From Meghimatium bilineatum (Eukaryota > Mollusca > Gastropoda > Stylommatophora > Philomycidae), in assembly GCA_034231615.1 (NCBI GenBank), contig CM067306.1, positions 48,516,594 through 48,580,593 of the forward strand: a stretch of DNA of 64,000 nt. Direction: 5' to 3'. Of the stretch, positions 1-64,000 are shown one piece after another (within the stretch, counting starts at the first letter, position 1; each line of letters begins with the position of its first letter). Position numbers and translations under genes: made by a program. A model generated the notes under the pieces. It saw only the letters and a list, made by a program, of their open reading frames with translations. It ran no database searches and had not been told where the DNA came from.

Positions 1-257
1 TGTGAGAGTGAGAGGATGTGAGAGTGAGAGGATGGGAGAGTGAGAGGATGTGAGAGTGAGAGGATGTGAGAGTGAGAGGATGTGATAGTGAGAGGATGTG
101 ATAGTGAGAGGATGTGAGAGCGAGAGGATGTGAGAGTGAGAGGATGTGAGAGTGAGAGGATGTGAGAGTGAGAGGATGTGAGAGTAAGAGGATGTGAGAG
201 TGAGAGGATGTGAGAGTGAGAGGATGTAAGAGTGAGAGGATGTGAGAGTGTGTTTGA
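1..257. repeat. 16-bp minisatellite
   Basis: About 15.5 head-to-tail copies of TGTGAGAGTGAGAGGA, purine-rich on the plus strand, with scattered single-base variants (GGGAGAG, GTGATAG). The array runs off the left edge of the window, so its true length is unknown. It carries no coding signal. Confidence 0.95.
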
Positions 258-340
258 GTTACTGGGTATATTCACTGAAAGAAGGCTGGAGAAACATGGA
301 CCGGAGATAAGGACATTTATTAAGGTAGTGGGAGTTAGGT

Positions 341-788
341 TGAAGGGAGAATGAACTATTTATGACTTTTTGAGTATTTGAAGGGAGAATGCACTATTTC
401 TAGCTGTATGAGTATTTGAAGGGAGAATGAACTATTTATGGCTGTTTGAGTATGTGAAGGGAGAATGAACTATTTATGGCTGAGTATTTGAAGGGAGAAT
501 AAACTATTTATGACTGTTTGAGTATTTGAAGGAAGAATGAACTATTTATGACTGTTTGAGTATTTGAAGGGAGAATGAACTATTTATGGCTGTTTGAGTA
601 TTTGAAGGGAGAATAAACTATTTATGACTGTTTGAGTATTTGAAGGGAGAATGAACTATTTATGGCTGTTTGAGTATTTGAAGGGAGAATAAACTATTTA
701 TGACTGTTTGAGTATTTGAAGGGAGAATGAACTATTTATGACTGTTTGAGTATTTGAAGGGAGAATGAACTATTTATGACTGTTTAAA
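341..788. repeat. 38-bp minisatellite
   Basis: About 12 copies of a 38-bp unit built around GAAGGGAGAATGAACTATTT followed by ATGGCTGTTTGAGTATTT. One copy near position 480 is a few bases shorter. Variation is mainly GAATGAAC versus GAATAAAC and ATGGCTG versus ATGACTG. No link to coding sequence is seen. Confidence 0.93.
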
Positions 789-789
789 T

Positions 790-1047
790 ATTCATGTCTT
801 GTTGATATTGAGAGATAACTAAAGATTGAAAATTGTTCAACCGTCCCGTAGCGTAGGTCTGAATAACAATAGCAGTGATGCAAATTCATGTAGGAATCAA
901 AAGGATGAATTAAAAATTCTTGAGACTAACGGGAACTGATCAAAGATGCGGTTAGTCAAATACGGAAAAACCCGTTTAGTCTAGTTGTAAGGCGTTTCGG
1001 TGCCGTTAGAACGGACCTGGTTCAACTGCCGTTAGTCTCAAGTATTG
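790..1047 (+). other. spacer with tRNA-like B-box remnant
   Basis: Low-complexity-free spacer between two arrays. GGTTCAACTGCC at about 1,019-1,030 resembles a degenerate RNA polymerase III B box, and the surrounding bases resemble the tRNA-like pieces at 14.94-15.04 kb and 15.44-15.50 kb (shared ..GCGGACC.GGTTCAA..). It is probably a decayed tRNA-derived SINE; the assignment is weak. Confidence 0.35.
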
Positions 1048-1049
1048 TC

Positions 1050-2095
1050 ATGAAATAGATATAAAGTAGGTGGGTCAGAATGATTATTGTAGTCATGAAA
1101 TAGATATAAAGTAGGTGGGTCAGAATGATTATTGCAGTGATGTAACAGAGATATCGTAGGTAGGTCAGAATGATTATTGTACTGATGCAACAGACATTAA
1201 GTAGGTGGGTTTCAGTGACGTTTGTAGTGATGTAAAAGTAGGTGGATCTGAGTGACGATTGTAGTGATGAAATAGTAGGTGGATCTGATTGAAGATTTTA
1301 GTGATGAAATAGTAGGTGGATCTGAGTGAAGATTGTAGTGATGTAAAAGTAGGTGGTACTGAGGGACGATTTTAGCGATGTAAATGTAGGTGGATCTGAG
1401 TGTCGATTTTAGTGATGATAAAGTAGGTGGATCTGAGTGACGAATGTAGTGATGTAAAAGTAGGTGGATCTGAGTGGCGATTGTAGTGATGATAAAGTAG
1501 GTGGATCTGAGTGACGATTGTAGTGATGTCAAAGTAGGTGGATCTGAGTGGCGATTGTAGTGATTTAAGAGTAGGTGGATCTGAGTGACGTTTGTAGTGA
1601 TGTAAAAGTAGGTGGATCTGAGTGACGATTGTAGTGATGAAATAGTAGGTGGATCTGATTGAAGAATTTAGTGATGAAATAGTAGGTGGATCTGAGTGAA
1701 GATTGTAGTGATGTAAAAGTAGGTGGTACTGAGGGACGATTGTAGTGTTGTAAAAGTAGGTGGATCTGAGTGACGATTGTAGCGATGTAAATGTAGGTGG
1801 ATCTGAGTGTCGATTTTAGTGATGATAAAGTAGGTGGATCTGAGTGACGAATGTAGTGATGTAAAAGTAGGAGGATCTGAGTGGCGATTGTAGTGATGAT
1901 AAAGTAGGTGGATCTGAGTGACGATTGTAGTAATGTCAAAGTAGGTGGAACTGAGTGACGAATGTAGTGATGTAAGAGTAGGTGGATCTGAGTGACGATT
2001 GTAGTGTTGTAAAAGTAGGTTGATCTGAGTGACGATTGTAGTGATGTAAATTATATAAAGTAGGTGGGTCTCAATGACTATTGCAGTGAAGCAAC
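1050..2095. repeat. 36-37 bp minisatellite with higher-order repeat
   Basis: About 29 copies of a 36-37 bp unit with core AAGTAGGTGGATCTGAGTGA followed by CGATTGTAGTGATG. Variant monomers recur in the same order in two blocks: the monomer starting TTTGTAGTGATG at about 1,221 reappears at about 1,591, giving a 370-bp higher-order duplication. The second block contains one extra monomer. Minus-strand open frames here are by-products of the repeat. Confidence 0.93.
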
Positions 2096-2440
2096 AGACA
2101 TAAGCTTTGCTTATTAACAGACTGCACCATGCGGCTGGCCTACTAGGTATATGGCGGATATTTACGTTCAAGTTGAGTGAAAGCGGTAATGACCCCTATA
2201 TGTTTAACCTCATAATGTCGGTACGTCTATTTCAACCGCAGATGTTATTCCGACTTTATTATATCACTGTTTTCTATATTAACAATAATGAAGGTTGTGG
2301 TTCGGAGAATATTTGTGGTGCATAAAATTGTTTGAATATCACTGGATGAAGCAAAAACTATCATTAAGAGAAATTCAAACATATATTGAATCAATCAACA
2401 GTCAGTGAATTTTCACAACACCCCCATTATAAAGCTTAAC

Positions 2441-2715
2441 AGAGCACAGCAAATTATCATCTTGAGGCTCCGCACAGGACACTGTAGACTATAAGCACAT
2501 CTGCATAAAATAAAGGTTGCACCGAATGATCAATAGCTATGTCAATAGGGTTCCCAGACTCCAGAACACATTCTGCAGAAATGTTTACTTTGTGAAGATA
2601 TGAGAGCCTCACAGTAGAAGACAAAACTGGACGTAAATCTATGAGGGCAACCGTGAGGGATAACCTCCTGCTGGCGATAGAATTCATGGAGACGGTCTTA
2701 CTGTCATACATGAGG
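2441..2715 (+). mobile_element. LINE C-terminal fragment (post-RNase H Cys domain), dead
   Basis: Translation of the plus strand from 2,441 gives a recognisable C-terminal segment of an RNase H-bearing non-LTR retrotransposon: IIILRLRTGHCRL, then a SQTPEHILQKC zinc-binding-like motif. The same domain occurs at 15.92-16.18 kb, 28.46-28.66 kb and 62.96-63.25 kb. At least six in-frame stops show it is long dead. In the family this segment lies after RNase H near the end of ORF2; its exact role is not established. The 5' part of the element is missing. Confidence 0.8.
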
Positions 2716-3364
2716 ACATCTAAGTTTAGAAAACTGATCACAGAAGAAGGATCCTCCTTGACATCTATGGGATAGGTCTGCCACCTCCACCCCAAACTTT
2801 CTTAGCCGCCTCATTACGACATGCATTGCAGGTACCGATATTGTTATTATGTGTTCCAATTCCGGCCTCATTATCACAAGCCAAGTGGCAGGCCTTATTT
2901 CCGGAAAGGGGGCTGTACAAAACCTACAGTAAAATTTAGCAGAACATATCAAGACCAGAATTAGAAGCAGCCCACAGATGGAATTACGAAAAGGGAAACA
3001 TGAATTTGAAAAACATTCCCCTTAGACATAAAACGCTAAACTTTGATATACATGCATCAAAACGTACGGTAAATCTGACTAGAAACCTGAGTTTCTACCT
3101 AACCAAACGGCATCGTCTGGAGAAAATCCCTGAAACAGTGTTCTGCAATTCCGCTTAAGATAATTCAGACTTCAAAGAGAACTCTTGGCGAGAAACGCGT
3201 TTCTGAGGTACATATACACGGCAATTTGAGAGAATTATGTGAATGTTTTTTCCACCGCTTGCTGTTAATGTGGACTACAAAAACCACCTTTTCCCCGGCG
3301 TGGGCGTGTTAATTGTTTCTTCCACTTTATATCAAACGTAGACCAAACACGGCAGAATCGTCCT
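2716..3364. other. unassigned sequence
   Basis: No gene, tandem array or recognisable transposon domain was seen. Short open frames occur on the minus strand but have no recognisable motifs. The 5' end may be the degraded end of the adjacent LINE fragment. Confidence 0.4.
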
Positions 3365-3437
3365 AACATTATCCGTATAGATTGTCCGAGTATTATCCGT
3401 ATAGATTGTCCGAGTATTATCCGTATAGATTGTTCGA
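3365..3437. repeat. 24-bp short tandem repeat, 3 copies
   Basis: Three copies of a 24-bp unit containing TTATCCGTATAGATTGTCCG. The third copy has diverged (TTCGAATATT). Confidence 0.9.
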
Positions 3438-3469
3438 ATATTATTGAAATTTTGAAAGTGAAGAAATTA

Positions 3470-3620
3470 ACTTACTTCTTCCACATCTTCGTTCTCAAAC
3501 TCCTGTAGATTATCAGAATGTAGTCCGGAGAACGTTCTCAAACTCCTGTAGACTATCAGAATGTAGTCCGGAGAACGGACTGTGTTGTATTATGGTTTAC
3601 AACTTAGATTCGATATCAAC
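3470..3620 (-). mobile_element. SINE-B copy with internal 43-bp duplication
   Basis: The reverse complement matches the SINE-B copies at 52,443-52,565 and 59,100-59,196: a 5' part with TCTGTAAACCATA-like sequence, a middle with CTCCGGACTACATTCTG, and a 3' part ending CAGGAGTTTGAGAACGAA then a GAAGA-type tail. The middle-to-3' part is present twice in tandem (period 43 bp, about 3,490-3,575). This is a two-copy tandem repeat made of SINE sequence. Confidence 0.7.
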
Positions 3621-3855
3621 ACTTTTCTGCCAGACGTTTCCGATTTCAGCGATGTGATTGGGGGGGGGGGGGGGCTTACTTCTGGGTTACGTTGAACTTC
3701 TATGGTATGGGTTGGGGGAGGGACAAAACCCCAACCCAAAATCTCCTTAGTCAATATGTATGGTAGGTAGGTAACAGTGTCACAATTCATTACTTACGTT
3801 TCGGGTACCGGTAACACACAGTCGTAACTTATTTCCTATCTCGCCCTATCCTATA
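3621..3855. other. spacer with G-tract
   Basis: Contains a run of about 15 G at 3,660-3,674. Nothing else is recognised, and open frames over it have no family signature. Confidence 0.5.
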
Positions 3856-3859
3856 AACC

Positions 3860-4500
3860 CCTAACCCGTCAGGGTCGTAGAGGTACCAAATTGCATACTT
3901 CAGCACACAAAGTCCTTCAGCTACTTTTATTCCGAAAGATGCGGATGAATGAGGAAGAATCTTGTCTTGTCCAGTCCTTGATGTCTGTCCATGCTTTTGT
4001 TAGCCCTCCTATGCATCTTCCACCTTCGACGGTTCCCTGCAGTATTGTTTTTGATAAGAAATCATGTCTGCACACATGCTTAAACCATGCAAGTTTTCGT
4101 CCTTTCCCTATTGAAAGCAATGGTTCCTGAAGACATGTATGTATTTCTATTTTATTTCATACATGCACATTTCTCTTATTCTCTATATATAAGATTCGTA
4201 GTATTCGTCCGTAACATCTGTATACGAATGTCTGTAATCGTTTCTCCGTGACCACCGTGAGTGTGCAACTCTCACAACCATACAGCAACAATTGTCATCT
4301 ATGTCCCATAGTTGGATACGCAATTAACAATCGCATTGCTCGTACATTGATCCGGACCTGGTATATAGCGTGATCAGAAACTAATTTCATTATGCACGTG
4401 GTGTATTATTGACGTATTTGGTTATTTATTCTTTGTCTATTCTTCCGAAGTCTGTAAAAATGCGCCTAAGATATTTGAATTCAATCACTTATTTCAGTAG
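3860..4500 (-). mobile_element. LINE 3' region, decayed
   Basis: Minus-strand translation gives the typical C-terminal tail of endonuclease/reverse-transcriptase retrotransposons: GRKLAWFKHVCRHD, SLSKTILQGTVEGG-like residues, then WTDIKDWT. The plus-strand bases at 3,860-3,890 (ACCCGTCAGGGTCGTAGAGG) match the 3' termini of the LINE pieces at 8.42-8.50 kb and 13.79-13.84 kb, so this is the element's 3' end. Upstream sequence (to about 4,500) includes a fainter reverse-transcriptase thumb remnant. Catalytic residues are absent. Confidence 0.75.
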
Positions 4501-4599
4501 TTGATCATTTTTATTGTTGATTGCATTGAGTTCTTATTGGGATTGTATAGTGCTATGATGCTTATTCCCAATCAATCCACGATTGGGATAGGATATTTT

Positions 4600-4760
4600 T
4601 TTTCGGCGGTAATATCAAAATCCTTCCTGAACAAACTGCAGCGTCTGCTATGGCAAATCGGCCTTTACTTCCACACCCCATAGAAAGTTGCCCTGCACTC
4701 CTTTACAGGAAAACATGGAGTAGCGAATACCTAGACAGATTTATGCCATTTTGTAAGATA
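4600..4760 (-). repeat. dispersed repeat, second copy near 39.1 kb
   Basis: About 150 bp align by eye with 39,030-39,180 (shared GGCGGTAATATCAAAA-like start, GTCTGCTATGGCA, and GCACTCCTTTACAGGAAAAC). The minus strand of the second copy reads something like a GVQEGCLLAV stretch, so it may be a retrotransposon fragment. No more precise class can be given. Confidence 0.5.
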
Positions 4761-4776
4761 AATCTGACAAATATAA

Positions 4777-4947
4777 CGTTCTTCTTCTTTTCTTCTTCAT
4801 CGTTCACTCTCAAACTCCTGCTGGATCTCCCTTGTAGCAAGACCATTGTCCTACTAGATTTCTAGCAGGATGTAGTCCAGAGAATGGAAATGCGTTGTGT
4901 CGCCGTTTTATTTGCGCCAATGGCCCGACACATCCGTCTTCGGTGGG
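4777..4947 (-). mobile_element. SINE-A, full-length, with 8-bp TSD
   Basis: Reverse complement starts CCGAAGACGGATGTGTCGGG and ends with a GAA-rich tail. The element is flanked by AAATATAA at 4,769-4,776 and 4,948-4,955, a perfect 8-bp target-site duplication, showing retroposition. SINE-A in this window has a head GAAGACGGATGTG, middle GGCGCAAATAAAACG, CATTTCCATTCTCTGGACTA and a 3' part GAGTTTGAGAATGAACG. No tRNA-like A/B boxes are obvious, so it may derive from a LINE 3' end rather than from a tRNA. Confidence 0.88.
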
Positions 4948-5205
4948 AAATATAAAGATCGAAGTCTTTGATCTGCCATCACAAAAATAAATTATTCCCT
5001 TCAAACGCTAAATATATTCCGTAGAGAATGAGATTAACGGAGTAATGCCACGAATAGGAACTAATAACACAAGAGACTGATACTTTCTTATCCGGTACAG
5101 TTTACAAACATTTCCCCAATAAGTACAAAACTAAATTTGGCATTAAAGCACATAAATGATAGAACGGAAATAGACTTGATGTATTGACAGATGGGTCTAA
5201 AGGAG

Positions 5206-5480
5206 AGGGGATCGCGTAGCGCATTGTTTAGTACACTTGTTTCGTATAAGAGTGGTCCTTCGTTAATTCCCCAGTTGAGGCTGAAATGTTTTTCAAATCA
5301 CATCGACTCCTGGGTCGACCTAGCCGTTTCGATCTAATTGGGTATCGTATCAATCCGGGAAGTAAAACTACGAGATAGAGGAGATCGCTACCGCCCTCAT
5401 ATAACAGAGCCACTGAAATGTGAGATCACTAACATCTCAAATCCATATGGCGTTAAATACTATAGCTAACTTTACTTTTA
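5206..5480 (+). mobile_element. tRNA-derived SINE, old copy
   Basis: Aligns along its length with the copies at 38.25, 49.9 and 61.2 kb but is more diverged (for example TAGCGCATTGTTTAGTACAC against TAGCGCAGTGGTTAGCGCAC). It ends in AACTTTACTTTTA, the family's TTTAC-type tail. Flanks CTAAAGGAGA (about 5,197) and CTAAGGGAGA (5,481) look like an imperfect target-site duplication. Confidence 0.82.
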
Positions 5481-5689
5481 CTAAGGGAGAGAAAGGTCCA
5501 ACTGGTGATGGAATTGTGATACCCGAAAGGAATATAATTTATGGCTTTAAATTTACATCTAATACATTAATATCCAAAATTGATAACATATACTGTTTAA
5601 GCTTACTTGTATTGCATCTGTCATTTCGACGTTTCGACTAATTATCTTTATCTAGCTAAAGACAACTAATTTTTCTGGCGAAATGAAAT

Positions 5690-7140
5690 CTTAGCTGCCG
5701 AACTGTCGTTTGATTAAGTGACGGTCAATGTTACATAATTTTTGATGTAACGGACGCTCTTAACTGTTTGTATCTAGTTTATTGCAACTTAATCTTAGTT
5801 TATTGTGTCTGATTTGATGTGATTCTCTTATTGCTGCCAACCTGCAGTTTGATGTAGGCTACGATCTTAGCTGCCAACCTGTAGTTTGATGTAGGCTACG
5901 ATCTTAGCTGCCAACCTGTAGTTTGATGTAGGCTACGGTCTTAGCTGCCAACCTGCAGTTTGATGTAAGCTACGGTCTTTATGCCAACATGCAGTTTGAT
6001 GTAAGCTACGGTCTTAGCTGCCAACCTGCAGTTTGATGTAAGGTACGGTCCTAGCTGCCAACCTGCAGTTTGATGTAGGATACGGTCTTAGCTGCAAACC
6101 TGCAGTTTGATGTAAGGTACGGTCTTAGCTGCCAACCTGCAGTTTGATGTAAGCTACGGTCTTAGCTGCAAACCTGCAGTGTGATGTAGGATACGGTCTT
6201 AGCTACAAACCTGCAGTTTGATGTAAGCTACGGTCTTATCTGCCAACCTGCAGTTTGATGTAGGATACGGTCTTAGCTGCAAACCTGCAGTTTGATGTAA
6301 GCTACGGTCTTAGCTGCAAACCTGCAGTTTGATGTAAGCTACGGTCTTAGCTGCCAACATGCAGTTTGATGTAGGATACGGTCTTAGCTACTAACCTGCA
6401 GTTTGATGTAAGTGACGATCGTAGCTACTAACCCGCAATGATTGTAGGAGTGACTGTCGTAGCTGCTTACCTGCAGTAAAAGTGTTGATGTTAGCTGATA
6501 ATCAAAAGTTTGATGTAGTAGTGACGTTCTTAGCTGATAATCTGCAGTTTGATGCAAGAGTGTTGATCTTAGCTGATAATAAAAAGTTTGATATACGAGT
6601 GACGTTCTTAGCTGATAATCTGCAATTTCATATAAGAGTGTTGATGATAATCTGCAGTTTAATGTAACGGACGATTTTAGCTGCTAACCTGCAACTTGAT
6701 GTAAGCGACGAGCTTAACTAACTTCTAATATGCAGTTTGATGTAAGAGTGACGATTTTAGCTGACATCCTGTAGTTTGATGTAAATGACAAACTTAGCTG
6801 CTAACCTGCAGTTTGATGTAAGCGACGAGATTAACTAACTTCTAATATGCAGTTTGATGTAAGAGTGACGATTTTAGCTGACAACCTGTAGATTAATGTA
6901 AATGACGAACTTAGCTGCTAACCTGCAGTTTGATGTAAGTGACGAATCTAACTTCTAATACGCAGTTTGATGTAAGTAGCGAACTTAAGTTCTAATATGC
7001 AGTTTGATGTAAGTGACGAACTTAACTAACTTATAATCCGTAATTTCATGTATGTGACGAACTTAACTTCTAATATGCAGTTTGGTGTAAGTGACGAACC
7101 TAACTTCTAATACGCAGTTTGATGTAAGTGACGAACTTAC
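5690..7140. repeat. 37-bp minisatellite, about 34 copies
   Basis: Unit core AACCTGCAGTTTGATGTAAG followed by CTACGGTCTTAGCTGCC. The centre (5,830-6,400) is homogeneous. The left edge (from 5,690) and right half (6,400-7,140) are degenerate, with sub-blocks such as AACTTCTAATATGCAGTTTG alternating with AGCTGACAACCTG. Edge decay around a homogeneous core is expected of unequal exchange. Confidence 0.93.
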
Positions 7141-7641
7141 AAAATTCTTGAAAAATCTACGATTACCTATGTTATTTCACTGAAACTAATGATAAATATT
7201 GTAGTTAATACAGAGCTAAGCTCAAGCAACTTTAATTAGCTCTATGATTGTACGTATAGAAAGATTGATTGTAGTAGGCATGAGGCAAAATGCATCTCTA
7301 ATTTCCTGTGGCATCCATCTTCTTCAGGACGCATTATTTATAAATATGCGATATAAAACTGTTTATAGACAAAGCCGCTTAAACGAGATGAGATAATGTT
7401 TGTGTATAACAGCTTGCATTGATTAGGATTTGGGGATGTTGTCAGTGTACTAGAATAACCGTACAGAATTGTAGTTTGGGAAATTCCAGTTCCTCTATAC
7501 GTATTAGAGAGCAGGCGACAGAGCACTTTCGCAGTAGATCTGGTGAAATTATAAATGGATTACAATTTTCCTCTGTCTTTTTAATAGGCTTGTACTTCAA
7601 GTCCGAAATCCATTTATTATATTCTTTCAGTTCTCGTCATT
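7141..7641. other. unassigned spacer
   Basis: No tandem repeat or transposon signature recognised. Open frames are short and without motifs. The right end supplies the target site of the SINE-A insertion that follows. Confidence 0.4.
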
Positions 7642-7653
7642 GTATTATTACTG

Positions 7654-7817
7654 TCCGCCGAAGACGGATGTGCCGGGCCATTGGCGCAAATAAAACGGCA
7701 GCACAACGCATTTCCATTCTCTGGGCTACATCCTGCTAGAAATCTAGTAGGACAATGGTCGTGCTACAAGGGAGATCCAGCGGGAGTTTGAGAATGAACG
7801 ATGAAGAAGAAGAAGAA
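7654..7817 (+). mobile_element. SINE-A, full-length, with 12-bp TSD
   Basis: Begins TCCGCCGAAGACGGATGTGC, ends AATGAACGATGAAGAAGAAG. Flanked by perfect 12-bp copies of GTATTATTACTG at 7,642-7,653 and 7,818-7,829. The TSD defines both ends and shows that the tail is GAA-repeat, not poly(A). Confidence 0.93.
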
Positions 7818-7829
7818 GTATTATTACTG

Positions 7830-8362
7830 GAAACATTATTATTCTTATCCGAAACCATCAAATTTATTCGTGCGCAAAACATCATTACTCCTACGCAAAA
7901 ATATAATTAATACTTCGTAAAACATCATTATTCTTATGAAGAGAATCATTATTCTTACCTAATAAAATGTGTATCTATTCTTACTCACAACATTCTTAAG
8001 CACATCATCGTTATTGTTACGCAAAACAGCATTATTATTAGGCAAAACAGCATTATTATTAGGCAAAACAGCATTATTATTAGGCAAAACAGCATTATTA
8101 TTAGGCAAAACAGCATTATTATTAGGCAAAACAGCATTATTATTAGGCAAAACAGCATTATTATTAGGCAAAACAGCATTATTATTAGGCAAAACAGCAT
8201 TATTATTAGGCAAAACAGCATTATTATTAGGCAAAACAGCATTATTATTAGGCAAAACAGCATTATTATTAGGCAAAACAGCATTATTATTAGGCACATC
8301 AGCATTATTATTAGGCAAAACAGCATTATTATTAGGCAAAACAGCATTATTATTAGGCAAAA
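7830..8362. repeat. 21-bp minisatellite
   Basis: Sixteen near-identical copies of a 21-bp unit (GCAAAACAGCATTATTATTA plus G) at 8,021-8,356, preceded from about 7,830 by degenerate copies (GCAAAACATCATTA, GTAAAACATCATTATTC). Because 21 is divisible by three, several frames on both strands are open as seven-residue repeats; they are not genes. The array starts directly at the TSD of the SINE-A copy. Confidence 0.95.
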
Positions 8363-8414
8363 CTAACAAAATGCTAGTTCTGGATTACAGCAGAAGTTAA
8401 TAGATTACATTTTT

Positions 8415-8990
8415 TTGCGCACCCCATAACACATAAAAGATAATAATATAGAAAAAATAATAATAAGACCCATAACCCGAAAGGGTCATAGGGGTGCAAA
8501 CTGGAAACATTTTTCTTTTGGCTTTATAATCCTTTATGCCTTACGGCGACAGGAGTAGAAGAGTTCTCTGAAAATGACCTTCTTGTGTGCTTCATATATA
8601 TTTGTTTTCGTTGATTCTTTTTATTTCTATAATCCATCTTTTGCATGGTCTGCTCGTGGCATTGCATCCATCGTGTCTGTATAGTAATGCTTTATGAGGG
8701 GGGCACTATCTGATAGTAGTCTGGAAGCGTGTGAAAACCACTTAATCTGCTGTCTTCTGATGTAATCCAGGATTAGCATTGTGTTTGTTAGTCTTCCGAT
8801 GTTTTTATTTCTGATTGTGTCTTATTGCTACTCCCATAATTCTACGAAGACAGGTCATTTCTGTTGTAGCATGTTGTCTTTTGTTGTTAGTGTCCACGTT
8901 TGACATATGTAGCACAGTGATGGTATAATGATCGTTTTATATAGTGTAGTTTTAGTTGTTTCCTGCGAGCGGTAATACTTAGTACTAGTT
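8415..8990 (-). mobile_element. LINE C-terminal fragment, decayed
   Basis: The minus strand contains an ALLYRHDG motif followed by SRPCKRW, the usual RGRPRKRW block of the reverse-transcriptase C-terminus. The 3' end (8,415-8,500) has the family's terminal CCCTATGACCC...GGGTC sequence also seen at 3.87 and 13.8 kb. Homologous fragments lie at 23.7-24.1 kb and 57.66-57.87 kb. Multiple stops and frameshifts are present. Confidence 0.75.
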
Positions 8991-9245
8991 TTTACACCGT
9001 CGGGTCGCTAGACCAGTCACAGTGTCGTTTCAGTGGCTCCATATGGTTAACCGTGTTCTAATCTATCCCATTCAGAAAAGGAAACCACATACGACATCTA
9101 GAAAACAATGAAATACAGAACTTCACTTCTTTTACGGCAAGCAAAGATAGCAAGCCGACATCTCTCGCCATTGACCGGAAGTCTTAGTCACATACTATCA
9201 GCACACACAAAAAAAACCCTCCAAACCTCGCAATTATCAGCTATT
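8991..9245. other. unassigned spacer
   Basis: No recognisable element. A plus-strand open frame crosses into the 30-bp repeat but shows no domain. Confidence 0.4.
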
Positions 9246-9249
9246 CTTT

Positions 9250-9335
9250 TCAAAAATCTCAATCCTCGGCCATTCCCTCCAATAATCTTAATCATCGGCC
9301 ATTCCCTCCAATAATCTCAATCCTTGGCCGTTCCG
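9250..9335. repeat. 30-bp tandem repeat, about 3 copies
   Basis: Three imperfect copies around CGGCCATTCCCTCCAATAAT with CTCAATCCTT variants. Confidence 0.85.
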
Positions 9336-9344
9336 AGGAGTGTA

Positions 9345-9925
9345 GAAATATCATGCCCAGACAATTCCTTGGTGTTATCAATCCAAGATTTTCTGTACCT
9401 CCTCTTTTCCTTCTACCCTAAACTGTTCCTTGCATAATAATTTTAGAGAGTGAGTCGTGTCTCGTTACATGTCCACAATAAACAAGCTAGGCCGTTTCTC
9501 CATGACAAAAGTGATTCTTGATAATCTGCAAATTTGTTTATTTGTAGTCATATGAATATATTTTTCTTGTGTTTTATATTACTAATTACCGCCGAAGACG
9601 GATGTGTTGGGCCACTGGCGCAAATAAAACGGAAACAAAATGCATTTCCATTCTCTGGACTACATTCAACTGGAAATCTTGTAGGATCATTGTCTTGTTA
9701 CAAGAGAAATCCAGCGGGAGTTTGAGAATGAACGCTGAAGAATAAGAAGAAATATAACTAATTCTTAATAAAGGCCTGTACCACTTGCTCTCAAAAGTCT
9801 GAATCCTTCTTTCTGTGTCTGCATTGAGTGTCCAACTTTCAGATTCCAATGAAAGTTTACTAAGTACTAACGATCTGAACAGACTGATATTTTTAAGTAT
9901 TGACACTGTTCTTACTTTTTCAAAT
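9345..9925 (-). mobile_element. LINE fragment interrupted by SINE-A
   Basis: Reading the minus strand from 9,920 gives a reverse-transcriptase thumb segment (SESWTLNADTERRIQTFE, then RPLLRISY), then after the SINE-A insertion a 3' segment with RDTTHSLKL-like and KSWIDNTKE residues in another frame. The order matches one LINE that was split by the SINE. Stops and frameshifts show it is inactive. Confidence 0.78.
9588..9756 (+). mobile_element. SINE-A inserted into a LINE, 7-bp TSD
   Basis: Full-length SINE-A starting ACCGCCGAAGACGG and ending in a GAATAAGAAGAA tail. Flanked by ACTAATT at 9,581-9,587 and 9,757-9,763. It lies in the opposite orientation to the host LINE and is therefore younger than it. 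Confidence 0.9.
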
Positions 9926-10440
9926 CATATTCAAGCTTGCCATGGCGGCCATCTCGTGTCTTAGATTAATGTTATTTTCCGAATTGACATCATCACATAT
10001 TTGGAACCCGAGATAAATTATATACACAGATCGTCAGAAAAATAAGTACTATTCAAACAAAATAGCAAATTAGTTGATAGCAAAACCAACAGGGTAAATG
10101 GTGGATTATAGAAAGAAAAGAAGCCACAGGAACAGATATACATGAAGCAAACAAGCAGGATGTGTTCAGACAATTCTTCTACCACTAACGATCGTCCTTT
10201 TGGCAATAGGGACCTGGACTTCAAGTTCAGGGTCTAAAGAATAGGACCATTGCCATCATTACAATAATGTCCTTCGTGGTCATTAAGGACAGTTGAGGAC
10301 AGATAAAAAAAAATCATCATTGTCACGGCAAGTCTTGCCTAGATGTCTTACTTTTTTCTTCTGTCAGATGGTCAGCGTGGATGATGATGATGATAGTGCG
10401 ATAAGGATCCGCTAATCTTTGTCATTTTGTGTCAGATGTG
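9926..10440. other. unassigned spacer
   Basis: Contains simple A-runs and a short GATGATGATGATG tract (about 10,380). No gene or element recognised. Confidence 0.4.
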
Positions 10441-10443
10441 TAG

Positions 10444-11110
10444 ATGGCGGGAATGTTAGGTGTGACAATAACACGTGGATTAATAGACCCGTATGTGGTG
10501 GGAATACTAGGTGTGACATCAACAAGTGGGTCGACATTCCCTTATGTGGTGGGAATGCTAGATGTAACATCAACAAGTTGGTCGACAGTCCCTTATGTGG
10601 TGGAAATGCTAGGTGTAACATCAACAAGTGGGTCGACAGACCCTTATGTGGTGGGAATGCTAGTTGTAACATCAACAAGTGGGTCGACAGACCCTTATGT
10701 GGTGGGAATGCTAGGTGTAACATCAACAAGTGGGTCGACAGACCCTTATGTGGTAGAAATGCTAGGTGTAACATCAACAAGTGGGTCGACATACCCTAAT
10801 GTGGTGGGAATGCTAGTTGTAACATCAACAAGTGGGTCGACATACCCTTATGTGGTGGGAATGCTAGGTGTAACATCAACAAGTGGGTCGACAGACCCTT
10901 ATGTGGTGGGAATGCTAGGTGTAACATCAACAAGTGGGTCGACATACCCTAATGTGGTGGGAATGCTAGTTGTAACATCAACAAGTGGGTCGACATACCC
11001 TTATGTGGTGGGAATGCTAGGTGTAACATCAACAAGTGGGTCGACAGACCCTTATGTGGTGGGAATGCTAGGTGTAACATCAACAAGTGGGTCGACAGAC
11101 CCTTAGGTTG
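10444..11110. repeat. 51-bp minisatellite, 13 copies
   Basis: Thirteen 51-bp copies with core GTGTAACATCAACAAGTGGG then TCGACAGACCCTTATGTGG and TGGGAATGCTAG. A 220-codon open frame crosses the array, but 51 is a multiple of three and other frames on both strands are also open, so the frame has no coding weight. Variants TACCCTAATGTGG and TTGTAACATC recur every fourth copy or so, hinting at higher-order structure (10,790-11,040). Confidence 0.94.
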
Positions 11111-11650
11111 GTGGGAATGTTAGGTGTAACATCAACAAATAGACGAAGAGATCTGAAAGCTGACGGGAATTCTAGGTTTGACATTAACAAGTTGCTCAAC
11201 AGAACTGGCAGCCGGTGAGAACGCTAGGTGTTAAATCACCAAGCGTATCAACATACCCTTAGGTGATGGAATGCTAAATGTGACATCAACAAGTGGATTA
11301 ACAGATCTGGCAGCTGGCGGCAATGTTGGATGTGACATCAACAAGTGGATCAACATATCTGGCAGCTGGTGGCAATGTTGGGTGTGACATCAACAAGTGG
11401 ATCAACATATCTGGCAGCTGGTGGCAATGTTGGGTGTGACATCAACAAGTGGATCAACATATCTGGCAGCTGGTGGCAATGTTGGGTGTGACATCAACAA
11501 GTGGATCAACATATCTGGCAGCAATGTTGGGTGTGACATCAACATATCTGGCAACTGGCAGCAATGTTGGGTGTGACATCAACAGGTGAATCAACATATC
11601 TGGCAGCAATGTTGGGTGTGACATCAACAGGTGAATCAACATATCTGACA
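11111..11650. repeat. degenerate 52-bp derivative of the preceding array
   Basis: The same repeat continues in a diverged form: TGTGACATCAACAAGTGGAT then CAACATATCTGGCAGCTGG. A homogeneous sub-block (11,300-11,520) is about 52 bp per unit, followed by shortened copies missing the AAGTGGATC part. The period no longer keeps a reading frame, which argues against coding origin. Confidence 0.9.
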
Positions 11651-11654
11651 GAAG

Positions 11655-12170
11655 AATAACTCACTTACTATTCCAGAAGTCAATGAACGCTCCTTGCATT
11701 CATGATCTTCTCGTTTACAGGTTTCAATAGTCGGGTTGCAAAATTGCATGGATGCTGGAGTGCCTCTAGGCCTGGTATCTCCAACTTCAGCACCTGTGTT
11801 TGCTTGGGCAGGACTATGGTCCTGCTCGATATAGGGGTAAGGTATGCCCCATGGCAGCAATCTACAGTCGGGGATGAAGATAACTCTTCATGTACTAAGC
11901 CGCAGAAGCTATTAGGTGGGGTGGCCAGCTCCCTTTCTTGCTGTCTTTACCTTCTCTAACGCATGCGTCAGGTACGCATTTGCAGCTAAGTCGACTGGAG
12001 AACTGGTCGTGTCAAGCGAGAAATCACAACCCGGGTCTTTTATTTGTCTTGTCGTGGTTTCAAATCTAGCATCCTGTAGCCATGTGCTAGCAAGGAAGCT
12101 CACTACCATTATAGTGGATATATATTGGATACGACCAATCTCAAGTCCCAGCCTTATTTGACTGGACTAA
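11655..12170 (-). other. unclassified, probably interspersed repeat
   Basis: About 500 bp of higher-GC sequence without tandem structure, holding short open frames on both strands (such as 11,702-11,959) without recognisable domains. Composition differs from the AT-rich flanks. I cannot class it from one copy. Confidence 0.3.
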
Positions 12171-12254
12171 GCAGCAACTCCATTTCATGGAGTTTGGACT
12201 CGATTGTGTGATATTCGTAATGATTCTGTGACAATGCTGCGATGAAATGTCTCC

Positions 12255-13225
12255 CTTATGGGACTTCATGAATCCATACACTCTAACCCCGGACTACATG
12301 CATCCATACACCCCTAACCCCGGGACTAGATGTATCAATACACCCCTAACCCTGGAACTTCATGAATCATACACCCCTAACCCTGGAACTTCATGAATCA
12401 TACACCCCTAACCCCGGGACTAGATGTATCAATACACCCCTAACCCTGGAACTTCATGAATCATACACCCCTAACCCTGGAACTTCATGAATCATACACC
12501 CCTAACCCCGGGACTAGATGTATCAATACACCCCTAACCCTGGAACTTCATGAATCATACACCCCTAACCCTGGAACTTCATGAATCATACACCCCTAAC
12601 CCTGGAACTTCATGAATCATACACCCCTAACCCTGGAACTTCATGAATCATACACCCCTAACCCTGGAACTTCATGAATCATACACCCCTAACCCTGGAA
12701 CTTCATGAATCATACACCCCTAACCCTGGAACTTCATGAATCATACACCCCTAACCCTAGAACTTCATGAATCATACACCCCTAACCCTAGAACTTCATG
12801 AATCATACACCCCTAACCCTAGAACTTCATGAATCATACACCCCTAACCCTAGAACTTCATGAATCATACACCCCTAACCCTAGAACTACATGAATCATA
12901 CACCCCTAACCCTAGAACTTCATGAATCATACACCCCTAACCCTAGAACTTCATGAATCATACACCCCTAACCCTAGAACTTCATGAATCATACACCCCT
13001 AACCCTGGAACTTCATGAATCATACACCCCTAACCCTAGAACTTCATGAATCATACACCCCTAACCCTAGAACTTCATGAATCATACACCCCTAACCCTA
13101 GAACTTCATGAATCATACACCCCTAACCCTAGAACTTCATGAATCATACACCCCTAACCCTAGAACTTCATGAATCATACACCCCTAACCCTAGAACTTC
13201 ATGAATCATACACCCCTAACCCCCA
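12255..13225. repeat. 31-bp minisatellite with telomere-like CCCTAA motif
   Basis: About 31 copies of a 31-bp unit: ATCATACACCCCTAACCCTA then GAACTTCATGA. The first third has a three-monomer higher-order pattern marked by CCCCGGGACTAGATGTATCA (12,320-12,530). Copies then read CCCTGGAAC up to about 12,755 and mostly CCCTAGAAC afterwards, so two homogenised domains adjoin. Each unit holds CCCTAACCCT, nearly two telomere hexamers. Confidence 0.95.
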
Positions 13226-13356
13226 TTACAGCCAAACAAATAAGACAACACACATTGTATGAGTTCAGGTGTCATCTTGGTTACTGACTGAGGGTACCCG
13301 TGGTTGCATCAGAAATGATACGGATTCTCAATGATTATTTGCTCAAAACTAAAGAC

Positions 13357-13665
13357 ATTATTTCATCGCTCCATCCATTACTTCATCGCTACATCCATTA
13401 CTTCATTGCTCCATCCATTATTTCATCGCTACATCCATTACTTCATCGCTCCATCCATTACTTCATTGCTCCATCCATTACTTCATTACTCCATCCATTA
13501 CTTCATCGCTCCATCCATTATTTCATCGCTACATCCATTACTTCATCGCTCCATCCATTACTTCATTGCTCCATCCATTATTTCATCGCTACATCCATTA
13601 CTTCATCTCTCCATCCATTACTTCATCGCTCCATCCATTACTTCATCGACCCATCCATTACGATG
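13357..13665. repeat. 20-bp minisatellite, about 15 copies
   Basis: Unit CTTCATCGCTCCATCCATTA with variants at the CGCT/TGCT and CTCC/CTAC positions. Several frames on the plus strand are open as a result. Confidence 0.95.
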
Positions 13666-13779
13666 CAAAGAATAGCGAAATAAAACAGATAGAAAGATTT
13701 ACTGTCTGTGGAAATTGCTACTAATTTTGGTAGACTGTCCAAACGCTTCTTGAAAAATAGACAGCTTAAAAATGATAAG

Positions 13780-13890
13780 AGTGACCAAAATAAAATAAAC
13801 ATAAATAAGACCCATAGTCCGTCGGGGTCGTAGGGGTGTACTTGGATACACCAGCATAAGAAGCTCTGCAATCAACTCTATCATCAATCA
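13780..13890 (-). mobile_element. LINE 3' terminus
   Basis: Minus strand reads HPYDPDGLWVLF, matching the 3'-end sequences at 3.87 kb and 8.47 kb. The nucleotides GACCCATAGTCCG and GGGGTCGTAGG form an inverted pair (GACCC/GGGTC) typical of this end in all three copies. Only the terminus remains. Confidence 0.6.
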
Positions 13891-13924
13891 ATTGGAGGAG
13901 TGTAGAAAAATCACCACCAGATCC

Positions 13925-14170
13925 AAAAAAAAAACAATGTTCTGAAGACACTAGAACAAGCTGTTCTAAAGACACTAACACACAATATTCTGAACACACT
14001 AGAACAAGCTGTTCTGAAGACACTAACACACAATGTTCTGAAGACACTAGAACAAGCTGTTCTAAAGACACAAACAAATAATATTCTGAAGACACTAAGA
14101 AAAATGTTCTGAAGCCACAAGAAAATGTTCTGACAACACAAACACATGTTCTGAAGAACATCTAAAGACA
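13925..14170. repeat. ~25-bp minisatellite
   Basis: About ten imperfect copies of GTTCTGAAGACACTAGAACA or GTTCTAAAGACACTAACACA, alternating as a roughly 49-bp dimer. It degrades to the right. Confidence 0.9.
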
Positions 14171-14720
14171 GCAAAAAAAAATGTATAATTACTTCCAAAG
14201 CTTATCTCACATATTCTTGATAAGATTAAATTCCTTCGTCTTCTGATGTGCATAATAAGTCTGAAAAATCGACAGATGTACCAGCTGAACTCTGCTGAAT
14301 GAGTTCAGACAACTTGAAATTCATAACATCAGAGATACCCTGTCTTTATGGATGTTCATAATTGCAAAAGCTACTAATATTGTGCGTGTATAAACAACCA
14401 AAATATTGCTTTTTCCCCAAAAGAAATCACAGGGAGCAAGATTTTTTTTCACAATTTAGAAAAGAGTGTCTTTTATACTATCAAAAGGAATCGTGTCGCA
14501 ATTACACTAGCCATTAAATAGTAATCAGCGGGAAGGACGTGTCACCCCATAAGTCACAGGGCGATAGTAACTGTAGAAAAGTTATTCTCAGTATCTGTTT
14601 TCCAATATCCTCCGCCCCTCCTTTCCAGACGCATCTTCATCTGTTGTGCCCATCCCTTTTATTAAGGATCTAAACAGAAATGAAATAAGGTTTGTCAACT
14701 GTCTTCATGGATGAATACTA
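14171..14720. other. unassigned spacer
   Basis: No tandem repeat, tRNA-like sequence or transposon domain recognised in about 550 bp. Confidence 0.4.
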
Positions 14721-14721
14721 C

Positions 14722-14890
14722 CTTTTTTTCTTCAATGTTCATTCTCAAAATCCCGCTTGATCTCGCTTGTTGCAGGACTATTGCCCGATTAGATTTCAAG
14801 CAGCGTGTAATCTAGAGAACGGAAATGCGTTCTGTACCCGTTGTATTTGCGATAATGGCCCGGAACATCTATCTTCGTAGGAGCTGAATA
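14722..14890 (-). mobile_element. SINE-A, diverged
   Basis: The reverse complement keeps the family's features: GAAGATAGATGTTCCGGGCC at the head, a CGTTCTCTAGATTAC middle, and GAGAATGAACATTGAAGAA at the tail. Compared with the TSD-flanked copies it has many substitutions, so it is an older insertion. No clean target-site duplication is seen. Confidence 0.8.
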
Positions 14891-14939
14891 TTATATAAAT
14901 GAATAATATAGTATAGAAGCATCTAGGATCTTAGCAATA

Positions 14940-15040
14940 AAGAATGATCAGGCAACAAACGGGATTTGAACCTGGTCCGCTCAGAAGATCACCAACTCCC
15001 CTCGTAACTTCTGTCAACACGTTTTCCGTCCTCGATAACT
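14940..15040 (-). mobile_element. tRNA-like SINE remnant
   Basis: Reverse complement contains GCGGACCAGGTTCAAATCCC, with a good polymerase III B-box match (GGTTCAAATCC). An A-box-like TAACTTCTG region lies upstream but is weak. It shares GAGCGGACC.GGTTCAAAT with the copy at 15.44 kb. Confidence 0.55.
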
Positions 15041-15435
15041 CAGCATCGCTAATAAAACTATAATTAATATTGACCGGTCGGTCGATACAGAAACAACAAC
15101 AATAACAACACACACACACTCGACACACATACTATATTCTTACTTTATGCATGTCACATCCGATTCAACCGTGTTTATGGTTATGTATTATTTATGTGTA
15201 CAGGTGCTCTTAATTTCGTCTCTGTGTAGTTTTGAGACCTTCTGGCGCATGCTAAATCTTATACGTTTGTAGTTTTCAAGGAATTTACATACCTGTGCAG
15301 TGTGTGTTGTCAGTGTATCGACCAGTCCTATCTTTTGACGGTCCATGTTCATAGCTTGAGAATATACACGTTGAAAGTCTTGACTAAAATTGCAGTATTT
15401 TTTAAGGATATATGTGGTCGACAAGAAAAACATGT
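15041..15435. other. unassigned spacer
   Basis: Includes an AC-rich stretch (ACAACACACACACAC near 15,110). Otherwise no feature was recognised; open frames have no motifs. Confidence 0.4.
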
Positions 15436-15439
15436 CATC

Positions 15440-15505
15440 TCAAGCTTCGAGGCGAGTGGGTGCCATCTAAGCGGACCGGGTTCAAATGTCGTTTGCTGCG
15501 TGCAT
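15440..15505 (+). mobile_element. tRNA-like SINE remnant
   Basis: AAGCGGACCGGGTTCAAATG followed by TCGTTTGCTGC matches the reverse complement of 14.94-15.04 kb. The B-box-like GGTTCAAAT is preserved. The two inverted copies lie about 450 bp apart. Confidence 0.5.
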
Positions 15506-15754
15506 TTCGTTATTATATAAATCTGGAAGCATATCTTAACAAATATGTTTTTGAACTTTCTTCACAGGTGATTATTATTAGATTCAAACCCAAGAGCTCT
15601 ACTTTACAAAACAAAAATGGAATAATACTGAATATAAAAGAAAATATATTTTGATAAGATGCACATAACATTGTAGAATTATATAATCATGACAATGTAC
15701 CAAATAATGAAATACTAAACGATACCTGGCTAAAATAACAGTAAGGTGGTAGAC

Positions 15755-16190
15755 AGCGACATAGTAAGAGATGAAGTGGATGTAGCATTTCGTTCACTGA
15801 AAAAAGTACAGTCCCCAGGAATTGACAACATACCAGCGGAATTGGTGATACATGGATGACAAAAAGTGATTAGTGTCATTACTGTGATTCAAGATGCCCG
15901 CCACTACATGTATTGAAAGATCAGGTCACCGTACTTCTGAGGACAAGACACAACAGACTGAATAAAGAAATGCACAGGATGCCACTGTGTGCCACAACAT
16001 TGTGCACTTGTGGAATAGATGAACAGACTTCTGAGCACATTATGCAGAACTGACCTTAGTATGAAAAATTTACAGAGACGTACTGGCCAGTGGTCCAACC
16101 CTGCAATCAAAAATATATGGAAGCAAAGGAGAGTTTCTGACAACGGTGGAGTTCATCCATAACACACTAATGGTGTAGACATCAAGTAGT
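15755..16190 (+). mobile_element. LINE deletion derivative (RT start joined to C-terminus)
   Basis: At 15,768-15,860 the plus strand reads DEVDVAFRSLKKVQSPGID, the N-terminal reverse-transcriptase block (usually ..KAPGIDNIPAEL). Only about 60 bp later, in another frame, comes the element's C-terminal domain (TRHNRLNKEMHRMPLC, TSEHIMQN). In an intact element these are over 1 kb apart, so the middle is deleted. The end (GACAAGAAAGAAAG) resembles the GAA-type tail. Confidence 0.78.
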
Positions 16191-16299
16191 GAAAGACAAG
16201 AAAGAAAGAATTGTCATGACAATAATATGTTGGAAGAATTGGTCTAGGAAAACATGGCATGAAACATGACCACAGCCGCTACTAATAATCCTCATCATA

Positions 16300-17255
16300 T
16301 GATATATTCTTTCCAGAGAGTGGTCTTTGGAATTGATGTCCTGAACCCGACTCTATCCTGTACCAATCTGCCTGCCTCCTCCAAAAATAACTTCACAGTC
16401 TGTGATGTCATCTGTTTAACTACTTCTAGGTCTATCTCTTCTTCTACTTCCCGGGATTCTGCCCTCTACGGTGCGTCTTTCCGTGCCATTGTGTCTTTTT
16501 ATGTGTCTGAAATATTTCAATTTTCTATGTAAAATTGTATTCACCAGCCATCCTTCCTCTATATTCAGCATATTCAAAATCTCAGTTCCTTATCTTTTCT
16601 GTCCAGAAAGTTCTAAATATTGTCCTATAAAACTTCAGTTCGAATGTCGATATTCCTTTTGCCGTTGTTCTATTTATAGTCTAAGCCTTATCTTCAAGTC
16701 AAAGGTATGGTATGTTTGATGAATGGTGTAGTTCCTGTTTTGATGATGAAAGCAGCAAATGATGCCATCCACAGTTGATGCTTGGTCATCTGCAAATAGT
16801 GGTTCGTTTAAGTTATCCTTCAGAATGCTTTCTTCCGTTGTCTTTGCTTCGTTGCTGATGTGATATATGTATGTTATGAACTATCGGGGGGGGGGATAGT
16901 ACACATCCGTGTTTTACACACGTGTTAATTTGAAAATTATCAGATGTGCTGTACACTTTCTTACTGAGCATTGACTATTGACGTATATGCTCTGACATTG
17001 TCTTATCAGATGTTGGGGAACTCCATATGTCTGTAATGCTGTCCATAGTTATGCTCTATCCACTCTGTCAAAAGGTTTCTCTTGGTCCACGAAAACCAGA
17101 TATAAGTCTTGGTTATGTTTTATCGCTATTTCTGAAAGTTGATTGAGGGCGAAGATTGTATCTGTACAGCTTTTATTTTTCTGAGAGCCCAACATGTTAT
17201 ACTATACCTTGTAAATGCAAAAATTTTTGGGATGATAAGCAAGTATGCATGCAAT
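16300..17255 (-). mobile_element. LINE reverse transcriptase fragment
   Basis: The minus strand encodes a decayed RT palm: LYLVFVDQEKPFDRVDR (motif A, with aspartate FVD), then GCVLSPP, FITYIYHISNEA and NEPLFADDQ (motif C, FADD). The catalytic aspartates of motifs A and C are still readable but in different frames. A poly-G run at about 16,887 sits inside the element, at the same place as in the copy at 24.5 kb. This copy lacks the TIR insertion found in the 24.6 kb copy and serves as its empty-site reference. Confidence 0.85.
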
Positions 17256-17294
17256 AGCTATCACACCACCATAGCCGCATCGGTGTTTAAAATC

Positions 17295-17700
17295 AGTTAA
17301 TCAGCTAATCGTCGGATCATTATCACTGCAAACTGGACACGTCCATAGTTGCTCCGATCTTTCCATGAGTGTATCCGCCATTACACTGCTACTGACAGTA
17401 CCGGTCCAAAGCTGGTTGACCACCATTGTTCTGCGCCCTCCAAAATGTTCACTTCTAGCAACACCGCATTTCAATCCCTGATCTTTAATCCTAGCCATTG
17501 AAAAGGAATCATTATCCTCACTAGTCTCACTCTCGCGTGCTATATCTCTTATTTCTCGTGTTCAAAAAGCTCGATCCATTGCCCCATTGTCCTGGGCCAC
17601 AATCGCACATGACACCAGCTAATCTGCTCTTTCATTGCCTCGAACACTCACATGTCCCGGCACGAAAATAAATAACTACTTTCATCTACGCCTTTCTCAA
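17295..17700 (-). mobile_element. LINE RNase H C-terminal fragment
   Basis: The minus strand keeps the end of an RNase H domain (VPGH.SV.GNERAD-like, frame-shifted), then VNQLWTGTVSS and EQLWTCPVC. The same C-terminal arrangement is at 39.40-39.76 kb (RTGTISRYTLRD, HLWTCPVCEDD), and its RNase H part at 45.14-45.33 kb. All three are minus-strand and all are broken. It directly abuts the tail of element E. Confidence 0.72.
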
Positions 17701-17705
17701 GCCCT

Positions 17706-19105
17706 CCATTCTTCTTCTTCTGCGTTAGCTCTCATATAACCACAACGAATATATCGTGTGATTTCTACCGGGGAGCGTGAAGTAAGTTGTGCTGCAAGTT
17801 CCACAGTATAACTGTTATTTGCACCTCGGTTGGATACTTGTGGTCAGGACTTCCGAGGTCCAGCACATCCGTTTTCGTCATGCCTTTAATTCTGGCAGGC
17901 TTCCCTAGTCTGTGACAGCCTGTCTATCTGTCGCCGGGCACGCTGGTGTGTAGTGCCTCTTCGCCAAGACGCATGTCGAACGCGTCTATCTGGCACGAGG
18001 TGTTCCACCGTCTATGAACTCACCTCGTGCAATTGGACGTACTGTGCCTGTGCCCATCGGGTACTGAACCGTTTCTCCTCCGCGAGCCTGGTTCCGTATG
18101 AGGAAGAACTCGCCAGAAGAGTTGGACCCTGGCTCTTTAGCCCTCCTACCCGAGGCGTCGTTCACAGACATCGTGAACCCCTCGCCCAAGTTCGAGTCTC
18201 ACACCCCGCGTTTGAGAGCAAGGCGTTCTCGAGCTGAGCGACCTTGTCCCAATAGCGCCTGATCCCATCAGGTACTGAATCCTTTCTCTCTGCAAGTGTA
18301 TTTCCGGTATAGGAAAGCTTGACAGTAGAGCTGGGCCAGGGCTAAACACTTTGTCCCTTTTGTGCCTGAGCCCATCAGGTACTACCCTTTCTCTCTGCAA
18401 ATGTATTTCCGGTGTAGGAAATCTTGACAGTAGAGTAGGGCAAGGACTGCCATCGTTGTTGTTTTTTTGCCTGAGTCCCACGGGTACGGAACCCATTTTC
18501 TTCGCAAGCATATTTCCGATTTAGGAAACCTCGACATTAGAGATTGGGTCAGGTCTTCTTGATTTTCCGAACGCCCATGTTTGGGTCTGTGTTTCTGCCT
18601 ATAAGGAGCACATGTAACTTGAAGTTCGTTTCGAGCTACACGAGCTAACAGAGCTTATAGTTCCCCTTTCCTATGAACTTTTCCTTTTCTATTTGCAATT
18701 AGCGCTGCCCTCTGGCGCTGTTCTGCCCTTTCATTGTGTCATTGTACTCAGTATTACATCTATTTGTATCTCGTAATGCATCTACCATTCCGTGACTTTT
18801 ACAATGGCCACCCCTCCAATGTTCGGACTGGACTAACTGTCGTCACTGTATGTTGACAGTGTCGCTGTATGTGGTGGTGCTGGTGGTGTCGGAGATATTG
18901 TCTGTCTCTTATGCAGTCAAATCTCTTTCCATCTGCTACCTCCACATTCTCGGACACGATCCCCAAATGATTTAGCCAGAATAAGCACGAGCCGCTGTAT
19001 TTATGTTTCCAGGGTGCACCACAATGACGTACATTTGGGATCTTGGTTATCTGCTAACCCTGGGTCCGCCGAGAGCAATGCGTTCCCTTTGCACCCAAGC
19101 CCTCC
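17706..19105 (-). mobile_element. element E, copy 1 (1.4 kb, GAA tail)
   Basis: Aligns, in reverse, with 46,533-47,853 over its whole length. Shared landmarks, in element order, are CTCGGCGGACCCAGGGTTAG, GTGGTGCACCCTGGAAAC, AGCTCTGTTAGCTCG, CATGACGAAAACGGATGTGC and the end TAACGCAGAAGAAGAA. Conserved translation in both copies (LVLILAK, then ALxQLYCxAFLY, FSTRWAQAQ) suggests a coding ancestor rich in charged and heptad-like residues, perhaps a coiled coil; I do not recognise it. A ~107-bp module is repeated at least three times (18,256, 18,364, 18,469) with a fourth relative near 18,048. GC content is clearly above the flanks. Confidence 0.75.
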
Positions 19106-19690
19106 ATTAACTATGAACGCAGCTAACGGGCCATGTGAACATAGATTCTGAAGTATTTCCCATGCCCTGCCATGCCCTGCATAGCATGTAAAATCTGGAT
19201 GCGGCAGACTGCGCAAAGAAACTCAACTAACATTGGATAGCGTTGAAGAGTATCAAAGAGCACTGTGAGAAAGTAAAACATCCTGGTCATCTACTGTCCT
19301 TCCATACACACTCAGTCGTCTTGACCCGTCTTGCCACTGAGACAAAATGTATAGGAGCGATATAATGAGGCTGACGACATTGCGCTACCCTCCATCACAT
19401 TAATCCAATTGTCATAGCGCAAATCATATGTTTTTATCCTTCCTAGCCTCATCAATCATCACCTAACAGTCCTGCGGCGATAGGTGAGCGGAAAAGTGAC
19501 AGGTGTAGATACATTAGCTGCTATAGTCACAAACCTGAACATAGGCTGCTCATGTCATGTGGTTATTCTCCAATGATAATGAGGCTCTTCTAGGCGGCTG
19601 AGCACGGTACAAGTGCTTTGTTTTTTCATTACTTTTTTTTCATATGTTTATTTTTTTTGCATAATATGCTCATCTTTGCTTGCGCAAGAG
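19106..19690. other. unclassified, possibly interspersed repeat
   Basis: Higher-complexity sequence with no tandem structure. The right end (about 19,640-19,700, ATGCTCATCTTTGC...GAAACACCATCATCAT) resembles 51,015-51,080, so at least that part is a dispersed repeat. It was the target of the dimeric SINE-A. Confidence 0.4.
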
Positions 19691-19709
19691 AAACACCATC
19701 ATCATATAC

Positions 19710-20051
19710 TCCGCCTAAGATGGATGTGTGGGGCCATTTGTGTAAATCAAACGGAGACACAAAGCATTTTCCTTCTCTGGACTACATCTTCTGGAAATCT
19801 AGTAGAGCCATTGTCCTGCTACAAAAGAGATTCAGCGAGAGTTTGAGTATGAACGCAGAAGACCACCGAAGACGGATGTGTTGGGCCATTGGCGCAAATA
19901 AAACGACAACAATACGCATTTCCATTCTCTGGACTACAATCAACTGGAAATCTTGTAGGATCATTGTCCTGCTCCAAGAGAAATCCAGTGGAAGTTTGAG
20001 AATGAACGCTGAAGAAGAAGAAGAAGAAGAACGCAGAAGAAGAACAAGTAG
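19710..20051 (+). mobile_element. dimeric SINE-A with one 12-bp TSD
   Basis: Two SINE-A monomers head to tail (19,710-19,862 and 19,863-20,051). The first ends GTATGAACGCAGAAG and passes straight into ACCACCGAAGACGGATGTG of the second. The pair, not each monomer, is flanked by a perfect 12-bp duplication ATCATCATATAC at 19,698-19,709 and 20,052-20,063. The tail is repeated (AACGCTGAAGAAG..., then AACGCAGAAGAAGAAC). It therefore moved as a dimer. Confidence 0.92.
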
Positions 20052-20295
20052 ATCATCATATACAAAATGTTAGAACATAATTCTTACACACTAAACAGAA
20101 CCCCTCTGAGTAAGATGTTTTTTATGGAACAATTCCTTCCACAGAGAGTTGAAATCTGGATAATAAAGAATGCTCTGGAGAAACTCATAAAGGAACATAT
20201 GAAACAATAATTTCATAAGTGTGGAATCCAGCAGGGGAAAAAACCAGCAAATCAATTTAAAGGAATTAATCTCTAGCTGGTCGGGAAAAAAAACT

Positions 20296-20620
20296 GAAGC
20301 CCCCGGAATCAGTCTAGCTGAAGCTCCTGGAATCAATGTCTAGCTGAAGCCCCCGGAATCAATGTCTAGCTGAAGCCCCCGGAATCAGTCTAGCTGAAGC
20401 TCCTGGAATCAATGTCTAGCTGAAGCCCCCGGAATCAATGTCTAGCTGAAGCCCCCGGAATCAATGTCTAGCTGAAGCCCCCGGAATCAGTCTAGCTGAA
20501 GCTCCTGGAATCAATGTCTAGCTGAAGCCCCCGGAATCAATGTCTAGCTGAAGCCCCCGGAATCAATGTCTAGCTGAAGCGTGAATCGATTTCTAGCTGA
20601 GGTGCAGGATTGGTTGCAGG
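20296..20620. repeat. 26-bp minisatellite, about 12 copies
   Basis: Unit GAAGCCCCCGGAATCAATGT then CTAGCT, with a shorter variant GAAGCTCCTGGAATCA. Long and short monomers form a repeating block (20,330-20,470 similar to 20,440-20,580). Related by sequence to the 23-bp array at 20.74 kb. Confidence 0.94.
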
Positions 20621-20739
20621 ATTTCATGAGAATGGATGTCTTCATACAGAATTTTATACGATACGTTGTAAATGCAAAATGTTTTGGATGATAAGAAATG
20701 TCTACATGTAGCAGCAATCACATCTCCGAAGTGGCTTCA
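20621..20739. other. spacer between two related arrays
   Basis: Carries CGTTGTAAATGCAAAATGTT and TTGGATGATAAG, similar to 17,200-17,240 (CCTTGTAAATGCAAAAATTT). It is probably a small dispersed repeat fragment separating the two related minisatellites. Confidence 0.5.
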
Positions 20740-21250
20740 ACTATCAAGCTCTAGTTGAAGCCTGAATCAATGACTAGTTGAAGCCTGAATCCATGTCTAG
20801 TTGAAGCCTGAATCAATGTCTAGTTGAAGCCTGAATCATTGTCTAGTTGAATCCTGAATAAATGTCTAGTTGAAGCCTGAATCAATGTCTAGTTGAAGCC
20901 TGAATCAATGTCTAGTTGAAGCCTTTAATCATTGTCTAGTTGAAGCCTGAATCATTGTCTAGTTGAAGCCTGAATCTATGTCTAGTTGAAGCCTGAATCA
21001 ATGTCTAGTTGAAGCAATCATCAATATCTCGCTGAAACATGAATCAATGTCTATCTCTAGCCTGAATTCATGTCTAGCTGAAACCCGGAATAAACCTCTA
21101 TCTGAAGTCTGAACCAATGTCTCGCTGAAACCTGAATCAATGTCTAGCTGAAACCTGAATCAATGTCTAGCTGAAACCTGAATCAATGTCTCGCTGAAAC
21201 CTGAATCAATGTCTAGCTGCAGCCCGGGATCAATCTCTAGATGAAACATG
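20740..21250. repeat. 23-bp minisatellite, about 20 copies
   Basis: Unit GAAGCCTGAATCAATGTCTA then GTT. The right part (from 21,010) has GCTGAAACCTGAATCAATGT variants. Sharing GAATCAATGTCTAG with the 26-bp array shows a common origin of two arrays with different unit lengths. Confidence 0.93.
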
Positions 21251-21519
21251 GAAAAATAATTTTCCTGAACCTTTACTATAAACACAAGGTCGTCCAGTTT
21301 TAAAAACCTGCACATACTATCAGTCTAATGGGTACGGGGTAGGAAAGCACACAGATAATAGTATAAGATACCATTTAAACGTTTCAACATAAAGGTCATC
21401 ATCAAGAAAATACAAGACAAACAAAGAACAAACAGTATAAAAATAAAGGTACTATCACAAATGAATTAAATGGCAGACATTTAACAGCAGAGAAATCCAA
21501 GGTTTAAAAAAAACACTAC
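21251..21519 (-). other. spacer with hammerhead-like motif (family F)
   Basis: At 21,378-21,408 the minus strand reads TTGATGATGACC then GTTGAAACGTT. It matches the motif shared by seven other sites in the window: GATGA, a short potential stem-loop, GAAAC. Degenerate; see the finding on family F. Confidence 0.45.
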
Positions 21520-22080
21520 CACGAGCAGGTTAACTTATGACAAACACTACCACGAGCAAGTATCTTATGACAAACACTGCCACGAGCGCGTTAATTTATA
21601 ACAAACACTACCACGAGCAGGTTGACTTATGACAAACACTACCACGAGCAGGTTAATTTATAACAAACACTACCACGAGCAGGTTAATTTATAACAAACA
21701 CTACCACGAGCAGGTTAACTTATGACAAACACTACCACGAGCAGGTTAACTTATGACAAACACTACCACGAGCAGGTATCTTATGACAAACACTACCACG
21801 AGCAGGTTAACTTATGACAAACACTACCACGAGCAGGTTAACTTATAACAAACACTACCACGAGCAGGTTAACTTATCACAAACACTACCACGAGCAGGT
21901 TAACTTATAACAAACACTACCACGAGCAGGTTAACTTATCACAAACACTACCACGAGCAGGTTAACTTATAACAAACACTACCACGAGCAGGTTAACTTA
22001 TAACAAACACTACCACGAGCAGGTTAACTTATCTCAAACACTACCACGAGCAGGTTAACTTATAACAAACATTACTACGA
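21520..22080. repeat. 31-bp minisatellite, about 18 copies
   Basis: Unit CAAACACTACCACGAGCAGG then TTAACTTATAA. The variable positions are mostly in the TTATGAC/TTATAAC/TTATCAC part, and two short copies (GCAGGTATCTTATGA) lack four bases. Confidence 0.95.
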
Positions 22081-23165
22081 TCAGTTAATACGATTCGAAA
22101 TTGTGCTAAACTGAAGAAATATTATATAACTGAACGCCTTTAACATTCTGCAAGTTATGTCCATACATACTGACGCATATGTCAACAGATTGTTGTGTTA
22201 AAAGCAGGCGATGTGATTATCAGAATTCCATTAAAATGGTTCTTTTTCCACGACAAGTGAATAACGAGTTTCGCTTCTTCTGATGTTCAGATTTTGCCTG
22301 CTCATTTGATGTTTTATGGCCGAGTTCTAAACACTAGAAAAAAACATGCATCAAGGAAGAGAGAGACTTGATGGAAGAAACGAGACCCACAGTATGTTAA
22401 GAACGTAGCAGATATTCCAGTATGTTATATTAACGCGAATTCTTTGATGTTTGTTTTCTGGCACCAGTGCTGGAGGCGCTTCCATCAACTCGCGGTAACT
22501 TCAAAGAGTTTCCTTTCTTTGATCGCTAATTAAGCGACCTGACTCGAGAGTATTCCTGGTGTCTTGAACAGAAGGCTTGTTCAAGCTTTTCTCTGCTTTT
22601 AGGAGGGGGAGGGGGGACATGTATCTTTCAGATTACCTTTGAAACCTATAAAGATGAAATAGGGAGAGGGGTTTGAAAGGAACGCTGTTTTTAGAAGAAA
22701 ACTCTAATATTGGAAGACATCATAGAATGTTTGCTGTAGAAAATGGGTGGGGGTGGGGAAGAAAACATTTTGGTAGAGGGTGGGTTCTTATTTTTCTTAC
22801 TCTTTCAAAAAGAAAAAAAAAGATGAACTAAACAGGTTCTCTGATAGTCTACGTTGATGAATACGTTAGTCTGTTAGATAAAACGGTTGTGGTTCGGCGA
22901 TGCATTCCTTCAGTTGTAAGAAAACCTGCACAGTATATTACACCTTCTAGCTTATTTCTGAAACATAACAAGTGTTTGTTGTAGTTCGTTCTCTATTCTT
23001 ATTGTGGATACTTGAAAATATTCAAATCATATGGATCAAGGACTTCAGTTCTCAATCAAATCATCCCTTTTCATGTGTGGATGCACTGATAATGTCAGGT
23101 AAGGTCATAATTCTGTGTTTATACTTTACGTTCTCTTGAGTCGTGTGAAAAGGGACCTTATGATT
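22081..23165. other. mostly single-copy sequence
   Basis: About 1.1 kb without tandem repeats or a recognised transposon domain. A purine-rich stretch with G-runs (22,600-22,690 and 22,750-22,830) is the most distinctive part. It is one of the longest clean stretches in the window, but no open frame with family motifs was found. Confidence 0.45.
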
Positions 23166-23430
23166 GTTGGAACATGTATACTTGCAACAATGGCTGTAAG
23201 GAAGCTCGAAAGTGTAGTGGCTACATGTATACTTGCAACAATGGCTGTAAGGAAGCTCGAAAGTGTAGTCGCTACATGTATACTTGCAACAATGGCTGTA
23301 AGGAAGCTCTAAAGTGTAGTGGCTACATGTATACTTGCAGCAATGGCTGTACGGTAGCTAGAAAGTGTAGTCACAACATGTATACTTGCAACGATAGCTG
23401 TAAGGTAGCTAGAAATTCTAGTCACTTAGG
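23166..23430. repeat. 51-bp minisatellite, 5 copies
   Basis: Unit ACATGTATACTTGCAACAAT then GGCTGTAAGGAAGCTCGAAA and GTGTAGTGGCT. The last two copies are diverged (GGTAGCTAGAAA). In one frame it reads a cysteine-containing repeat (YTCNNGCKEARKCS); with only five copies and no conserved context it is more likely non-coding. Confidence 0.92.
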
Positions 23431-23502
23431 TTATATAAATAACAGTTTGAGGCTTCCGGTATGACGGCATCTCTAAAAATAGCCATGTGTAATAGTTTAA
23501 AC

Positions 23503-23630
23503 CAGTGTTTCCTAACGCGGGGTCCACGTTCCCTCCCCCCCCCCCCCCCCCCCAGGAGAGCAATTTCATTGGTCAGGAGGGGGGTATTTAATTGTTGGGG
23601 GGTATTTAACTGTTAAATGGGCAATTTGAT
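23503..23630. mobile_element. possible hAT-type end next to a C-tract
   Basis: CAGTGTTTCCTAACGCGGGG at 23,503 resembles the terminal sequence of many hAT-type MITEs (CAGTG.TTCTCAAC..). A run of about 19 C follows at 23,535-23,553. I do not see a matching inverted end, so the element is truncated or the match is fortuitous. Confidence 0.35.
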
Positions 23631-23659
23631 TATTCATGGTATGTCTACCTATCTATTCG

Positions 23660-25440
23660 CTAAACCCTTTGTTGCTTTTCAGTGTCAAGGGTGGAAGAGT
23701 TTTCTTGAGTTGGTCCTCGTGTGTACTGAGTATAATGTGGAATTTGTCGTCCCTTTTATTTCGATGGCCCATCGTTGTCGTGGTCGGCCTCTAGGTCTGC
23801 CTTTACTGTATCTGTGTAGCATAGCTTGCTGTGGTGTGCTGTATGATGGTAGTCTGCTGATGTGTGCAAACCATTTGATCTGTTGTCTCTTATTATATTC
23901 CAAGATTGGAATGGTACCGGATCTTTGTCTAATGTCCTCATTCCTCACTATTTCTCTTAGCGATATTCCTAAGATTCTGCGCATGTCATTTCAGCTGTCA
24001 CACGTTTACGTTCGTCTTGTGCTGTCGTTTTCCATGTTTAGCATTGGTAGCACATCGTTGGCATTATAATCGTTTTGAATAGTGTTATCTTGGTGTTTAA
24101 ACCTACATTATGTTTCTGAAGATTGGTGTCATTTGCCATAGGGCGTGGTATGCTTTACTACATCTCTTGTGTATTTCTTTGCTGCTCCTGCCGTCTGCTG
24201 TTATATTGCTTCCTTGGTATATGAAATATGTCACTTGTATAAGTCTGTAGTTTCGAATTTATATATATATTGGTGTTTCTTTCTGTTCTTCCTATCTTCA
24301 TTACTTCTGTTTTCTCTATATTTTCCATCATGTTAAGGGTTTGGCATCTTTGATCTGTCTATTTGTCTTTTTAGTTGCTCTTCTGATGATTCTACTAGTA
24401 CTTGGTCGTCTGCGAATAGCATTTCGTTTAAGTTACCCTTCAGAGTGTTTTCTTCTGTTGACTTCGCTATTTTGCAGATGTGATCTATGTATGTTATGAA
24501 CAACGGGGTGGGGGGGGGGGAGATAGTACACATTTCTGTTTCGCTCCCGAGTGAATTTGGAAATTTTAAGATGCATAACTTAGTTCACTTTAACAATGAA
24601 GTGGGTCAAAATACACCCCCGAATTATTCCGCGACAACACACAACACATGATTTTCAAACAGTTGATGACATGTAAAAACAATATTATTTAAAACATTTA
24701 AAAACATTTAAACATTTTTAAAAAGCATTTAAAAACGAAATTTAAAAACAATAATAGTGAACACTTAATCGATTAATGCGTTCTGCGTCCAACAACCAAT
24801 CAGAAGCACTGACCCACTTCATTCTTAGAGTGAAAAGTGTATATACTTGTGCTCGTTCTTACTGCGCATTGACTATTTGCGTATATGCTCAGACATAGAG
24901 ATTCCATATATCTCTGTTAAGATCTTTCTCTTGGTCCACGTAAGCCAGATATAAGTCTTGGTTATATTCTATAGCTCTTTGTAAAAGTTGTTTGAGGACG
25001 AAGAATGCACCGGTATATTTTTCCGAAAGCCCAATCGTGTGTTGTTGAACTGTAGTTCTATATATGCGTGCATCATTCTCTCTACTATCTTGCTGAAGAT
25101 GTTTCCTATGTGGCTTAAAAGTAATATTTCTCTGTACTTAATGCAGTCCCTCTTATTTCTTCCAGATGGGAACAATCACCGCTGTATTCCACTCCTCTTG
25201 TGTTTTTCATATCACATTGACCAGTCGGTGTAGACACTTTATAGCTGTCACTGTTAATATTTGTATTAGTTCTATATGTATCTCGTCTATTTCTGGTGCT
25301 TTATTATTTGGTGCATATATAGCTGCGCCTTCAATTTCAGATTTCAGGAAGTATGGTTCTAGGTCTTTTATTGTATTTATTGTTGTAATCACTTCTAATT
25401 TTATGTTCCATGCCGTGTGGAGTTCTATCCAGTTCTAGCA
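23660..25440 (-). mobile_element. LINE with RT domain, 1.8 kb, decayed
   Basis: In minus-strand order: a linker with NNKAPEIDEIHIELI (25.2-25.4 kb), RT finger/palm pieces CIKYREILLLSHIGNIFSKI and NNTRLGFRKN (25.0-25.17 kb), LFADDQVLVES (motif C, 24.4 kb), and the C-terminus RRILGISLREIVRNEDIR with KGRPRGRPRQRW (23.7-23.98 kb). The family encodes endonuclease and reverse transcriptase; the endonuclease is not seen here. Frameshifts and stops are frequent. A TIR element has inserted at 24.58-24.83 kb. Confidence 0.88.
24584..24834. mobile_element. MITE-like TIR element nested in a LINE
   Basis: Inverted repeats of 25 bp at 24,584-24,608 and 24,810-24,834 match at 23 positions; the shared inner part is AATGAAGTGGGTCA. 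The interior is AT-rich with repeated CATTTAAAAAC. The related LINE copy at 16.94 kb is continuous at this point (GTGCTGTACACTTTCTTACTG), so the insertion is specific to this copy. The flanks CATAACTT and TATATACTT may be an imperfect 8-9 bp duplication. No transposase is encoded; the superfamily is unclear. Confidence 0.75.
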
Positions 25441-25451
25441 ACGCGATGTTA

Positions 25452-25815
25452 GTATATGTAGTTCAGTTGTTCTTATGTGTAGTTCAGATCTTCTTATGTG
25501 TAGTTAGTTCAGATCTTCTTATGTGTAGTTCAGATCTTCTTATGTGTAGTTCAGATCTTCTTATGTGTAGTTCATATCTTCTTATGTGTAGTTCATATCT
25601 TCTTATGTGTAGTTCAGATCTTCTTATGTGTAGTTAGTTCAGATCTTCTTATGTGTAGTTCAGATCTTCTTATGTGTAGTTCAGATCTTCTTATGTGTAG
25701 TTCAGATCTTCTTATGTGTAGTTCAGATCTTCTTATGTGTAGTTCAGATCTTCTTATGTGTAGTTCAGATCTTCTTCTGTGTTAAGTTCAGATCGTATGT
25801 GTAGTTCAGATGGTG
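25452..25815. repeat. 21-bp minisatellite, about 16 copies
   Basis: Unit AGTTCAGATCTTCTTATGTG then T. Two copies are extended by a duplicated TAGT (GTGTAGTTAGTTCAG), about 125 bp apart, marking a higher-order duplication. The array begins a few bases after the LINE fragment ends. Confidence 0.95.
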
Positions 25816-26700
25816 TTAGATTCATATATCGCCACCGTTTTTCTTGGGCACTGCCAAATTGAGTATTTTTCGTGTGGCATGAAGGTCAAGTAACTTTTTC
25901 ATAGACCCCACTCCCCCCCCCCCACCTCTATAATTTAAGAACTGTTTTACTCTGCACTTGTTTATCAACCTGACGGTGTTCAAAAGTATGGTTTCGCTTC
26001 CTAATTTGATTCGATGACACTATTGACGTTAGTGACGGTTGTTGTGTAAGACTTATTTCCCTTCCTATCTTAATTTTATCATCTGATACCCATGTTATTG
26101 CATGTAATAACAGTCTAGCACCACTCACAGAATGTATGTATTAACATAGCCGCCATAAACTCAACTGGTTTTTTTTTTTTTAAATATTATTGCTAGAATT
26201 CATCATCATCACACCTCATAGTCATTCGGGTGAATCGATACTACGCATACCAATGTGACCGTCTATGCCATTACTGTTTACTTTCTGTTATATGTTTTAA
26301 TTGTTTCAATTGTTGTCTTGATAAAGCTCTTTTGGTCGAAACGTCGAAGCGTCTGTGACGGCAAAGGTACCGAGTTCGATCCTCACCACAGGCAATTGTG
26401 CATCCGGACCGTTCAGAAAGCAATGGCAACCTACTGAACGTATTTATATTGCCTAGAAAATCACCACAGCCAACAAATGCTGTGTAGATAGCTACGTCCT
26501 GGATAGGATATGCTACTCTCTCTAAAGAATAACTTCATTTGGAAAAAAAAATATTTGATTTTAAGGAACTGACTAATAGCTAATCTCGGTATCAAGCAAG
26601 GTTATCAGATAGTCGGAAGTTATTGGAGGGGGGGGGGTTTAAGCGTTAAGTAAAATATTATCACTGTAATGGTCAGGATCCAAATATTGTTAGTAAAGTA
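25816..26700. other. spacer with C-run and tRNA-like/hammerhead-like sequence
   Basis: A C-run lies near 25,911-25,923 and a G-run near 26,626-26,638. At 26,315-26,346 the plus strand reads TTGATAAAGC, TTTTGGTC then GAAACGTCG, a member of the dispersed family-F motif. It is followed by GCGTCTGTGACGG...GAGTTCGATCC, a tRNA-like B box. The same GTCTGTGACGG...GGTTCGA string occurs at 33.6 kb, so this is a tRNA-like SINE. Confidence 0.5.
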
Positions 26701-26714
26701 TATGTTATTTTCTG

Positions 26715-28775
26715 AGCCGACAGTGTCAAGCCGAGCATCCTCATATGAATATTTTTTTAGAGAAGGAAAATGTTCTGGCAACTTTTATAGACTTGAGAAA
26801 GGCCTTTGATAAAGTGTGGAAATATGTAGTCCACTTCAAGCAACTCCAAAACAAAATTGACGGAAGAATGTTCAGCTGGATAAAAGATTTCCTCTGCTTC
26901 CGCACTACAAGAGAAAAAGTAGATGGAAAATTAAGCAAACGTGTTACTCTCCAACAAGAAGTACCTAAAGGAAGAGTGATCTCTCCTACCATCTTCCTAG
27001 TATTCATCAGTGATATGGAAGAGAAACTGTCACATCATATTTCAAAGGCCCTTCATGCAGATGACTTTGTTGCATGGAGTGTAACAGGCAACCTATCCAC
27101 TGCGAAAAACAGAATGCAGATCGCACTTGACACCCTAAGTGAATGGGCATTTGACTGGTAAGTCCAGGTCAACCTCTCCAAAACTGTGACAACCATCTTC
27201 TCACTTTCAAATCACCAAGAAAAATCAAATCTACAAATAAATGGAAGTGAGCACATGTGGAGAACCCTACATATCTAGGGATCACACTAGACAAGCGACT
27301 CACCTAGAAACCACATCTAATAACCACTGAGCAAAAAAGCAACCAAGAAACTATCTTTGATGAAGAAACTTGCAGACTCAAGCTGGGGAGCAAATGGAAG
27401 TATTCTCCGAAATGTCTACATGGGTACAGTCAGACCTGTAGTAGAATATGGAATGATAGTTTGGGCATCAGCATCAAAAACAAATACTGATCGCCTATCT
27501 AAAGTACAAAATTCAGGACTTTGACTTATCTCAGGAGGGATGACAACCACTCCAATCCATGCGTGTTAAAACATTTAAACATCCGCCTACTAGATGACAG
27601 AAGAGAAGAAAGAGTACATGTGCAAAGGGAAAAAAATTAAGTTCATGCCAAACCATCCAATGCATGCGCACATTTCTAGATCAACCACAAGTAGGCTGGA
27701 TAGAACCAGCTTATGTCACATCTCCAACCACCTCCATCAACAACATAACGATATCCTTACAAACCGACCATATGAAATTGACAGTTAACAGATTTTAAAG
27801 AGACAGACAAGTCTCCAAAACGTCTCCATAATAACACAGGTTCCTGGAATAATTAATAAGAAATACCAGATTCCACCTCAACTAAAAGCATTGACACTAG
27901 AGATGATAGAAATAAGATACAGACCCAATGAATGGACACATGTCTACACAGATGGATCGGCAGAGGGAGCAGTAAGGAATGAAGGAGGTGTAATTTTTAT
28001 AAGACTCAGACGGAAAACAATGTCAAAAGCTTCTTCAACCTGGAAATACTCCTCTAACTTTAGAGCAGAAGCAGTTGCACTTTATTAAGCACTGAAAGCC
28101 TTCACCGAACCAGGACTGCCACGAACAAAGAAGATAGCCATATTCACTGATTGCAAATCCCTACTGGAATCAATCCAGAGCAATAGAAGTGAAAGCCTTC
28201 GACACAACATCAATCATGAGTTAAGACACATCCACAAATCATCAGCCATTGCCCTTCAATGGATACCATCACACCGTGGAATCACGGGGCATGAGAAAGC
28301 GGATGCCCTGTCAAAAAGCACAGGAAGTGAAATGGAGCAAAAACGACACCAACTGTTCTACGGAGAAGCAAAAACAATAATCCAGAACACATACACAACA
28401 AAGTGGATGAAACAAATGAAATTGAAAGACAAACATTATGCAATACATCTCCTTCAAAGATATCAACAGACCACAATATTTCGCCTCAGAACAGGCCACT
28501 GCAGACTATTGGGTAACATTTTCCGATTGAGGATCTCATACACAGATGAATGTCCATGTGGATCCGGAACCGAGACTCCGGAACACATACTTCAGGACTG
28601 CCCAACATACAAAGAGCAGAGACAGCAGACCTGGCTAGAGGATACAGACTTGAGGTAAAAGCTATGGGGCAGCCGCTCTGACCTGGAGAAGACCGTGGAT
28701 TTCGCCCTGACGACAGGCTTGAAAGTATAACATGACCACAGATGCTGAACGCAGAAGAAGAAGAATATTATTTCT
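26715..28775 (+). mobile_element. 5'-truncated LINE: RT + RNase H + Cys motif
   Basis: The best preserved transposon here. From 26,745 the plus strand encodes an RT palm: FIDLRKAFDKVWK (motif A), then VPKGRVISPTIFLVFISD (motif B) and KALHADDFVAW (motif C, HADD in place of YADD). After frame breaks, an RNase H domain at 27.9-28.32 kb keeps all four acidic residues: YTDGSAEG, FRAEAVALY, IFTDCKSLLES, SHRGITGHEKADAL. The C-terminus has TIFRLRTGHCRL and a CPCGSGTETPEHILQDCP Cys motif. The 3' end is GATGCTGAACGCAGAAGAAG. Apurinic endonuclease and ORF1 are missing. It suits the RNase H-bearing I/Jockey-like LINE groups; the clade is inferred. Several stops and frameshifts make it inactive. Confidence 0.93.
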
Positions 28776-28879
28776 TTCAGCAGATGGTGCACGATATTCA
28801 GTTAGTTTCCGTAGTTTGCTATCTCGACAGCTATTCCAAACTCATTCAATTTTTAATGTAGTTAGTATCCGCTTATATA

Positions 28880-29465
28880 GACAATCTATAGATGCCATTC
28901 ACTCATGTAATCTATAGATGATTCACTCATTCACTCAATCTATAGATGTCATCCACTCATAAACACAATCTATAGATGTCATCCACTCATAAACACAATC
29001 TATAGATGTCATACACTCATGTAGACAATCTATAGATGTCATCCACTCATAAACACAATCTATAGATGTCATACACTCATAAACACAATCTATAGATGTC
29101 ATCCACTCATAAACACAATATATAGATGGCATCCACTCATAAACGCAATCTATAGATGTCATCCACTCATAAACACAATCTATAGATGTCATTCACTCAT
29201 AAACACAATCTATAGATGTCATACACTCATGTAGACAATCTATAGATGTCATCCACTCATAAACACAATCTATAGATGTAATCCACTCATAAACACAATC
29301 TATAGATGTCATCCACTCATAAACACAATCTATAGATGTCATCCACTCATAAACACAATCTATAGATGTCATTCACTCATAAACACAATCTATAGATGTC
29401 ATCCACTCATAAACACAATCTATAGATGTCATCCACTCATAAACACAATCTATAGATTTCATCCC
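28880..29465. repeat. 30-bp minisatellite, about 19 copies
   Basis: Unit CATCCACTCATAAACACAAT then CTATAGATGT. A variant monomer with CATACACTCATGTAGACAAT appears at about 29,010 and again at about 29,220, suggesting a 210-bp duplication of seven monomers. Confidence 0.95.
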
Positions 29466-29950
29466 TCATATAGGCATCAAAATCGTGTCTGAATACTGCG
29501 TATGTGTTTGTGCTTGAGTTGGAGTGTGCACTTTTATATTCATGTATGTATGTGTATACATATGTATGAGTATGTGTGAATGTATGTTAATGTAGACCAA
29601 AATATGTAATTGTTCAGTGTATCCGAAGATGTTAATCCGATCCTGCATGTATTACACACAAGAACATATTTTATAACAAAGAACATATTTTATAACAAAG
29701 AATATACTTTCTAACATTGAATATAGTTTTATTGCAGTTTTTTAATTGGTTTTAATTTTTATTTTAGGGGCTTACCAATATTTTTTTTAAACCACTTTCT
29801 ATTTTTTTTTTTTTTTTTTTTTTAAACACGCATTCTAATACAGAACACACATTCTAAAAATGAATGTACTCTCGACTAAGAATATCCTTTCTAATAACAC
29901 ACATTCTAAGACAGAACATGCATTCCAACATAGAATGCACTTTTCAACTA
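29466..29950. other. AT-rich spacer
   Basis: Contains a GTATGTGT-rich stretch (29,540-29,600), degenerate AACATATTTTATAACAAAG copies (29,660-29,720), a T-run (about 29,803-29,823), and degenerate ACACATTCTAA-type copies to 29,950. Looks like decayed tandem repeat; no gene. Confidence 0.5.
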
Positions 29951-29954
29951 AGAA

Positions 29955-31110
29955 CATCCTTTCTAAGAAATAGCGGTCTATTTCAAAAGCTTTCAGTGAG
30001 GTCTGTAACGAGTCCTTGTACCGCTTCTTTTGACCAACCTGTGATTGTGTACCCTTCTCTAGCTCTCCATGGCAGACGATGGTTTAGCAAAAGTACCAAA
30101 TGACCTGCCCTGTGTCATTTTAAATCTATGTCTGCATCAGCATAGTGTTAATGCTAGGTAAACCAGATCTGTCAAGGACAGTGGTATCTGGAATATGTCC
30201 TGCCATCTGGTGTATAACTTTTCTGAGACAAGTATTGTGAAAGTTATTGAGTTTCCTCATATGACATCTATATACAGTCCATTATTCACTGGCGTATAAC
30301 ATCACTGGAAGTACCATTGCGCTGTAAACTTTCAGCTTAGTCTGTAGGTTAATGCTATTTCTACGCCACATATTTGCGTACAATCTACTGAAAGTTCTGC
30401 TGCCTTCGCGATCCTTGTATACACTTCATCATCAACGTTGGGATCTTGTGTTAACGTACTACCTAGGTGTGTGAATCTATTCACAAAATACAGTTCTATG
30501 CCATTGACCTTTATGCGGGACTCAAGATAGCTTTCGCTAGGTTCTGGTTTTAACGTGACTGCTGTTTATCTGTGCTAATAGTAAGTCCAAAGTTGGTACA
30601 GGCTTTGGAGAATCTGTCTATAATAATTTGTAGATCAGCATCAGGGTTGCCATTTAGGGCACAGTCATCAGCAAATATTTGACCCTTGCTTGTGTGTGAT
30701 TTGATTATGGTTGTTTTTTTTCTCAGAGCTGCAGAAGGTTGAAATATATTCCATGTATGGGATATATGATTTAAACTTCAAAGTCTAGATCTCTAAAAGC
30801 TTCATCCAACATAGTAGAGAAGATGATGCTAAATAGGGTAGGTGCTAATAAACATCCCTGTCTTACTCCATGTGAGACAGGAAACGTTTCAGATAACTCT
30901 ACATCATCCTGACCTCTATCTTGCATTCATTCCATCATCCAGTTGCTGCACCATTGAGATAAATTTCTGTGGACATCCATATTTTGCCAAAATCTTCCAC
31001 AGCCACTCTGTACTTACTGTGTCAAATGTTTTGTTAAGTCTAGCCTGCAACTCTTTCGCAGAGCTGGCCGACTCCAGGAAGGCGACTTTCACTCAGAACT
31101 GATATGTCAA
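29955..31110 (-). mobile_element. LINE reverse transcriptase fragment
   Basis: In minus-strand order: VSTEWLWKILAKYGCP and VRQGCLLAPTLFSIIFS-type residues (RT motif B, 30.85-31.05 kb), CADDCALN (motif C region, about 30.65 kb), a TFGLTISTDKT-like thumb, and LNNFHNTCLRKVI with GRPR-like tail residues near 30.1 kb. It belongs to a different LINE family from the 23.7 kb one. Many stops; the region after the thumb decays into the AT-rich spacer. Confidence 0.82.
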
Positions 31111-31785
31111 TATGGTACCTTGTTAACTCTCTTTCATTCGTGGTTTTACGTCGAACCGGTATATTTGTGTTCGAGTAATTGTCAAGGAATGTGCTTACAT
31201 TCCATGCTCCTGGGGTCAGTGGGAAAACCTTTTTCCTTCGGGTGAATTTTCGTGGATGTGAAAATGACTTGTACTGTTGATTTTGTATAAAGTGAGGAGC
31301 AGTTATGCAATGCGTCCACCTTACTCTGTTGTCGGACCTCGTTTGAAACTAGTGGAAAGACGGATCGAGATTACTGGAAGTCAAGTACAATACAGTGGAT
31401 AATCATAGTTTTCTACGTGTCTCACCATACACGATGCGGTCCACACCGTGTTGCTGGCGTTCTTACTCGGTGGGTCGATAAACTATTGTACCTCATACGC
31501 ATAAATTCGCCAAATATCAGGCATTGCCTGTAGTGGTTACACAAGACAGGTATGCTTTTGTTAAGATAATCTCAGCATGACATCACCTACTTTATGACTG
31601 CCTAATGGACTGTCAGTCGAGCGTGGAGCCAGAACACTACTCAGGCAGGAGACTTGTGATGTGTTCACACGACGCGATATGTTTGCTGAATCTATATAGT
31701 GAGCGATATTCAATGTTATTTTGATACTGAAGTAAATAAGGTCATCACATACAATTCAAAATTATTATATATAATCTCTCTTTAT
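31111..31785. other. unassigned spacer
   Basis: About 670 bp of normal-complexity sequence without tandem structure or a domain I can name. It could be the upstream part of the adjacent LINE or single-copy DNA. Confidence 0.35.
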
Positions 31786-31789
31786 ATTC

Positions 31790-33452
31790 CAACAAATACA
31801 TCCATTTGGCAGTCTCAACTAGTCTGTTCTAGAACACATACATCCATTTGGCAGTCTCAACTAGTCTGTTCTAGAACAAATACATCCATTTGGCAGTCTC
31901 AACTAGTCTGTTCTAGAACAAATACCCATTTGACAGTCTCGACTAGTCTGTTCTAGAACAAATACATACATTTGGCAGTCTCAACTAGTCTGTTCTAGAA
32001 CAAATACATCCATTTGGCAGTCTCAACTAGTCTGTTCTAGAACAAATACCCATTTGACAGTCTCGACTAGTCTGTTCTAGAACAAATACATACATTTGGC
32101 AGTCTCAACTAGTCTGTTCTAGAACAAATACATCCTTTTGGCAGTCTCAACTAGTCTGTTCTAGAACAAATACCCATTTGACAGTCTCAACTAGTCTGTT
32201 CTAGAACAAATACATACATTTTACAGTCTCAACAAGTCTGTTCTAGAACAAATACATCCATTTGGCAGTCTCAACTAGTCTGTTCTAGAACAAATACCCA
32301 TTTGACAGTCTCAACTAGTCTGTTCTAGAACAAATACATCCATTTGGTAGTCTCAACTAGTCTGATCTAGAACAAATACATACATTTGGCAGTCTAAACT
32401 AGTATGTTCTAGAACACATACATCAATTTGACAGTCTCAACTAGTCTGTTCTACAACAAATACATCCATTTAGCAGTCTCAACTAGTCTGTTCTAGAACA
32501 AATACATACATTTAGCAGTCTCTACTAGTCTGTTCCAGAACAAATACATCCATTTTGCAGTCTCTACTAGTCTGTTCTAGACCAAATACATCCATTTAGC
32601 AGTCTCTACTAGCCTGTTCTAGAACAAATACATACATTTGGCAGTCTCAACTAGTCTGTTCTAGAACAAATACATCCATTTAGCAGTCTCTACTAGTCTG
32701 TTCTAGAACAAATACATCCATTTGACAGTCTCAACTAGTCTGTTCTAGAATAAATACATACATTTAGCAGTCTCAACTAGTCTGTTCTAGAACAAATACA
32801 TCCATTTAGCAGTCTCTACTAGTCTGTTCTAGAACACATACATCCATTTGACAGTCTCAACTAGTCTGTTCTAGAACAAATACATACATTTGGCAGTCTC
32901 AACTAGTCTGTTCTAGAACAAATACATCCATTTAGCAGTCTCTACTAGTCTGTTCTAGAACAAATACATCCATTTAGCAGTCTCTACTAGCCTGTTCTAG
33001 AACAAATACATCCATTTAGCAGTCTCTACTAGTCTGTTCTAGAACAAATACATCCATTTGACAGCCTCAACTAGTCTGTTCTAGAACAAATACATCCATT
33101 TAGAAGTCTCTACTAGTCTGTTCTAGAACAAATACATCCATTTGACAGTCTCAACTAGTCTGTTCTAGAACAAATACATCCATTTGGCAGCCTCAACTAG
33201 TCTGTTCTAGAACAAATACATCCATTTAGCAGTCTCTACTAGTCTGTTCTAGAACAAATACATCCATTTGACAGTCTCAACTAGTCTGTTCTAGAACAAA
33301 TACATCCATTTGGCAGCCTCAACTAGTCTGTTCTAGAACAAATACATCCATTTAGCAGTCTCTACTAGTCTGTTCTAGAACAAATACATCCATTTGACAG
33401 TCTCAACTAATCTGTTCTAGAACAAATACATCCATTTGGCTGTTCTAGAAAA
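31790..33452. repeat. 42-bp minisatellite, about 39 copies
   Basis: Unit ACATCCATTTGGCAGTCTCA then ACTAGTCTGTTCTAGAACAA and AT. This is the longest array in the window. Three monomer types (TACATACATTTGGCAG, TACATCCATTTGGCAG, TACCCATTTGACAG) recur as a trimer between 31,860 and 32,330, and a second pattern with TTTAGCAGTCTCTACTAG recurs in the right half. The unit contains both ACTAGT and TCTAGA six-base palindromes. Confidence 0.96.
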
Positions 33453-33546
33453 AGACTCTTGATGTTAATTCAACGACTATGATATTAACAGACACTTTGA
33501 AAACAGTAGCCCAAATTACACTGGGAAAAATATGCAGCGCAATATT

Positions 33547-33548
<2 letters not shown>

Positions 33549-33598
<50 letters not shown>

Positions 33599-33655
33599 AC
33601 CCGGAACATTGACCGTCACAGACACCCTCTGAACCACGGCGGTACAGAACCGGAC
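33549..33655 (-). repeat. (TA)n tract next to a tRNA-like remnant
   Basis: A TA repeat of about 45 bp (33,549-33,594) is followed by sequence whose reverse complement reads CCGTGGTTCAGAGGG...GTCTGTGACGG...GGGTTCGA, with A-box-like and B-box-like parts. It shares the GTCTGTGACGG part with 26.35 kb. The arrangement suggests a tRNA-derived SINE head beside a TA microsatellite. Confidence 0.6.
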
Positions 33656-33699
33656 TAAATAAAGAAAAGCTGTTCTATTGTCTATTGTCTTTCTCCAGG

Positions 33700-34080
33700 T
33701 GGTTTGTTATCCATTCTTGCCGTTAAGAGTAGGGTGATTGGAGCTCCAGCTTGCGTTCTAAAACCAGATGTGTGGTCTCGGCTGTGTTATGACCGTGTCT
33801 GTTCAGGATCTCCCTGACGATTTCTATCCATCTTTTACGTGGTCTTCCTCTGGCTGTGTACTCTGATCTCATTTGGTTATATGTCTGTACGGGCAACTTG
33901 TCGTGATGCATTCTCATAATGTGGCCACACCACTTGATCTGCTGTCTTTCTATGTAATCTGTAAAAGGTATTATACCTATTCTTTCCATGATATCATTTC
34001 GTAATCTATGGAGCCTGGTGCCCCCTGCGGCTTTCCTCAAGCATTTCATCTCACATGTCACTAACTTTCTGTAATGTGAA
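33700..34080 (-). mobile_element. LINE C-terminal fragment
   Basis: A 112-codon minus-strand open frame (33,723-34,061) encodes the C-terminal tail of an RT element: MKCLRKAAGGTRLHRLRNDI, YIERQQIKWCGHIMRM and ARGRPRKRW. It matches the tails at 23.7, 40.3, 42.0 and 57.0 kb. This is one of the least damaged copies, with no stop over about 110 residues, suggesting a fairly recent insertion. Palm and endonuclease are absent. Confidence 0.88.
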
Positions 34081-34156
34081 GATGAGAGAGATCAGGTGTG
34101 GCACTGGTAACACGGTGTTGGTAGGAATATACGGTATATCATTTGTCTTTTAATTT

Positions 34157-34242
34157 CCAGCAGGATGTAGTCCAGAGAATGGAAATGCGTTGTGCCGCCG
34201 TTTTATTTGCGCCAATGGTCTGACACATCCGTCTTCTGCGGA
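34157..34242 (-). mobile_element. SINE-A 5' half
   Basis: Reverse complement starts GAAGACGGATGTGTCAGACC and runs to the CATTTCCATTCTCTGGACTA middle, then stops. The 3' half and GAA tail are missing, so no TSD can be read. Confidence 0.82.
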
Positions 34243-34360
34243 TAAATTGTCCTTTGATACAATACATTTCTAGAGTTTCCCATAGTACGTCTATGTAAAT
34301 TCTGTTCATCGGACGTATATTTGTGAATGTGTTTGTCTGAGTATTTGTGCGTGTGTGCAT

Positions 34361-34362
<2 letters not shown>

Positions 34363-34391
<29 letters not shown>
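34363..34391. repeat. (GA)n microsatellite
   Basis: AGAGAGAGAGAG run of about 29 bp on the plus strand, continuing imperfectly as GGAAGAGAAAGAAGG. Confidence 0.95.
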
Positions 34392-34394
<3 letters not shown>

Positions 34395-34514
34395 GAGAAA
34401 GAAGGTGAGAGTTAGGAATGACAATCTTGTAAAGATGGGACAGATTCAAGTGAGTGGTTCAACACTCCCACGCTCACTTAGCAAATCAGAGTGTGACTTT
34501 CATTACTAGCAATG

Positions 34515-34870
34515 TAGCCACAAGGTGGGTCAGCCACAAGGATGGTAAGATATAAGGTAGGTCAGCCACAAGGTGGGTCAGTCACAATGTGGGTTAGTCA
34601 CAAGGAGGCTAAGCCATAAGGTGGATCGGCCACAAAGTGGGCGGCCGCAAAGAGGGTAAGCCATAAGGTGCGTCAGCTATAAGGTGGGTAAGATATAAGT
34701 CTGGTAATCGATAAAGTTAGTAAGCTATAATGTGAGTAAGCCATAAGGTGGATACGCCATAAAGTGGACGGTAGATACGCCATAAGGTCGGTAAGCCATA
34801 ATGTAGGTAAGCCATAAGATGGGTAATCCATAAGTTGGCTAAGCTGTAAGTTGGATAAGCCGTAAGGTTT
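34515..34870. repeat. degenerate 16-17 bp minisatellite
   Basis: About twenty imperfect copies of CATAAGGTGGGTAAGC and CACAAGGTGGGTCAGC. Every copy differs, so the array is old or has stopped homogenising, unlike most arrays here. Confidence 0.85.
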
Positions 34871-35315
34871 TCTTTACTAACTTTATCGCTACAATTATAA
34901 ATGTATAGCTTCGTTTCACTTTCTTGTTACACCCCTGGGTGTGTCTGTAACCCACACATTTCATTTTTTTCCGAAGTCTCCGTGGTCTCCATGGCAGTAG
35001 CACTTGTCCACAATGTCAATCTGATCAACTTCGCTATAATGAACCAACATCTAACGAGATTGCAATGGTTTTCGTCAACGAAGATGAAGAACCACACTTT
35101 CGCCACGACATTCGCATTTATTTTTTCACAAAAAAACTATTGATTATAAATTGATAACTGCATGATGTTATACTCGCTTTTGTTCTGGTACGGTGAGCCG
35201 GGTTGATAAGCACATTAGCAATGTGGGGCATATCATTGTAAGCAACCCAATCAATTTCGTCTCGACAGGACCCGAATGAATCTAGTAGTATATATTAATC
35301 ACGGTGAAATGAATG
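34871..35315. other. unassigned spacer
   Basis: No feature recognised; short open frames without motifs. Confidence 0.4.
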
Positions 35316-35319
35316 TTTG

Positions 35320-35480
35320 GTATAACTGTGAATGTTTGAATAAAATTGTTACATGGGTTGTTTAATAGAACATGGAATACGTAAAACTACCAGAAGACTG
35401 GGAAACACTGTAATAATAATAATTTGAAAGAAAAACGGCAGCAAAAGAGATTGTACAAAACATAGAGGTACAGTATTTCA
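35320..35480 (+). mobile_element. short LINE fragment
   Basis: Aligns with 56,215-56,370 (GGGTTGTTTAATAGAACATG against AGGTTGTTTAATATAGTACA; both then CTGTAATAATAATTA-like). The translation around 35,370-35,440 reads a W.TVIIIP-like RT entry segment. A tiny remnant of the 56.2 kb family. Confidence 0.55.
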
Positions 35481-35614
35481 ATTCTAGTCATATGTTTTTC
35501 TCGCATTTTCCTTTCGACAGCTTTTTAGTAGAGACTATTTCGTGCTTGTTATCTCATATTTATTATTCATTTCAATATGATTATGCATAAATTACCATCC
35601 CTTCAGTTGCAATC
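35481..35614. other. spacer
   Basis: AT-rich; nothing recognised. Confidence 0.4.
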
Positions 35615-35910
35615 ATATGTCTGACTCTGACTCCTAGATTCTACATTGAGTTTAGTAACTTGTTTAAACCAATAATGTCTGACTCTGACACCTGGATTCT
35701 ACATTGTGTTTAGTAACTTAGGTAAACCAATAATGTCTGACTCTGACACCTGGATTCTACATTGAGTTTAGAAACTTGTGTAAACCAATAATGTCTGACT
35801 CTGACACCTGGATTCTACATTGAGTTTAGTAACTTGTGTAAACCAATAATGCCTGACTCTGACACCTGGATTCTACATTGAGTTTAGTAACTTGTGTAAA
35901 CCAATAGATT
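35615..35910. repeat. 58-bp minisatellite, 5 copies
   Basis: Unit GTCTGACTCTGACACCTGGA then TTCTACATTGAGTTTAGTAA and CTTGTGTAAACCAATAAT. The first copy is the most diverged. Confidence 0.95.
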
Positions 35911-36655
35911 ATTCTTTTATTCATTATCATCTCCGTCTTTATCTTTTTTCCCTTCAATTTCGTTTACTTTTTCTTCCCTTCCTTCAACACCCCCTGTTAA
36001 TGTGATCTTTGTTCACGATAATCATTTTACTGACATTGCTTTTCCTTATTTAGATAGTCATTACTTCACGATAGCCAATCTACTGGCATTACTTTTTCTT
36101 ACTTAGATAGTCATTACTTTTATTAAGGACATGTACTTAAATCTTTCTGTTTGACTACGCCGGATTTTAGATAAATAGTTGTTTTCTTTGATATCTCTGA
36201 GATTGTTATTCTTTTATTATACTTGCTGTTACTTCTTCTTTTGTCTCTTTTCTATTTTTTTTCTTATCTATCTTCCTTAACATACTCTTTTGCTCCTCTC
36301 TTACATTATGATTCTCTGGTAATATTCATTTCTTGTTGTTCGTTTATGTCATGATGAAGACATTTCAGTCGAAACAACGTTTGTTTCTGCTAATATCTTT
36401 GGTGTGTTTTGTATTTCTCTGCAACACTCCTTACGTATCTATGTTTTCCCCCTCGTTGCTATGTGTGCAGCAGCTCTCGCATCTTTAGTACGTTAGGTTG
36501 CCCATAGCATCATCATCAAGGGCCATCTCTGCAACGAAGGTTGGCTGAAACATATCTCTAACATCCCCTGTCTCTTGTTTTGGTGGTGCATCTGCTAGAT
36601 TGTAACCTGCCAATCGTGTGATGCTTATCTCTCACTTGTCTCTGTTTACCTCTTG
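35911..36655 (+). other. spacer with hammerhead-like motif
   Basis: A 70-bp imperfect direct duplication (GACATTGCTTTTCCTTATTT and GGCATTACTTTTTCTTACTT) lies at 36,030-36,120. At 36,351-36,380 the plus strand reads ATGATGAAGAC, a short loop, then GTCGAAAC. The bases before it (CTTGTTGTTCGTTTATGTC) are pyrimidine-rich, as in the other family-F sites. Confidence 0.5.
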
Positions 36656-36659
36656 CTCG

Positions 36660-36885
36660 CCTCCTTTGACTTTACCCTCAAGTTAAGATCCTGATCGCCT
36701 CTCTTCGACTTTACCCTCAAGTTAAGATTCTGCTCACCTCTCTTCTACTTTACCCTCAAGTTAAGATTCTGCTCACCTCTCTTCTACTTTACCCTCAAGT
36801 TAAGATTCTGCTCACCTCTCTTCGACTTTACCCTCAAGTTAAGGTCCTGCTAGCTTTTTTCGACTTTACCCTCAAGTTAAGGTCT
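36660..36885. repeat. 39-bp minisatellite, about 6 copies
   Basis: Unit CGACTTTACCCTCAAGTTAA then GATTCTGCTCACCTCTCTT. The last copy differs (GCTAGCTTTTTTCG). Confidence 0.94.
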
Positions 36886-37014
36886 TCAATAGGTGACATG
36901 TCTTCTGTTGTGTTTAAAATCGTTTATTTGTTTGATTTTTATTTCCTTTTAATAATTGTTTTTTTTCATATTAAGTATTATTGTCCCTAAAACATGATGT
37001 ATCTTTCTATCAAT
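36886..37014. other. spacer
   Basis: T-rich; nothing recognised. Confidence 0.4.
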
Positions 37015-37490
37015 CTTTCATTCACCCCATCCACTCTTCATGTAATGTCTTTCCACTCAATCCACTCTTCATGTTGTCTTTCTCTTCACCCCATCCACTC
37101 TTCATGTTATGTCTTTCCACCCAATCCACTCTTCGTGTTATGTCTTTCCACCCAATCCACTCTTCATGTTATACTTCCCACCCAATCCACTCTTCATGGT
37201 GTCTTTCTCTTCATCCAATCCACTCTTCATGTTATGTCTTCCCACCCAATCCACTCTTCATGTTATACTTCCCACCCAATCCACTCTTCATGTTATACTT
37301 CCCACCCAATCCACTCTTCATGTTATACTTCCCACCCAATCCACTCTTCATGTTATGCTTTTCTCTCCATCACATCCACTCTTTATGTTATATCTTTCTC
37401 TTCATCACATCTACTCTTCATGTTATGTCTTTCGTGCATGGTATTTCATATTCATACTTTCTACATTGTCATTCCCCGTCCACTCTTCAT
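37015..37490. repeat. 30-bp minisatellite, about 14 copies
   Basis: Unit CATGTTATACTTCCCACCCA then ATCCACTCTT, with variants TGTCTTTCCACCC and TCTTTCTCTTCATCAC. All three plus frames are open over much of it and extend as long reading frames (to 248 codons), which follow from the 30-bp period and lack of stops in the unit. Confidence 0.94.
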
Positions 37491-37800
37491 ATTATGTCTG
37501 TTTCTTCTAATACTGTTGGACTCTTTCCTTTCTTGTTCTCTTTTCTTTCAGTTTCCCATGACATGCTTCATAGCATTCGTAATTCTGATTCTACTACCAT
37601 CGTCACACTATATGTGCATTTGTATGTAAAATATGTTGTCTGTCTCCTAGTATTTCGTCCTCATGAAGGCTTCTTTAGTCAAAACGTCGTCTCTCGCTGT
37701 GTCTTATTGTTAATGTTTTATTTATAAATATTGGAAACAGATATGCCTATTTACTGTTTCTCGTAATATTTGCCCTGTGTTACACCAGCACTCTAATTAC
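37491..37800 (+). repeat. dispersed repeat, family F-like (plus)
   Basis: Aligns by eye with the reverse complement of 52,060-52,330: CAGTTTCCCATGACATGCTT against CTCTTTCCCATGACATGTTT, then CCATCGTCACACTATATGTG against CCGTCGTCACACCATATGTG. Both then carry the hammerhead-like motif (37,659-37,692: CATGAAGGCTT, GTC, AAAACGTCGTCTCTCGCTGT; 52 kb: TTGATGAAGG, GCCGAAAAGTCGTCTGTCGC). No coding capacity. Confidence 0.7.
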
Positions 37801-38239
37801 CAGTATCAAGTTGTTTTCCCACACTGGTGTTTTATCTCTTGACATTCCTTCTGTAGCGTGGGGACAAAATGTTTCCACATGTCTCATTCACAGAATGTCT
37901 ATCTTGAAAGCTTTCAGCCATCAATTTACCTGATAAAATACCTGTATGTTACTTAATCTACCTGTTTGTTTCACCTAGATCGCACAAGACCAAACACACT
38001 CTCTTTTCCCAACCAGCGCACAGTTTTGGTTTCAACCAGGTATTAACGCATGGTTGCGCGTGCCACAGCCAGGAAGCACAGCATTTCCACAATTCTCCCG
38101 ATGATTTTATTTCGTGGAAAAGAGTAAACTAAGGGAAGTAACCGTTTATATAATATTTGTTGGTATATCGTATTTATGTGAATAGATTACCGGCGCCTGT
38201 ATCAGGATCGCAGAATAGCAAGACTGTTTTCTTGCCATG
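37801..38239. other. unassigned spacer
   Basis: No repeat or domain recognised over about 440 bp. The right edge provides the SINE target site. Confidence 0.4.
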
Positions 38240-38248
38240 TATGTCATA

Positions 38249-38510
38249 GCGCAGTAGTTAGCGCACTGGCTTCGTATATGAGTGGTGCTGGGTTCATTCC
38301 CCAGTTGAGGCGGAAATGTTTTTCAGATCGCAATGGCTTCTGGGTCGACCCAGCCTTAAATTGGTACCAGGTTAATCCGGGAAATAAAGACTACGAGGGA
38401 GAGCAGATGGCTACCGCCCTCATTTGCAGAGCTTCTGAAATGTAAGATCGCTAACATCTCACACCCCTACGGCATTAATAAATGCTATTGGTTACTTTAC
38501 TTATTTTACT
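38249..38510 (+). mobile_element. tRNA-derived SINE with 9-bp TSD
   Basis: Starts GCGCAGTAGTTAGCGCACTG, slightly 5'-truncated relative to the 49.9 kb copy, and ends TTACTTTACTTATTTTACT. Perfect duplication TATGTCATA at 38,240-38,248 and 38,511-38,519. The tRNA-like head (A-box-like TAGCGCAGTGGTTAGCG, B-box-like GGGTTCATTCC) is followed by a ~190 bp body and a TTTAC-type tail. Confidence 0.93.
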
Positions 38511-38792
38511 TATGTCATAAGAGGCGACTAAGGATGTTATAGGATGGAGTTGGTTTTCCATTTCCATATATGATACAAGTGACCCGGAAGTCATGCTGAA
38601 GACGGATGCGTTATGTAAGATGTTCTGAGTCTTTTTACCAATTGTGCCTTAATCTGGGGTTCTAATGACGATATCCCTCTTAAGAAATCAAAACATGACG
38701 TTTATTTACAATGAAATTAGTCAAAATACAGGTAAACCTTACAGGTAAAAATCTCAAGGGAACGATGGAATTTCACACGAAAACGAGCGAAT

Positions 38793-38796
<4 letters not shown>
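38511..38796. other. spacer
   Basis: Contains GAAGACGGATGCG (38,599), which resembles the SINE-A head, but it does not continue as SINE-A. Nothing else recognised. Confidence 0.4.

Positions 38797-38797
<1 letters not shown>

Positions 38798-38829
<32 letters not shown>
38798..38829. repeat. (TA)n microsatellite
   Basis: About 16 TA units. Confidence 0.95.
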
Positions 38830-38832
<3 letters not shown>

Positions 38833-39395
38833 ATCAAACCCGCTTTTCTGAATGAAGACATACCTCATGTTCTAGTCATATTCAGATGCATAATATAATC
38901 TGGACTATCTCGGCTATATGGTATAATAATAATAGCCGTTCATCGCATGCGATGATGACAACAGTTTCAGACTTGTGTTGTTGCATTCCTATGTGGACAC
39001 TTCAGTTCTCGGGTTCATTCCATCCTTGGAACCGGATTTTTTTTTATTTCGGAGGTACAATCAAAACCGTTCTTGTACATGTTGCGAAGTCTGTTATGGC
39101 ACATCGGACTTGATATTTACAGCCAATAGACAGCCTTCTTGCACTCCTTCGCGTGAAAACATGCAGTAAAGTTTTATCTTCTAAGGCAACAGTTTCAGAC
39201 TTGTGTTGCATCTCTCTGGTATGTACGATGATGACGGAAAAGTTCAATACTTACGTATCAATCCCCTGACAAATATCGAACACAAGTGATCAGAATTGGG
39301 CGTCTGTGTGTTTGTTGTTCGTTTTATCAACAAGTGAAAATGTGTTGAAAATAATATGCCTCTTGGCCATGCAAACACCTTTTTTCGTGTTAGGT
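38830..39395 (-). other. spacer with dispersed repeat (39,030-39,180)
   Basis: The segment 39,030-39,180 matches 4,600-4,760 (GGAGGTACAATCAAAACCGT, GTCTGTTATGGCACATCGG, GCACTCCTTCGCGTGAAAAC). The phrase CAGTTTCAGACTTGTGTTG occurs on both sides of it (about 38,962 and 39,190), a direct repeat of about 19 bp that may be a target duplication or a partial tandem duplication. Confidence 0.5.
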
Positions 39396-39399
39396 ATTA

Positions 39400-39950
39400 G
39401 GTATGTTGATTATCATCTTCGCACACCGGACACGTCCATAGGTGCTCCGATCTCCACATCAGTAAATCTCTCAGGGTATACCGGCTGATGGTTCCGGTTC
39501 TATGTTGGTTCACTACTCTTTTTGAAATTTTTGTTAAGGGTTCTCTTCGGGCCACGCCCATCCTCACTCCCAATTCTTGGATTCTTGATATTGACTCATG
39601 CTTATTCATCTCATCCTTTTATCGTGAGCACTCACGAAAAGCAGTGAGTATGTCTGCTCCTTCCATAGGCTGACCGTCTGTTGTGGTGGCGAGACTAGCT
39701 AATTTGTCGGCACGTTTTAAATTGTTTTTGATGGTGTTGATGTGCTACATTAGGCGATTCGGAGCTCCAAACTCACATGACAAATCGTCTTTGTTTAACC
39801 TCTTTATAGACACTTTAAGAAAGTCATTGAAACATTTCTTCTGTCCAACTGACAGTCGTTTTCCCTTGAGCGCACTATACATCAGTTGTTTTGAGATGAG
39901 ACTTGCCCTCATATCCGGCCTATCTCAGTTGAACATTTGACATTGTATAA
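39400..39950 (-). mobile_element. two joined LINE fragments
   Basis: Minus strand 39,400-39,760 encodes the end of an RNase H LINE (ADILTAFRECSR, then RTGTISRYTLRD and EHLWTCPVCEDD), the same tail as at 17.3 kb. Adjoining it, at 39,770-39,950, KGKRLSVGQKKCFNDFLKVS is the C-terminal tail of the other LINE type. The junction makes a chimera of two elements. Confidence 0.72.
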
Positions 39951-40224
39951 TACTGACATATAAGATGATTTAACCGCATATGGAAACCCGCTTTGGCCAT
40001 TTGTTCATCTTAAATAATATTAATGTTTCTACATCCACACAAATTAATATCCATCTTTATATCGCGTTATCAATTGTAACTATATACGTATCTATACATT
40101 CTTCAATACTATAAAATCTGTGTATATATAAATTGTTCACAACAATAAATCATTGGTCAATTAACACATTTACTAAGAAACAAAGATATTACACTAGAAT
40201 CAAAGAAAGCGTTTTTCAACACAA
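39951..40224. other. AT-rich spacer
   Basis: Nothing recognised; the right part probably grades into the LINE. Confidence 0.4.
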
Positions 40225-40640
40225 TTTTCTTATCAACATTGTGTTATCAGTGTCAAACATGGACAATAGATTCTAGAACAATTCATAAGGTTAACATTAC
40301 TGAAATGAAATGTGTAAGCCGTATGATTGGAGTTAGTTTGAGAGACAAATTCAGGAATGAAACACTAAGGAAACAATTAGGGATCCAAGTCAACAATATA
40401 ATACATCTAGAAACAACAAGTTAAATGGTTCGGCTACATAACCAGACAGAAAGAGCAAAATAAAATCCAAAAAAAATTCTTAACAAACGATACGAAAACA
40501 GTCGACCTATTGGACGCCCTCGTTAAAGGTGGATAGACAGTGTATTAGAGACACTAAAATATAACAGCGGAAGAGGTAAATAGAAGGGCAAAAGACCGTA
40601 CACTCACTCTCCTCTCAACACCGAAAGGTACATGAGGACA
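40225..40640 (+). mobile_element. LINE C-terminal fragment
   Basis: Plus-strand open frame 40,239-40,424 reads CYQCQTWTIDSRTIHK, then CVSRMIGVSLRDKFRNE, the usual RT tail. The GRPR.RWIDSVLETLK block follows at about 40,510-40,560 in another frame. The end is GAGGACAGAAAGAAGAAGAA, again a GAAGAAG-type terminus. The palm is missing. Confidence 0.82.
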
Positions 40641-41375
40641 GAAAGAAGAAGAAGATAAATCTATGTGTATCTACAAATTATCAAGTATTTGATTTGATAA
40701 CAATAATTGGTGATCACCACTCTACACTCCTTTTCTCTTCTTTATGGTAGTCTAGTGAGACCAATGCTACTAAAAGCATGTTGTGTAGCCTGTTTGTTTA
40801 TACTCCCTACAAATATAACCAGCGTCCCACCATAACGATTCTCTAATCACCTTAAAGGATCTGGGTTCGTTCTCAAACTCCCTCGGTTTAGCAGAAAATA
40901 AAAGTTATCTCAGCCAAACTGTAAATCACCATGATCAAATGATCAGAAGGAAATTATTCAGTTAAACGACTACAACTAATGTCACTATCTGAAGACATAG
41001 TTGTTATCTCATGTTGAAGTTGATTGTCTTCAAACGCGGACCGTGTAGTAAACGTTTTCGGCTGTTGGCATTATTTAATGTTGGCCTCTGTTTACCATAT
41101 ACGCTCCGTGGTTCAAACACCAAAAAAAAAAAAAAAAGACAACTACAAAAATGTTTTAAAAAACATTAAAATTAGGAGATTGTCTCCCGAAGTCGCGAAA
41201 ATGACCAAATCTGTGCCGCGCATCGCAAATGATTTCCCACAAAGATGTAGAGAATGGCTTCTCGGACTTTTCATTGGGAGAGCACTGCCAAAGTGTAATA
41301 GCTAGTGCTCGCAAACACTTTTTAGCTCACATGGAGCGAACAGCAGGTTGAGACAGCCTAACGTAAAGTGTATTT
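40641..41375. other. unassigned spacer with A-run
   Basis: An A-run of about 15 lies at 41,122-41,136. An open frame (41,024-41,305, 93 codons) crosses it, with no recognisable domain. Otherwise featureless. Confidence 0.4.
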
Positions 41376-41377
41376 AG

Positions 41378-41706
41378 CCACATAACAAGTATACAAGCCT
41401 CATAACAAGTATATAAGCCTCATATCAAATATATAAGCCTCATAACAAGTATATAAGCCTCATAACAAGTATATAGGCCTCATAACAAGTATACAAGCCT
41501 CATAACAAGTATATAAGCCTCATATCAAATATATAAGCCTCATAACAAGTATATAAGCCTCATAACAAGTATATAAGCCACATAACAAGTATACAAGCCT
41601 CATAACAAGTATATAAGTCTCATATCAAATATATAAGCCCCATAACAAGTATATAAGCCTCATAATAAGTATATAAGCCTCTCTTAACAAGTATATAAGC
41701 CACATA
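41378..41706. repeat. 20-bp minisatellite, about 16 copies
   Basis: Unit CATAACAAGTATATAAGCCT. The variant CATATCAAATATATAAGCC recurs about every 100-110 bp (41,418, 41,520, 41,622), so the array carries a five-monomer higher-order repeat. Confidence 0.96.
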
Positions 41707-41869
41707 ATATGAATTTAAATATTTTGGAAACATTCTTACTGACGACCAAAAAAATGGACAGATTGATCAAAACACGAATTTTTAAAAAGTCAAGTACGTA
41801 AATTATGTACTTATGAAACAAATATATCCCGTTGAACACACAAAAGAAAATAATGAAATCGATCTTTAT

Positions 41870-42255
41870 ATCGTATTGTGTTATCAATGTTAGACATGGA
41901 CAATAACAATATACAGTGTAACAAGAGCAAAAGCTTACTAAGAAATGCAGCAAACAAAACAAGAAGAGATCATGTGAGGATGAAGAGATTACAAGAATTA
42001 TTGGAACAACATCAGTGTTCAAATATATTGATGAACAGAGACTAAAATGGTTCGGCCACATAATAAGAATGAACCCTTATTGACCATCGGCAAAGGCATA
42101 CAACATTAAAATGGAAACATCAAGATACAGAGAAAGGCCAAGAAGAAGGTGGATTGAAGGGGTTACCATTATTATTGCATATTAAGCGACCGAACGTGTT
42201 ATAGCCAGAAAAACGATCGTCATTAAATCCTGCGACGTCTTACAGCAAAAGCAGA
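41870..42255 (+). mobile_element. LINE C-terminal fragment
   Basis: Plus-strand reads ITRIIGTTSVFKYIDEQRLK then WFGHIIRM, and RPRRRWIEGV with a frameshift. Many TAA/TGA interruptions. Same domain as at 33.7 and 40.2 kb. Confidence 0.78.
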
Positions 42256-42850
42256 GAAAAGACAATAGATAGATTGATAAGCTTATTATTTCTGTAGTTG
42301 TTGGTGACTTCAATTACTGGAACTACGACCTCCACTACTTCTAATTGTAAAAAAAGAAGCGTACCTCACAAAAAAAAAGAGAAGACGGAGGTCTCATCTC
42401 TACCTCTCAATTCTTCCAAGTATTTCCCACATCACACTAATATCTCCACTGTTCGTCTTTGTAAATATTCCGTATAAATATCATCTATTTTCCTGATAGT
42501 TTTGACGGGCTATCTATTAACACCTTCTGCTCTAACTACCCGGCCATTTGTTTTCTTCTCTGCCAGTGTTTTAATTTTAGCAACCACAGTTTCGCCACGT
42601 ATATTGTTGTTTTTTTCCCTTTCACACCGGAGAGCGGACCACACATAGTCACAACTAGGAATGTGTGTGCGACTATAATGAACATGTTTTAATTCTCAAT
42701 ATAAAAATATTATAGCTTTATAGACCCCCCTCTGAGCTGTCGACTTTTACACCAGGCATCACGTTACGCCCAAAGCTGTAGTCTCCTAGATTTATTTTTA
42801 AAGTTCTGGAAACTGGATTACCAGAACCACTACCTACACTATTTTTTTAC
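42256..42850. other. unassigned spacer
   Basis: About 600 bp with A-rich and CT-rich stretches. No domain or repeat recognised. Confidence 0.4.
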
Positions 42851-42854
42851 GGTT

Positions 42855-43280
42855 ATAAATTACTGAATATAACTAATATCATTTTTGATGGTTGTAAATG
42901 ACACTGATATAACTGTCATTTTTTGATGGTTGTAAATGATATAACTAATATCATTTTTTGATGGTTGTAAATGATATAACTAATATCATTTTTGATGGTT
43001 GTAAATGACACTGATATAACTATCATTTTTTGATGGTTGTAAATGATATAACTAATATCATTTTTGATGGTTGTAAATGACACTGATATAACTATCATTT
43101 TTTTATGGTTGTAAATGATATAACTAATATCATTTTTTGATGGTTGTAAATGATATAACTAATATCATTTTTTGATGGTTGTAAATAACTCTGATATAAC
43201 TAATATCATTTTTTGATGGTTATAAATGACATTGATATAACTATAATTTTTTTATGGTTGTAAATGACTCTGATATAACC
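42855..43280. repeat. ~33-40 bp hairpin-forming minisatellite, about 12 copies
   Basis: Unit TTTTTGATGGTTGTAAATGA then TATAACTAATATCA, with longer copies that add CACTGATATAACT. Most copies contain AATGATAT, AACTA, ATATCATT: a perfect 8-bp inverted repeat with a 5-base loop. The minus strand gives open repeats, not genes. Confidence 0.93.
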
Positions 43281-43475
43281 ACATTGTATGGACGTACACG
43301 GTTGACAAGACAGTGACTCACCATAGAAGCTACGTTATTTCTTAAACAGAACCATCCCAGAGCTGTAGACACATCTTCGGTAAGGAGGGAGGAGCGGGGT
43401 GGACTTACAAATAATGATCTCTTCAATGTTTTCATAGATATTTCTCGTACTTTCATGAGACTTTTGGTGTCCAGT
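43281..43475. other. spacer
   Basis: Nothing recognised. Confidence 0.4.
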
Positions 43476-43479
43476 TAAA

Positions 43480-44405
43480 GGTAGGAGGTGGAGGTGGTGA
43501 TTTAAGATATGGTGACCAGTTAAAGGTAGGAGGTGGTGATTTGAGATATGGTGACCAGTTAAAGGTAGGAGGTGGTGATTTGAGACATGGTGACCAGTTA
43601 AAGTAGGAGGTGGTGATTTGAGAAATGATGAACAGTTAAAGGTAGGAGGTGGAGGTGTTGATTTGAGACATGGTGACCAGTTAATGGTAGGAGGTGGATG
43701 TGGTTGTTTGAGACATGGTGACCACTTAAAGTAGGAGGTGGTGATTTGAGACATGGTGACCAGTTAAAGGTAGGAGGTGGAGATGGTGATTTGAGACATG
43801 GTGACCAGTTAAAGGCAGGAGGTGGTGGTGGTGATTTGAGACATGGTGACCAGTTAAAGGTAGGAGGTAGAGATGGTGATTCCATACATGGTGACCAGGT
43901 AAGGTAGGAGGTGGAGGTGCTGATTTGAGACATAGTGTCCATTTAAAGTTAAGAGGTGGAAGTGGTGATTTAAGACATGGTGACCAGTTAAAGGTAGGAG
44001 GTCGATGTGGTGATTTGAGACATGGTGACCAGTTAGGTAGGACGAGGTGGTTATTTGACACATAATGACCAGTTAAAGGTAGGAGGTGGAGGTGGTGATT
44101 TGAGACATGGTGACCAGTTAAACGTATGAGGTGGAGGTGGTGATTTGAGACATGGTGACCTGTTAGGTAGGAGGAGGTGGTTATTTGGCACATAATGACC
44201 AGTTAAAGGTAGGAGGTGGAGGTGGTGATTTGAGACATGGTGACCAGTGAAAGGTATGAGGTGGAGGTGGTTATTTGACACATAATGACTAGTTAAAGGT
44301 AGTAGGTGGAGTAGGTGATTTGAGACATGGTGAACAGTTAAAGGTAGGAGGTGGAGGTGGTGATTTGAGACATGGTGACCAGTTAACGGTGGAGGTGGTG
44401 ATCAC
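43480..44405. repeat. ~45-bp minisatellite, about 22 copies
   Basis: Unit GGTGATTTGAGACATGGTGA then CCAGTTAAAGGTAGGAGGTG and GAGGT. Copy length varies (31-48 bp) through loss of GGTGGA triplets. A variant with GGTTATTTGACACATAATGA recurs at about 44,050, 44,170 and 44,270. Frames on the minus strand remain open over long spans because units contain few stops. Confidence 0.94.
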
Positions 44406-44685
44406 CAATTTATCATCATAGTTACACACGAAACCGCACGAACTATATATTTTTAGGTAACCTTTCCCCCCCCCCCTTCCCTTAAAGAAAATGTATCTAA
44501 TATTTGTCACCTGCAACTGGAAGGGGCCGAAAATGGAAATTAGATTTGGTGACACTGTGATTTACTATGTATTAAGATGTATAATAATGTAATAAGAGCC
44601 GGTGAATGTGACTGTGGGGGTGGTGACTCTCATGCCAATCAGTGCCCCAGAAGCAATGGTCAAGTTGGATGTCACAGGTCGAAAT
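44406..44685. other. spacer with C-run
   Basis: C-run near 44,466-44,477. Nothing else recognised. Confidence 0.4.
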
Positions 44686-44689
44686 ACGT

Positions 44690-44765
44690 AAATATCGCTG
44701 CTAACCTGTAAACTATGGCAACATGTTTCATTCCCTGGACTACATTCTGTTAATCAGACTAACAT
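44690..44765 (+). mobile_element. SINE-B fragment
   Basis: AATATCGCTGCTAACCTGTA then AACTATGGCAACATG and CCTGGACTACATTCTGTTAA match the 52.44 kb SINE-B copy. The GAGTTTGAGAA end and tail are missing. Confidence 0.6.
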
Positions 44766-44769
44766 CATG

Positions 44770-45145
44770 ATGAATGGACATAGCTTGAGGTGGTGAATAC
44801 CTTCAAGTACCTCGGATCCAGCTTGAGGAGGTGAATACCTTCAAGTACCTCGGATCCAGCTTGAGGTGGTGAATACCTTCAAGTACCTCGGATCCAGCTT
44901 GAGGAGGTGAATACCTTCAAGTACCTCGGATCCAGCTTGAGGAGGTGAATACCTTCAAGTACCTCGGATCCAGCATATGCAGCGACGGAAAATGCAAAGT
45001 AGAGATAAGGCTGGAGATGGCTTTAGCGGTCTTGTATAGTTTGAATCACAGCTAGCGGTGATTTGGAAATGCAACTTCATTGTTGGAGTGAATCAAACTG
45101 TACAAGTCGCTGGTGCTTTCTGTTGTGATGTATGGTTGTACAAGT
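44770..45145 (+). mobile_element. LINE RT fragment with an internal amplified block
   Basis: The plus strand encodes RT thumb residues: EVVNTFKYLGSS, then ICSDGKCKVEIRLEMALA, and after a frameshift LYKSLVLSVVMYGCTS. In intact relatives these occur once and in this order. Here the codons for the VNTFKYLGS part are repeated five times (44,786-44,972). The fragment is fused at about 45,145 to a minus-strand RNase H fragment. Confidence 0.82.
44786..44972 (+). repeat. 38-bp minisatellite made of RT codons
   Basis: Five copies, four nearly perfect, of AGCTTGAGGAGGTGAATACC then TTCAAGTACCTCGGATCC. The unit encodes part of the RT thumb motif (VNTFKYLGSS). At 38 bp the frame shifts with each copy, so this is a DNA-level expansion, not a protein repeat. 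Confidence 0.93.
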
Positions 45146-45325
45146 ATTGACTCAAGCTCATTCATCTCAAAATACTTTGATCGTGAATTTTCACGAAGAG
45201 CAATGAGTATGTCTGCTCGGTCCAAAAGCTGACCGTTTGTTGTGGTGGTGAGGCTAGCTAATTGATCGGCTCGTTCGTTTCCCTCCACGCCCGCGTGACC
45301 GGGAAGCATCACTACGAAAACTCCC
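45145..45325 (-). mobile_element. RNase H fragment of a LINE
   Basis: Minus strand reads VMLPGHAGVEGNERADQLAS, the last RNase H motif with its aspartate, then TNGQLLDRADILIALREN. The same family as 39.4 and 17.3 kb. It is 5'- and 3'-truncated and abuts a plus-strand RT fragment. Confidence 0.85.
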
Positions 45326-45329
45326 AATA

Positions 45330-46490
45330 ATTAGTGTGCCGACTAAGATCAAAGGATTGCATTCTTTGATAAATAATAAATATGATGCAAAAAATAAAAT
45401 ATATATTTGTTGGGTCTAACAAAATATAACATTATATGCAAAACATTGAATTAATACGTTAGATGGTTTAATCAGATAACATTCGTGTGAGAGTAAATCT
45501 AGTGAAATGTCCTATTATAGTTTCCTCGTGTCATTTAGTGTACTTTTAACCATTTGCATTCTCGTATTATTTCTACTGTCCATGATCGCCAACGCCTGTA
45601 GGCACAGCAACTAATAGTGATGATGTTTTTCCTCTTAACAGAAGTTAATTCTGTTTCCTGGCCCCCAACCCTCCTTAGCAAGACTTTTATTACTAGAATA
45701 TTGACCAAAAGGCCCAAAAAAATTCCATAAATAACAATTAGTCACAAAGTCATCAAATTTATCAAATCAAAGGAACAAAACGAAAGCGCACACATAACTT
45801 TAATTTTGGAAGAAAATAAACATTTCTAAAGTTAATGGTCATACATATTAATGTCCATGTTTGTTTAATATATACCATTCGGGAATTGTTCAAAATGTAT
45901 TATAAATTAACAATAAATGTGTTTAAAAATATACAAGGATAGACAGATTCGTATTAAAAACAATATATAGTCAAAATAGAAAATTCACGGGACAAAATGT
46001 GAGAATACTAACATAATTCTATATTGGCAGTCACGTGGAGAAATATGGCCAAACCCCTCTCTATCGTAAGGCGGTCCTAGCAGACATGAAGCTGCCACCT
46101 CTCACGAGCTGGTTTGTAGTAAACATTGAGCACACTCTAGCTCTGATTGTAAACTGACAGTCACACGTACTTATCTTCAACGAGGTTGTAAAGCGCCCCC
46201 ATTTTCGAAGAAACGAATTGCACAAAATGTTATTCTGGTGATATTATTTGTGCATAGCAACGCCAGAAATACGTATTCATTCTGTTGTTTTTTTTTAAGG
46301 GGGAGAGAGTGGTGAAGGGGGTGTTTACCTGTTAAAAAAAATGTCATTTGCTCATTCTCAATTACTATTTGTTCTTGAGGCATTTGAATTTTTTTAGAAG
46401 GATTGTCCCTTGGGTGTGTAAGCTGTTCTCTCATTTATGCTAAATCCTTATTTCTAAAAGTTCTGCTATATAGGTGCTGGGGATTTGGGG
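45330..46490. other. AT-rich, mostly single-copy sequence
   Basis: Over 1.1 kb with no tandem array, no tRNA-like sequence and no transposon domain recognised. A short GC-richer patch (46,040-46,200) is present. One and a half monomers of the repeat at 47.86 kb begin at the right end (46,485-46,532). Confidence 0.4.
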
Positions 46491-46532
46491 TTAAATACAT
46501 TCCCTTATCTACGGGCCTGAATTTAATACATC

Positions 46533-47853
46533 CTGGGGCGCAAAGGGTACCGCAGTAATCTCGGCGGACCCATGGTTAGCATATAACCCAGATCCTAAAA
46601 GTACCTCCTCGTGGTGCACCCTGGAAACAAAAACACAGCTGCTCGTGCTGATTCTGGCTAAACCTTTTGACGATCGTGCCCGTGAATGTGGTAGCAGATG
46701 GGAAGAGAACTGACTGCAACAGTGATAGTCAATGTCTCCGACAAAACTGCGTCAACACATGCAGTGGTACAGTCGACACACAGCGCTAGTCAGTCCAGTC
46801 CGAGTAATGAAGGATTGGCTAATGAAAACGACACGTAACGGTAGAAGCATGTCGAGATACGAAAATATAACATGCTGAGTACAATGAGAGGGCAGGACGG
46901 CACCAGACGGCAGCGCTAAGTGCAAATATAAAGGGAAAACTTTGCAATGAAATCGGAACTACAAGCTCTGTTAGCTCGAGACAAATTTCTAGTTGCCGGT
47001 GCTCCTTATGGGCAGAGACACAACAGTGGGAGCCCGACAAAGAAAGAAGCCTTGGTCCAGCTCTACTGTCGAGCTTTCCTCTACCAGAAACATGCTCGCG
47101 GAGAGAAAGTATTCAGTAACCGATGGGCGCAGGCGCTAATGTGACATGGTCGCTCAGCTTGAGATTCAATACAAGGTAACTGCGTGAAACGTAACAATTG
47201 TACTTACGTAAAACACAGGTTTATATAATCGCTTCAATCTGACACGACCGACTATAACTAAAACTAGTGGGTAATGATGTGCACACAGGAAAACATACAC
47301 ATTGCAATACACAAATCATATTCAACGTTTCAACCAAAAGGTCTTTATCAAGATACACACAAAACATCAAAAGACGACGAATGGAAAAATCAGCTCGAGA
47401 ACAAGCTTTGCTCCAAAACGCGTGGTGAGACTCAGACTTGGACGAGGGGTTCAGGATGTCGATGAACGGCTAACTGGAACCAGGCATGCGGATGAAAAAA
47501 GGTTCAGTACCCAATGGGCACATGCACATAACGTCTAATTATACGAGGCAAGTTCACTGACTGCGAAATATATGTTAACGACAATCGTTTCGGCGAAGAC
47601 TCATTACACAAACGCGAGTTGGTCGACAGATAGGCAGACTGTCACAAGCTAGGGAAGCACATTAACGAAATTAAAAGCATGACTAAAACGAATGTGCTGG
47701 ACCTCGGATGTCCGGTTCACAGAGTGAGTCAACCGAGGTGCAAATAACACAGTTAAGCTTTGGAACTAGCAGTACAGCGTATTCACGCTAGCCGATGGAA
47801 AACACACGATTTATTCGTTGTGGTTATAAGAGAGATAACGCAGAAGAATACAT
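46533..47853 (+). mobile_element. element E, copy 2, with nested insertion
   Basis: Aligns with the reverse complement of 17,706-19,105 from GCAAAGGGTACCGC to the tail GATAACGCAGAAGAAT. Translation keeps LVLILAK, ALVQLYCRAFLYQKHARGEK and FSNRWAQA, and later MTKTNVLDLG, all shared with copy 1, so both descend from a coding source. Frames are broken. A ~225 bp family-F sequence is inserted at 47,165-47,389. Compared with copy 1 it has fewer of the ~107-bp modules. Function of the ancestral protein is unknown. Confidence 0.75.
47165..47389 (-). mobile_element. family-F insertion in element E, ~11-bp TSD
   Basis: Element E copy 1 is continuous here (CGCTCAGCTCGAGAACGCC). In copy 2 the site reads TCAGCTTGAGA at 47,154-47,164 and TCAGCTCGAGA at 47,390-47,400, a 10-of-11 duplication flanking about 225 bp. 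The insert holds AATTGTACTTACGTAAAACA (also at 55.62 kb) and, on the minus strand, the hammerhead-like motif (CTTGATAAAGACC, GGTTGAAACGTTG). The insert is therefore mobile in its own right. Confidence 0.78.
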
Positions 47854-47854
47854 A

Positions 47855-48150
47855 TTCTTATATACGGGCCTGAGTTGAATGCATCCTCTTATCTACGGGC
47901 CTGAGCTGAATGCATCCTCTTATCTACGGGCCTGAGTTGAATGCATCATGTTATCTACGGGCCTGAGTTGAAAACATCCTCTTATCTACGGGCCTGAGCT
48001 GAATGCATCTTCTTATCTACGGGCCTGAGGTGAATGCATCCTCTTATCTACGGGCCTGAGTTGAATGAATCCTTTTATATACGGGCCTGAGTTGAATGAA
48101 TCCTTTTATATACGGGCCTGAGTTGAATGCATCATGTTATCTACGAGTTA
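47855..48150. repeat. 31-bp minisatellite, about 9 copies
   Basis: Unit CTTATCTACGGGCCTGAGTT then GAATGCATCCT. One more complete unit and a partial one lie at 46,485-46,532, on the other side of element E. Confidence 0.95.
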
Positions 48151-48164
48151 GGTAATAGTATTTA

Positions 48165-49560
48165 AAATTCTAACACATCAAACGGGGAGGTTAGACAAGG
48201 ATGTGTTGTCACCCGATCTGTTCAATATGTACATGGAATTAATGAGATCTATGCAAGATCAGGAATATCCATTTGGGAGTGGGGCTTTAGCATAAACAAC
48301 GCACGATATACTACTGATGATACAGTTTTGATCGCCGAAAATTGAGCAGTCACAAAAAATAATGAATATCATTGCAAATCTAAGTCAAAACAACATACGA
48401 CACTCTTTCAGGACTTGATTATGTTTAGGTTTGGACCAAATTAATTTTATAAATGTCCTTATATGTGTTTTTTATTGTATCACTTGACATGCTAATATTG
48501 ATAAATAGTGTATGTGTAATATATCATTGGAAAGGGGAATGGATACAGAATATGAATATATAAGTACATTGATGGTATGTGATTACTTCACAAGGTTAGA
48601 GTTAGTCTTGTGAAGTAATCAAATATCAAATCAAAGCCAGTATACTGGCGATTGGTCCTGTAGACCCATAGTATAAAGCCAGTATACTGGTGATTGGACC
48701 GGAAAGAGTTAATATGAATAGCAGAAAAACTGAAGTAATGGCACATTAAAGAATAAATATCCACCATAATGCAACAACAAAATAGATGGGATCAGTCTAA
48801 ATCAAGTCAACATATTCAAATAATTTGATACCTTAATATAATACCAGTTGAAAGATATATTAAAGAATTCAAATGTAGAATCGCCCAGACACAAACATCA
48901 TTTCACAAGATGAAGAACATCCTGTAATATATTTTTCTCAAGCGAAGTGAGAGTTCTTAAAAATTATATAGAACCAATTGTGATGTATGGAAGGGAATAT
49001 TGGACACTCAGCAGAACAGTGAAACATTATAGAGACAATAGAGTTGTTGTTTTATAGAAGAATATTAAGAACACCATGGACACAGTGGCGTGGCGAGAGG
49101 GAGGCGGAGGTGCGGACCGCCCCAGGCGGCATTATCGGTAGGGCGGCAAATTTATTTTCGTCCAGGCTTTCACAATCACTGCCATATTTTGTTTATGTCA
49201 CAGGGGCGAAAAATTATGATTCCGCCCCGGCGCCATTGACCCACGCTACGCCACTGCATGGGCATATAAAATGTGTAAAGAAGATTTCTTGAAAGAAGTT
49301 AATTCAAAAAGAGAGCTGCTTGCATAAGAAAGAGACAGTCCACATTTTTTGGATACATCATGAGAAGAGGAAAGATGGAACACACTGTAACCACAGGCAA
49401 GTTGAAGTGCACAAGAGGCTAGGGGAAGACTAAGAGAGAATATGCTTGACAATCTCGTATTGTGGCATAAGAGAACAGCGATATTGGAAATGATTGACAG
49501 CGCACGAAATAGAAGACTGTAGACATGGTAACCAACGCCACATGGCAATGACCATAAGAC
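48165..49560 (+). mobile_element. LINE RT fragment interrupted by a MITE
   Basis: Plus-strand pieces, in order: DVLSPDLFNMYMELM (RT motif B to C region, 48.19 kb), ARYTTDDTVLIAE (motif C, TDD for ADD, 48.3 kb), NSRKTEVMAH, CRIAQTQTSFHKMKNIL, NYIEPIVMYGREYWTLS, FYRRILRTPWT (49.05 kb). After the MITE: EVNSKRELLA, HFLDTS/FFGYIMRRG and GRLRENMLDNLVLWHKR (49.3-49.5 kb). Frame changes and stops are common. About 300 bp at 48.42-48.72 kb are not recognisable as LINE. Confidence 0.87.
49083..49256. mobile_element. hAT-like MITE, 174 bp, nested in a LINE
   Basis: Terminal inverted repeats CAGTGGCGTGGCG and CGCTACGCCACTG (12 of 13 pair). Flanked by CATGGACA (49,075-49,082) and CATGGGCA (49,257-49,264), an 8-bp duplication with one mismatch, as expected of hAT elements. 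Interior is GC-rich at the ends. It splits the LINE's RILRTPWT motif. No transposase is encoded. Confidence 0.9.
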
Positions 49561-49895
49561 ACACCTGACATTTCTGATCTTTTAGTTTTAATCTGGGTCT
49601 CCATAAACCAGAAATGGGAGTGACTGAAGGTGTGGCCACTTTCATATACCTGGTAATTCTACTATTCATGGGCAGGGAGCTCTATTAAAGGTACGTAAAA
49701 ATGTCCAAGAGAGACAAGAACTGACCATGACAGATCACAATCCAATCTCATATTCTAAAAGGCAATTGTCATTAGGTGGACAATAAATATGTATCGTTCA
49801 GACACTTCTATTATAGAAGACTAAGAGTTAACAATTTAACTACAAGTGTGAAGAAGAATTAGGAGAATTCTAGAGTTATAACGAATCGGTCATGC
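49561..49895. other. unassigned spacer
   Basis: About 330 bp; no repeat or domain recognised. Probably the degraded 3' end of the LINE and flank. Confidence 0.4.
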
Positions 49896-49907
49896 CCCAC
49901 ACCTATA

Positions 49908-50179
49908 TGGAGCCGCGTTAGCGCAGTGGTTAGCGCACTGGCTTCGCATATGAGTGGTCCTGGGTTCATTCCCCAGCTGAGGCGGAAATGTTTTCAATTC
50001 GCAACGGCTCCCAGGTCGACCCAGCCTTAAATGGGTACCGGATTAATCCGGGAAGTAAAGACTGCGAGGGAGAGGAGATGGCTACCGCCCTCATTTGCAG
50101 AGCCTGTGAAATGTGAGATCGCTAACATCTCACACCCCTACAGCATTAATAAATGCTATGGGTTACTTTACTTTTTTTT
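49908..50179 (+). mobile_element. tRNA-derived SINE, full-length, 9-bp TSD
   Basis: The reference copy. Starts TGGAGCCGCGTTAGCGCAGT, with A-box-like TTAGCGCAGTGGTTAGCG and B-box-like GGGTTCATTCC; body with CAGGTCGACCCAGCC and GGCTACCGCCCTCATTTGCA; tail GGGTTACTTTACTTTTTTTT. Perfect ACACCTATA duplication at 49,899-49,907 and 50,180-50,188. Polymerase III would transcribe such an element, and a partner LINE would move it. Confidence 0.95.
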
Positions 50180-50214
50180 ACACCTATACAAGGAAATAGG
50201 TTAAAGTATAATAA

Positions 50215-50400
50215 CGAAAAATATGGACATACGACGTTTCGAATAGAAAGACTTCATCATGACGAAAGATACGAAAACATGACAAACATATGAAATACAT
50301 AGACACTACAAACATACATACGCCCAAAAAAAGGTATGAAGAAACAGAATATGAGGAAGAGAGTGATAGGAGAAGTATAGGGATAGCTCGATGTTAGAGC
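50215..50400 (-). repeat. family F-like sequence
   Basis: Minus strand reads ATGATGAAGTC, a short loop, then TTCGAAACGTCGTATGTC at 50,231-50,262. It is one of the better preserved motif copies, with potential pairing GAAGT.../ATTC weak but GATGA and GAAAC intact. Confidence 0.55.
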
Positions 50401-50539
50401 ATGTGTGTAACATGGGAGATTTAAATATGGTTCAAGAGGGGAGCTCTGATCGAGCACTTATGGAATATAGCATATTCATCTCAGCAGAGGGCAGAAAAAT
50501 CTCTTCAAGTATTACTCCCTCAAATAATTATGTTTGTTC

Positions 50540-50775
50540 TCAGCCTTTTAGAGAAACTATATCTCGTGATCAAGGATTACTTAAAGCACTCCCTCAAACA
50601 CTGCAGTTTGATCTCAGTGTTTGGGAGACTACATCTCTTGAGCAAGGATTACTTAAAGAACTCCCTCAAACACTGCAGTTTGATCTCAGTGTTTGGGAGA
50701 CTACGTCTCTTGAGCAAGGATTACTTAAAGAACTCCCTCAAACACTGCAGTTTGATCTCAGTGTCTGAGAGACTA
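50540..50775. repeat. 72-bp minisatellite, about 3.3 copies
   Basis: Unit CACTGCAGTTTGATCTCAGT then GTTTGGGAGACTACATCTCT, TGAGCAAGGATTACTTAAAG and AACTCCCTCAAA. Seventy-two is a multiple of three, so two plus frames stay open (126 codons), including one reading FDLSVWETTSLEQGLLKELP. Four copies show few synonymous differences, which gives no coding signal. Confidence 0.92.
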
Positions 50776-51200
50776 CATCTATTGATCGCCCAGATCACCG
50801 CTAGTATCACACAAAATTGGAAAAGAAAGAACATTGCGAGCAATCTACAATTGACAGAAACGAAAGATCTAAAAACGCTATTTCTCGGGACCCTCTGCAC
50901 TCATGTATGAACTGCAGTAGATCTTTCCTCGCACGAAACTGGTCTACCAACTAAAAACCTAAATCAAAATTGACAACCGCTAGTTTTTTGGGGTTTTTTA
51001 AAATCATTTTTTCGTCTCATATTTGTATTGTTTTTCATGACATGCTCATCTTTGCCAGAGAAGGAGAAACAACATCATCATTCATATTCATCCCATGATA
51101 TCTCCCTCCTACCTGTAAAGCTGCCTACCTTTTTCCCACCCCGAGTTCCCTTCAACTCCTACCTCCCTGTACCGTCTTCGACAAGGCTGAATATATTCCA
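50776..51200. other. unassigned spacer
   Basis: Includes 51,015-51,080, which resembles 19,640-19,700 (ATGCTCATCTTTGC...AACATCATCATTC). The rest is unassigned. Confidence 0.45.
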
Positions 51201-51204
51201 AACT

Positions 51205-51365
51205 ATTTATTCGTCTTCATGTTTCATTCTCACACTTCTGCTGGATTTATTTTTTGTAGCAGGACGATGATCATACTAGATTTCCAGCAGGATGTAGTCT
51301 AGACAATGGAAATGCGCTGTGCCACCGTTGTATTTACACCAATGGCCCGGCACATTAGTCCCCAG
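51205..51365 (-). mobile_element. SINE-A
   Basis: Reverse complement reads from the AATGTGCCGGGCCATTGGTG head to GTGTGAGAATGAAACATGAA at the tail. Sequence is diverged from the TSD-flanked copies; a clean duplication is not seen. Confidence 0.82.
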
Positions 51366-52055
51366 CAGATCCAAAATATTTTCTTTTGGTTTAATTTTAT
51401 TTCTTTAAATATTTCTTTTTTTTCCCACGCGTATTGTTGCCAGATTTTTTCCATGTTCTTTCATACCCATACCTTCATTCTTCCATACTTCCACATCTAA
51501 TAATACTATCTGTCTTTAACAAATTTAACAAAACTTCAAATTCAATGCACAATGAACTTTGTTTATACAAGGTACAAGAAATTACCCCTTTGTGAAATAA
51601 TTGACCACAGATTCAGTTGGATTAGATTCTTAAAACAACGTCCATTAGTTTGCCTAAAAAGTTGACTTTATACAATTTGTATATGATTTGTGTATGTACG
51701 ATTAGTGACTGTTTTATGTCATTTGGCGCCGCAAGGGAAATAAGTGAGTATTATCGATAAAACAAACTCTGGTTATCTGCCCATCAATGGTCTAGTAAGT
51801 TTAAAATCAGGAGGTTGAAGGTTCCTGGTCTGTTTCTTTTGATGATTTATGGTAAATAAGAATCGCATAAGGAACGTATGAGTGTATCAGCAGTGGCCCA
51901 TCAGACATCGACCATGTAACATTTATATAACAGTAGATGCCAAGATTAAACAATTTTCATGCCCGTCTGTTGTCGGGGCCCGAAAGTGGAGCAAAGAATA
52001 GTTACAGTTACTTGCCATGTAAGTCGTAAGATGGGTAAATATTGGCAGGGATGTA
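51366..52055. other. AT-rich spacer
   Basis: About 690 bp; no gene, array or transposon domain recognised. Confidence 0.4.
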
Positions 52056-52059
52056 AAAA

Positions 52060-52330
52060 TGAATGGAAATAGGTACAGGTGTTAGAAATATTTGGAAATA
52101 AAACATACTGCAACGAGAGACAGCGACAGACGACTTTTCGGCTAAATTCCTTCATCAAGACAACAAGACAACAAATTAAACGCGCAATATATTAAACATT
52201 AGAAAGCACATATGGTGTGACGACGGCAGTAGGAAGAGATTAAAGAGTGGTATGAAACATGTCATGGGAAAGAGAAACAACAAAGCTGGAAGCGCCCAAC
52301 AAGGTAAGAGAAGGCCGACATCGCATGACG
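52060..52330 (-). repeat. dispersed repeat, family F-like (minus)
   Basis: Counterpart of 37,491-37,800 in reverse. It includes the motif at 52,130-52,161 (TTGATGAAGGAATTTAGCC then GAAAAGTCGTCTGTCGCTGT). Paired ends GGAATTTAGCC allow GG/CC pairing only. No coding capacity. Confidence 0.7.
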
Positions 52331-52442
52331 AGTGGACATCGTAGGCACAAGTCATGATGAGATTCAAGCCAATCGATAAAATGGTTGTCATATCCCATAG
52401 AAACTTAAAGTGACTCATGGGTCTTGCTAAAGTTTAATGTTC

Positions 52443-52565
52443 CAGACCAAAAGCTACAGATATCACAGTCAATCTGTAAACTATAACACAACGCTTTCCG
52501 TTCTCCGACGAACATCTGGTTAATCTACAGGAGTTTGAGAATAAACGCAGAATAAGAAGAGATTA
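52443..52565 (+). mobile_element. SINE-B, full-length, 8-bp TSD
   Basis: About 120 bp: AGATATCACAGTCAATCTGT then AAACTATAACACAACGC, TTTCCGTTCTCCGACGAACA, and GGAGTTTGAGAATAAACGCA ending in a GAATAAGAAGAGA tail. Flanked by TAATGTTC at 52,435-52,442 and 52,566-52,573. It shares its 3' part with SINE-A but has a different 5' part. Confidence 0.82.
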
Positions 52566-52609
52566 TAATGTTCATATACGAAGAATGATATACATGGTGG
52601 TGAGTAATG

Positions 52610-52670
52610 ATGTAATCATGTGAGTAATCATGTAATCATGTGAGTAATCATGTAATCATGTGAGTAATCA
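52610..52670. repeat. ~18-bp tandem repeat, 3-4 copies
   Basis: Unit ATCATGTGAGTAATCATGTA, imperfect at both ends. Confidence 0.9.
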
Positions 52671-52915
52671 GAGTGAGGGGAGAAATCATATTCTCTCTGA
52701 AAAGATCACATATTCAATATTTGACTGATATTTTTTTAATACACTTGGCTGTTAGTTTGATCTGCGTACTGTGCACCTATAGGAATGGTATGTGTACTAC
52801 GATGTCGGTTTATAATTAAAAAGAATGAATACTGTTACATACACATACATGATGATAGTGTGTGAGGTCATGACCTCCTCGGGCACATACGTGATAAATG
52901 GCATTGTGTACTCAC

Positions 52916-53136
52916 TGTTTCTAAGTATCCTTGATATGGACCTCTTTGCAGTTGTACAATTCCATCGTCTGTTTCTAAACTGGTACTTGCATTCCATTAA
53001 AGCAATTTTGGCGCCTTTCGCAACTTCAGCCACAATTTCTGGCTCACGTTTGCAGATCGTCTTCTGAATTCCTGCTAATCGTTTAGTCTTCTTGCAGATA
53101 CTGTTAGAGTCCATGAGAAGAGGGCTGCCCACCGCC
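52916..53136 (-). CDS. Wnt6: Wnt-family exon (best fit Wnt6), internal exon 2
   Basis: An internal exon of a secreted Wnt ligand, which binds Frizzled/LRP receptors. It spans 221 bp (minus). The acceptor is TTCACAG before 53,136 and the donor is ACA then GTGAGTAC at 52,915. The first base completes a codon (TG-G, Trp) and 73 codons follow, ending with one base, so phases are 2 in and 1 out, the Wnt exon pattern. The protein starts AVGSPLLMDS, then NSICKKTKRLAGIQ, EIVAEVAKGAKIALMECKYQ and FRNRRWNC. Four cysteines fit Wnt disulfides. The AVGSPLxMDxxSICxK...RLAGxQ block is typical of Wnt6, less so of other paralogues. No stop or frameshift. The lipidated serine loop and other domains are in exons not found here. 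Confidence 0.88.
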
Positions 53137-53550
53137 CTGTGAAATTTGTAAGAGAATGGTTAGTTATAACATGTATAAATGATGTCAATATTTTTTAGTT
53201 TTTTTTCCATTACTTGTCCTGAATGAAACAATTATATTTGTTACCTCCCATTTTAGTTTTAGATACAGTTGAGATATGATTATATATATATTTCAAGGCA
53301 TATGTATCTGTACATCTCCTTTATGTGCATGTTACTTTACAAATCTATTGTAAAAGCAAGGGGGATAACCCCCAAAGATAAGCTTTGAGGACAAGTTCTG
53401 CATTATGGTTTACGTCGATCTAATGTAGTTATGATCAATAGAACAATGAACTCTGTTACAGAGCTATAGAATAAATGAAATGTTTAGAGACAGAACTAGA
53501 GATATCGATACAAAAGTGAGCGTAAGAAGAATAATCTCATCATAAATACA
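53137..53550. other. flanking intron sequence
   Basis: Upstream of the Wnt exon on the minus strand (presumed intron 1). AT-rich, with the pyrimidine-rich acceptor tract next to the exon. No other features. Confidence 0.5.
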
Positions 53551-53552
53551 TT

Positions 53553-54222
53553 GTGCTATACTATTTCATAATTGTGCTATATAATTTCATAATTGTGCTA
53601 TATTTCATAATTGTGCTATATCATTTCATAATTGTGCTATATCATTTCATAATTGTGCTATATCATTTCATAATTGTGCTATATCATTTCATAATTGTGC
53701 TATACTATTTCATAATTGTGCTATATCATTTCATAATTGTGCTATATCATTTCATAATTGTGATATATCATTTCATAATTGTGCTATACTATTTCATAAT
53801 TGTGCTATACTATTTCATAATTGTGCTATATCATTTCATAATTGTGCTATATCATTTCATAATTGTGCTATACTATTTCATAATTGTGCTATATAATTTC
53901 ATAATTGTGCTATATCACTTCATAATTGTGCTATATCATTTCATATTTGTGCTATATCATTTCATAATTGTGCTATATCATTTCATAATTGTACTATAGC
54001 ATTTCATAATTGTGCTATATCATTTCATAATTGTGCTATACTATTTCATAATTGTGCTATATTATTTCATAATTGTGCTATATCACTTCATAATTGTGCT
54101 ATATCACTTCATAATTGTGCTATATCATTTCATAATTGTGCTATATCATTTCATAATTGTGCTATATCATTTCATAATTGTGCTATACTATTTCATAATT
54201 GTGCTATACTATTTCATAACAA
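53553..54222. repeat. 21-bp minisatellite, about 31 copies
   Basis: Unit ATCATTTCATAATTGTGCTA then T. Variants TACTATTTC, TATAATTTC and TATCACTTC cluster. The array lies only about 400 bp from the Wnt exon. The plus frames are open as heptapeptide repeats, but not coding. Confidence 0.96.
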
Positions 54223-54306
54223 ATATGCGACATGAGCGCCTTTCCTATTACCATACATATTTTACTCTAGTAACGTATGATTTTTATACTTGATATGGTC
54301 GGGTTA

Positions 54307-54515
54307 AAATATAGTTAACTCAGAGCATTTATTAATGTGCGATGTTAGCGATCTCACATTTCACTGGCGCTGCTATATGGGGGTTTTAGCCATCTCCTCT
54401 CCCTCGCAGTCTTTCCGTTCCGGAATATTTCGGTACTCAATTAAGGCTGGTTCGACCCGGGAGCCGTTGGGTTCTGAAAAACATTTCCACCTCATCTGGG
54501 GAATGAATTCCCCCT
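54307..54515 (-). mobile_element. 5'-truncated tRNA-derived SINE, 12-bp TSD
   Basis: Perfect 12-bp duplication ATGGTCGGGTTA at 54,295-54,306 and 54,516-54,527. The minus-strand copy starts within the B-box region (GGGGAATTCATTCCCCAGAT), so the A box is missing, and has a small deletion near the 3' end. The 5' truncation is what target-primed reverse transcription produces. Confidence 0.92.
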
Positions 54516-54674
54516 ATGGTCGGGTTACTTTTCTTCAAAACGGTCTCAGTTCTCATAGGGCGTAGAGGATTGACATAATTGTACTCTGGCTACTTCATCT
54601 GATCTTGGTTCCTCTCAACGAAGCGGCACGCGGTCGGTAAGAGCAACACTCACGGTACGTAATTGTCTAGCATC

Positions 54675-54783
54675 AAGAAATAGCCTCCAGAGTTCGCTGA
54701 ACTAATAGCTTCAAGAGATAACCTCCAGAGTTCTCTGAACTAATAGCTTCAAGAGATAACCTCCAAAGTTCTCTGAACTAATA
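54675..54783. repeat. 37-bp tandem repeat, 3 copies
   Basis: Unit TAGCTTCAAGAGATAACCTC then CAGAGTTCTCTGAACTA. The first copy is diverged (ATCAAGAAATAGCC). Confidence 0.92.
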
Positions 54784-54784
54784 C

Positions 54785-54865
54785 ACTTTATAAACATGAC
54801 GCTTCGAGCGGGATCCGAACCTGCGACCTCCTGACTACAAAACGATGGGCTTAATCAATACGACA
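54785..54865 (-). mobile_element. tRNA-like SINE remnant
   Basis: Reverse complement reads TCCCTGTCGTATTGATTAAG then GGAGGTCGCAGGTTCGGATC. The B-box-like GGTTCGGATCC is good; the A box is weak. Different from the 270-bp SINE family. Confidence 0.55.
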
Positions 54866-54869
54866 GGGA

Positions 54870-55615
54870 GAACTCTCACTTCTGATGTTCTTTCTCAAAG
54901 TCCTAAAATGTATCAGTTTATAGTTTGGGGAATTAAATCAGTAGTGTCATGGTTTTCAGCTTGGCTGTAATATTTACGCCTTTCGGATACATGGCTTCTG
55001 GATTACAATGACTCGTCACGGAAAGTCTACCACATCCTAAAACTCCCATGTGTTACTTATTTCATAGCAGACCACAAGATAATTATTCATTGCCTCGATT
55101 TCTAACCATGCCATTACCGCTAAGTGAACTAATATTGAAGGACACATGTCCGACGCAAAATCTTAACGCAAAATCAATCCTAAAAAATATTTCAAATTCA
55201 GAGCCCAACCAATTCACTATTTCACCATGGACAATCTCTCCTTAAAGGAAGAATCGACGGCACATCAGCCATTGATGGTCATGTTCAATTTAACCATTTT
55301 ATTTTTCTTTGATGTCTCAATTAGATACAATGAAAACATAACTCCACCGCCAGAAAGTGTATCCCAGAAATAGTAAGAATGTCGTACAAGTCTTTGATAT
55401 CAAAGGGGGACATTCCTTCGGAAGTTTATTGTCATGAGATCGGTAACAGTAGAAGATGAAAGGATCGAAATTAAATTCTCAAATCTGGTTTTGGTATAGG
55501 TCTGAGACAAGGTTGCCATATTGGGATTCCATAATGGCATAAAGTTGTTTTTTTTAAAATTTATTTTCTTGTTTGGCTACAAATTCTGCTGTGAGTTCTT
55601 TTTTCGGGTACTAGT
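54870..55615. other. unassigned spacer
   Basis: About 750 bp. Nothing recognised except small A/T runs near 55,550. Confidence 0.4.
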
Positions 55616-55619
55616 TAAT

Positions 55620-55870
55620 TTATAACAATAGTACTTACGTAGAACACGGGTTTTTTAGTTTCACTTGACAATTGACGTACCATTTTTTTTGTGCCAACAA
55701 GAATTGACAACGTTTGTATCACTAAAGGGTTATGGGGTGTAAACACGAAAAAAATACAAATTACAGGACACAAGAAAATTATTGTTTCGAACCGTGAGGT
55801 CTTTGTCACGAATACAAAACATTGAAAAGACAATACAAACAGTAAAAACAACGTTACCAGTGACATTATT
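55620..55870. repeat. family-F sequence
   Basis: AACAATAGTACTTACGTAGA then ACACGGG matches the insert at 47.19 kb. The hammerhead-like motif is at 55,783-55,812 on the minus strand but damaged (GTGACAAAGACC, then TTCGAAAC). The distance between these landmarks is about 160 bp here and about 130 bp at 47 kb. Confidence 0.62.
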
Positions 55871-56214
55871 TTTTAAACACTGTCTATTCGATGCATTTAT
55901 AATTTTTGAAAGGAAAGTGAATGTTTCAAGCATGTATTTGATAATACTATATACCTGAGTGGAGACTGTCTTACAATGCTGAGGGCTGATACAGCAAGCA
56001 ATGAAAACAGACATTTTCGTGGTAGTAAAAAGTACTGTATAATATTTAGGAAAATACTTTACAGAAAAGTAATGTCCAATTTACTATGCAGAAACCTTGT
56101 AAATACCGTCGTTGCTTTCATGTCTAGAGAACGTTCAGACTCTCAAAATGACATTGGAAGTAGTAAACCTAACTTACTAATAAGATATACTTGTCACGGC
56201 AACATGAATGTCTG

Positions 56215-57135
56215 ATACGATTATGAATGTTTGAAAAAAATGGCAACATAGGTTGTTTAATATAGTACAGAATACACAAAAATACCAGCAGACTGAAAAA
56301 CGCTGTAATAATAATTATTATTAAGGGGAAAAAAGGACACTAAAAACAATGTTCAAATACAGAGATATTTCACTTCTAATTCACAATGGAAAAATTTACA
56401 ACACATTTCTATAAATATAATTCCTGATTGAATGTAAAATTGCCAACACCAATGAAGAAGACAACCTAAACAACCTACTGTGCTAACTTTTTTTTTTGTG
56501 CATACGATCAAGCAATAATATCAACATCAGAACAACTGCAACAACATATAACTAGACTTTAACATAAAGATAAATATACATGTATTTTTAAAAACCGAGT
56601 TAATAACAATCGCAAAAACAGAAAAAAAAACCACTATTCTAATCGATGACCAACAAATTAAACAGGTGAAAAAATTCACTGATCTTGGAAGCATCATATA
56701 ATCAAATGGGTAAAACACCAAAGAAATCCAACATAGATGCAACATAGCATACCTGACCATAGAAGAGATGTCTCATATTTTCAAACACAAATATATGAAC
56801 ATAAAACCAACACTAAACTATATACAACTTTTATCACTATGCAACTCATGTCAAACGTGGACAACATAAACCAATGAAAATTGTTACAACAGAAATGACT
56901 TGTCTACGGAGAATTCTAGTAGTAACATTAAGAAATAGAATCAGAAACGAAAACATCAGAAACAGACAAACAAACAGAATGTCAAACCTGAATTACATCA
57001 GAAGACAACAAATTAGGTGGTTTTCACAAGCTTCCACATGGAGACTACCATCAGACGGTGCCCCTCAAAACAACATTACTATACAGACACGATGGATATA
57101 AAGCCAGAGGCAGAACGTGTAAATGATGGATTAGA
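56215..57135 (+). mobile_element. LINE RT fragment, decayed
   Basis: Plus strand, in order: a KKW-like entry segment (56.25-56.37 kb), scattered RT thumb codons, and the C-terminus TEMTCLRRILVVTLRNRI, YIRRQQIRWFSQ and LLYRHDGYKARG (57.0-57.12 kb). Sequence is strongly A-rich with many stops. Same family as 35.3 kb and the 23.7 and 33.7 kb tails. Confidence 0.8.
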
Positions 57136-57139
57136 GAAA

Positions 57140-57650
57140 TAAAAAGGAGTCAACGAAAACAAACATATATTTATGAAGCAAAGAGAAAAACTATCTGTAG
57201 AGAAATCTTCTACGCCTAATTTTTCAAGGCACAAAAGGGTATAATGATGGAAAAATAGAAAAAAATAAATGTTAATAATTTTAGAAAAGTGATATATCTC
57301 TTTACAAATATAGCATTCTTGAAAATGCATCAAAACAATTTGGCTAAACACTGCTTCAACCAAGTGGCAACGCTGGTCGGTGTCTGTGGGGATTATCGTT
57401 AACTGCTAGGGATGTAGTTTTAGCGGCATGTGTTGATTGAAAGCAACATTGAATGCTTCTTGAAGTGGCATCTTTTGTATTCGATAAGAAGCTGTGAGTT
57501 TATATGGACTATTCGTGAATAGGTGTACACTCGGTTTGTTTGGACAAGTAATTAGACACACTCACTTTCTAAATCTATTTTGCAAGGTACTGTTGAGGAT
57601 GAAATGATCTATCTAGCCACTACTATTCTTTTATCTTGCAGCGTCAGTGA
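57140..57650. other. unassigned spacer
   Basis: About 510 bp with no feature recognised. Confidence 0.4.
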
Positions 57651-57654
57651 GTAG

Positions 57655-57870
57655 AAGGGTGCTCTGGAGCTGGTTTTGTTATGTGCTGCATATATGCTTG
57701 TTTCTCTGGTTTTCTTTATTCCTGTAATCTATATCTGACAATATGTACCTTTGGCTATATCCAATGAGTCTTGAGTACCCATGCTATTTATTAAAGGAGA
57801 GCTGTCCGGCGATAGTGTAGAGGCGTAAACCATTCAATCTGCTTTCTTCTGCTGTCATCTAACATCTCGT
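57655..57870 (-). mobile_element. LINE C-terminal fragment
   Basis: Aligns with 8,620-8,790: TCTTTATTCCTGTAATCTAT against TTTTATTTCTATAATCCATC, and GTAAACCATTCAATCTGCTT against GTGAAAACCACTTAATCTGC. It is the same LINE tail. Confidence 0.6.
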
Positions 57871-57924
57871 GGAAGGATATGAGGCGGAAATAGTAAAATA
57901 ATAGATTGATAACATCAAGGAATG

Positions 57925-58235
57925 GTCCGGGCATTTTTGGTTCCTACTCAAACACCCACTAGATTTCTCTTGTATCAAGACAATGTTTCCACTAGATTTC
58001 TCTTGTATCAAGACAATGTTCCCACTAGATCTCTCTTGTATCAAGACAATGTTCCCACTAGATTTCTCTTGTATCAAGAGAACAATGGTTCCACTAGATT
58101 TCTGTTGTATCAAGACAATGGTCCTACTAAATCTCGTATCAAGAAAATGGTCATTCTAGATTTCCAGCAGGATGTGGCTTATGGAACGGAAATGCGTTTG
58201 TATCTCTTGTTTTATTTGTGACAATTTTTTGACAC
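57925..58235 (-). mobile_element. SINE-A with expanded internal segment
   Basis: The SINE-A tail and head are poor (GACACCCGACATCGG at the head end, AACGGAAATGCG next), but the middle part that reads, on the plus strand, CCACTAGATTTCTCTTGTAT then CAAGACAATG is present about six times (57,955-58,140). In intact SINE-A it occurs once. Confidence 0.75.
57955..58140. repeat. ~32-bp minisatellite derived from SINE-A
   Basis: Units CACTAGATTTCTCTTGTATC then AAGACAATGTTC, with a few length variants (AAGAGAACAATGG). Five to six copies. The unit matches SINE-A around its ATTGTCCTGCTACAAGAGAA part (complement). Confidence 0.88.
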
Positions 58236-58309
58236 CCGACATCGGCATGATAAATAATTCACTCAGTATTTTTACCACTCCACTGAACTGTGTCCGTCTG
58301 TATCCATAT

Positions 58310-58440
58310 CACTAATAGCTTACAGGAAATAGTTGAGAGTAGAAGAAGAGGAGGAGCTCAGAGGAAAGTATGGATTGACAATATAAAAGACTGGAAAGGA
58401 TTAAGAAAAATTCTTCACACTCAAACAAGGAAATAATAAC
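58310..58440 (+). mobile_element. LINE C-terminal fragment
   Basis: Plus-strand reads QEIVESRRRGGAQRKVWIDN then IKDWKGLRKIL. It is the same tail as the minus-strand copies at 3.9 and 9.4 kb. Confidence 0.72.
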
Positions 58441-58597
58441 GGCGAGGCATGGTGAAAATGTTGTGTTATGTTTACAGAGTGACACTCCTACGACCCCTGA
58501 AGTATTATAGTTTTGATGGTGACATCGTTAATAGGCCAGCCGTAGAAGACAATAAAATCTTTATAAAATAAAGTCAGTTAAAATATAGAAAATAGGA

Positions 58598-58975
58598 ATG
58601 GCTAAAAGTACCTTCAATGACATGAGGAAAATATTAACACCTAAAATTACAAACAAGTTAAATATGAGAATTATAACATGCTACACCTATTCTATATTAA
58701 TGTATGGCTCAGAAACATGGACACTAAATACAACAATTAGAAAACAAAATTGATGCATGTGAGATGTGGTTATGTATATAGGAGAATAGGTAGAACATCA
58801 TGGAAAGAAAAGAAAACAAATATAGAGGTGCCAAAAACTTTTAATATGAAGAAAGAATTACTAAGAAAAAAGATGGGGCAAATTAAATATTTTACCACCA
58901 AGACAAGAGACAGGAGATGTTGGATATACGTTGCAGCCAACCTTCGTTGCGGAAACGGCACTTGATGATGATGAT
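58598..58975 (+). mobile_element. LINE RT thumb to 3' end
   Basis: From the ATG at 58,598 the plus strand reads MAKSTFNDMRKILTPKITNK and LMYGSETWTLNTTIRK. Then, with frameshifts, ELLRKKMGQIKYF and RRCWIYVAANLRCGNGT, the very C-terminus, followed by TGATGATGATGATG, the 3' simple repeat of this LINE type. The 3' end is therefore intact and different from the GAA-tailed group. Confidence 0.85.
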
Positions 58976-59099
58976 GTCGATGACTCCAATGTGGCACCCA
59001 AACACAGGTTTTTAGTAGATATTCTTTCTATGAATCCAATGTGGCACTCCAATCAACCTGACGGGTTATGAGATGTTATTATAATGATCTGCACCTATT

Positions 59100-59196
59100 A
59101 TTCGATAGGCGCAGATATCGCAGCCTTTCTGTAAACCATAGCGCAGGATATTATATTCTTCAGCCTACTTCCTGCAAATCAACAGGAGTATGAGAA
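59100..59196 (+). mobile_element. SINE-B
   Basis: CAGATATCGCAGCCTTTCTG then TAAACCATAGCGCAGGA and ATCAACAGGAGTATGAGAAC. It lacks the GAAGAAG tail. Confidence 0.65.
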
Positions 59197-59204
59197 CTAG
59201 TTTA

Positions 59205-59305
59205 TCATTGACGATATCTGCCACTTTATCATTGACGATATCTGCCGCCTTATCATTGACGATATCTGCCACTTTATCAGTGACGATATCTGCTACTTTC
59301 CAATA
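59205..59305. repeat. 24-bp tandem repeat, 4-5 copies
   Basis: Unit TTATCATTGACGATATCTGC then CACT. Last copies read TTATCAGTGACG and TTTCCAATAACG. Confidence 0.93.
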
Positions 59306-59339
59306 ACGATCTGAACAACTCATAACTAATCATGTGACA

Positions 59340-59545
59340 CTGAGAATATGTACTCATGTATGGCTGACAGTAATATGTACACATGTATAGCTGATGGTTA
59401 TATGTACACATGTATGGCTGACAGTTATATAAGTACTCATGTATGGCTGACAGTTATATAAGTACTCATGTATGGCTGACAGTTATATAAGTACTCATGT
59501 ATGGCTGACAGTTATTAAGTACTCATGTATGGCTGATAGTTGTAA
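59340..59545. repeat. 28-bp minisatellite, about 7 copies
   Basis: Unit GTACTCATGTATGGCTGACA then GTTATATA. The first copies have GTACACATG. Confidence 0.94.
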
Positions 59546-59574
59546 TGATAATAATAATTTTAATAATAATAAAA

Positions 59575-59815
59575 GCCCTAACAAGTTAAGATGTTGGTGT
59601 GTCACATTCAGACATTTGGTACAGAATAATCTCCACGCATCTCTATTCTCTACCATCCTAATAAGTTTGGAAACTTCACAACCTGTCCATTCCTTGATAT
59701 TATCCAGTCATGTTTTATTTCGCCACTTCGTTTTCATCCTCCTTCCGCCGTACCTTGAAAAACATCTCTTGTCATCGATGAATGTATTATCACGTGTCCG
59801 TACCACCGTAGTTTG
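59575..59815 (-). mobile_element. LINE C-terminal fragment
   Basis: Minus strand reads CFSRYGGRRMKTKWRNKT, then LDNIKEWTGCEVSKLIRMVE and RDAWRLFC. Nearly stop-free over 75 codons (a single TAG replaces a usual Trp). Close to the 3.9 kb and 58.3 kb tails in type. Confidence 0.78.
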
Positions 59816-59919
59816 CGAAGTTTGATGATTGTTAACAGTGGTGCCGAAACTCAGACAATGAAATGGTCACAGAAAAACACAGCTGTTATGTCGCGTCATT
59901 TTACCGGACCAATAACTGT

Positions 59920-60045
59920 AGACCAAGAAAAGTAGACCATGTAGGTGGATAGAAAACGTCAAGATAACCTTCAATAAACATGGATTTTATGCAACCATGG
60001 CGTACTCAAAATATCTTGCCATGAAACGACAGCTGAAGATCCCAC
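59920..60045 (+). mobile_element. LINE C-terminal fragment
   Basis: Plus strand reads RPCRWIENVKITFNKHGFYA then AYSKYLAMKRQ. Matches the tail end after the RGRPRKRW block. Short and without flanks. Confidence 0.6.
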
Positions 60046-60225
60046 TACTAAGCTTAACGGCAAGTGTGGATACTATCGACCATCATTCACCTGGGCACAA
60101 TAGACAATTTTACCCGGGGAGATAATTACCACCACTTGGCTGCCACTTTGAGATTACATACTTTAGGTAGATGAAGAAATGTCCATTTATTGGAATTATT
60201 TATCTCAAGAGATTGTGGAGTGGCA

Positions 60226-60505
60226 AAACACGGTTGTGAGACGTGAGCAATGTGACAACATACGGTTGTGAGACGTGGGCAATGTGACAACATACGGTTG
60301 TGAGACGTGAGCAATGTGACAACATACGGTTGTGAGACGTGGGCAATGTGACAACATACGGTTGTGAGACGTGAGCAATGTGACAACATACGGTTGTGAG
60401 ACGTGGGCAATGTGACAACATAAATTTGTGAGACGTGGGCAATGTGGCAACATATGGTTGTGATACGTGGGCAATGTGGCAACATATGGTTGTGAGACGT
60501 GGGCA
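60226..60505. repeat. 32-bp minisatellite derived from RT codons
   Basis: Nine copies of ACGGTTGTGAGACGTGGGCA then ATGTGACAACAT. The unit encodes YGCETWA followed by a few residues. This is the RT thumb motif (usually YG.ETW) that continues in single copy to the right of the array. At 32 bp the frame shifts with each copy. Confidence 0.92.
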
Positions 60506-60860
60506 AATGCAACGACAATGGAGAAGAAATTATCTGCATTGGAAATGACATGTTATAGAAAGATCCTTAGAATATCATGGACAGAAAAAATAACAAATGC
60601 AGTTGTCCACAACGATCTGAACACAGAATAAGACTGGCTCCTCAAATAACTCAAACTTACATATTTCGGATATATAAAAAGATACAATGGTTTGGAAAGG
60701 TTAATCTTGGAGATGAAAATTTCAAGAAGGGAGAACAAGAGGCAGACCACGACTCCGATGGACACATGACATCAAAGACCTTCTTAACAACACACTGGAA
60801 GACTGGGCAAATCGCACAGAATCGTGAGTCTTACATAATGGCAATGAGGACAATGTTCTG
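60490..60860 (+). mobile_element. LINE RT C-terminal fragment
   Basis: From 60,490: YGCETWANATTMEKKLSALE then CYRKILRISWTEKITN, and after frameshifts FGYIKRY and KRQTTTPMDT. The left end passes into the minisatellite made of its own first motif. Same family as 61.1 kb. Confidence 0.82.
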
Positions 60861-60875
60861 CAAAGGACACGTCAC

Positions 60876-60915
60876 AGAGAGGGAGAGAGAGAGGGAGAGA
60901 GAGAGAGAGAGAGAG
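60876..60915. repeat. (GA)n microsatellite
   Basis: GAGAGAGGGAGAGAGAGAGA-type run of about 40 bp. Confidence 0.92.
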
Positions 60916-61089
60916 GTTGTGGTGACTCGATTACCATACCGTGACCATCATATATTTGGATAGTTATTATGCTGTGATATAACCATATTGGACTGAAGTC
61001 TAGCAATCGTCCTACAAAAGAAAAACCGTCACATATTTTAAAAATCTATGAGAAGGATCAGGAAAAAACACCAAATTTACAACTATTAA

Positions 61090-61760
61090 AAGAATCTATA
61101 TTTTTCCAGTACAACATATGTTTGTGAGACTTAGAAACGAATATATTGGCATTCGAAATGAAATATTATATTGGGGAGCCGCGTTAGCGCAGTGGTTAGA
61201 GCACTGGCTTCGCATATGATCTGGTCCTGGGTTCATTCCCCAGTTGAGGCGGAAATGTTTTCAGATCGCCACGGCTCCCAGGTCGACCCAGCCTTAAATG
61301 GGTACCGGATTAATCCGGGAAGTAAAGACTGCGAGGGAGAGGAGATGGCTACCGCCCTCATTTGCAGAGCCTGTGAAATGTGAGATCGCTAACATCTCAC
61401 ACCCCTACGGCATTAATAAATGTTATGGGTTACTTTACTTTTTACTTTACTATTATAGAAGGGTCCTAAGATAATCATGGACAGAAAGGCGATCAAAGGC
61501 AGAAGTCCGCACAGATATGAACATAAAAGAAAACTGGCTTCTCAAAACTATGTTTAAAATTAAAAACAGAGGAATCAAACATATTTCTGAAATAAGAAAG
61601 GACACAACGAGTTGCTAAGATTAATAATCGGGGGAAAGGTTCCAAGTAAGAGAACAAGAAGCAGACCAAGACTACGAGGACACAGGATATCGAAGACATT
61701 CTGAACCGGATTCTGTAGGAGATCGGGCTCTTGCATGGAGCGAAGATTTACCCATCCACA
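61090..61760 (+). mobile_element. LINE RT fragment split by a SINE
   Basis: Left part (61,100-61,163) has a TTYVCET-type motif and the right part (61,451-61,740) RRVLR.SWTERRSKAEVRTD, then frame-shifted REQEADQDYEDTGYR. Removing the SINE joins the motifs in the order seen at 60.49 kb. Many stops. Confidence 0.8.
61171..61450 (+). mobile_element. tRNA-derived SINE inserted into a LINE, 7-bp TSD
   Basis: Full-length copy starting TTGGGGAGCCGCGTTAGCGC, ending TTACTTTACTTTTTACTTTAC. Flanked by TATTATA at 61,164-61,170 and 61,451-61,457. Very similar to the 49.9 kb copy over its length, so both are fairly young. Confidence 0.94.
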
Positions 61761-61779
61761 GAAAAAAAACCCAGTCATT

Positions 61780-61860
61780 ATCAGGAGTCGAACCCTAGAC
61801 TTTATTTGGATGATACCAAATCTAAATCCTCTCTGCCATTCGCCACACCTTTCTAAACTA
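61780..61860 (-). mobile_element. tRNA-like sequence with A and B boxes
   Basis: Reverse complement reads GGCGAATGGCAGAGAGGATT...TAGGGTTCGACTCCTG. TGGCAGAGAGG fits an A box and GGTTCGACTCC fits a B box. It does not fold into an obvious full tRNA with a clear anticodon loop by eye, so it is probably a SINE head rather than a tRNA gene. Confidence 0.6.
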
Positions 61861-62022
61861 CTGGAAAAGCTAAAGAAAATGTAATTTATTTACATGAGTA
61901 CGGTATTTTATCTTGGCCACAGGTATATAGCTGGTTAATTTGCCATACCATACTTTGAATAAGCAAACCTCTGGATTTAACGGAAAAATTCCATAGTATA
62001 ACGCGGTTCCGTTTAAAGCAAG

Positions 62023-62069
<47 letters not shown>
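62023..62069. repeat. (TA)n microsatellite
   Basis: About 23 TA units. Confidence 0.96.
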
Positions 62070-62072
<3 letters not shown>

Positions 62073-62094
62073 CGTTTACATTTTCCTCTCTATT

Positions 62095-62330
62095 AAGGAC
62101 TTCAAAGGAATAAACGCGGCGAGAGGATGAAAGCCTGAGAAGTGACATCTTAACCTCCGGTACGTGCCGAGAAAAGAGTCACGGTGAAATTGAAAGGAGG
62201 CGGGAACATTTCCAAGGGTTTCCTTTCGAACGGCGTCACCGTCAGGTTTTAATATACTCATTGGCTTTTTCCACTTCAAAGTGGTGGCGGTGTAAACAGT
62301 ACTTTTCTGCCGCCCACATTATTTAGTGTG
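62095..62330. other. GC-rich non-repetitive island
   Basis: A 235-bp patch, GC-richer than all neighbours, with no repeat copy elsewhere in the window. It is bounded by two CTTCAAAG octamers (62,100-62,107 and 62,274-62,281), matching the TCF/LEF consensus. A minus-strand open frame of 67 codons lies over it but has no recognised domain. It could be a regulatory element or an unrecognised single-copy exon. Confidence 0.35.
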
Positions 62331-62532
62331 TAGGAGGATTAGCCTGAGGAAAGCAGGCTGTGGATGTATCCTTTTGGAAGGAGCGGGAGGGTACAGTAGG
62401 GAGGAATTTACTAGGTTTTATAGAGGCAAAGCTTCACGCAAATGTGGCCTCTTGCTAAGTAATTATGTAGCTGTGATCTTTTATGGACATTGCAGTGGCA
62501 ACAGTGGGAAACAGAAAATAATCTGCATGTGT

Positions 62533-62652
62533 GTGAACTCGTTCTCAAACTCCAATCGGACTCTTGTAGCTGGATGTCCAAACCAGATTTCCATCAGCAT
62601 GTGGTCCTGAATAACAGAAATTCGCTGTGTCAACGTTTTATTTGGTCAATAA
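62533..62652 (-). mobile_element. SINE-A, diverged
   Basis: Reverse complement keeps AAATAAAACGTTGACACAGC, CCACATGCTGATGGAAATCT and GAGTTTGAGAACGAG. Head GAAGACGG is lost. Old copy. Confidence 0.7.
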
Positions 62653-62955
62653 GCACTACATATCATATTTTGACGGTGAATATATGATTCAGAGGTTGAT
62701 GGACCTTATTTGTAAACACTTATTCAGTACGGTAGAGGATAGAAGAAAACTTCGGTCTGTTTCTTTAAACTTGTTCTGCAGCACGGCCGTAGATATTAAT
62801 TCAGTAAACAATGCATTTTAAATAAAGACATTCCATTTTCGTGTATCCTTCTTTCTTGAAACAGTTGATGAAATTTTTACAGAATATTGTCATGGGGTTT
62901 GGGGGAAGAGGGGTGGTAGGAGTACCAACCTTTCAGCCAATGTTCAACACCAACA
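62653..62955. other. spacer
   Basis: About 300 bp; nothing recognised apart from a G-rich stretch near 62,897. Confidence 0.4.
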
Positions 62956-62959
62956 CAAG

Positions 62960-63290
62960 ATGACTATCACAATATGAACAGATCAGAACAAGTTATAATT
63001 CTACGTCTCAGAACAGGACACAACAGACTCCGCAGTCACATGTATACAAAGTTCAAGATTGGCACCACGGCCATGTGGACATGCAGTACAGAGAGCCAAA
63101 CATATACTTCAAGAGTGTTCTGAGCATGAAACGCTGAGGCAGACATATTGGTCAGAGGAAACAACACTGCAATCAAAGCTCTATGGGACACTGTATGAAC
63201 TACAAAAGACAGTGAGTTTTATTAAGGAGACAGAATTACAGATATAGACATGTTTCAAGTGAACGATAGAAGAAGAAAACGCTAATGTTC
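62960..63290 (+). mobile_element. LINE C-terminal domain and 3' end
   Basis: Plus strand reads RSEQVIILRLRTGHNRLRSH then a frameshift into KHILQECSEHETLRQTYWSE and LQSKLYGTLYELQKTVSFIK. It is the C-terminus of the RNase H LINE type (compare 28.46 kb), followed after its stop by GTGAACGATAGAAGAAGAAA, the GAA-type tail. This links the C-terminal domain and the tail directly. Confidence 0.88.
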
Positions 63291-63294
63291 CAGT

Positions 63295-63594
63295 ACTAAA
63301 AGTCATGTTCCTTCTTCTTGAGGATGCAGAAAGGGGGGGGGGGGGGTTGGAAAATGGATGCTGGGATGCCAGTCTGTTCTCTCATTGCCACGAACACCGA
63401 AGTGTTCTGTCCATTAAATCTACGTGATGCTTTCGAGTTGGAAGTAGCTATATGGAATGCCGACCACTAAGATCGATATCAGAAATTTTGAATTTTTTAC
63501 AGAATCAACTTTTGAGCACATGGCTAAATCTAATTATATTAGGTATTAGTTTGACACGATGATTGCTGTGATGTTTGAGGTAAAAGACATTTCA

Positions 63595-63595
<1 letters not shown>
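63295..63595. other. spacer with G-run
   Basis: G-run at about 63,331-63,346. Otherwise unrecognised. Confidence 0.45.

Positions 63596-63596
<1 letters not shown>

Positions 63597-63673
<77 letters not shown>
63597..63673. repeat. (TA)n microsatellite, ~77 bp
   Basis: The longest TA tract in the window, about 38 units, perfect. Confidence 0.97.
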
Positions 63674-63675
<2 letters not shown>

Positions 63676-63788
63676 ACTATTTATAACTCGTGGTCGCCGC
63701 TTAACATGAAGACGCAGGGCAGCTTGTACAGAACCGAGAGGTTTACAGAGTGGCTGCTTGGATAGCGTTCTGTAAAGGACACGTCTTA

Positions 63789-63826
63789 TAGATGGATGGA
63801 TGGATGGATAGATGGATGGATAGATG

Positions 63827-63905
<79 letters not shown>
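63789..63905. repeat. (GATA)n/(GATG)n microsatellite
   Basis: Starts with GATG units (63,791-63,830) mixed with GATA, then about 18 perfect GATA units. The transition suggests GATG to GATA drift. Confidence 0.97.
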
Positions 63906-64000
63906 TCACCTTGAATTTAAGCTTTCACTCAGTTTATAATATCGAAAATAATTATTTTTGCCAATGTTTTATTTTTCTTAATAATACGTGGTTCATACAT

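Follow-up and report, generated by a model that had tools for sequence, protein, structure and literature searches.

A 38-bp minisatellite probably grown in place within a truncated LINE of Meghimatium bilineatum

The DNA analyzed here, referred to below as the window, is a stretch of 64,000 nucleotides of the Meghimatium bilineatum genome (contig CM067306.1), and it contains a minisatellite with a 38-bp unit that is part of a reverse transcriptase gene. Our main reading, to which we assign a probability of about 0.88, is that this single-locus minisatellite grew in place in a dead, truncated LINE, starting with a duplication between two AGC triplets and proceeding by gains of whole units. A chance match of 2-3 bases at the ends of a 38-base piece apparently set off the expansion. 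The array is ordinary in kind, TE-derived minisatellites being already well known and the present one being a further case; no paper on its locus was found in a literature search. What makes it useful is the family of its host, as a large number of sister copies without the expansion define the ancestral state almost base by base, and therefore the breakpoints of the first duplication can be read. With TE copies serving as built-in controls, the start of minisatellites becomes testable genome-wide.

Structure of the array and its former coding sequence

The array is located at positions 44782-44974 of the plus strand, where Tandem Repeats Finder reports period 38, 5.08 (5.1) copies, length 193 bp, 98% matches and score 372. 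The original prediction, made from the sequence alone, had identified this array correctly but bounded it slightly short, at 44786-44972. The length equals 5 x 38 + 3, that is, five whole units followed by a 3-bp residual, AGC, the number of units being as read in one assembly. Each of the five units contains GTGAATACCTTCAAGTACCTCGGATCC, which encodes VNTFKYLGS, and so the predicted five-fold spelling of this peptide is borne out. The sole difference among the units is one site, GAGG[T/A]GG, with the variants following in the order T-A-T-A-A. Since five units have a single variable site, a chance origin of the repeat is ruled out.

As 38 is not a multiple of three (38 mod 3 = 2), the frame shifts from unit to unit, VNTFKYLGS appearing in frames 1, 3, 2, 1 and 3 of the plus strand in successive units, and nothing continuous is coded. 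Moreover, stops break every frame of the array. A coding repeat, or a peptide repeat maintained by selection, is ruled out by this period-38 frame shift together with the interrupting stops; the array is formerly coding DNA and no protein repeat, and we see no coding role for it. The peptide ICSDGKCKVEI, expected after the array, is indeed found in frame behind unit 5. The sequence EVVNTFKYLGSS, which had been placed before the array, is actually unit 1 itself.

The host LINE and its single-copy relatives

LINE DNA lies on both sides of the array. The left flank, directly 5' of unit 1, is about 30 bp long (44752-44781, plus strand), and the same LINE resumes past the array at 44972-45140 on the plus strand, with positions 44972-44974 common to the flank and the array residual. 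The LINE fragment starts at approximately 44752 and ends at approximately 45140, and it comprises about 240 bp once the array is discounted. The host element is a decayed mosaic fragment. The predicted LINE host stands, with one LINE family on both flanks, the details to be mended being the shortness of the left flank and the decay of the fragment.

The assignment to non-LTR retrotransposons (LINEs) comes from a reverse transcriptase domain in L008, which matches the RVT_1 profile (PF00078, E 1.8e-12) over positions 120-204 of 205 and whose best solved relative is the LINE-1 ORF2 protein (E 0.0017). No Pfam match was found for a second stretch, taken from L005 and beginning at the unit. The pentapeptide FKYLG is located at the end of the RVT_1 domain match, and it probably corresponds to motif E (reverse transcriptase region 7), where the palm borders on the thumb. 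The repeated peptide had been described as a motif of the reverse transcriptase thumb; the reverse transcriptase part of this description agrees with the RVT_1 match in L008, while that match, at the very end of which the motif sits, does not bear out the thumb part.

On its left the LINE fragment adjoins a dispersed repeat (44639-44755, plus strand), different from the LINE and SINE-like by size, which is 75-83% identical to 39 other places among the matches listed. At the join, a few bases (approximately AATC) could belong to the one element or the other. A mobile SINE-LINE mosaic is ruled out, as the exact junction occurs once genome-wide; the junction search with three mismatches gave two matches and one for the reversed control pattern, judged by the printed letters and count. 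The right boundary of the LINE fragment is formed by a second repeat fragment (45145-45303, minus strand), 84% identical to positions 2443-2601 of L004; its minus strand shows weak similarity to RNase H (E 0.0037), which falls below the Pfam cut-off.

Several other features were observed in the window. Further retroelement fragments are found at 26697-28655 on the plus strand, with matches to reverse transcriptase (E 4.4e-13) and, just under the Pfam cut-off, to RNase H. A tRNA-like match at 49912-49984 (32 bits, the Rfam gathering score being 29) may represent the head of a SINE or else a tRNA gene, and an exon of a Wnt gene, as befits animal DNA, is located at 52800-53159 on the minus strand (Pfam wnt, E 3.3e-14).

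Relatives of the host were sought in the genome of 1.61 Gb (32 contigs). The best 40 of 2,847 candidate places were taken, one of them being the window itself, and 27 of the other 39 were examined, namely L002-L008 together with 20 (L044-L063) of the 32 still left, picked as high-scoring matches. The unit is present once in all 27 copies, in agreement with the prediction that the motif would be single in related LINEs. When the array was collapsed by the removal of four units, seven loci aligned across it, extending 20 bases or more to either side: L002, L003, L004, L006, L007, L008 and, at 77%, L025, an unselected copy from a random sample. The spanning LINE loci are six of the seven then in the database; L005 is without the left flank, its left side being different DNA. 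Alignment to related LINE copies, the check named beforehand, has thus shown both flanks to match one LINE family with the unit present once.

The usual 24-base core of the family has 1,004 + 1,032 = 2,036 exact matches in the genome, which were taken as LINE copies, few of them having been examined directly. A search of the whole genome for this core duplicated at periods 22-52 gave no occurrences. The spaced-duplicate search with the variant core of the array gave four places genome-wide, all of them within this array, and the junction pattern, with at most three mismatches, gave four matches in the array and one on contig 18, the latter (L068) being a LINE that has the unit once and has suffered a deletion. 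These duplicate and junction patterns would miss arrays that have diverged or that occupy another part of the LINE.

The unit is therefore TE sequence flanked by TE sequence on both sides, and the array is at a single locus so far as the patterns searched can show. The absence of the array from the family consensus, as predicted, follows from duplicated-unit patterns matching this locus alone; an internal tandem repeat of the consensus is seen in none of the 27 copies, and none of the pattern matches elsewhere is tandem. As the unit is single in 27 of 27 copies and the patterns match here alone, the single-locus, in-place expansion of LINE DNA is confirmed, and the proposal of the original prediction that transposon DNA had expanded in place is supported by the same two lines of evidence.

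Start of the expansion and its alternatives

In this LINE copy, AGC is found at both ends of the unit, exactly 38 bp apart, in the context CATA-AGC-TTGAGG ... GGATCC-AGC-ATATGC, where the last A of CATA was restored from the relatives. The second AGC may have become joined to the first through a slip in replication or through repair primed by microhomology, and 38 bp would thereby have been duplicated in tandem. The long homology resulting from this first duplication would then have let the array gain whole units, either through slippage or through unequal exchange. Judging from the order of the units, one of these gains was probably a two-unit step, turning T-A into T-A-T-A, with one further A added afterwards. 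Whole-unit gains following the AGC joining would keep the 3-base residual.

The 3-bp AGC match is short and could be a coincidence, 7% of simulated blunt duplications giving at least 3 bp. On the right, only a minority of relatives have AGC: it is present in three of 27 copies, with AGT in most of them and AAC in L003, which is the copy nearest to this one over the left side; the left AGC is absent from L006 and L007. For these reasons, the ancestral match was maybe 2 bp or less. The model of Haber and Louis calls for direct repeats of 5 bp or more where the ancestral unit begins and ends, and these are not observed, the match being 3 bp here and fewer in most relatives. Slippage, polymerase-theta joining and fork switching could each be considered as the path, and the sequence does not tell them apart.

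The flanks of the array are of unequal similarity to the relatives. Over the left flank and unit 1, all 68 of 68 aligned bases are identical to L003, with one 1-base deletion at the edge of the array that is shared by none of the 27 copies. Over aligned bases, with gaps left out of the count, the right flank shows 86-91% identity to the 27 copies; relative to them it lacks six bases at one place and has an insertion of 11 bases at another, and its match to L003 is 138/154. This difference between the two sides is consistent with an alternative that we consider unlikely, in which one replication event with template switching produced the array, the rearrangement and an inverted repeat 60-130 bp downstream. 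The first arm of this inverted repeat (45031-45049, plus strand; 17 of 19 positions match) overlaps the insertion (45035-45045), which is absent from 27 of 27 LINE copies, and the second arm (45088-45106, plus strand) is in the LINE-aligned stretch and has a 2-base deletion compared with most relatives. Moreover, the strand at 44982-45140 folds better than 200 of 200 shuffles (z -3.79). Taken with the insertion, the near-palindrome 45031-45106 is suggestive, but no more than that, of a template switch to a nearby strand. However, when pieces of 150 bp were drawn at random from the window, two of 40 contained an equally good inverted match, the repeat search with seed 9 gave no inverted pair, the perfect match to L003 is the best among 27, and nothing connects the array and the inverted repeat in time.

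An insertion of a ready-made block into the LINE, as a DNA circle or a mobile minisatellite, is very improbable: arrays are indeed frequent in the genome (13.0% of the 200 kb sampled), but the unit here is LINE sequence in the very place, phase and orientation that it has in the LINE, which continues to the left and right of the array, and the junction pattern gave no second copy of the array. There is equally little reason to regard the array as a trait of a LINE subfamily, carried in with the insertion, for although some TE families have internal tandem repeats in their consensus, such as LTR12 and L1PA (PMC3389668), the single-copy state of all examined relatives and the genome-wide junction and spaced-duplicate searches, matching this locus alone, speak against it.

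Other arrays of the genome and known systems

The in-place growth from a short match can be compared with other arrays of the same genome. The window contains 47 merged arrays with periods of at least 10, covering 24.8% of its length, against 13.0% of the 200 kb sampled at 20 other places. In the test of residuals, performed on the window and the 200-kb sample, arrays with at least 95% match and a period of at least 18 were considered, and arrays within 20 bp of locus ends were dropped. A residual of at most 7 bp is found in 15 of 24 such near-perfect arrays, while 5.5 are expected for random ends, and this count was reached by none of 20,000 simulations. The mean residual in these 15 arrays is 3.3 bp, compared with 0.77 bp in simulated blunt duplications. 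At the threshold of 92% match or more, the residual is short in 26 of 49 arrays (11.5 expected), with a mean of 2.8 bp. Arrays without a short residual make up nine of 24 at the stricter threshold and 23 of 49 at the weaker one. These statistics, which leave the enzyme path aside, support a microhomology-primed birth for many arrays. A broader claim, that most arrays in this minisatellite-rich genome, TE-derived or not, start from a tandem duplication for which 2-7 bp of microhomology served as the primer, with the excess bases as a lasting scar, is tentative and rather doubtful.

Collapsing was applied to 125 arrays, and the subsequent search gave nine with spanning matches, five of which are matches of an array to a neighboring array or have identity below 70%. 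The cases relied on are the array at 44782 of the window, the one at 6742 of L031 and, less firmly, the one at 3490 of the window (73-81%). The L031 array (6742-6912, 56 bp x 3.05) lies within a dispersed repeat and has GAA at both unit ends, as does its single-copy relative. The array at 3490-3577 of the window (43 bp x 2, residual CG) has as its unit a piece of a dispersed SINE-like repeat, and its relative L039 has CG at one end only. The array extending from 57955 to 58129 or 58164 of the window also has a SINE-like unit, and no spanning match was found on collapsing it. A separate observation concerns L043, where a 21 bp x 2 array (1050-1091) in a dispersed repeat matches L013 and L037 at 80-87%; as the alignments exceed the length of the collapsed query, these relatives may carry both units, and the duplication may be common to the family.

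Units of 106 arrays were also searched directly. The lax setting (75% identity) is uninformative, 62 of 106 arrays having matches, against 44 of 106 for shuffled units; the strict setting (E <= 1e-6) gives seven of 106 arrays, against none in each of five shuffles; the latter is a biased rate, the database including loci that had been fetched for holding the LINE or the SINE-like repeat.

In the human genome, according to the survey by Ahmed and Liang 2012 (PMC3389668), 7,276 TE-derived arrays constitute 23% of minisatellites and satellites, 601 of these arrays being L1-associated. Flanking direct repeats of 5-20 bp are given there for 300 arrays and an incomplete terminal unit for 159, and the start of the remaining arrays is termed unexplained. 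The present array resembles the human ones, as far as that text describes them, in being at a single locus, in having a part of a TE as its unit and in local growth after insertion. It differs from them in the animal host and in the end match of at most 3 bp, which is below the 5-20 bp counted in that survey. If the microhomology reading is true, thousands of TE copies supply the unduplicated ancestor and the birth step can be read directly, and the counting of matches shorter than 5 bp could explain a part of the arrays that the survey left unexplained.

The model of minisatellite origin proposed by Haber and Louis in 1998, as described in PMC6947457 and PMC3389668, involves slippage at short repeats of 5-10 bp; unlike the repeats of that model in PMC6947457, the match here is of three bases. 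Repair routes are treated in PMC9659126. Minisatellites are also known in Alu, SINE B1 and MaLR elements, according to the review PMC6947457, and the present case is like them in being a minisatellite within a retroelement copy. Unlike those cases, where the hosts are SINEs or LTR elements, the host here is the reverse transcriptase-coding part of a LINE.
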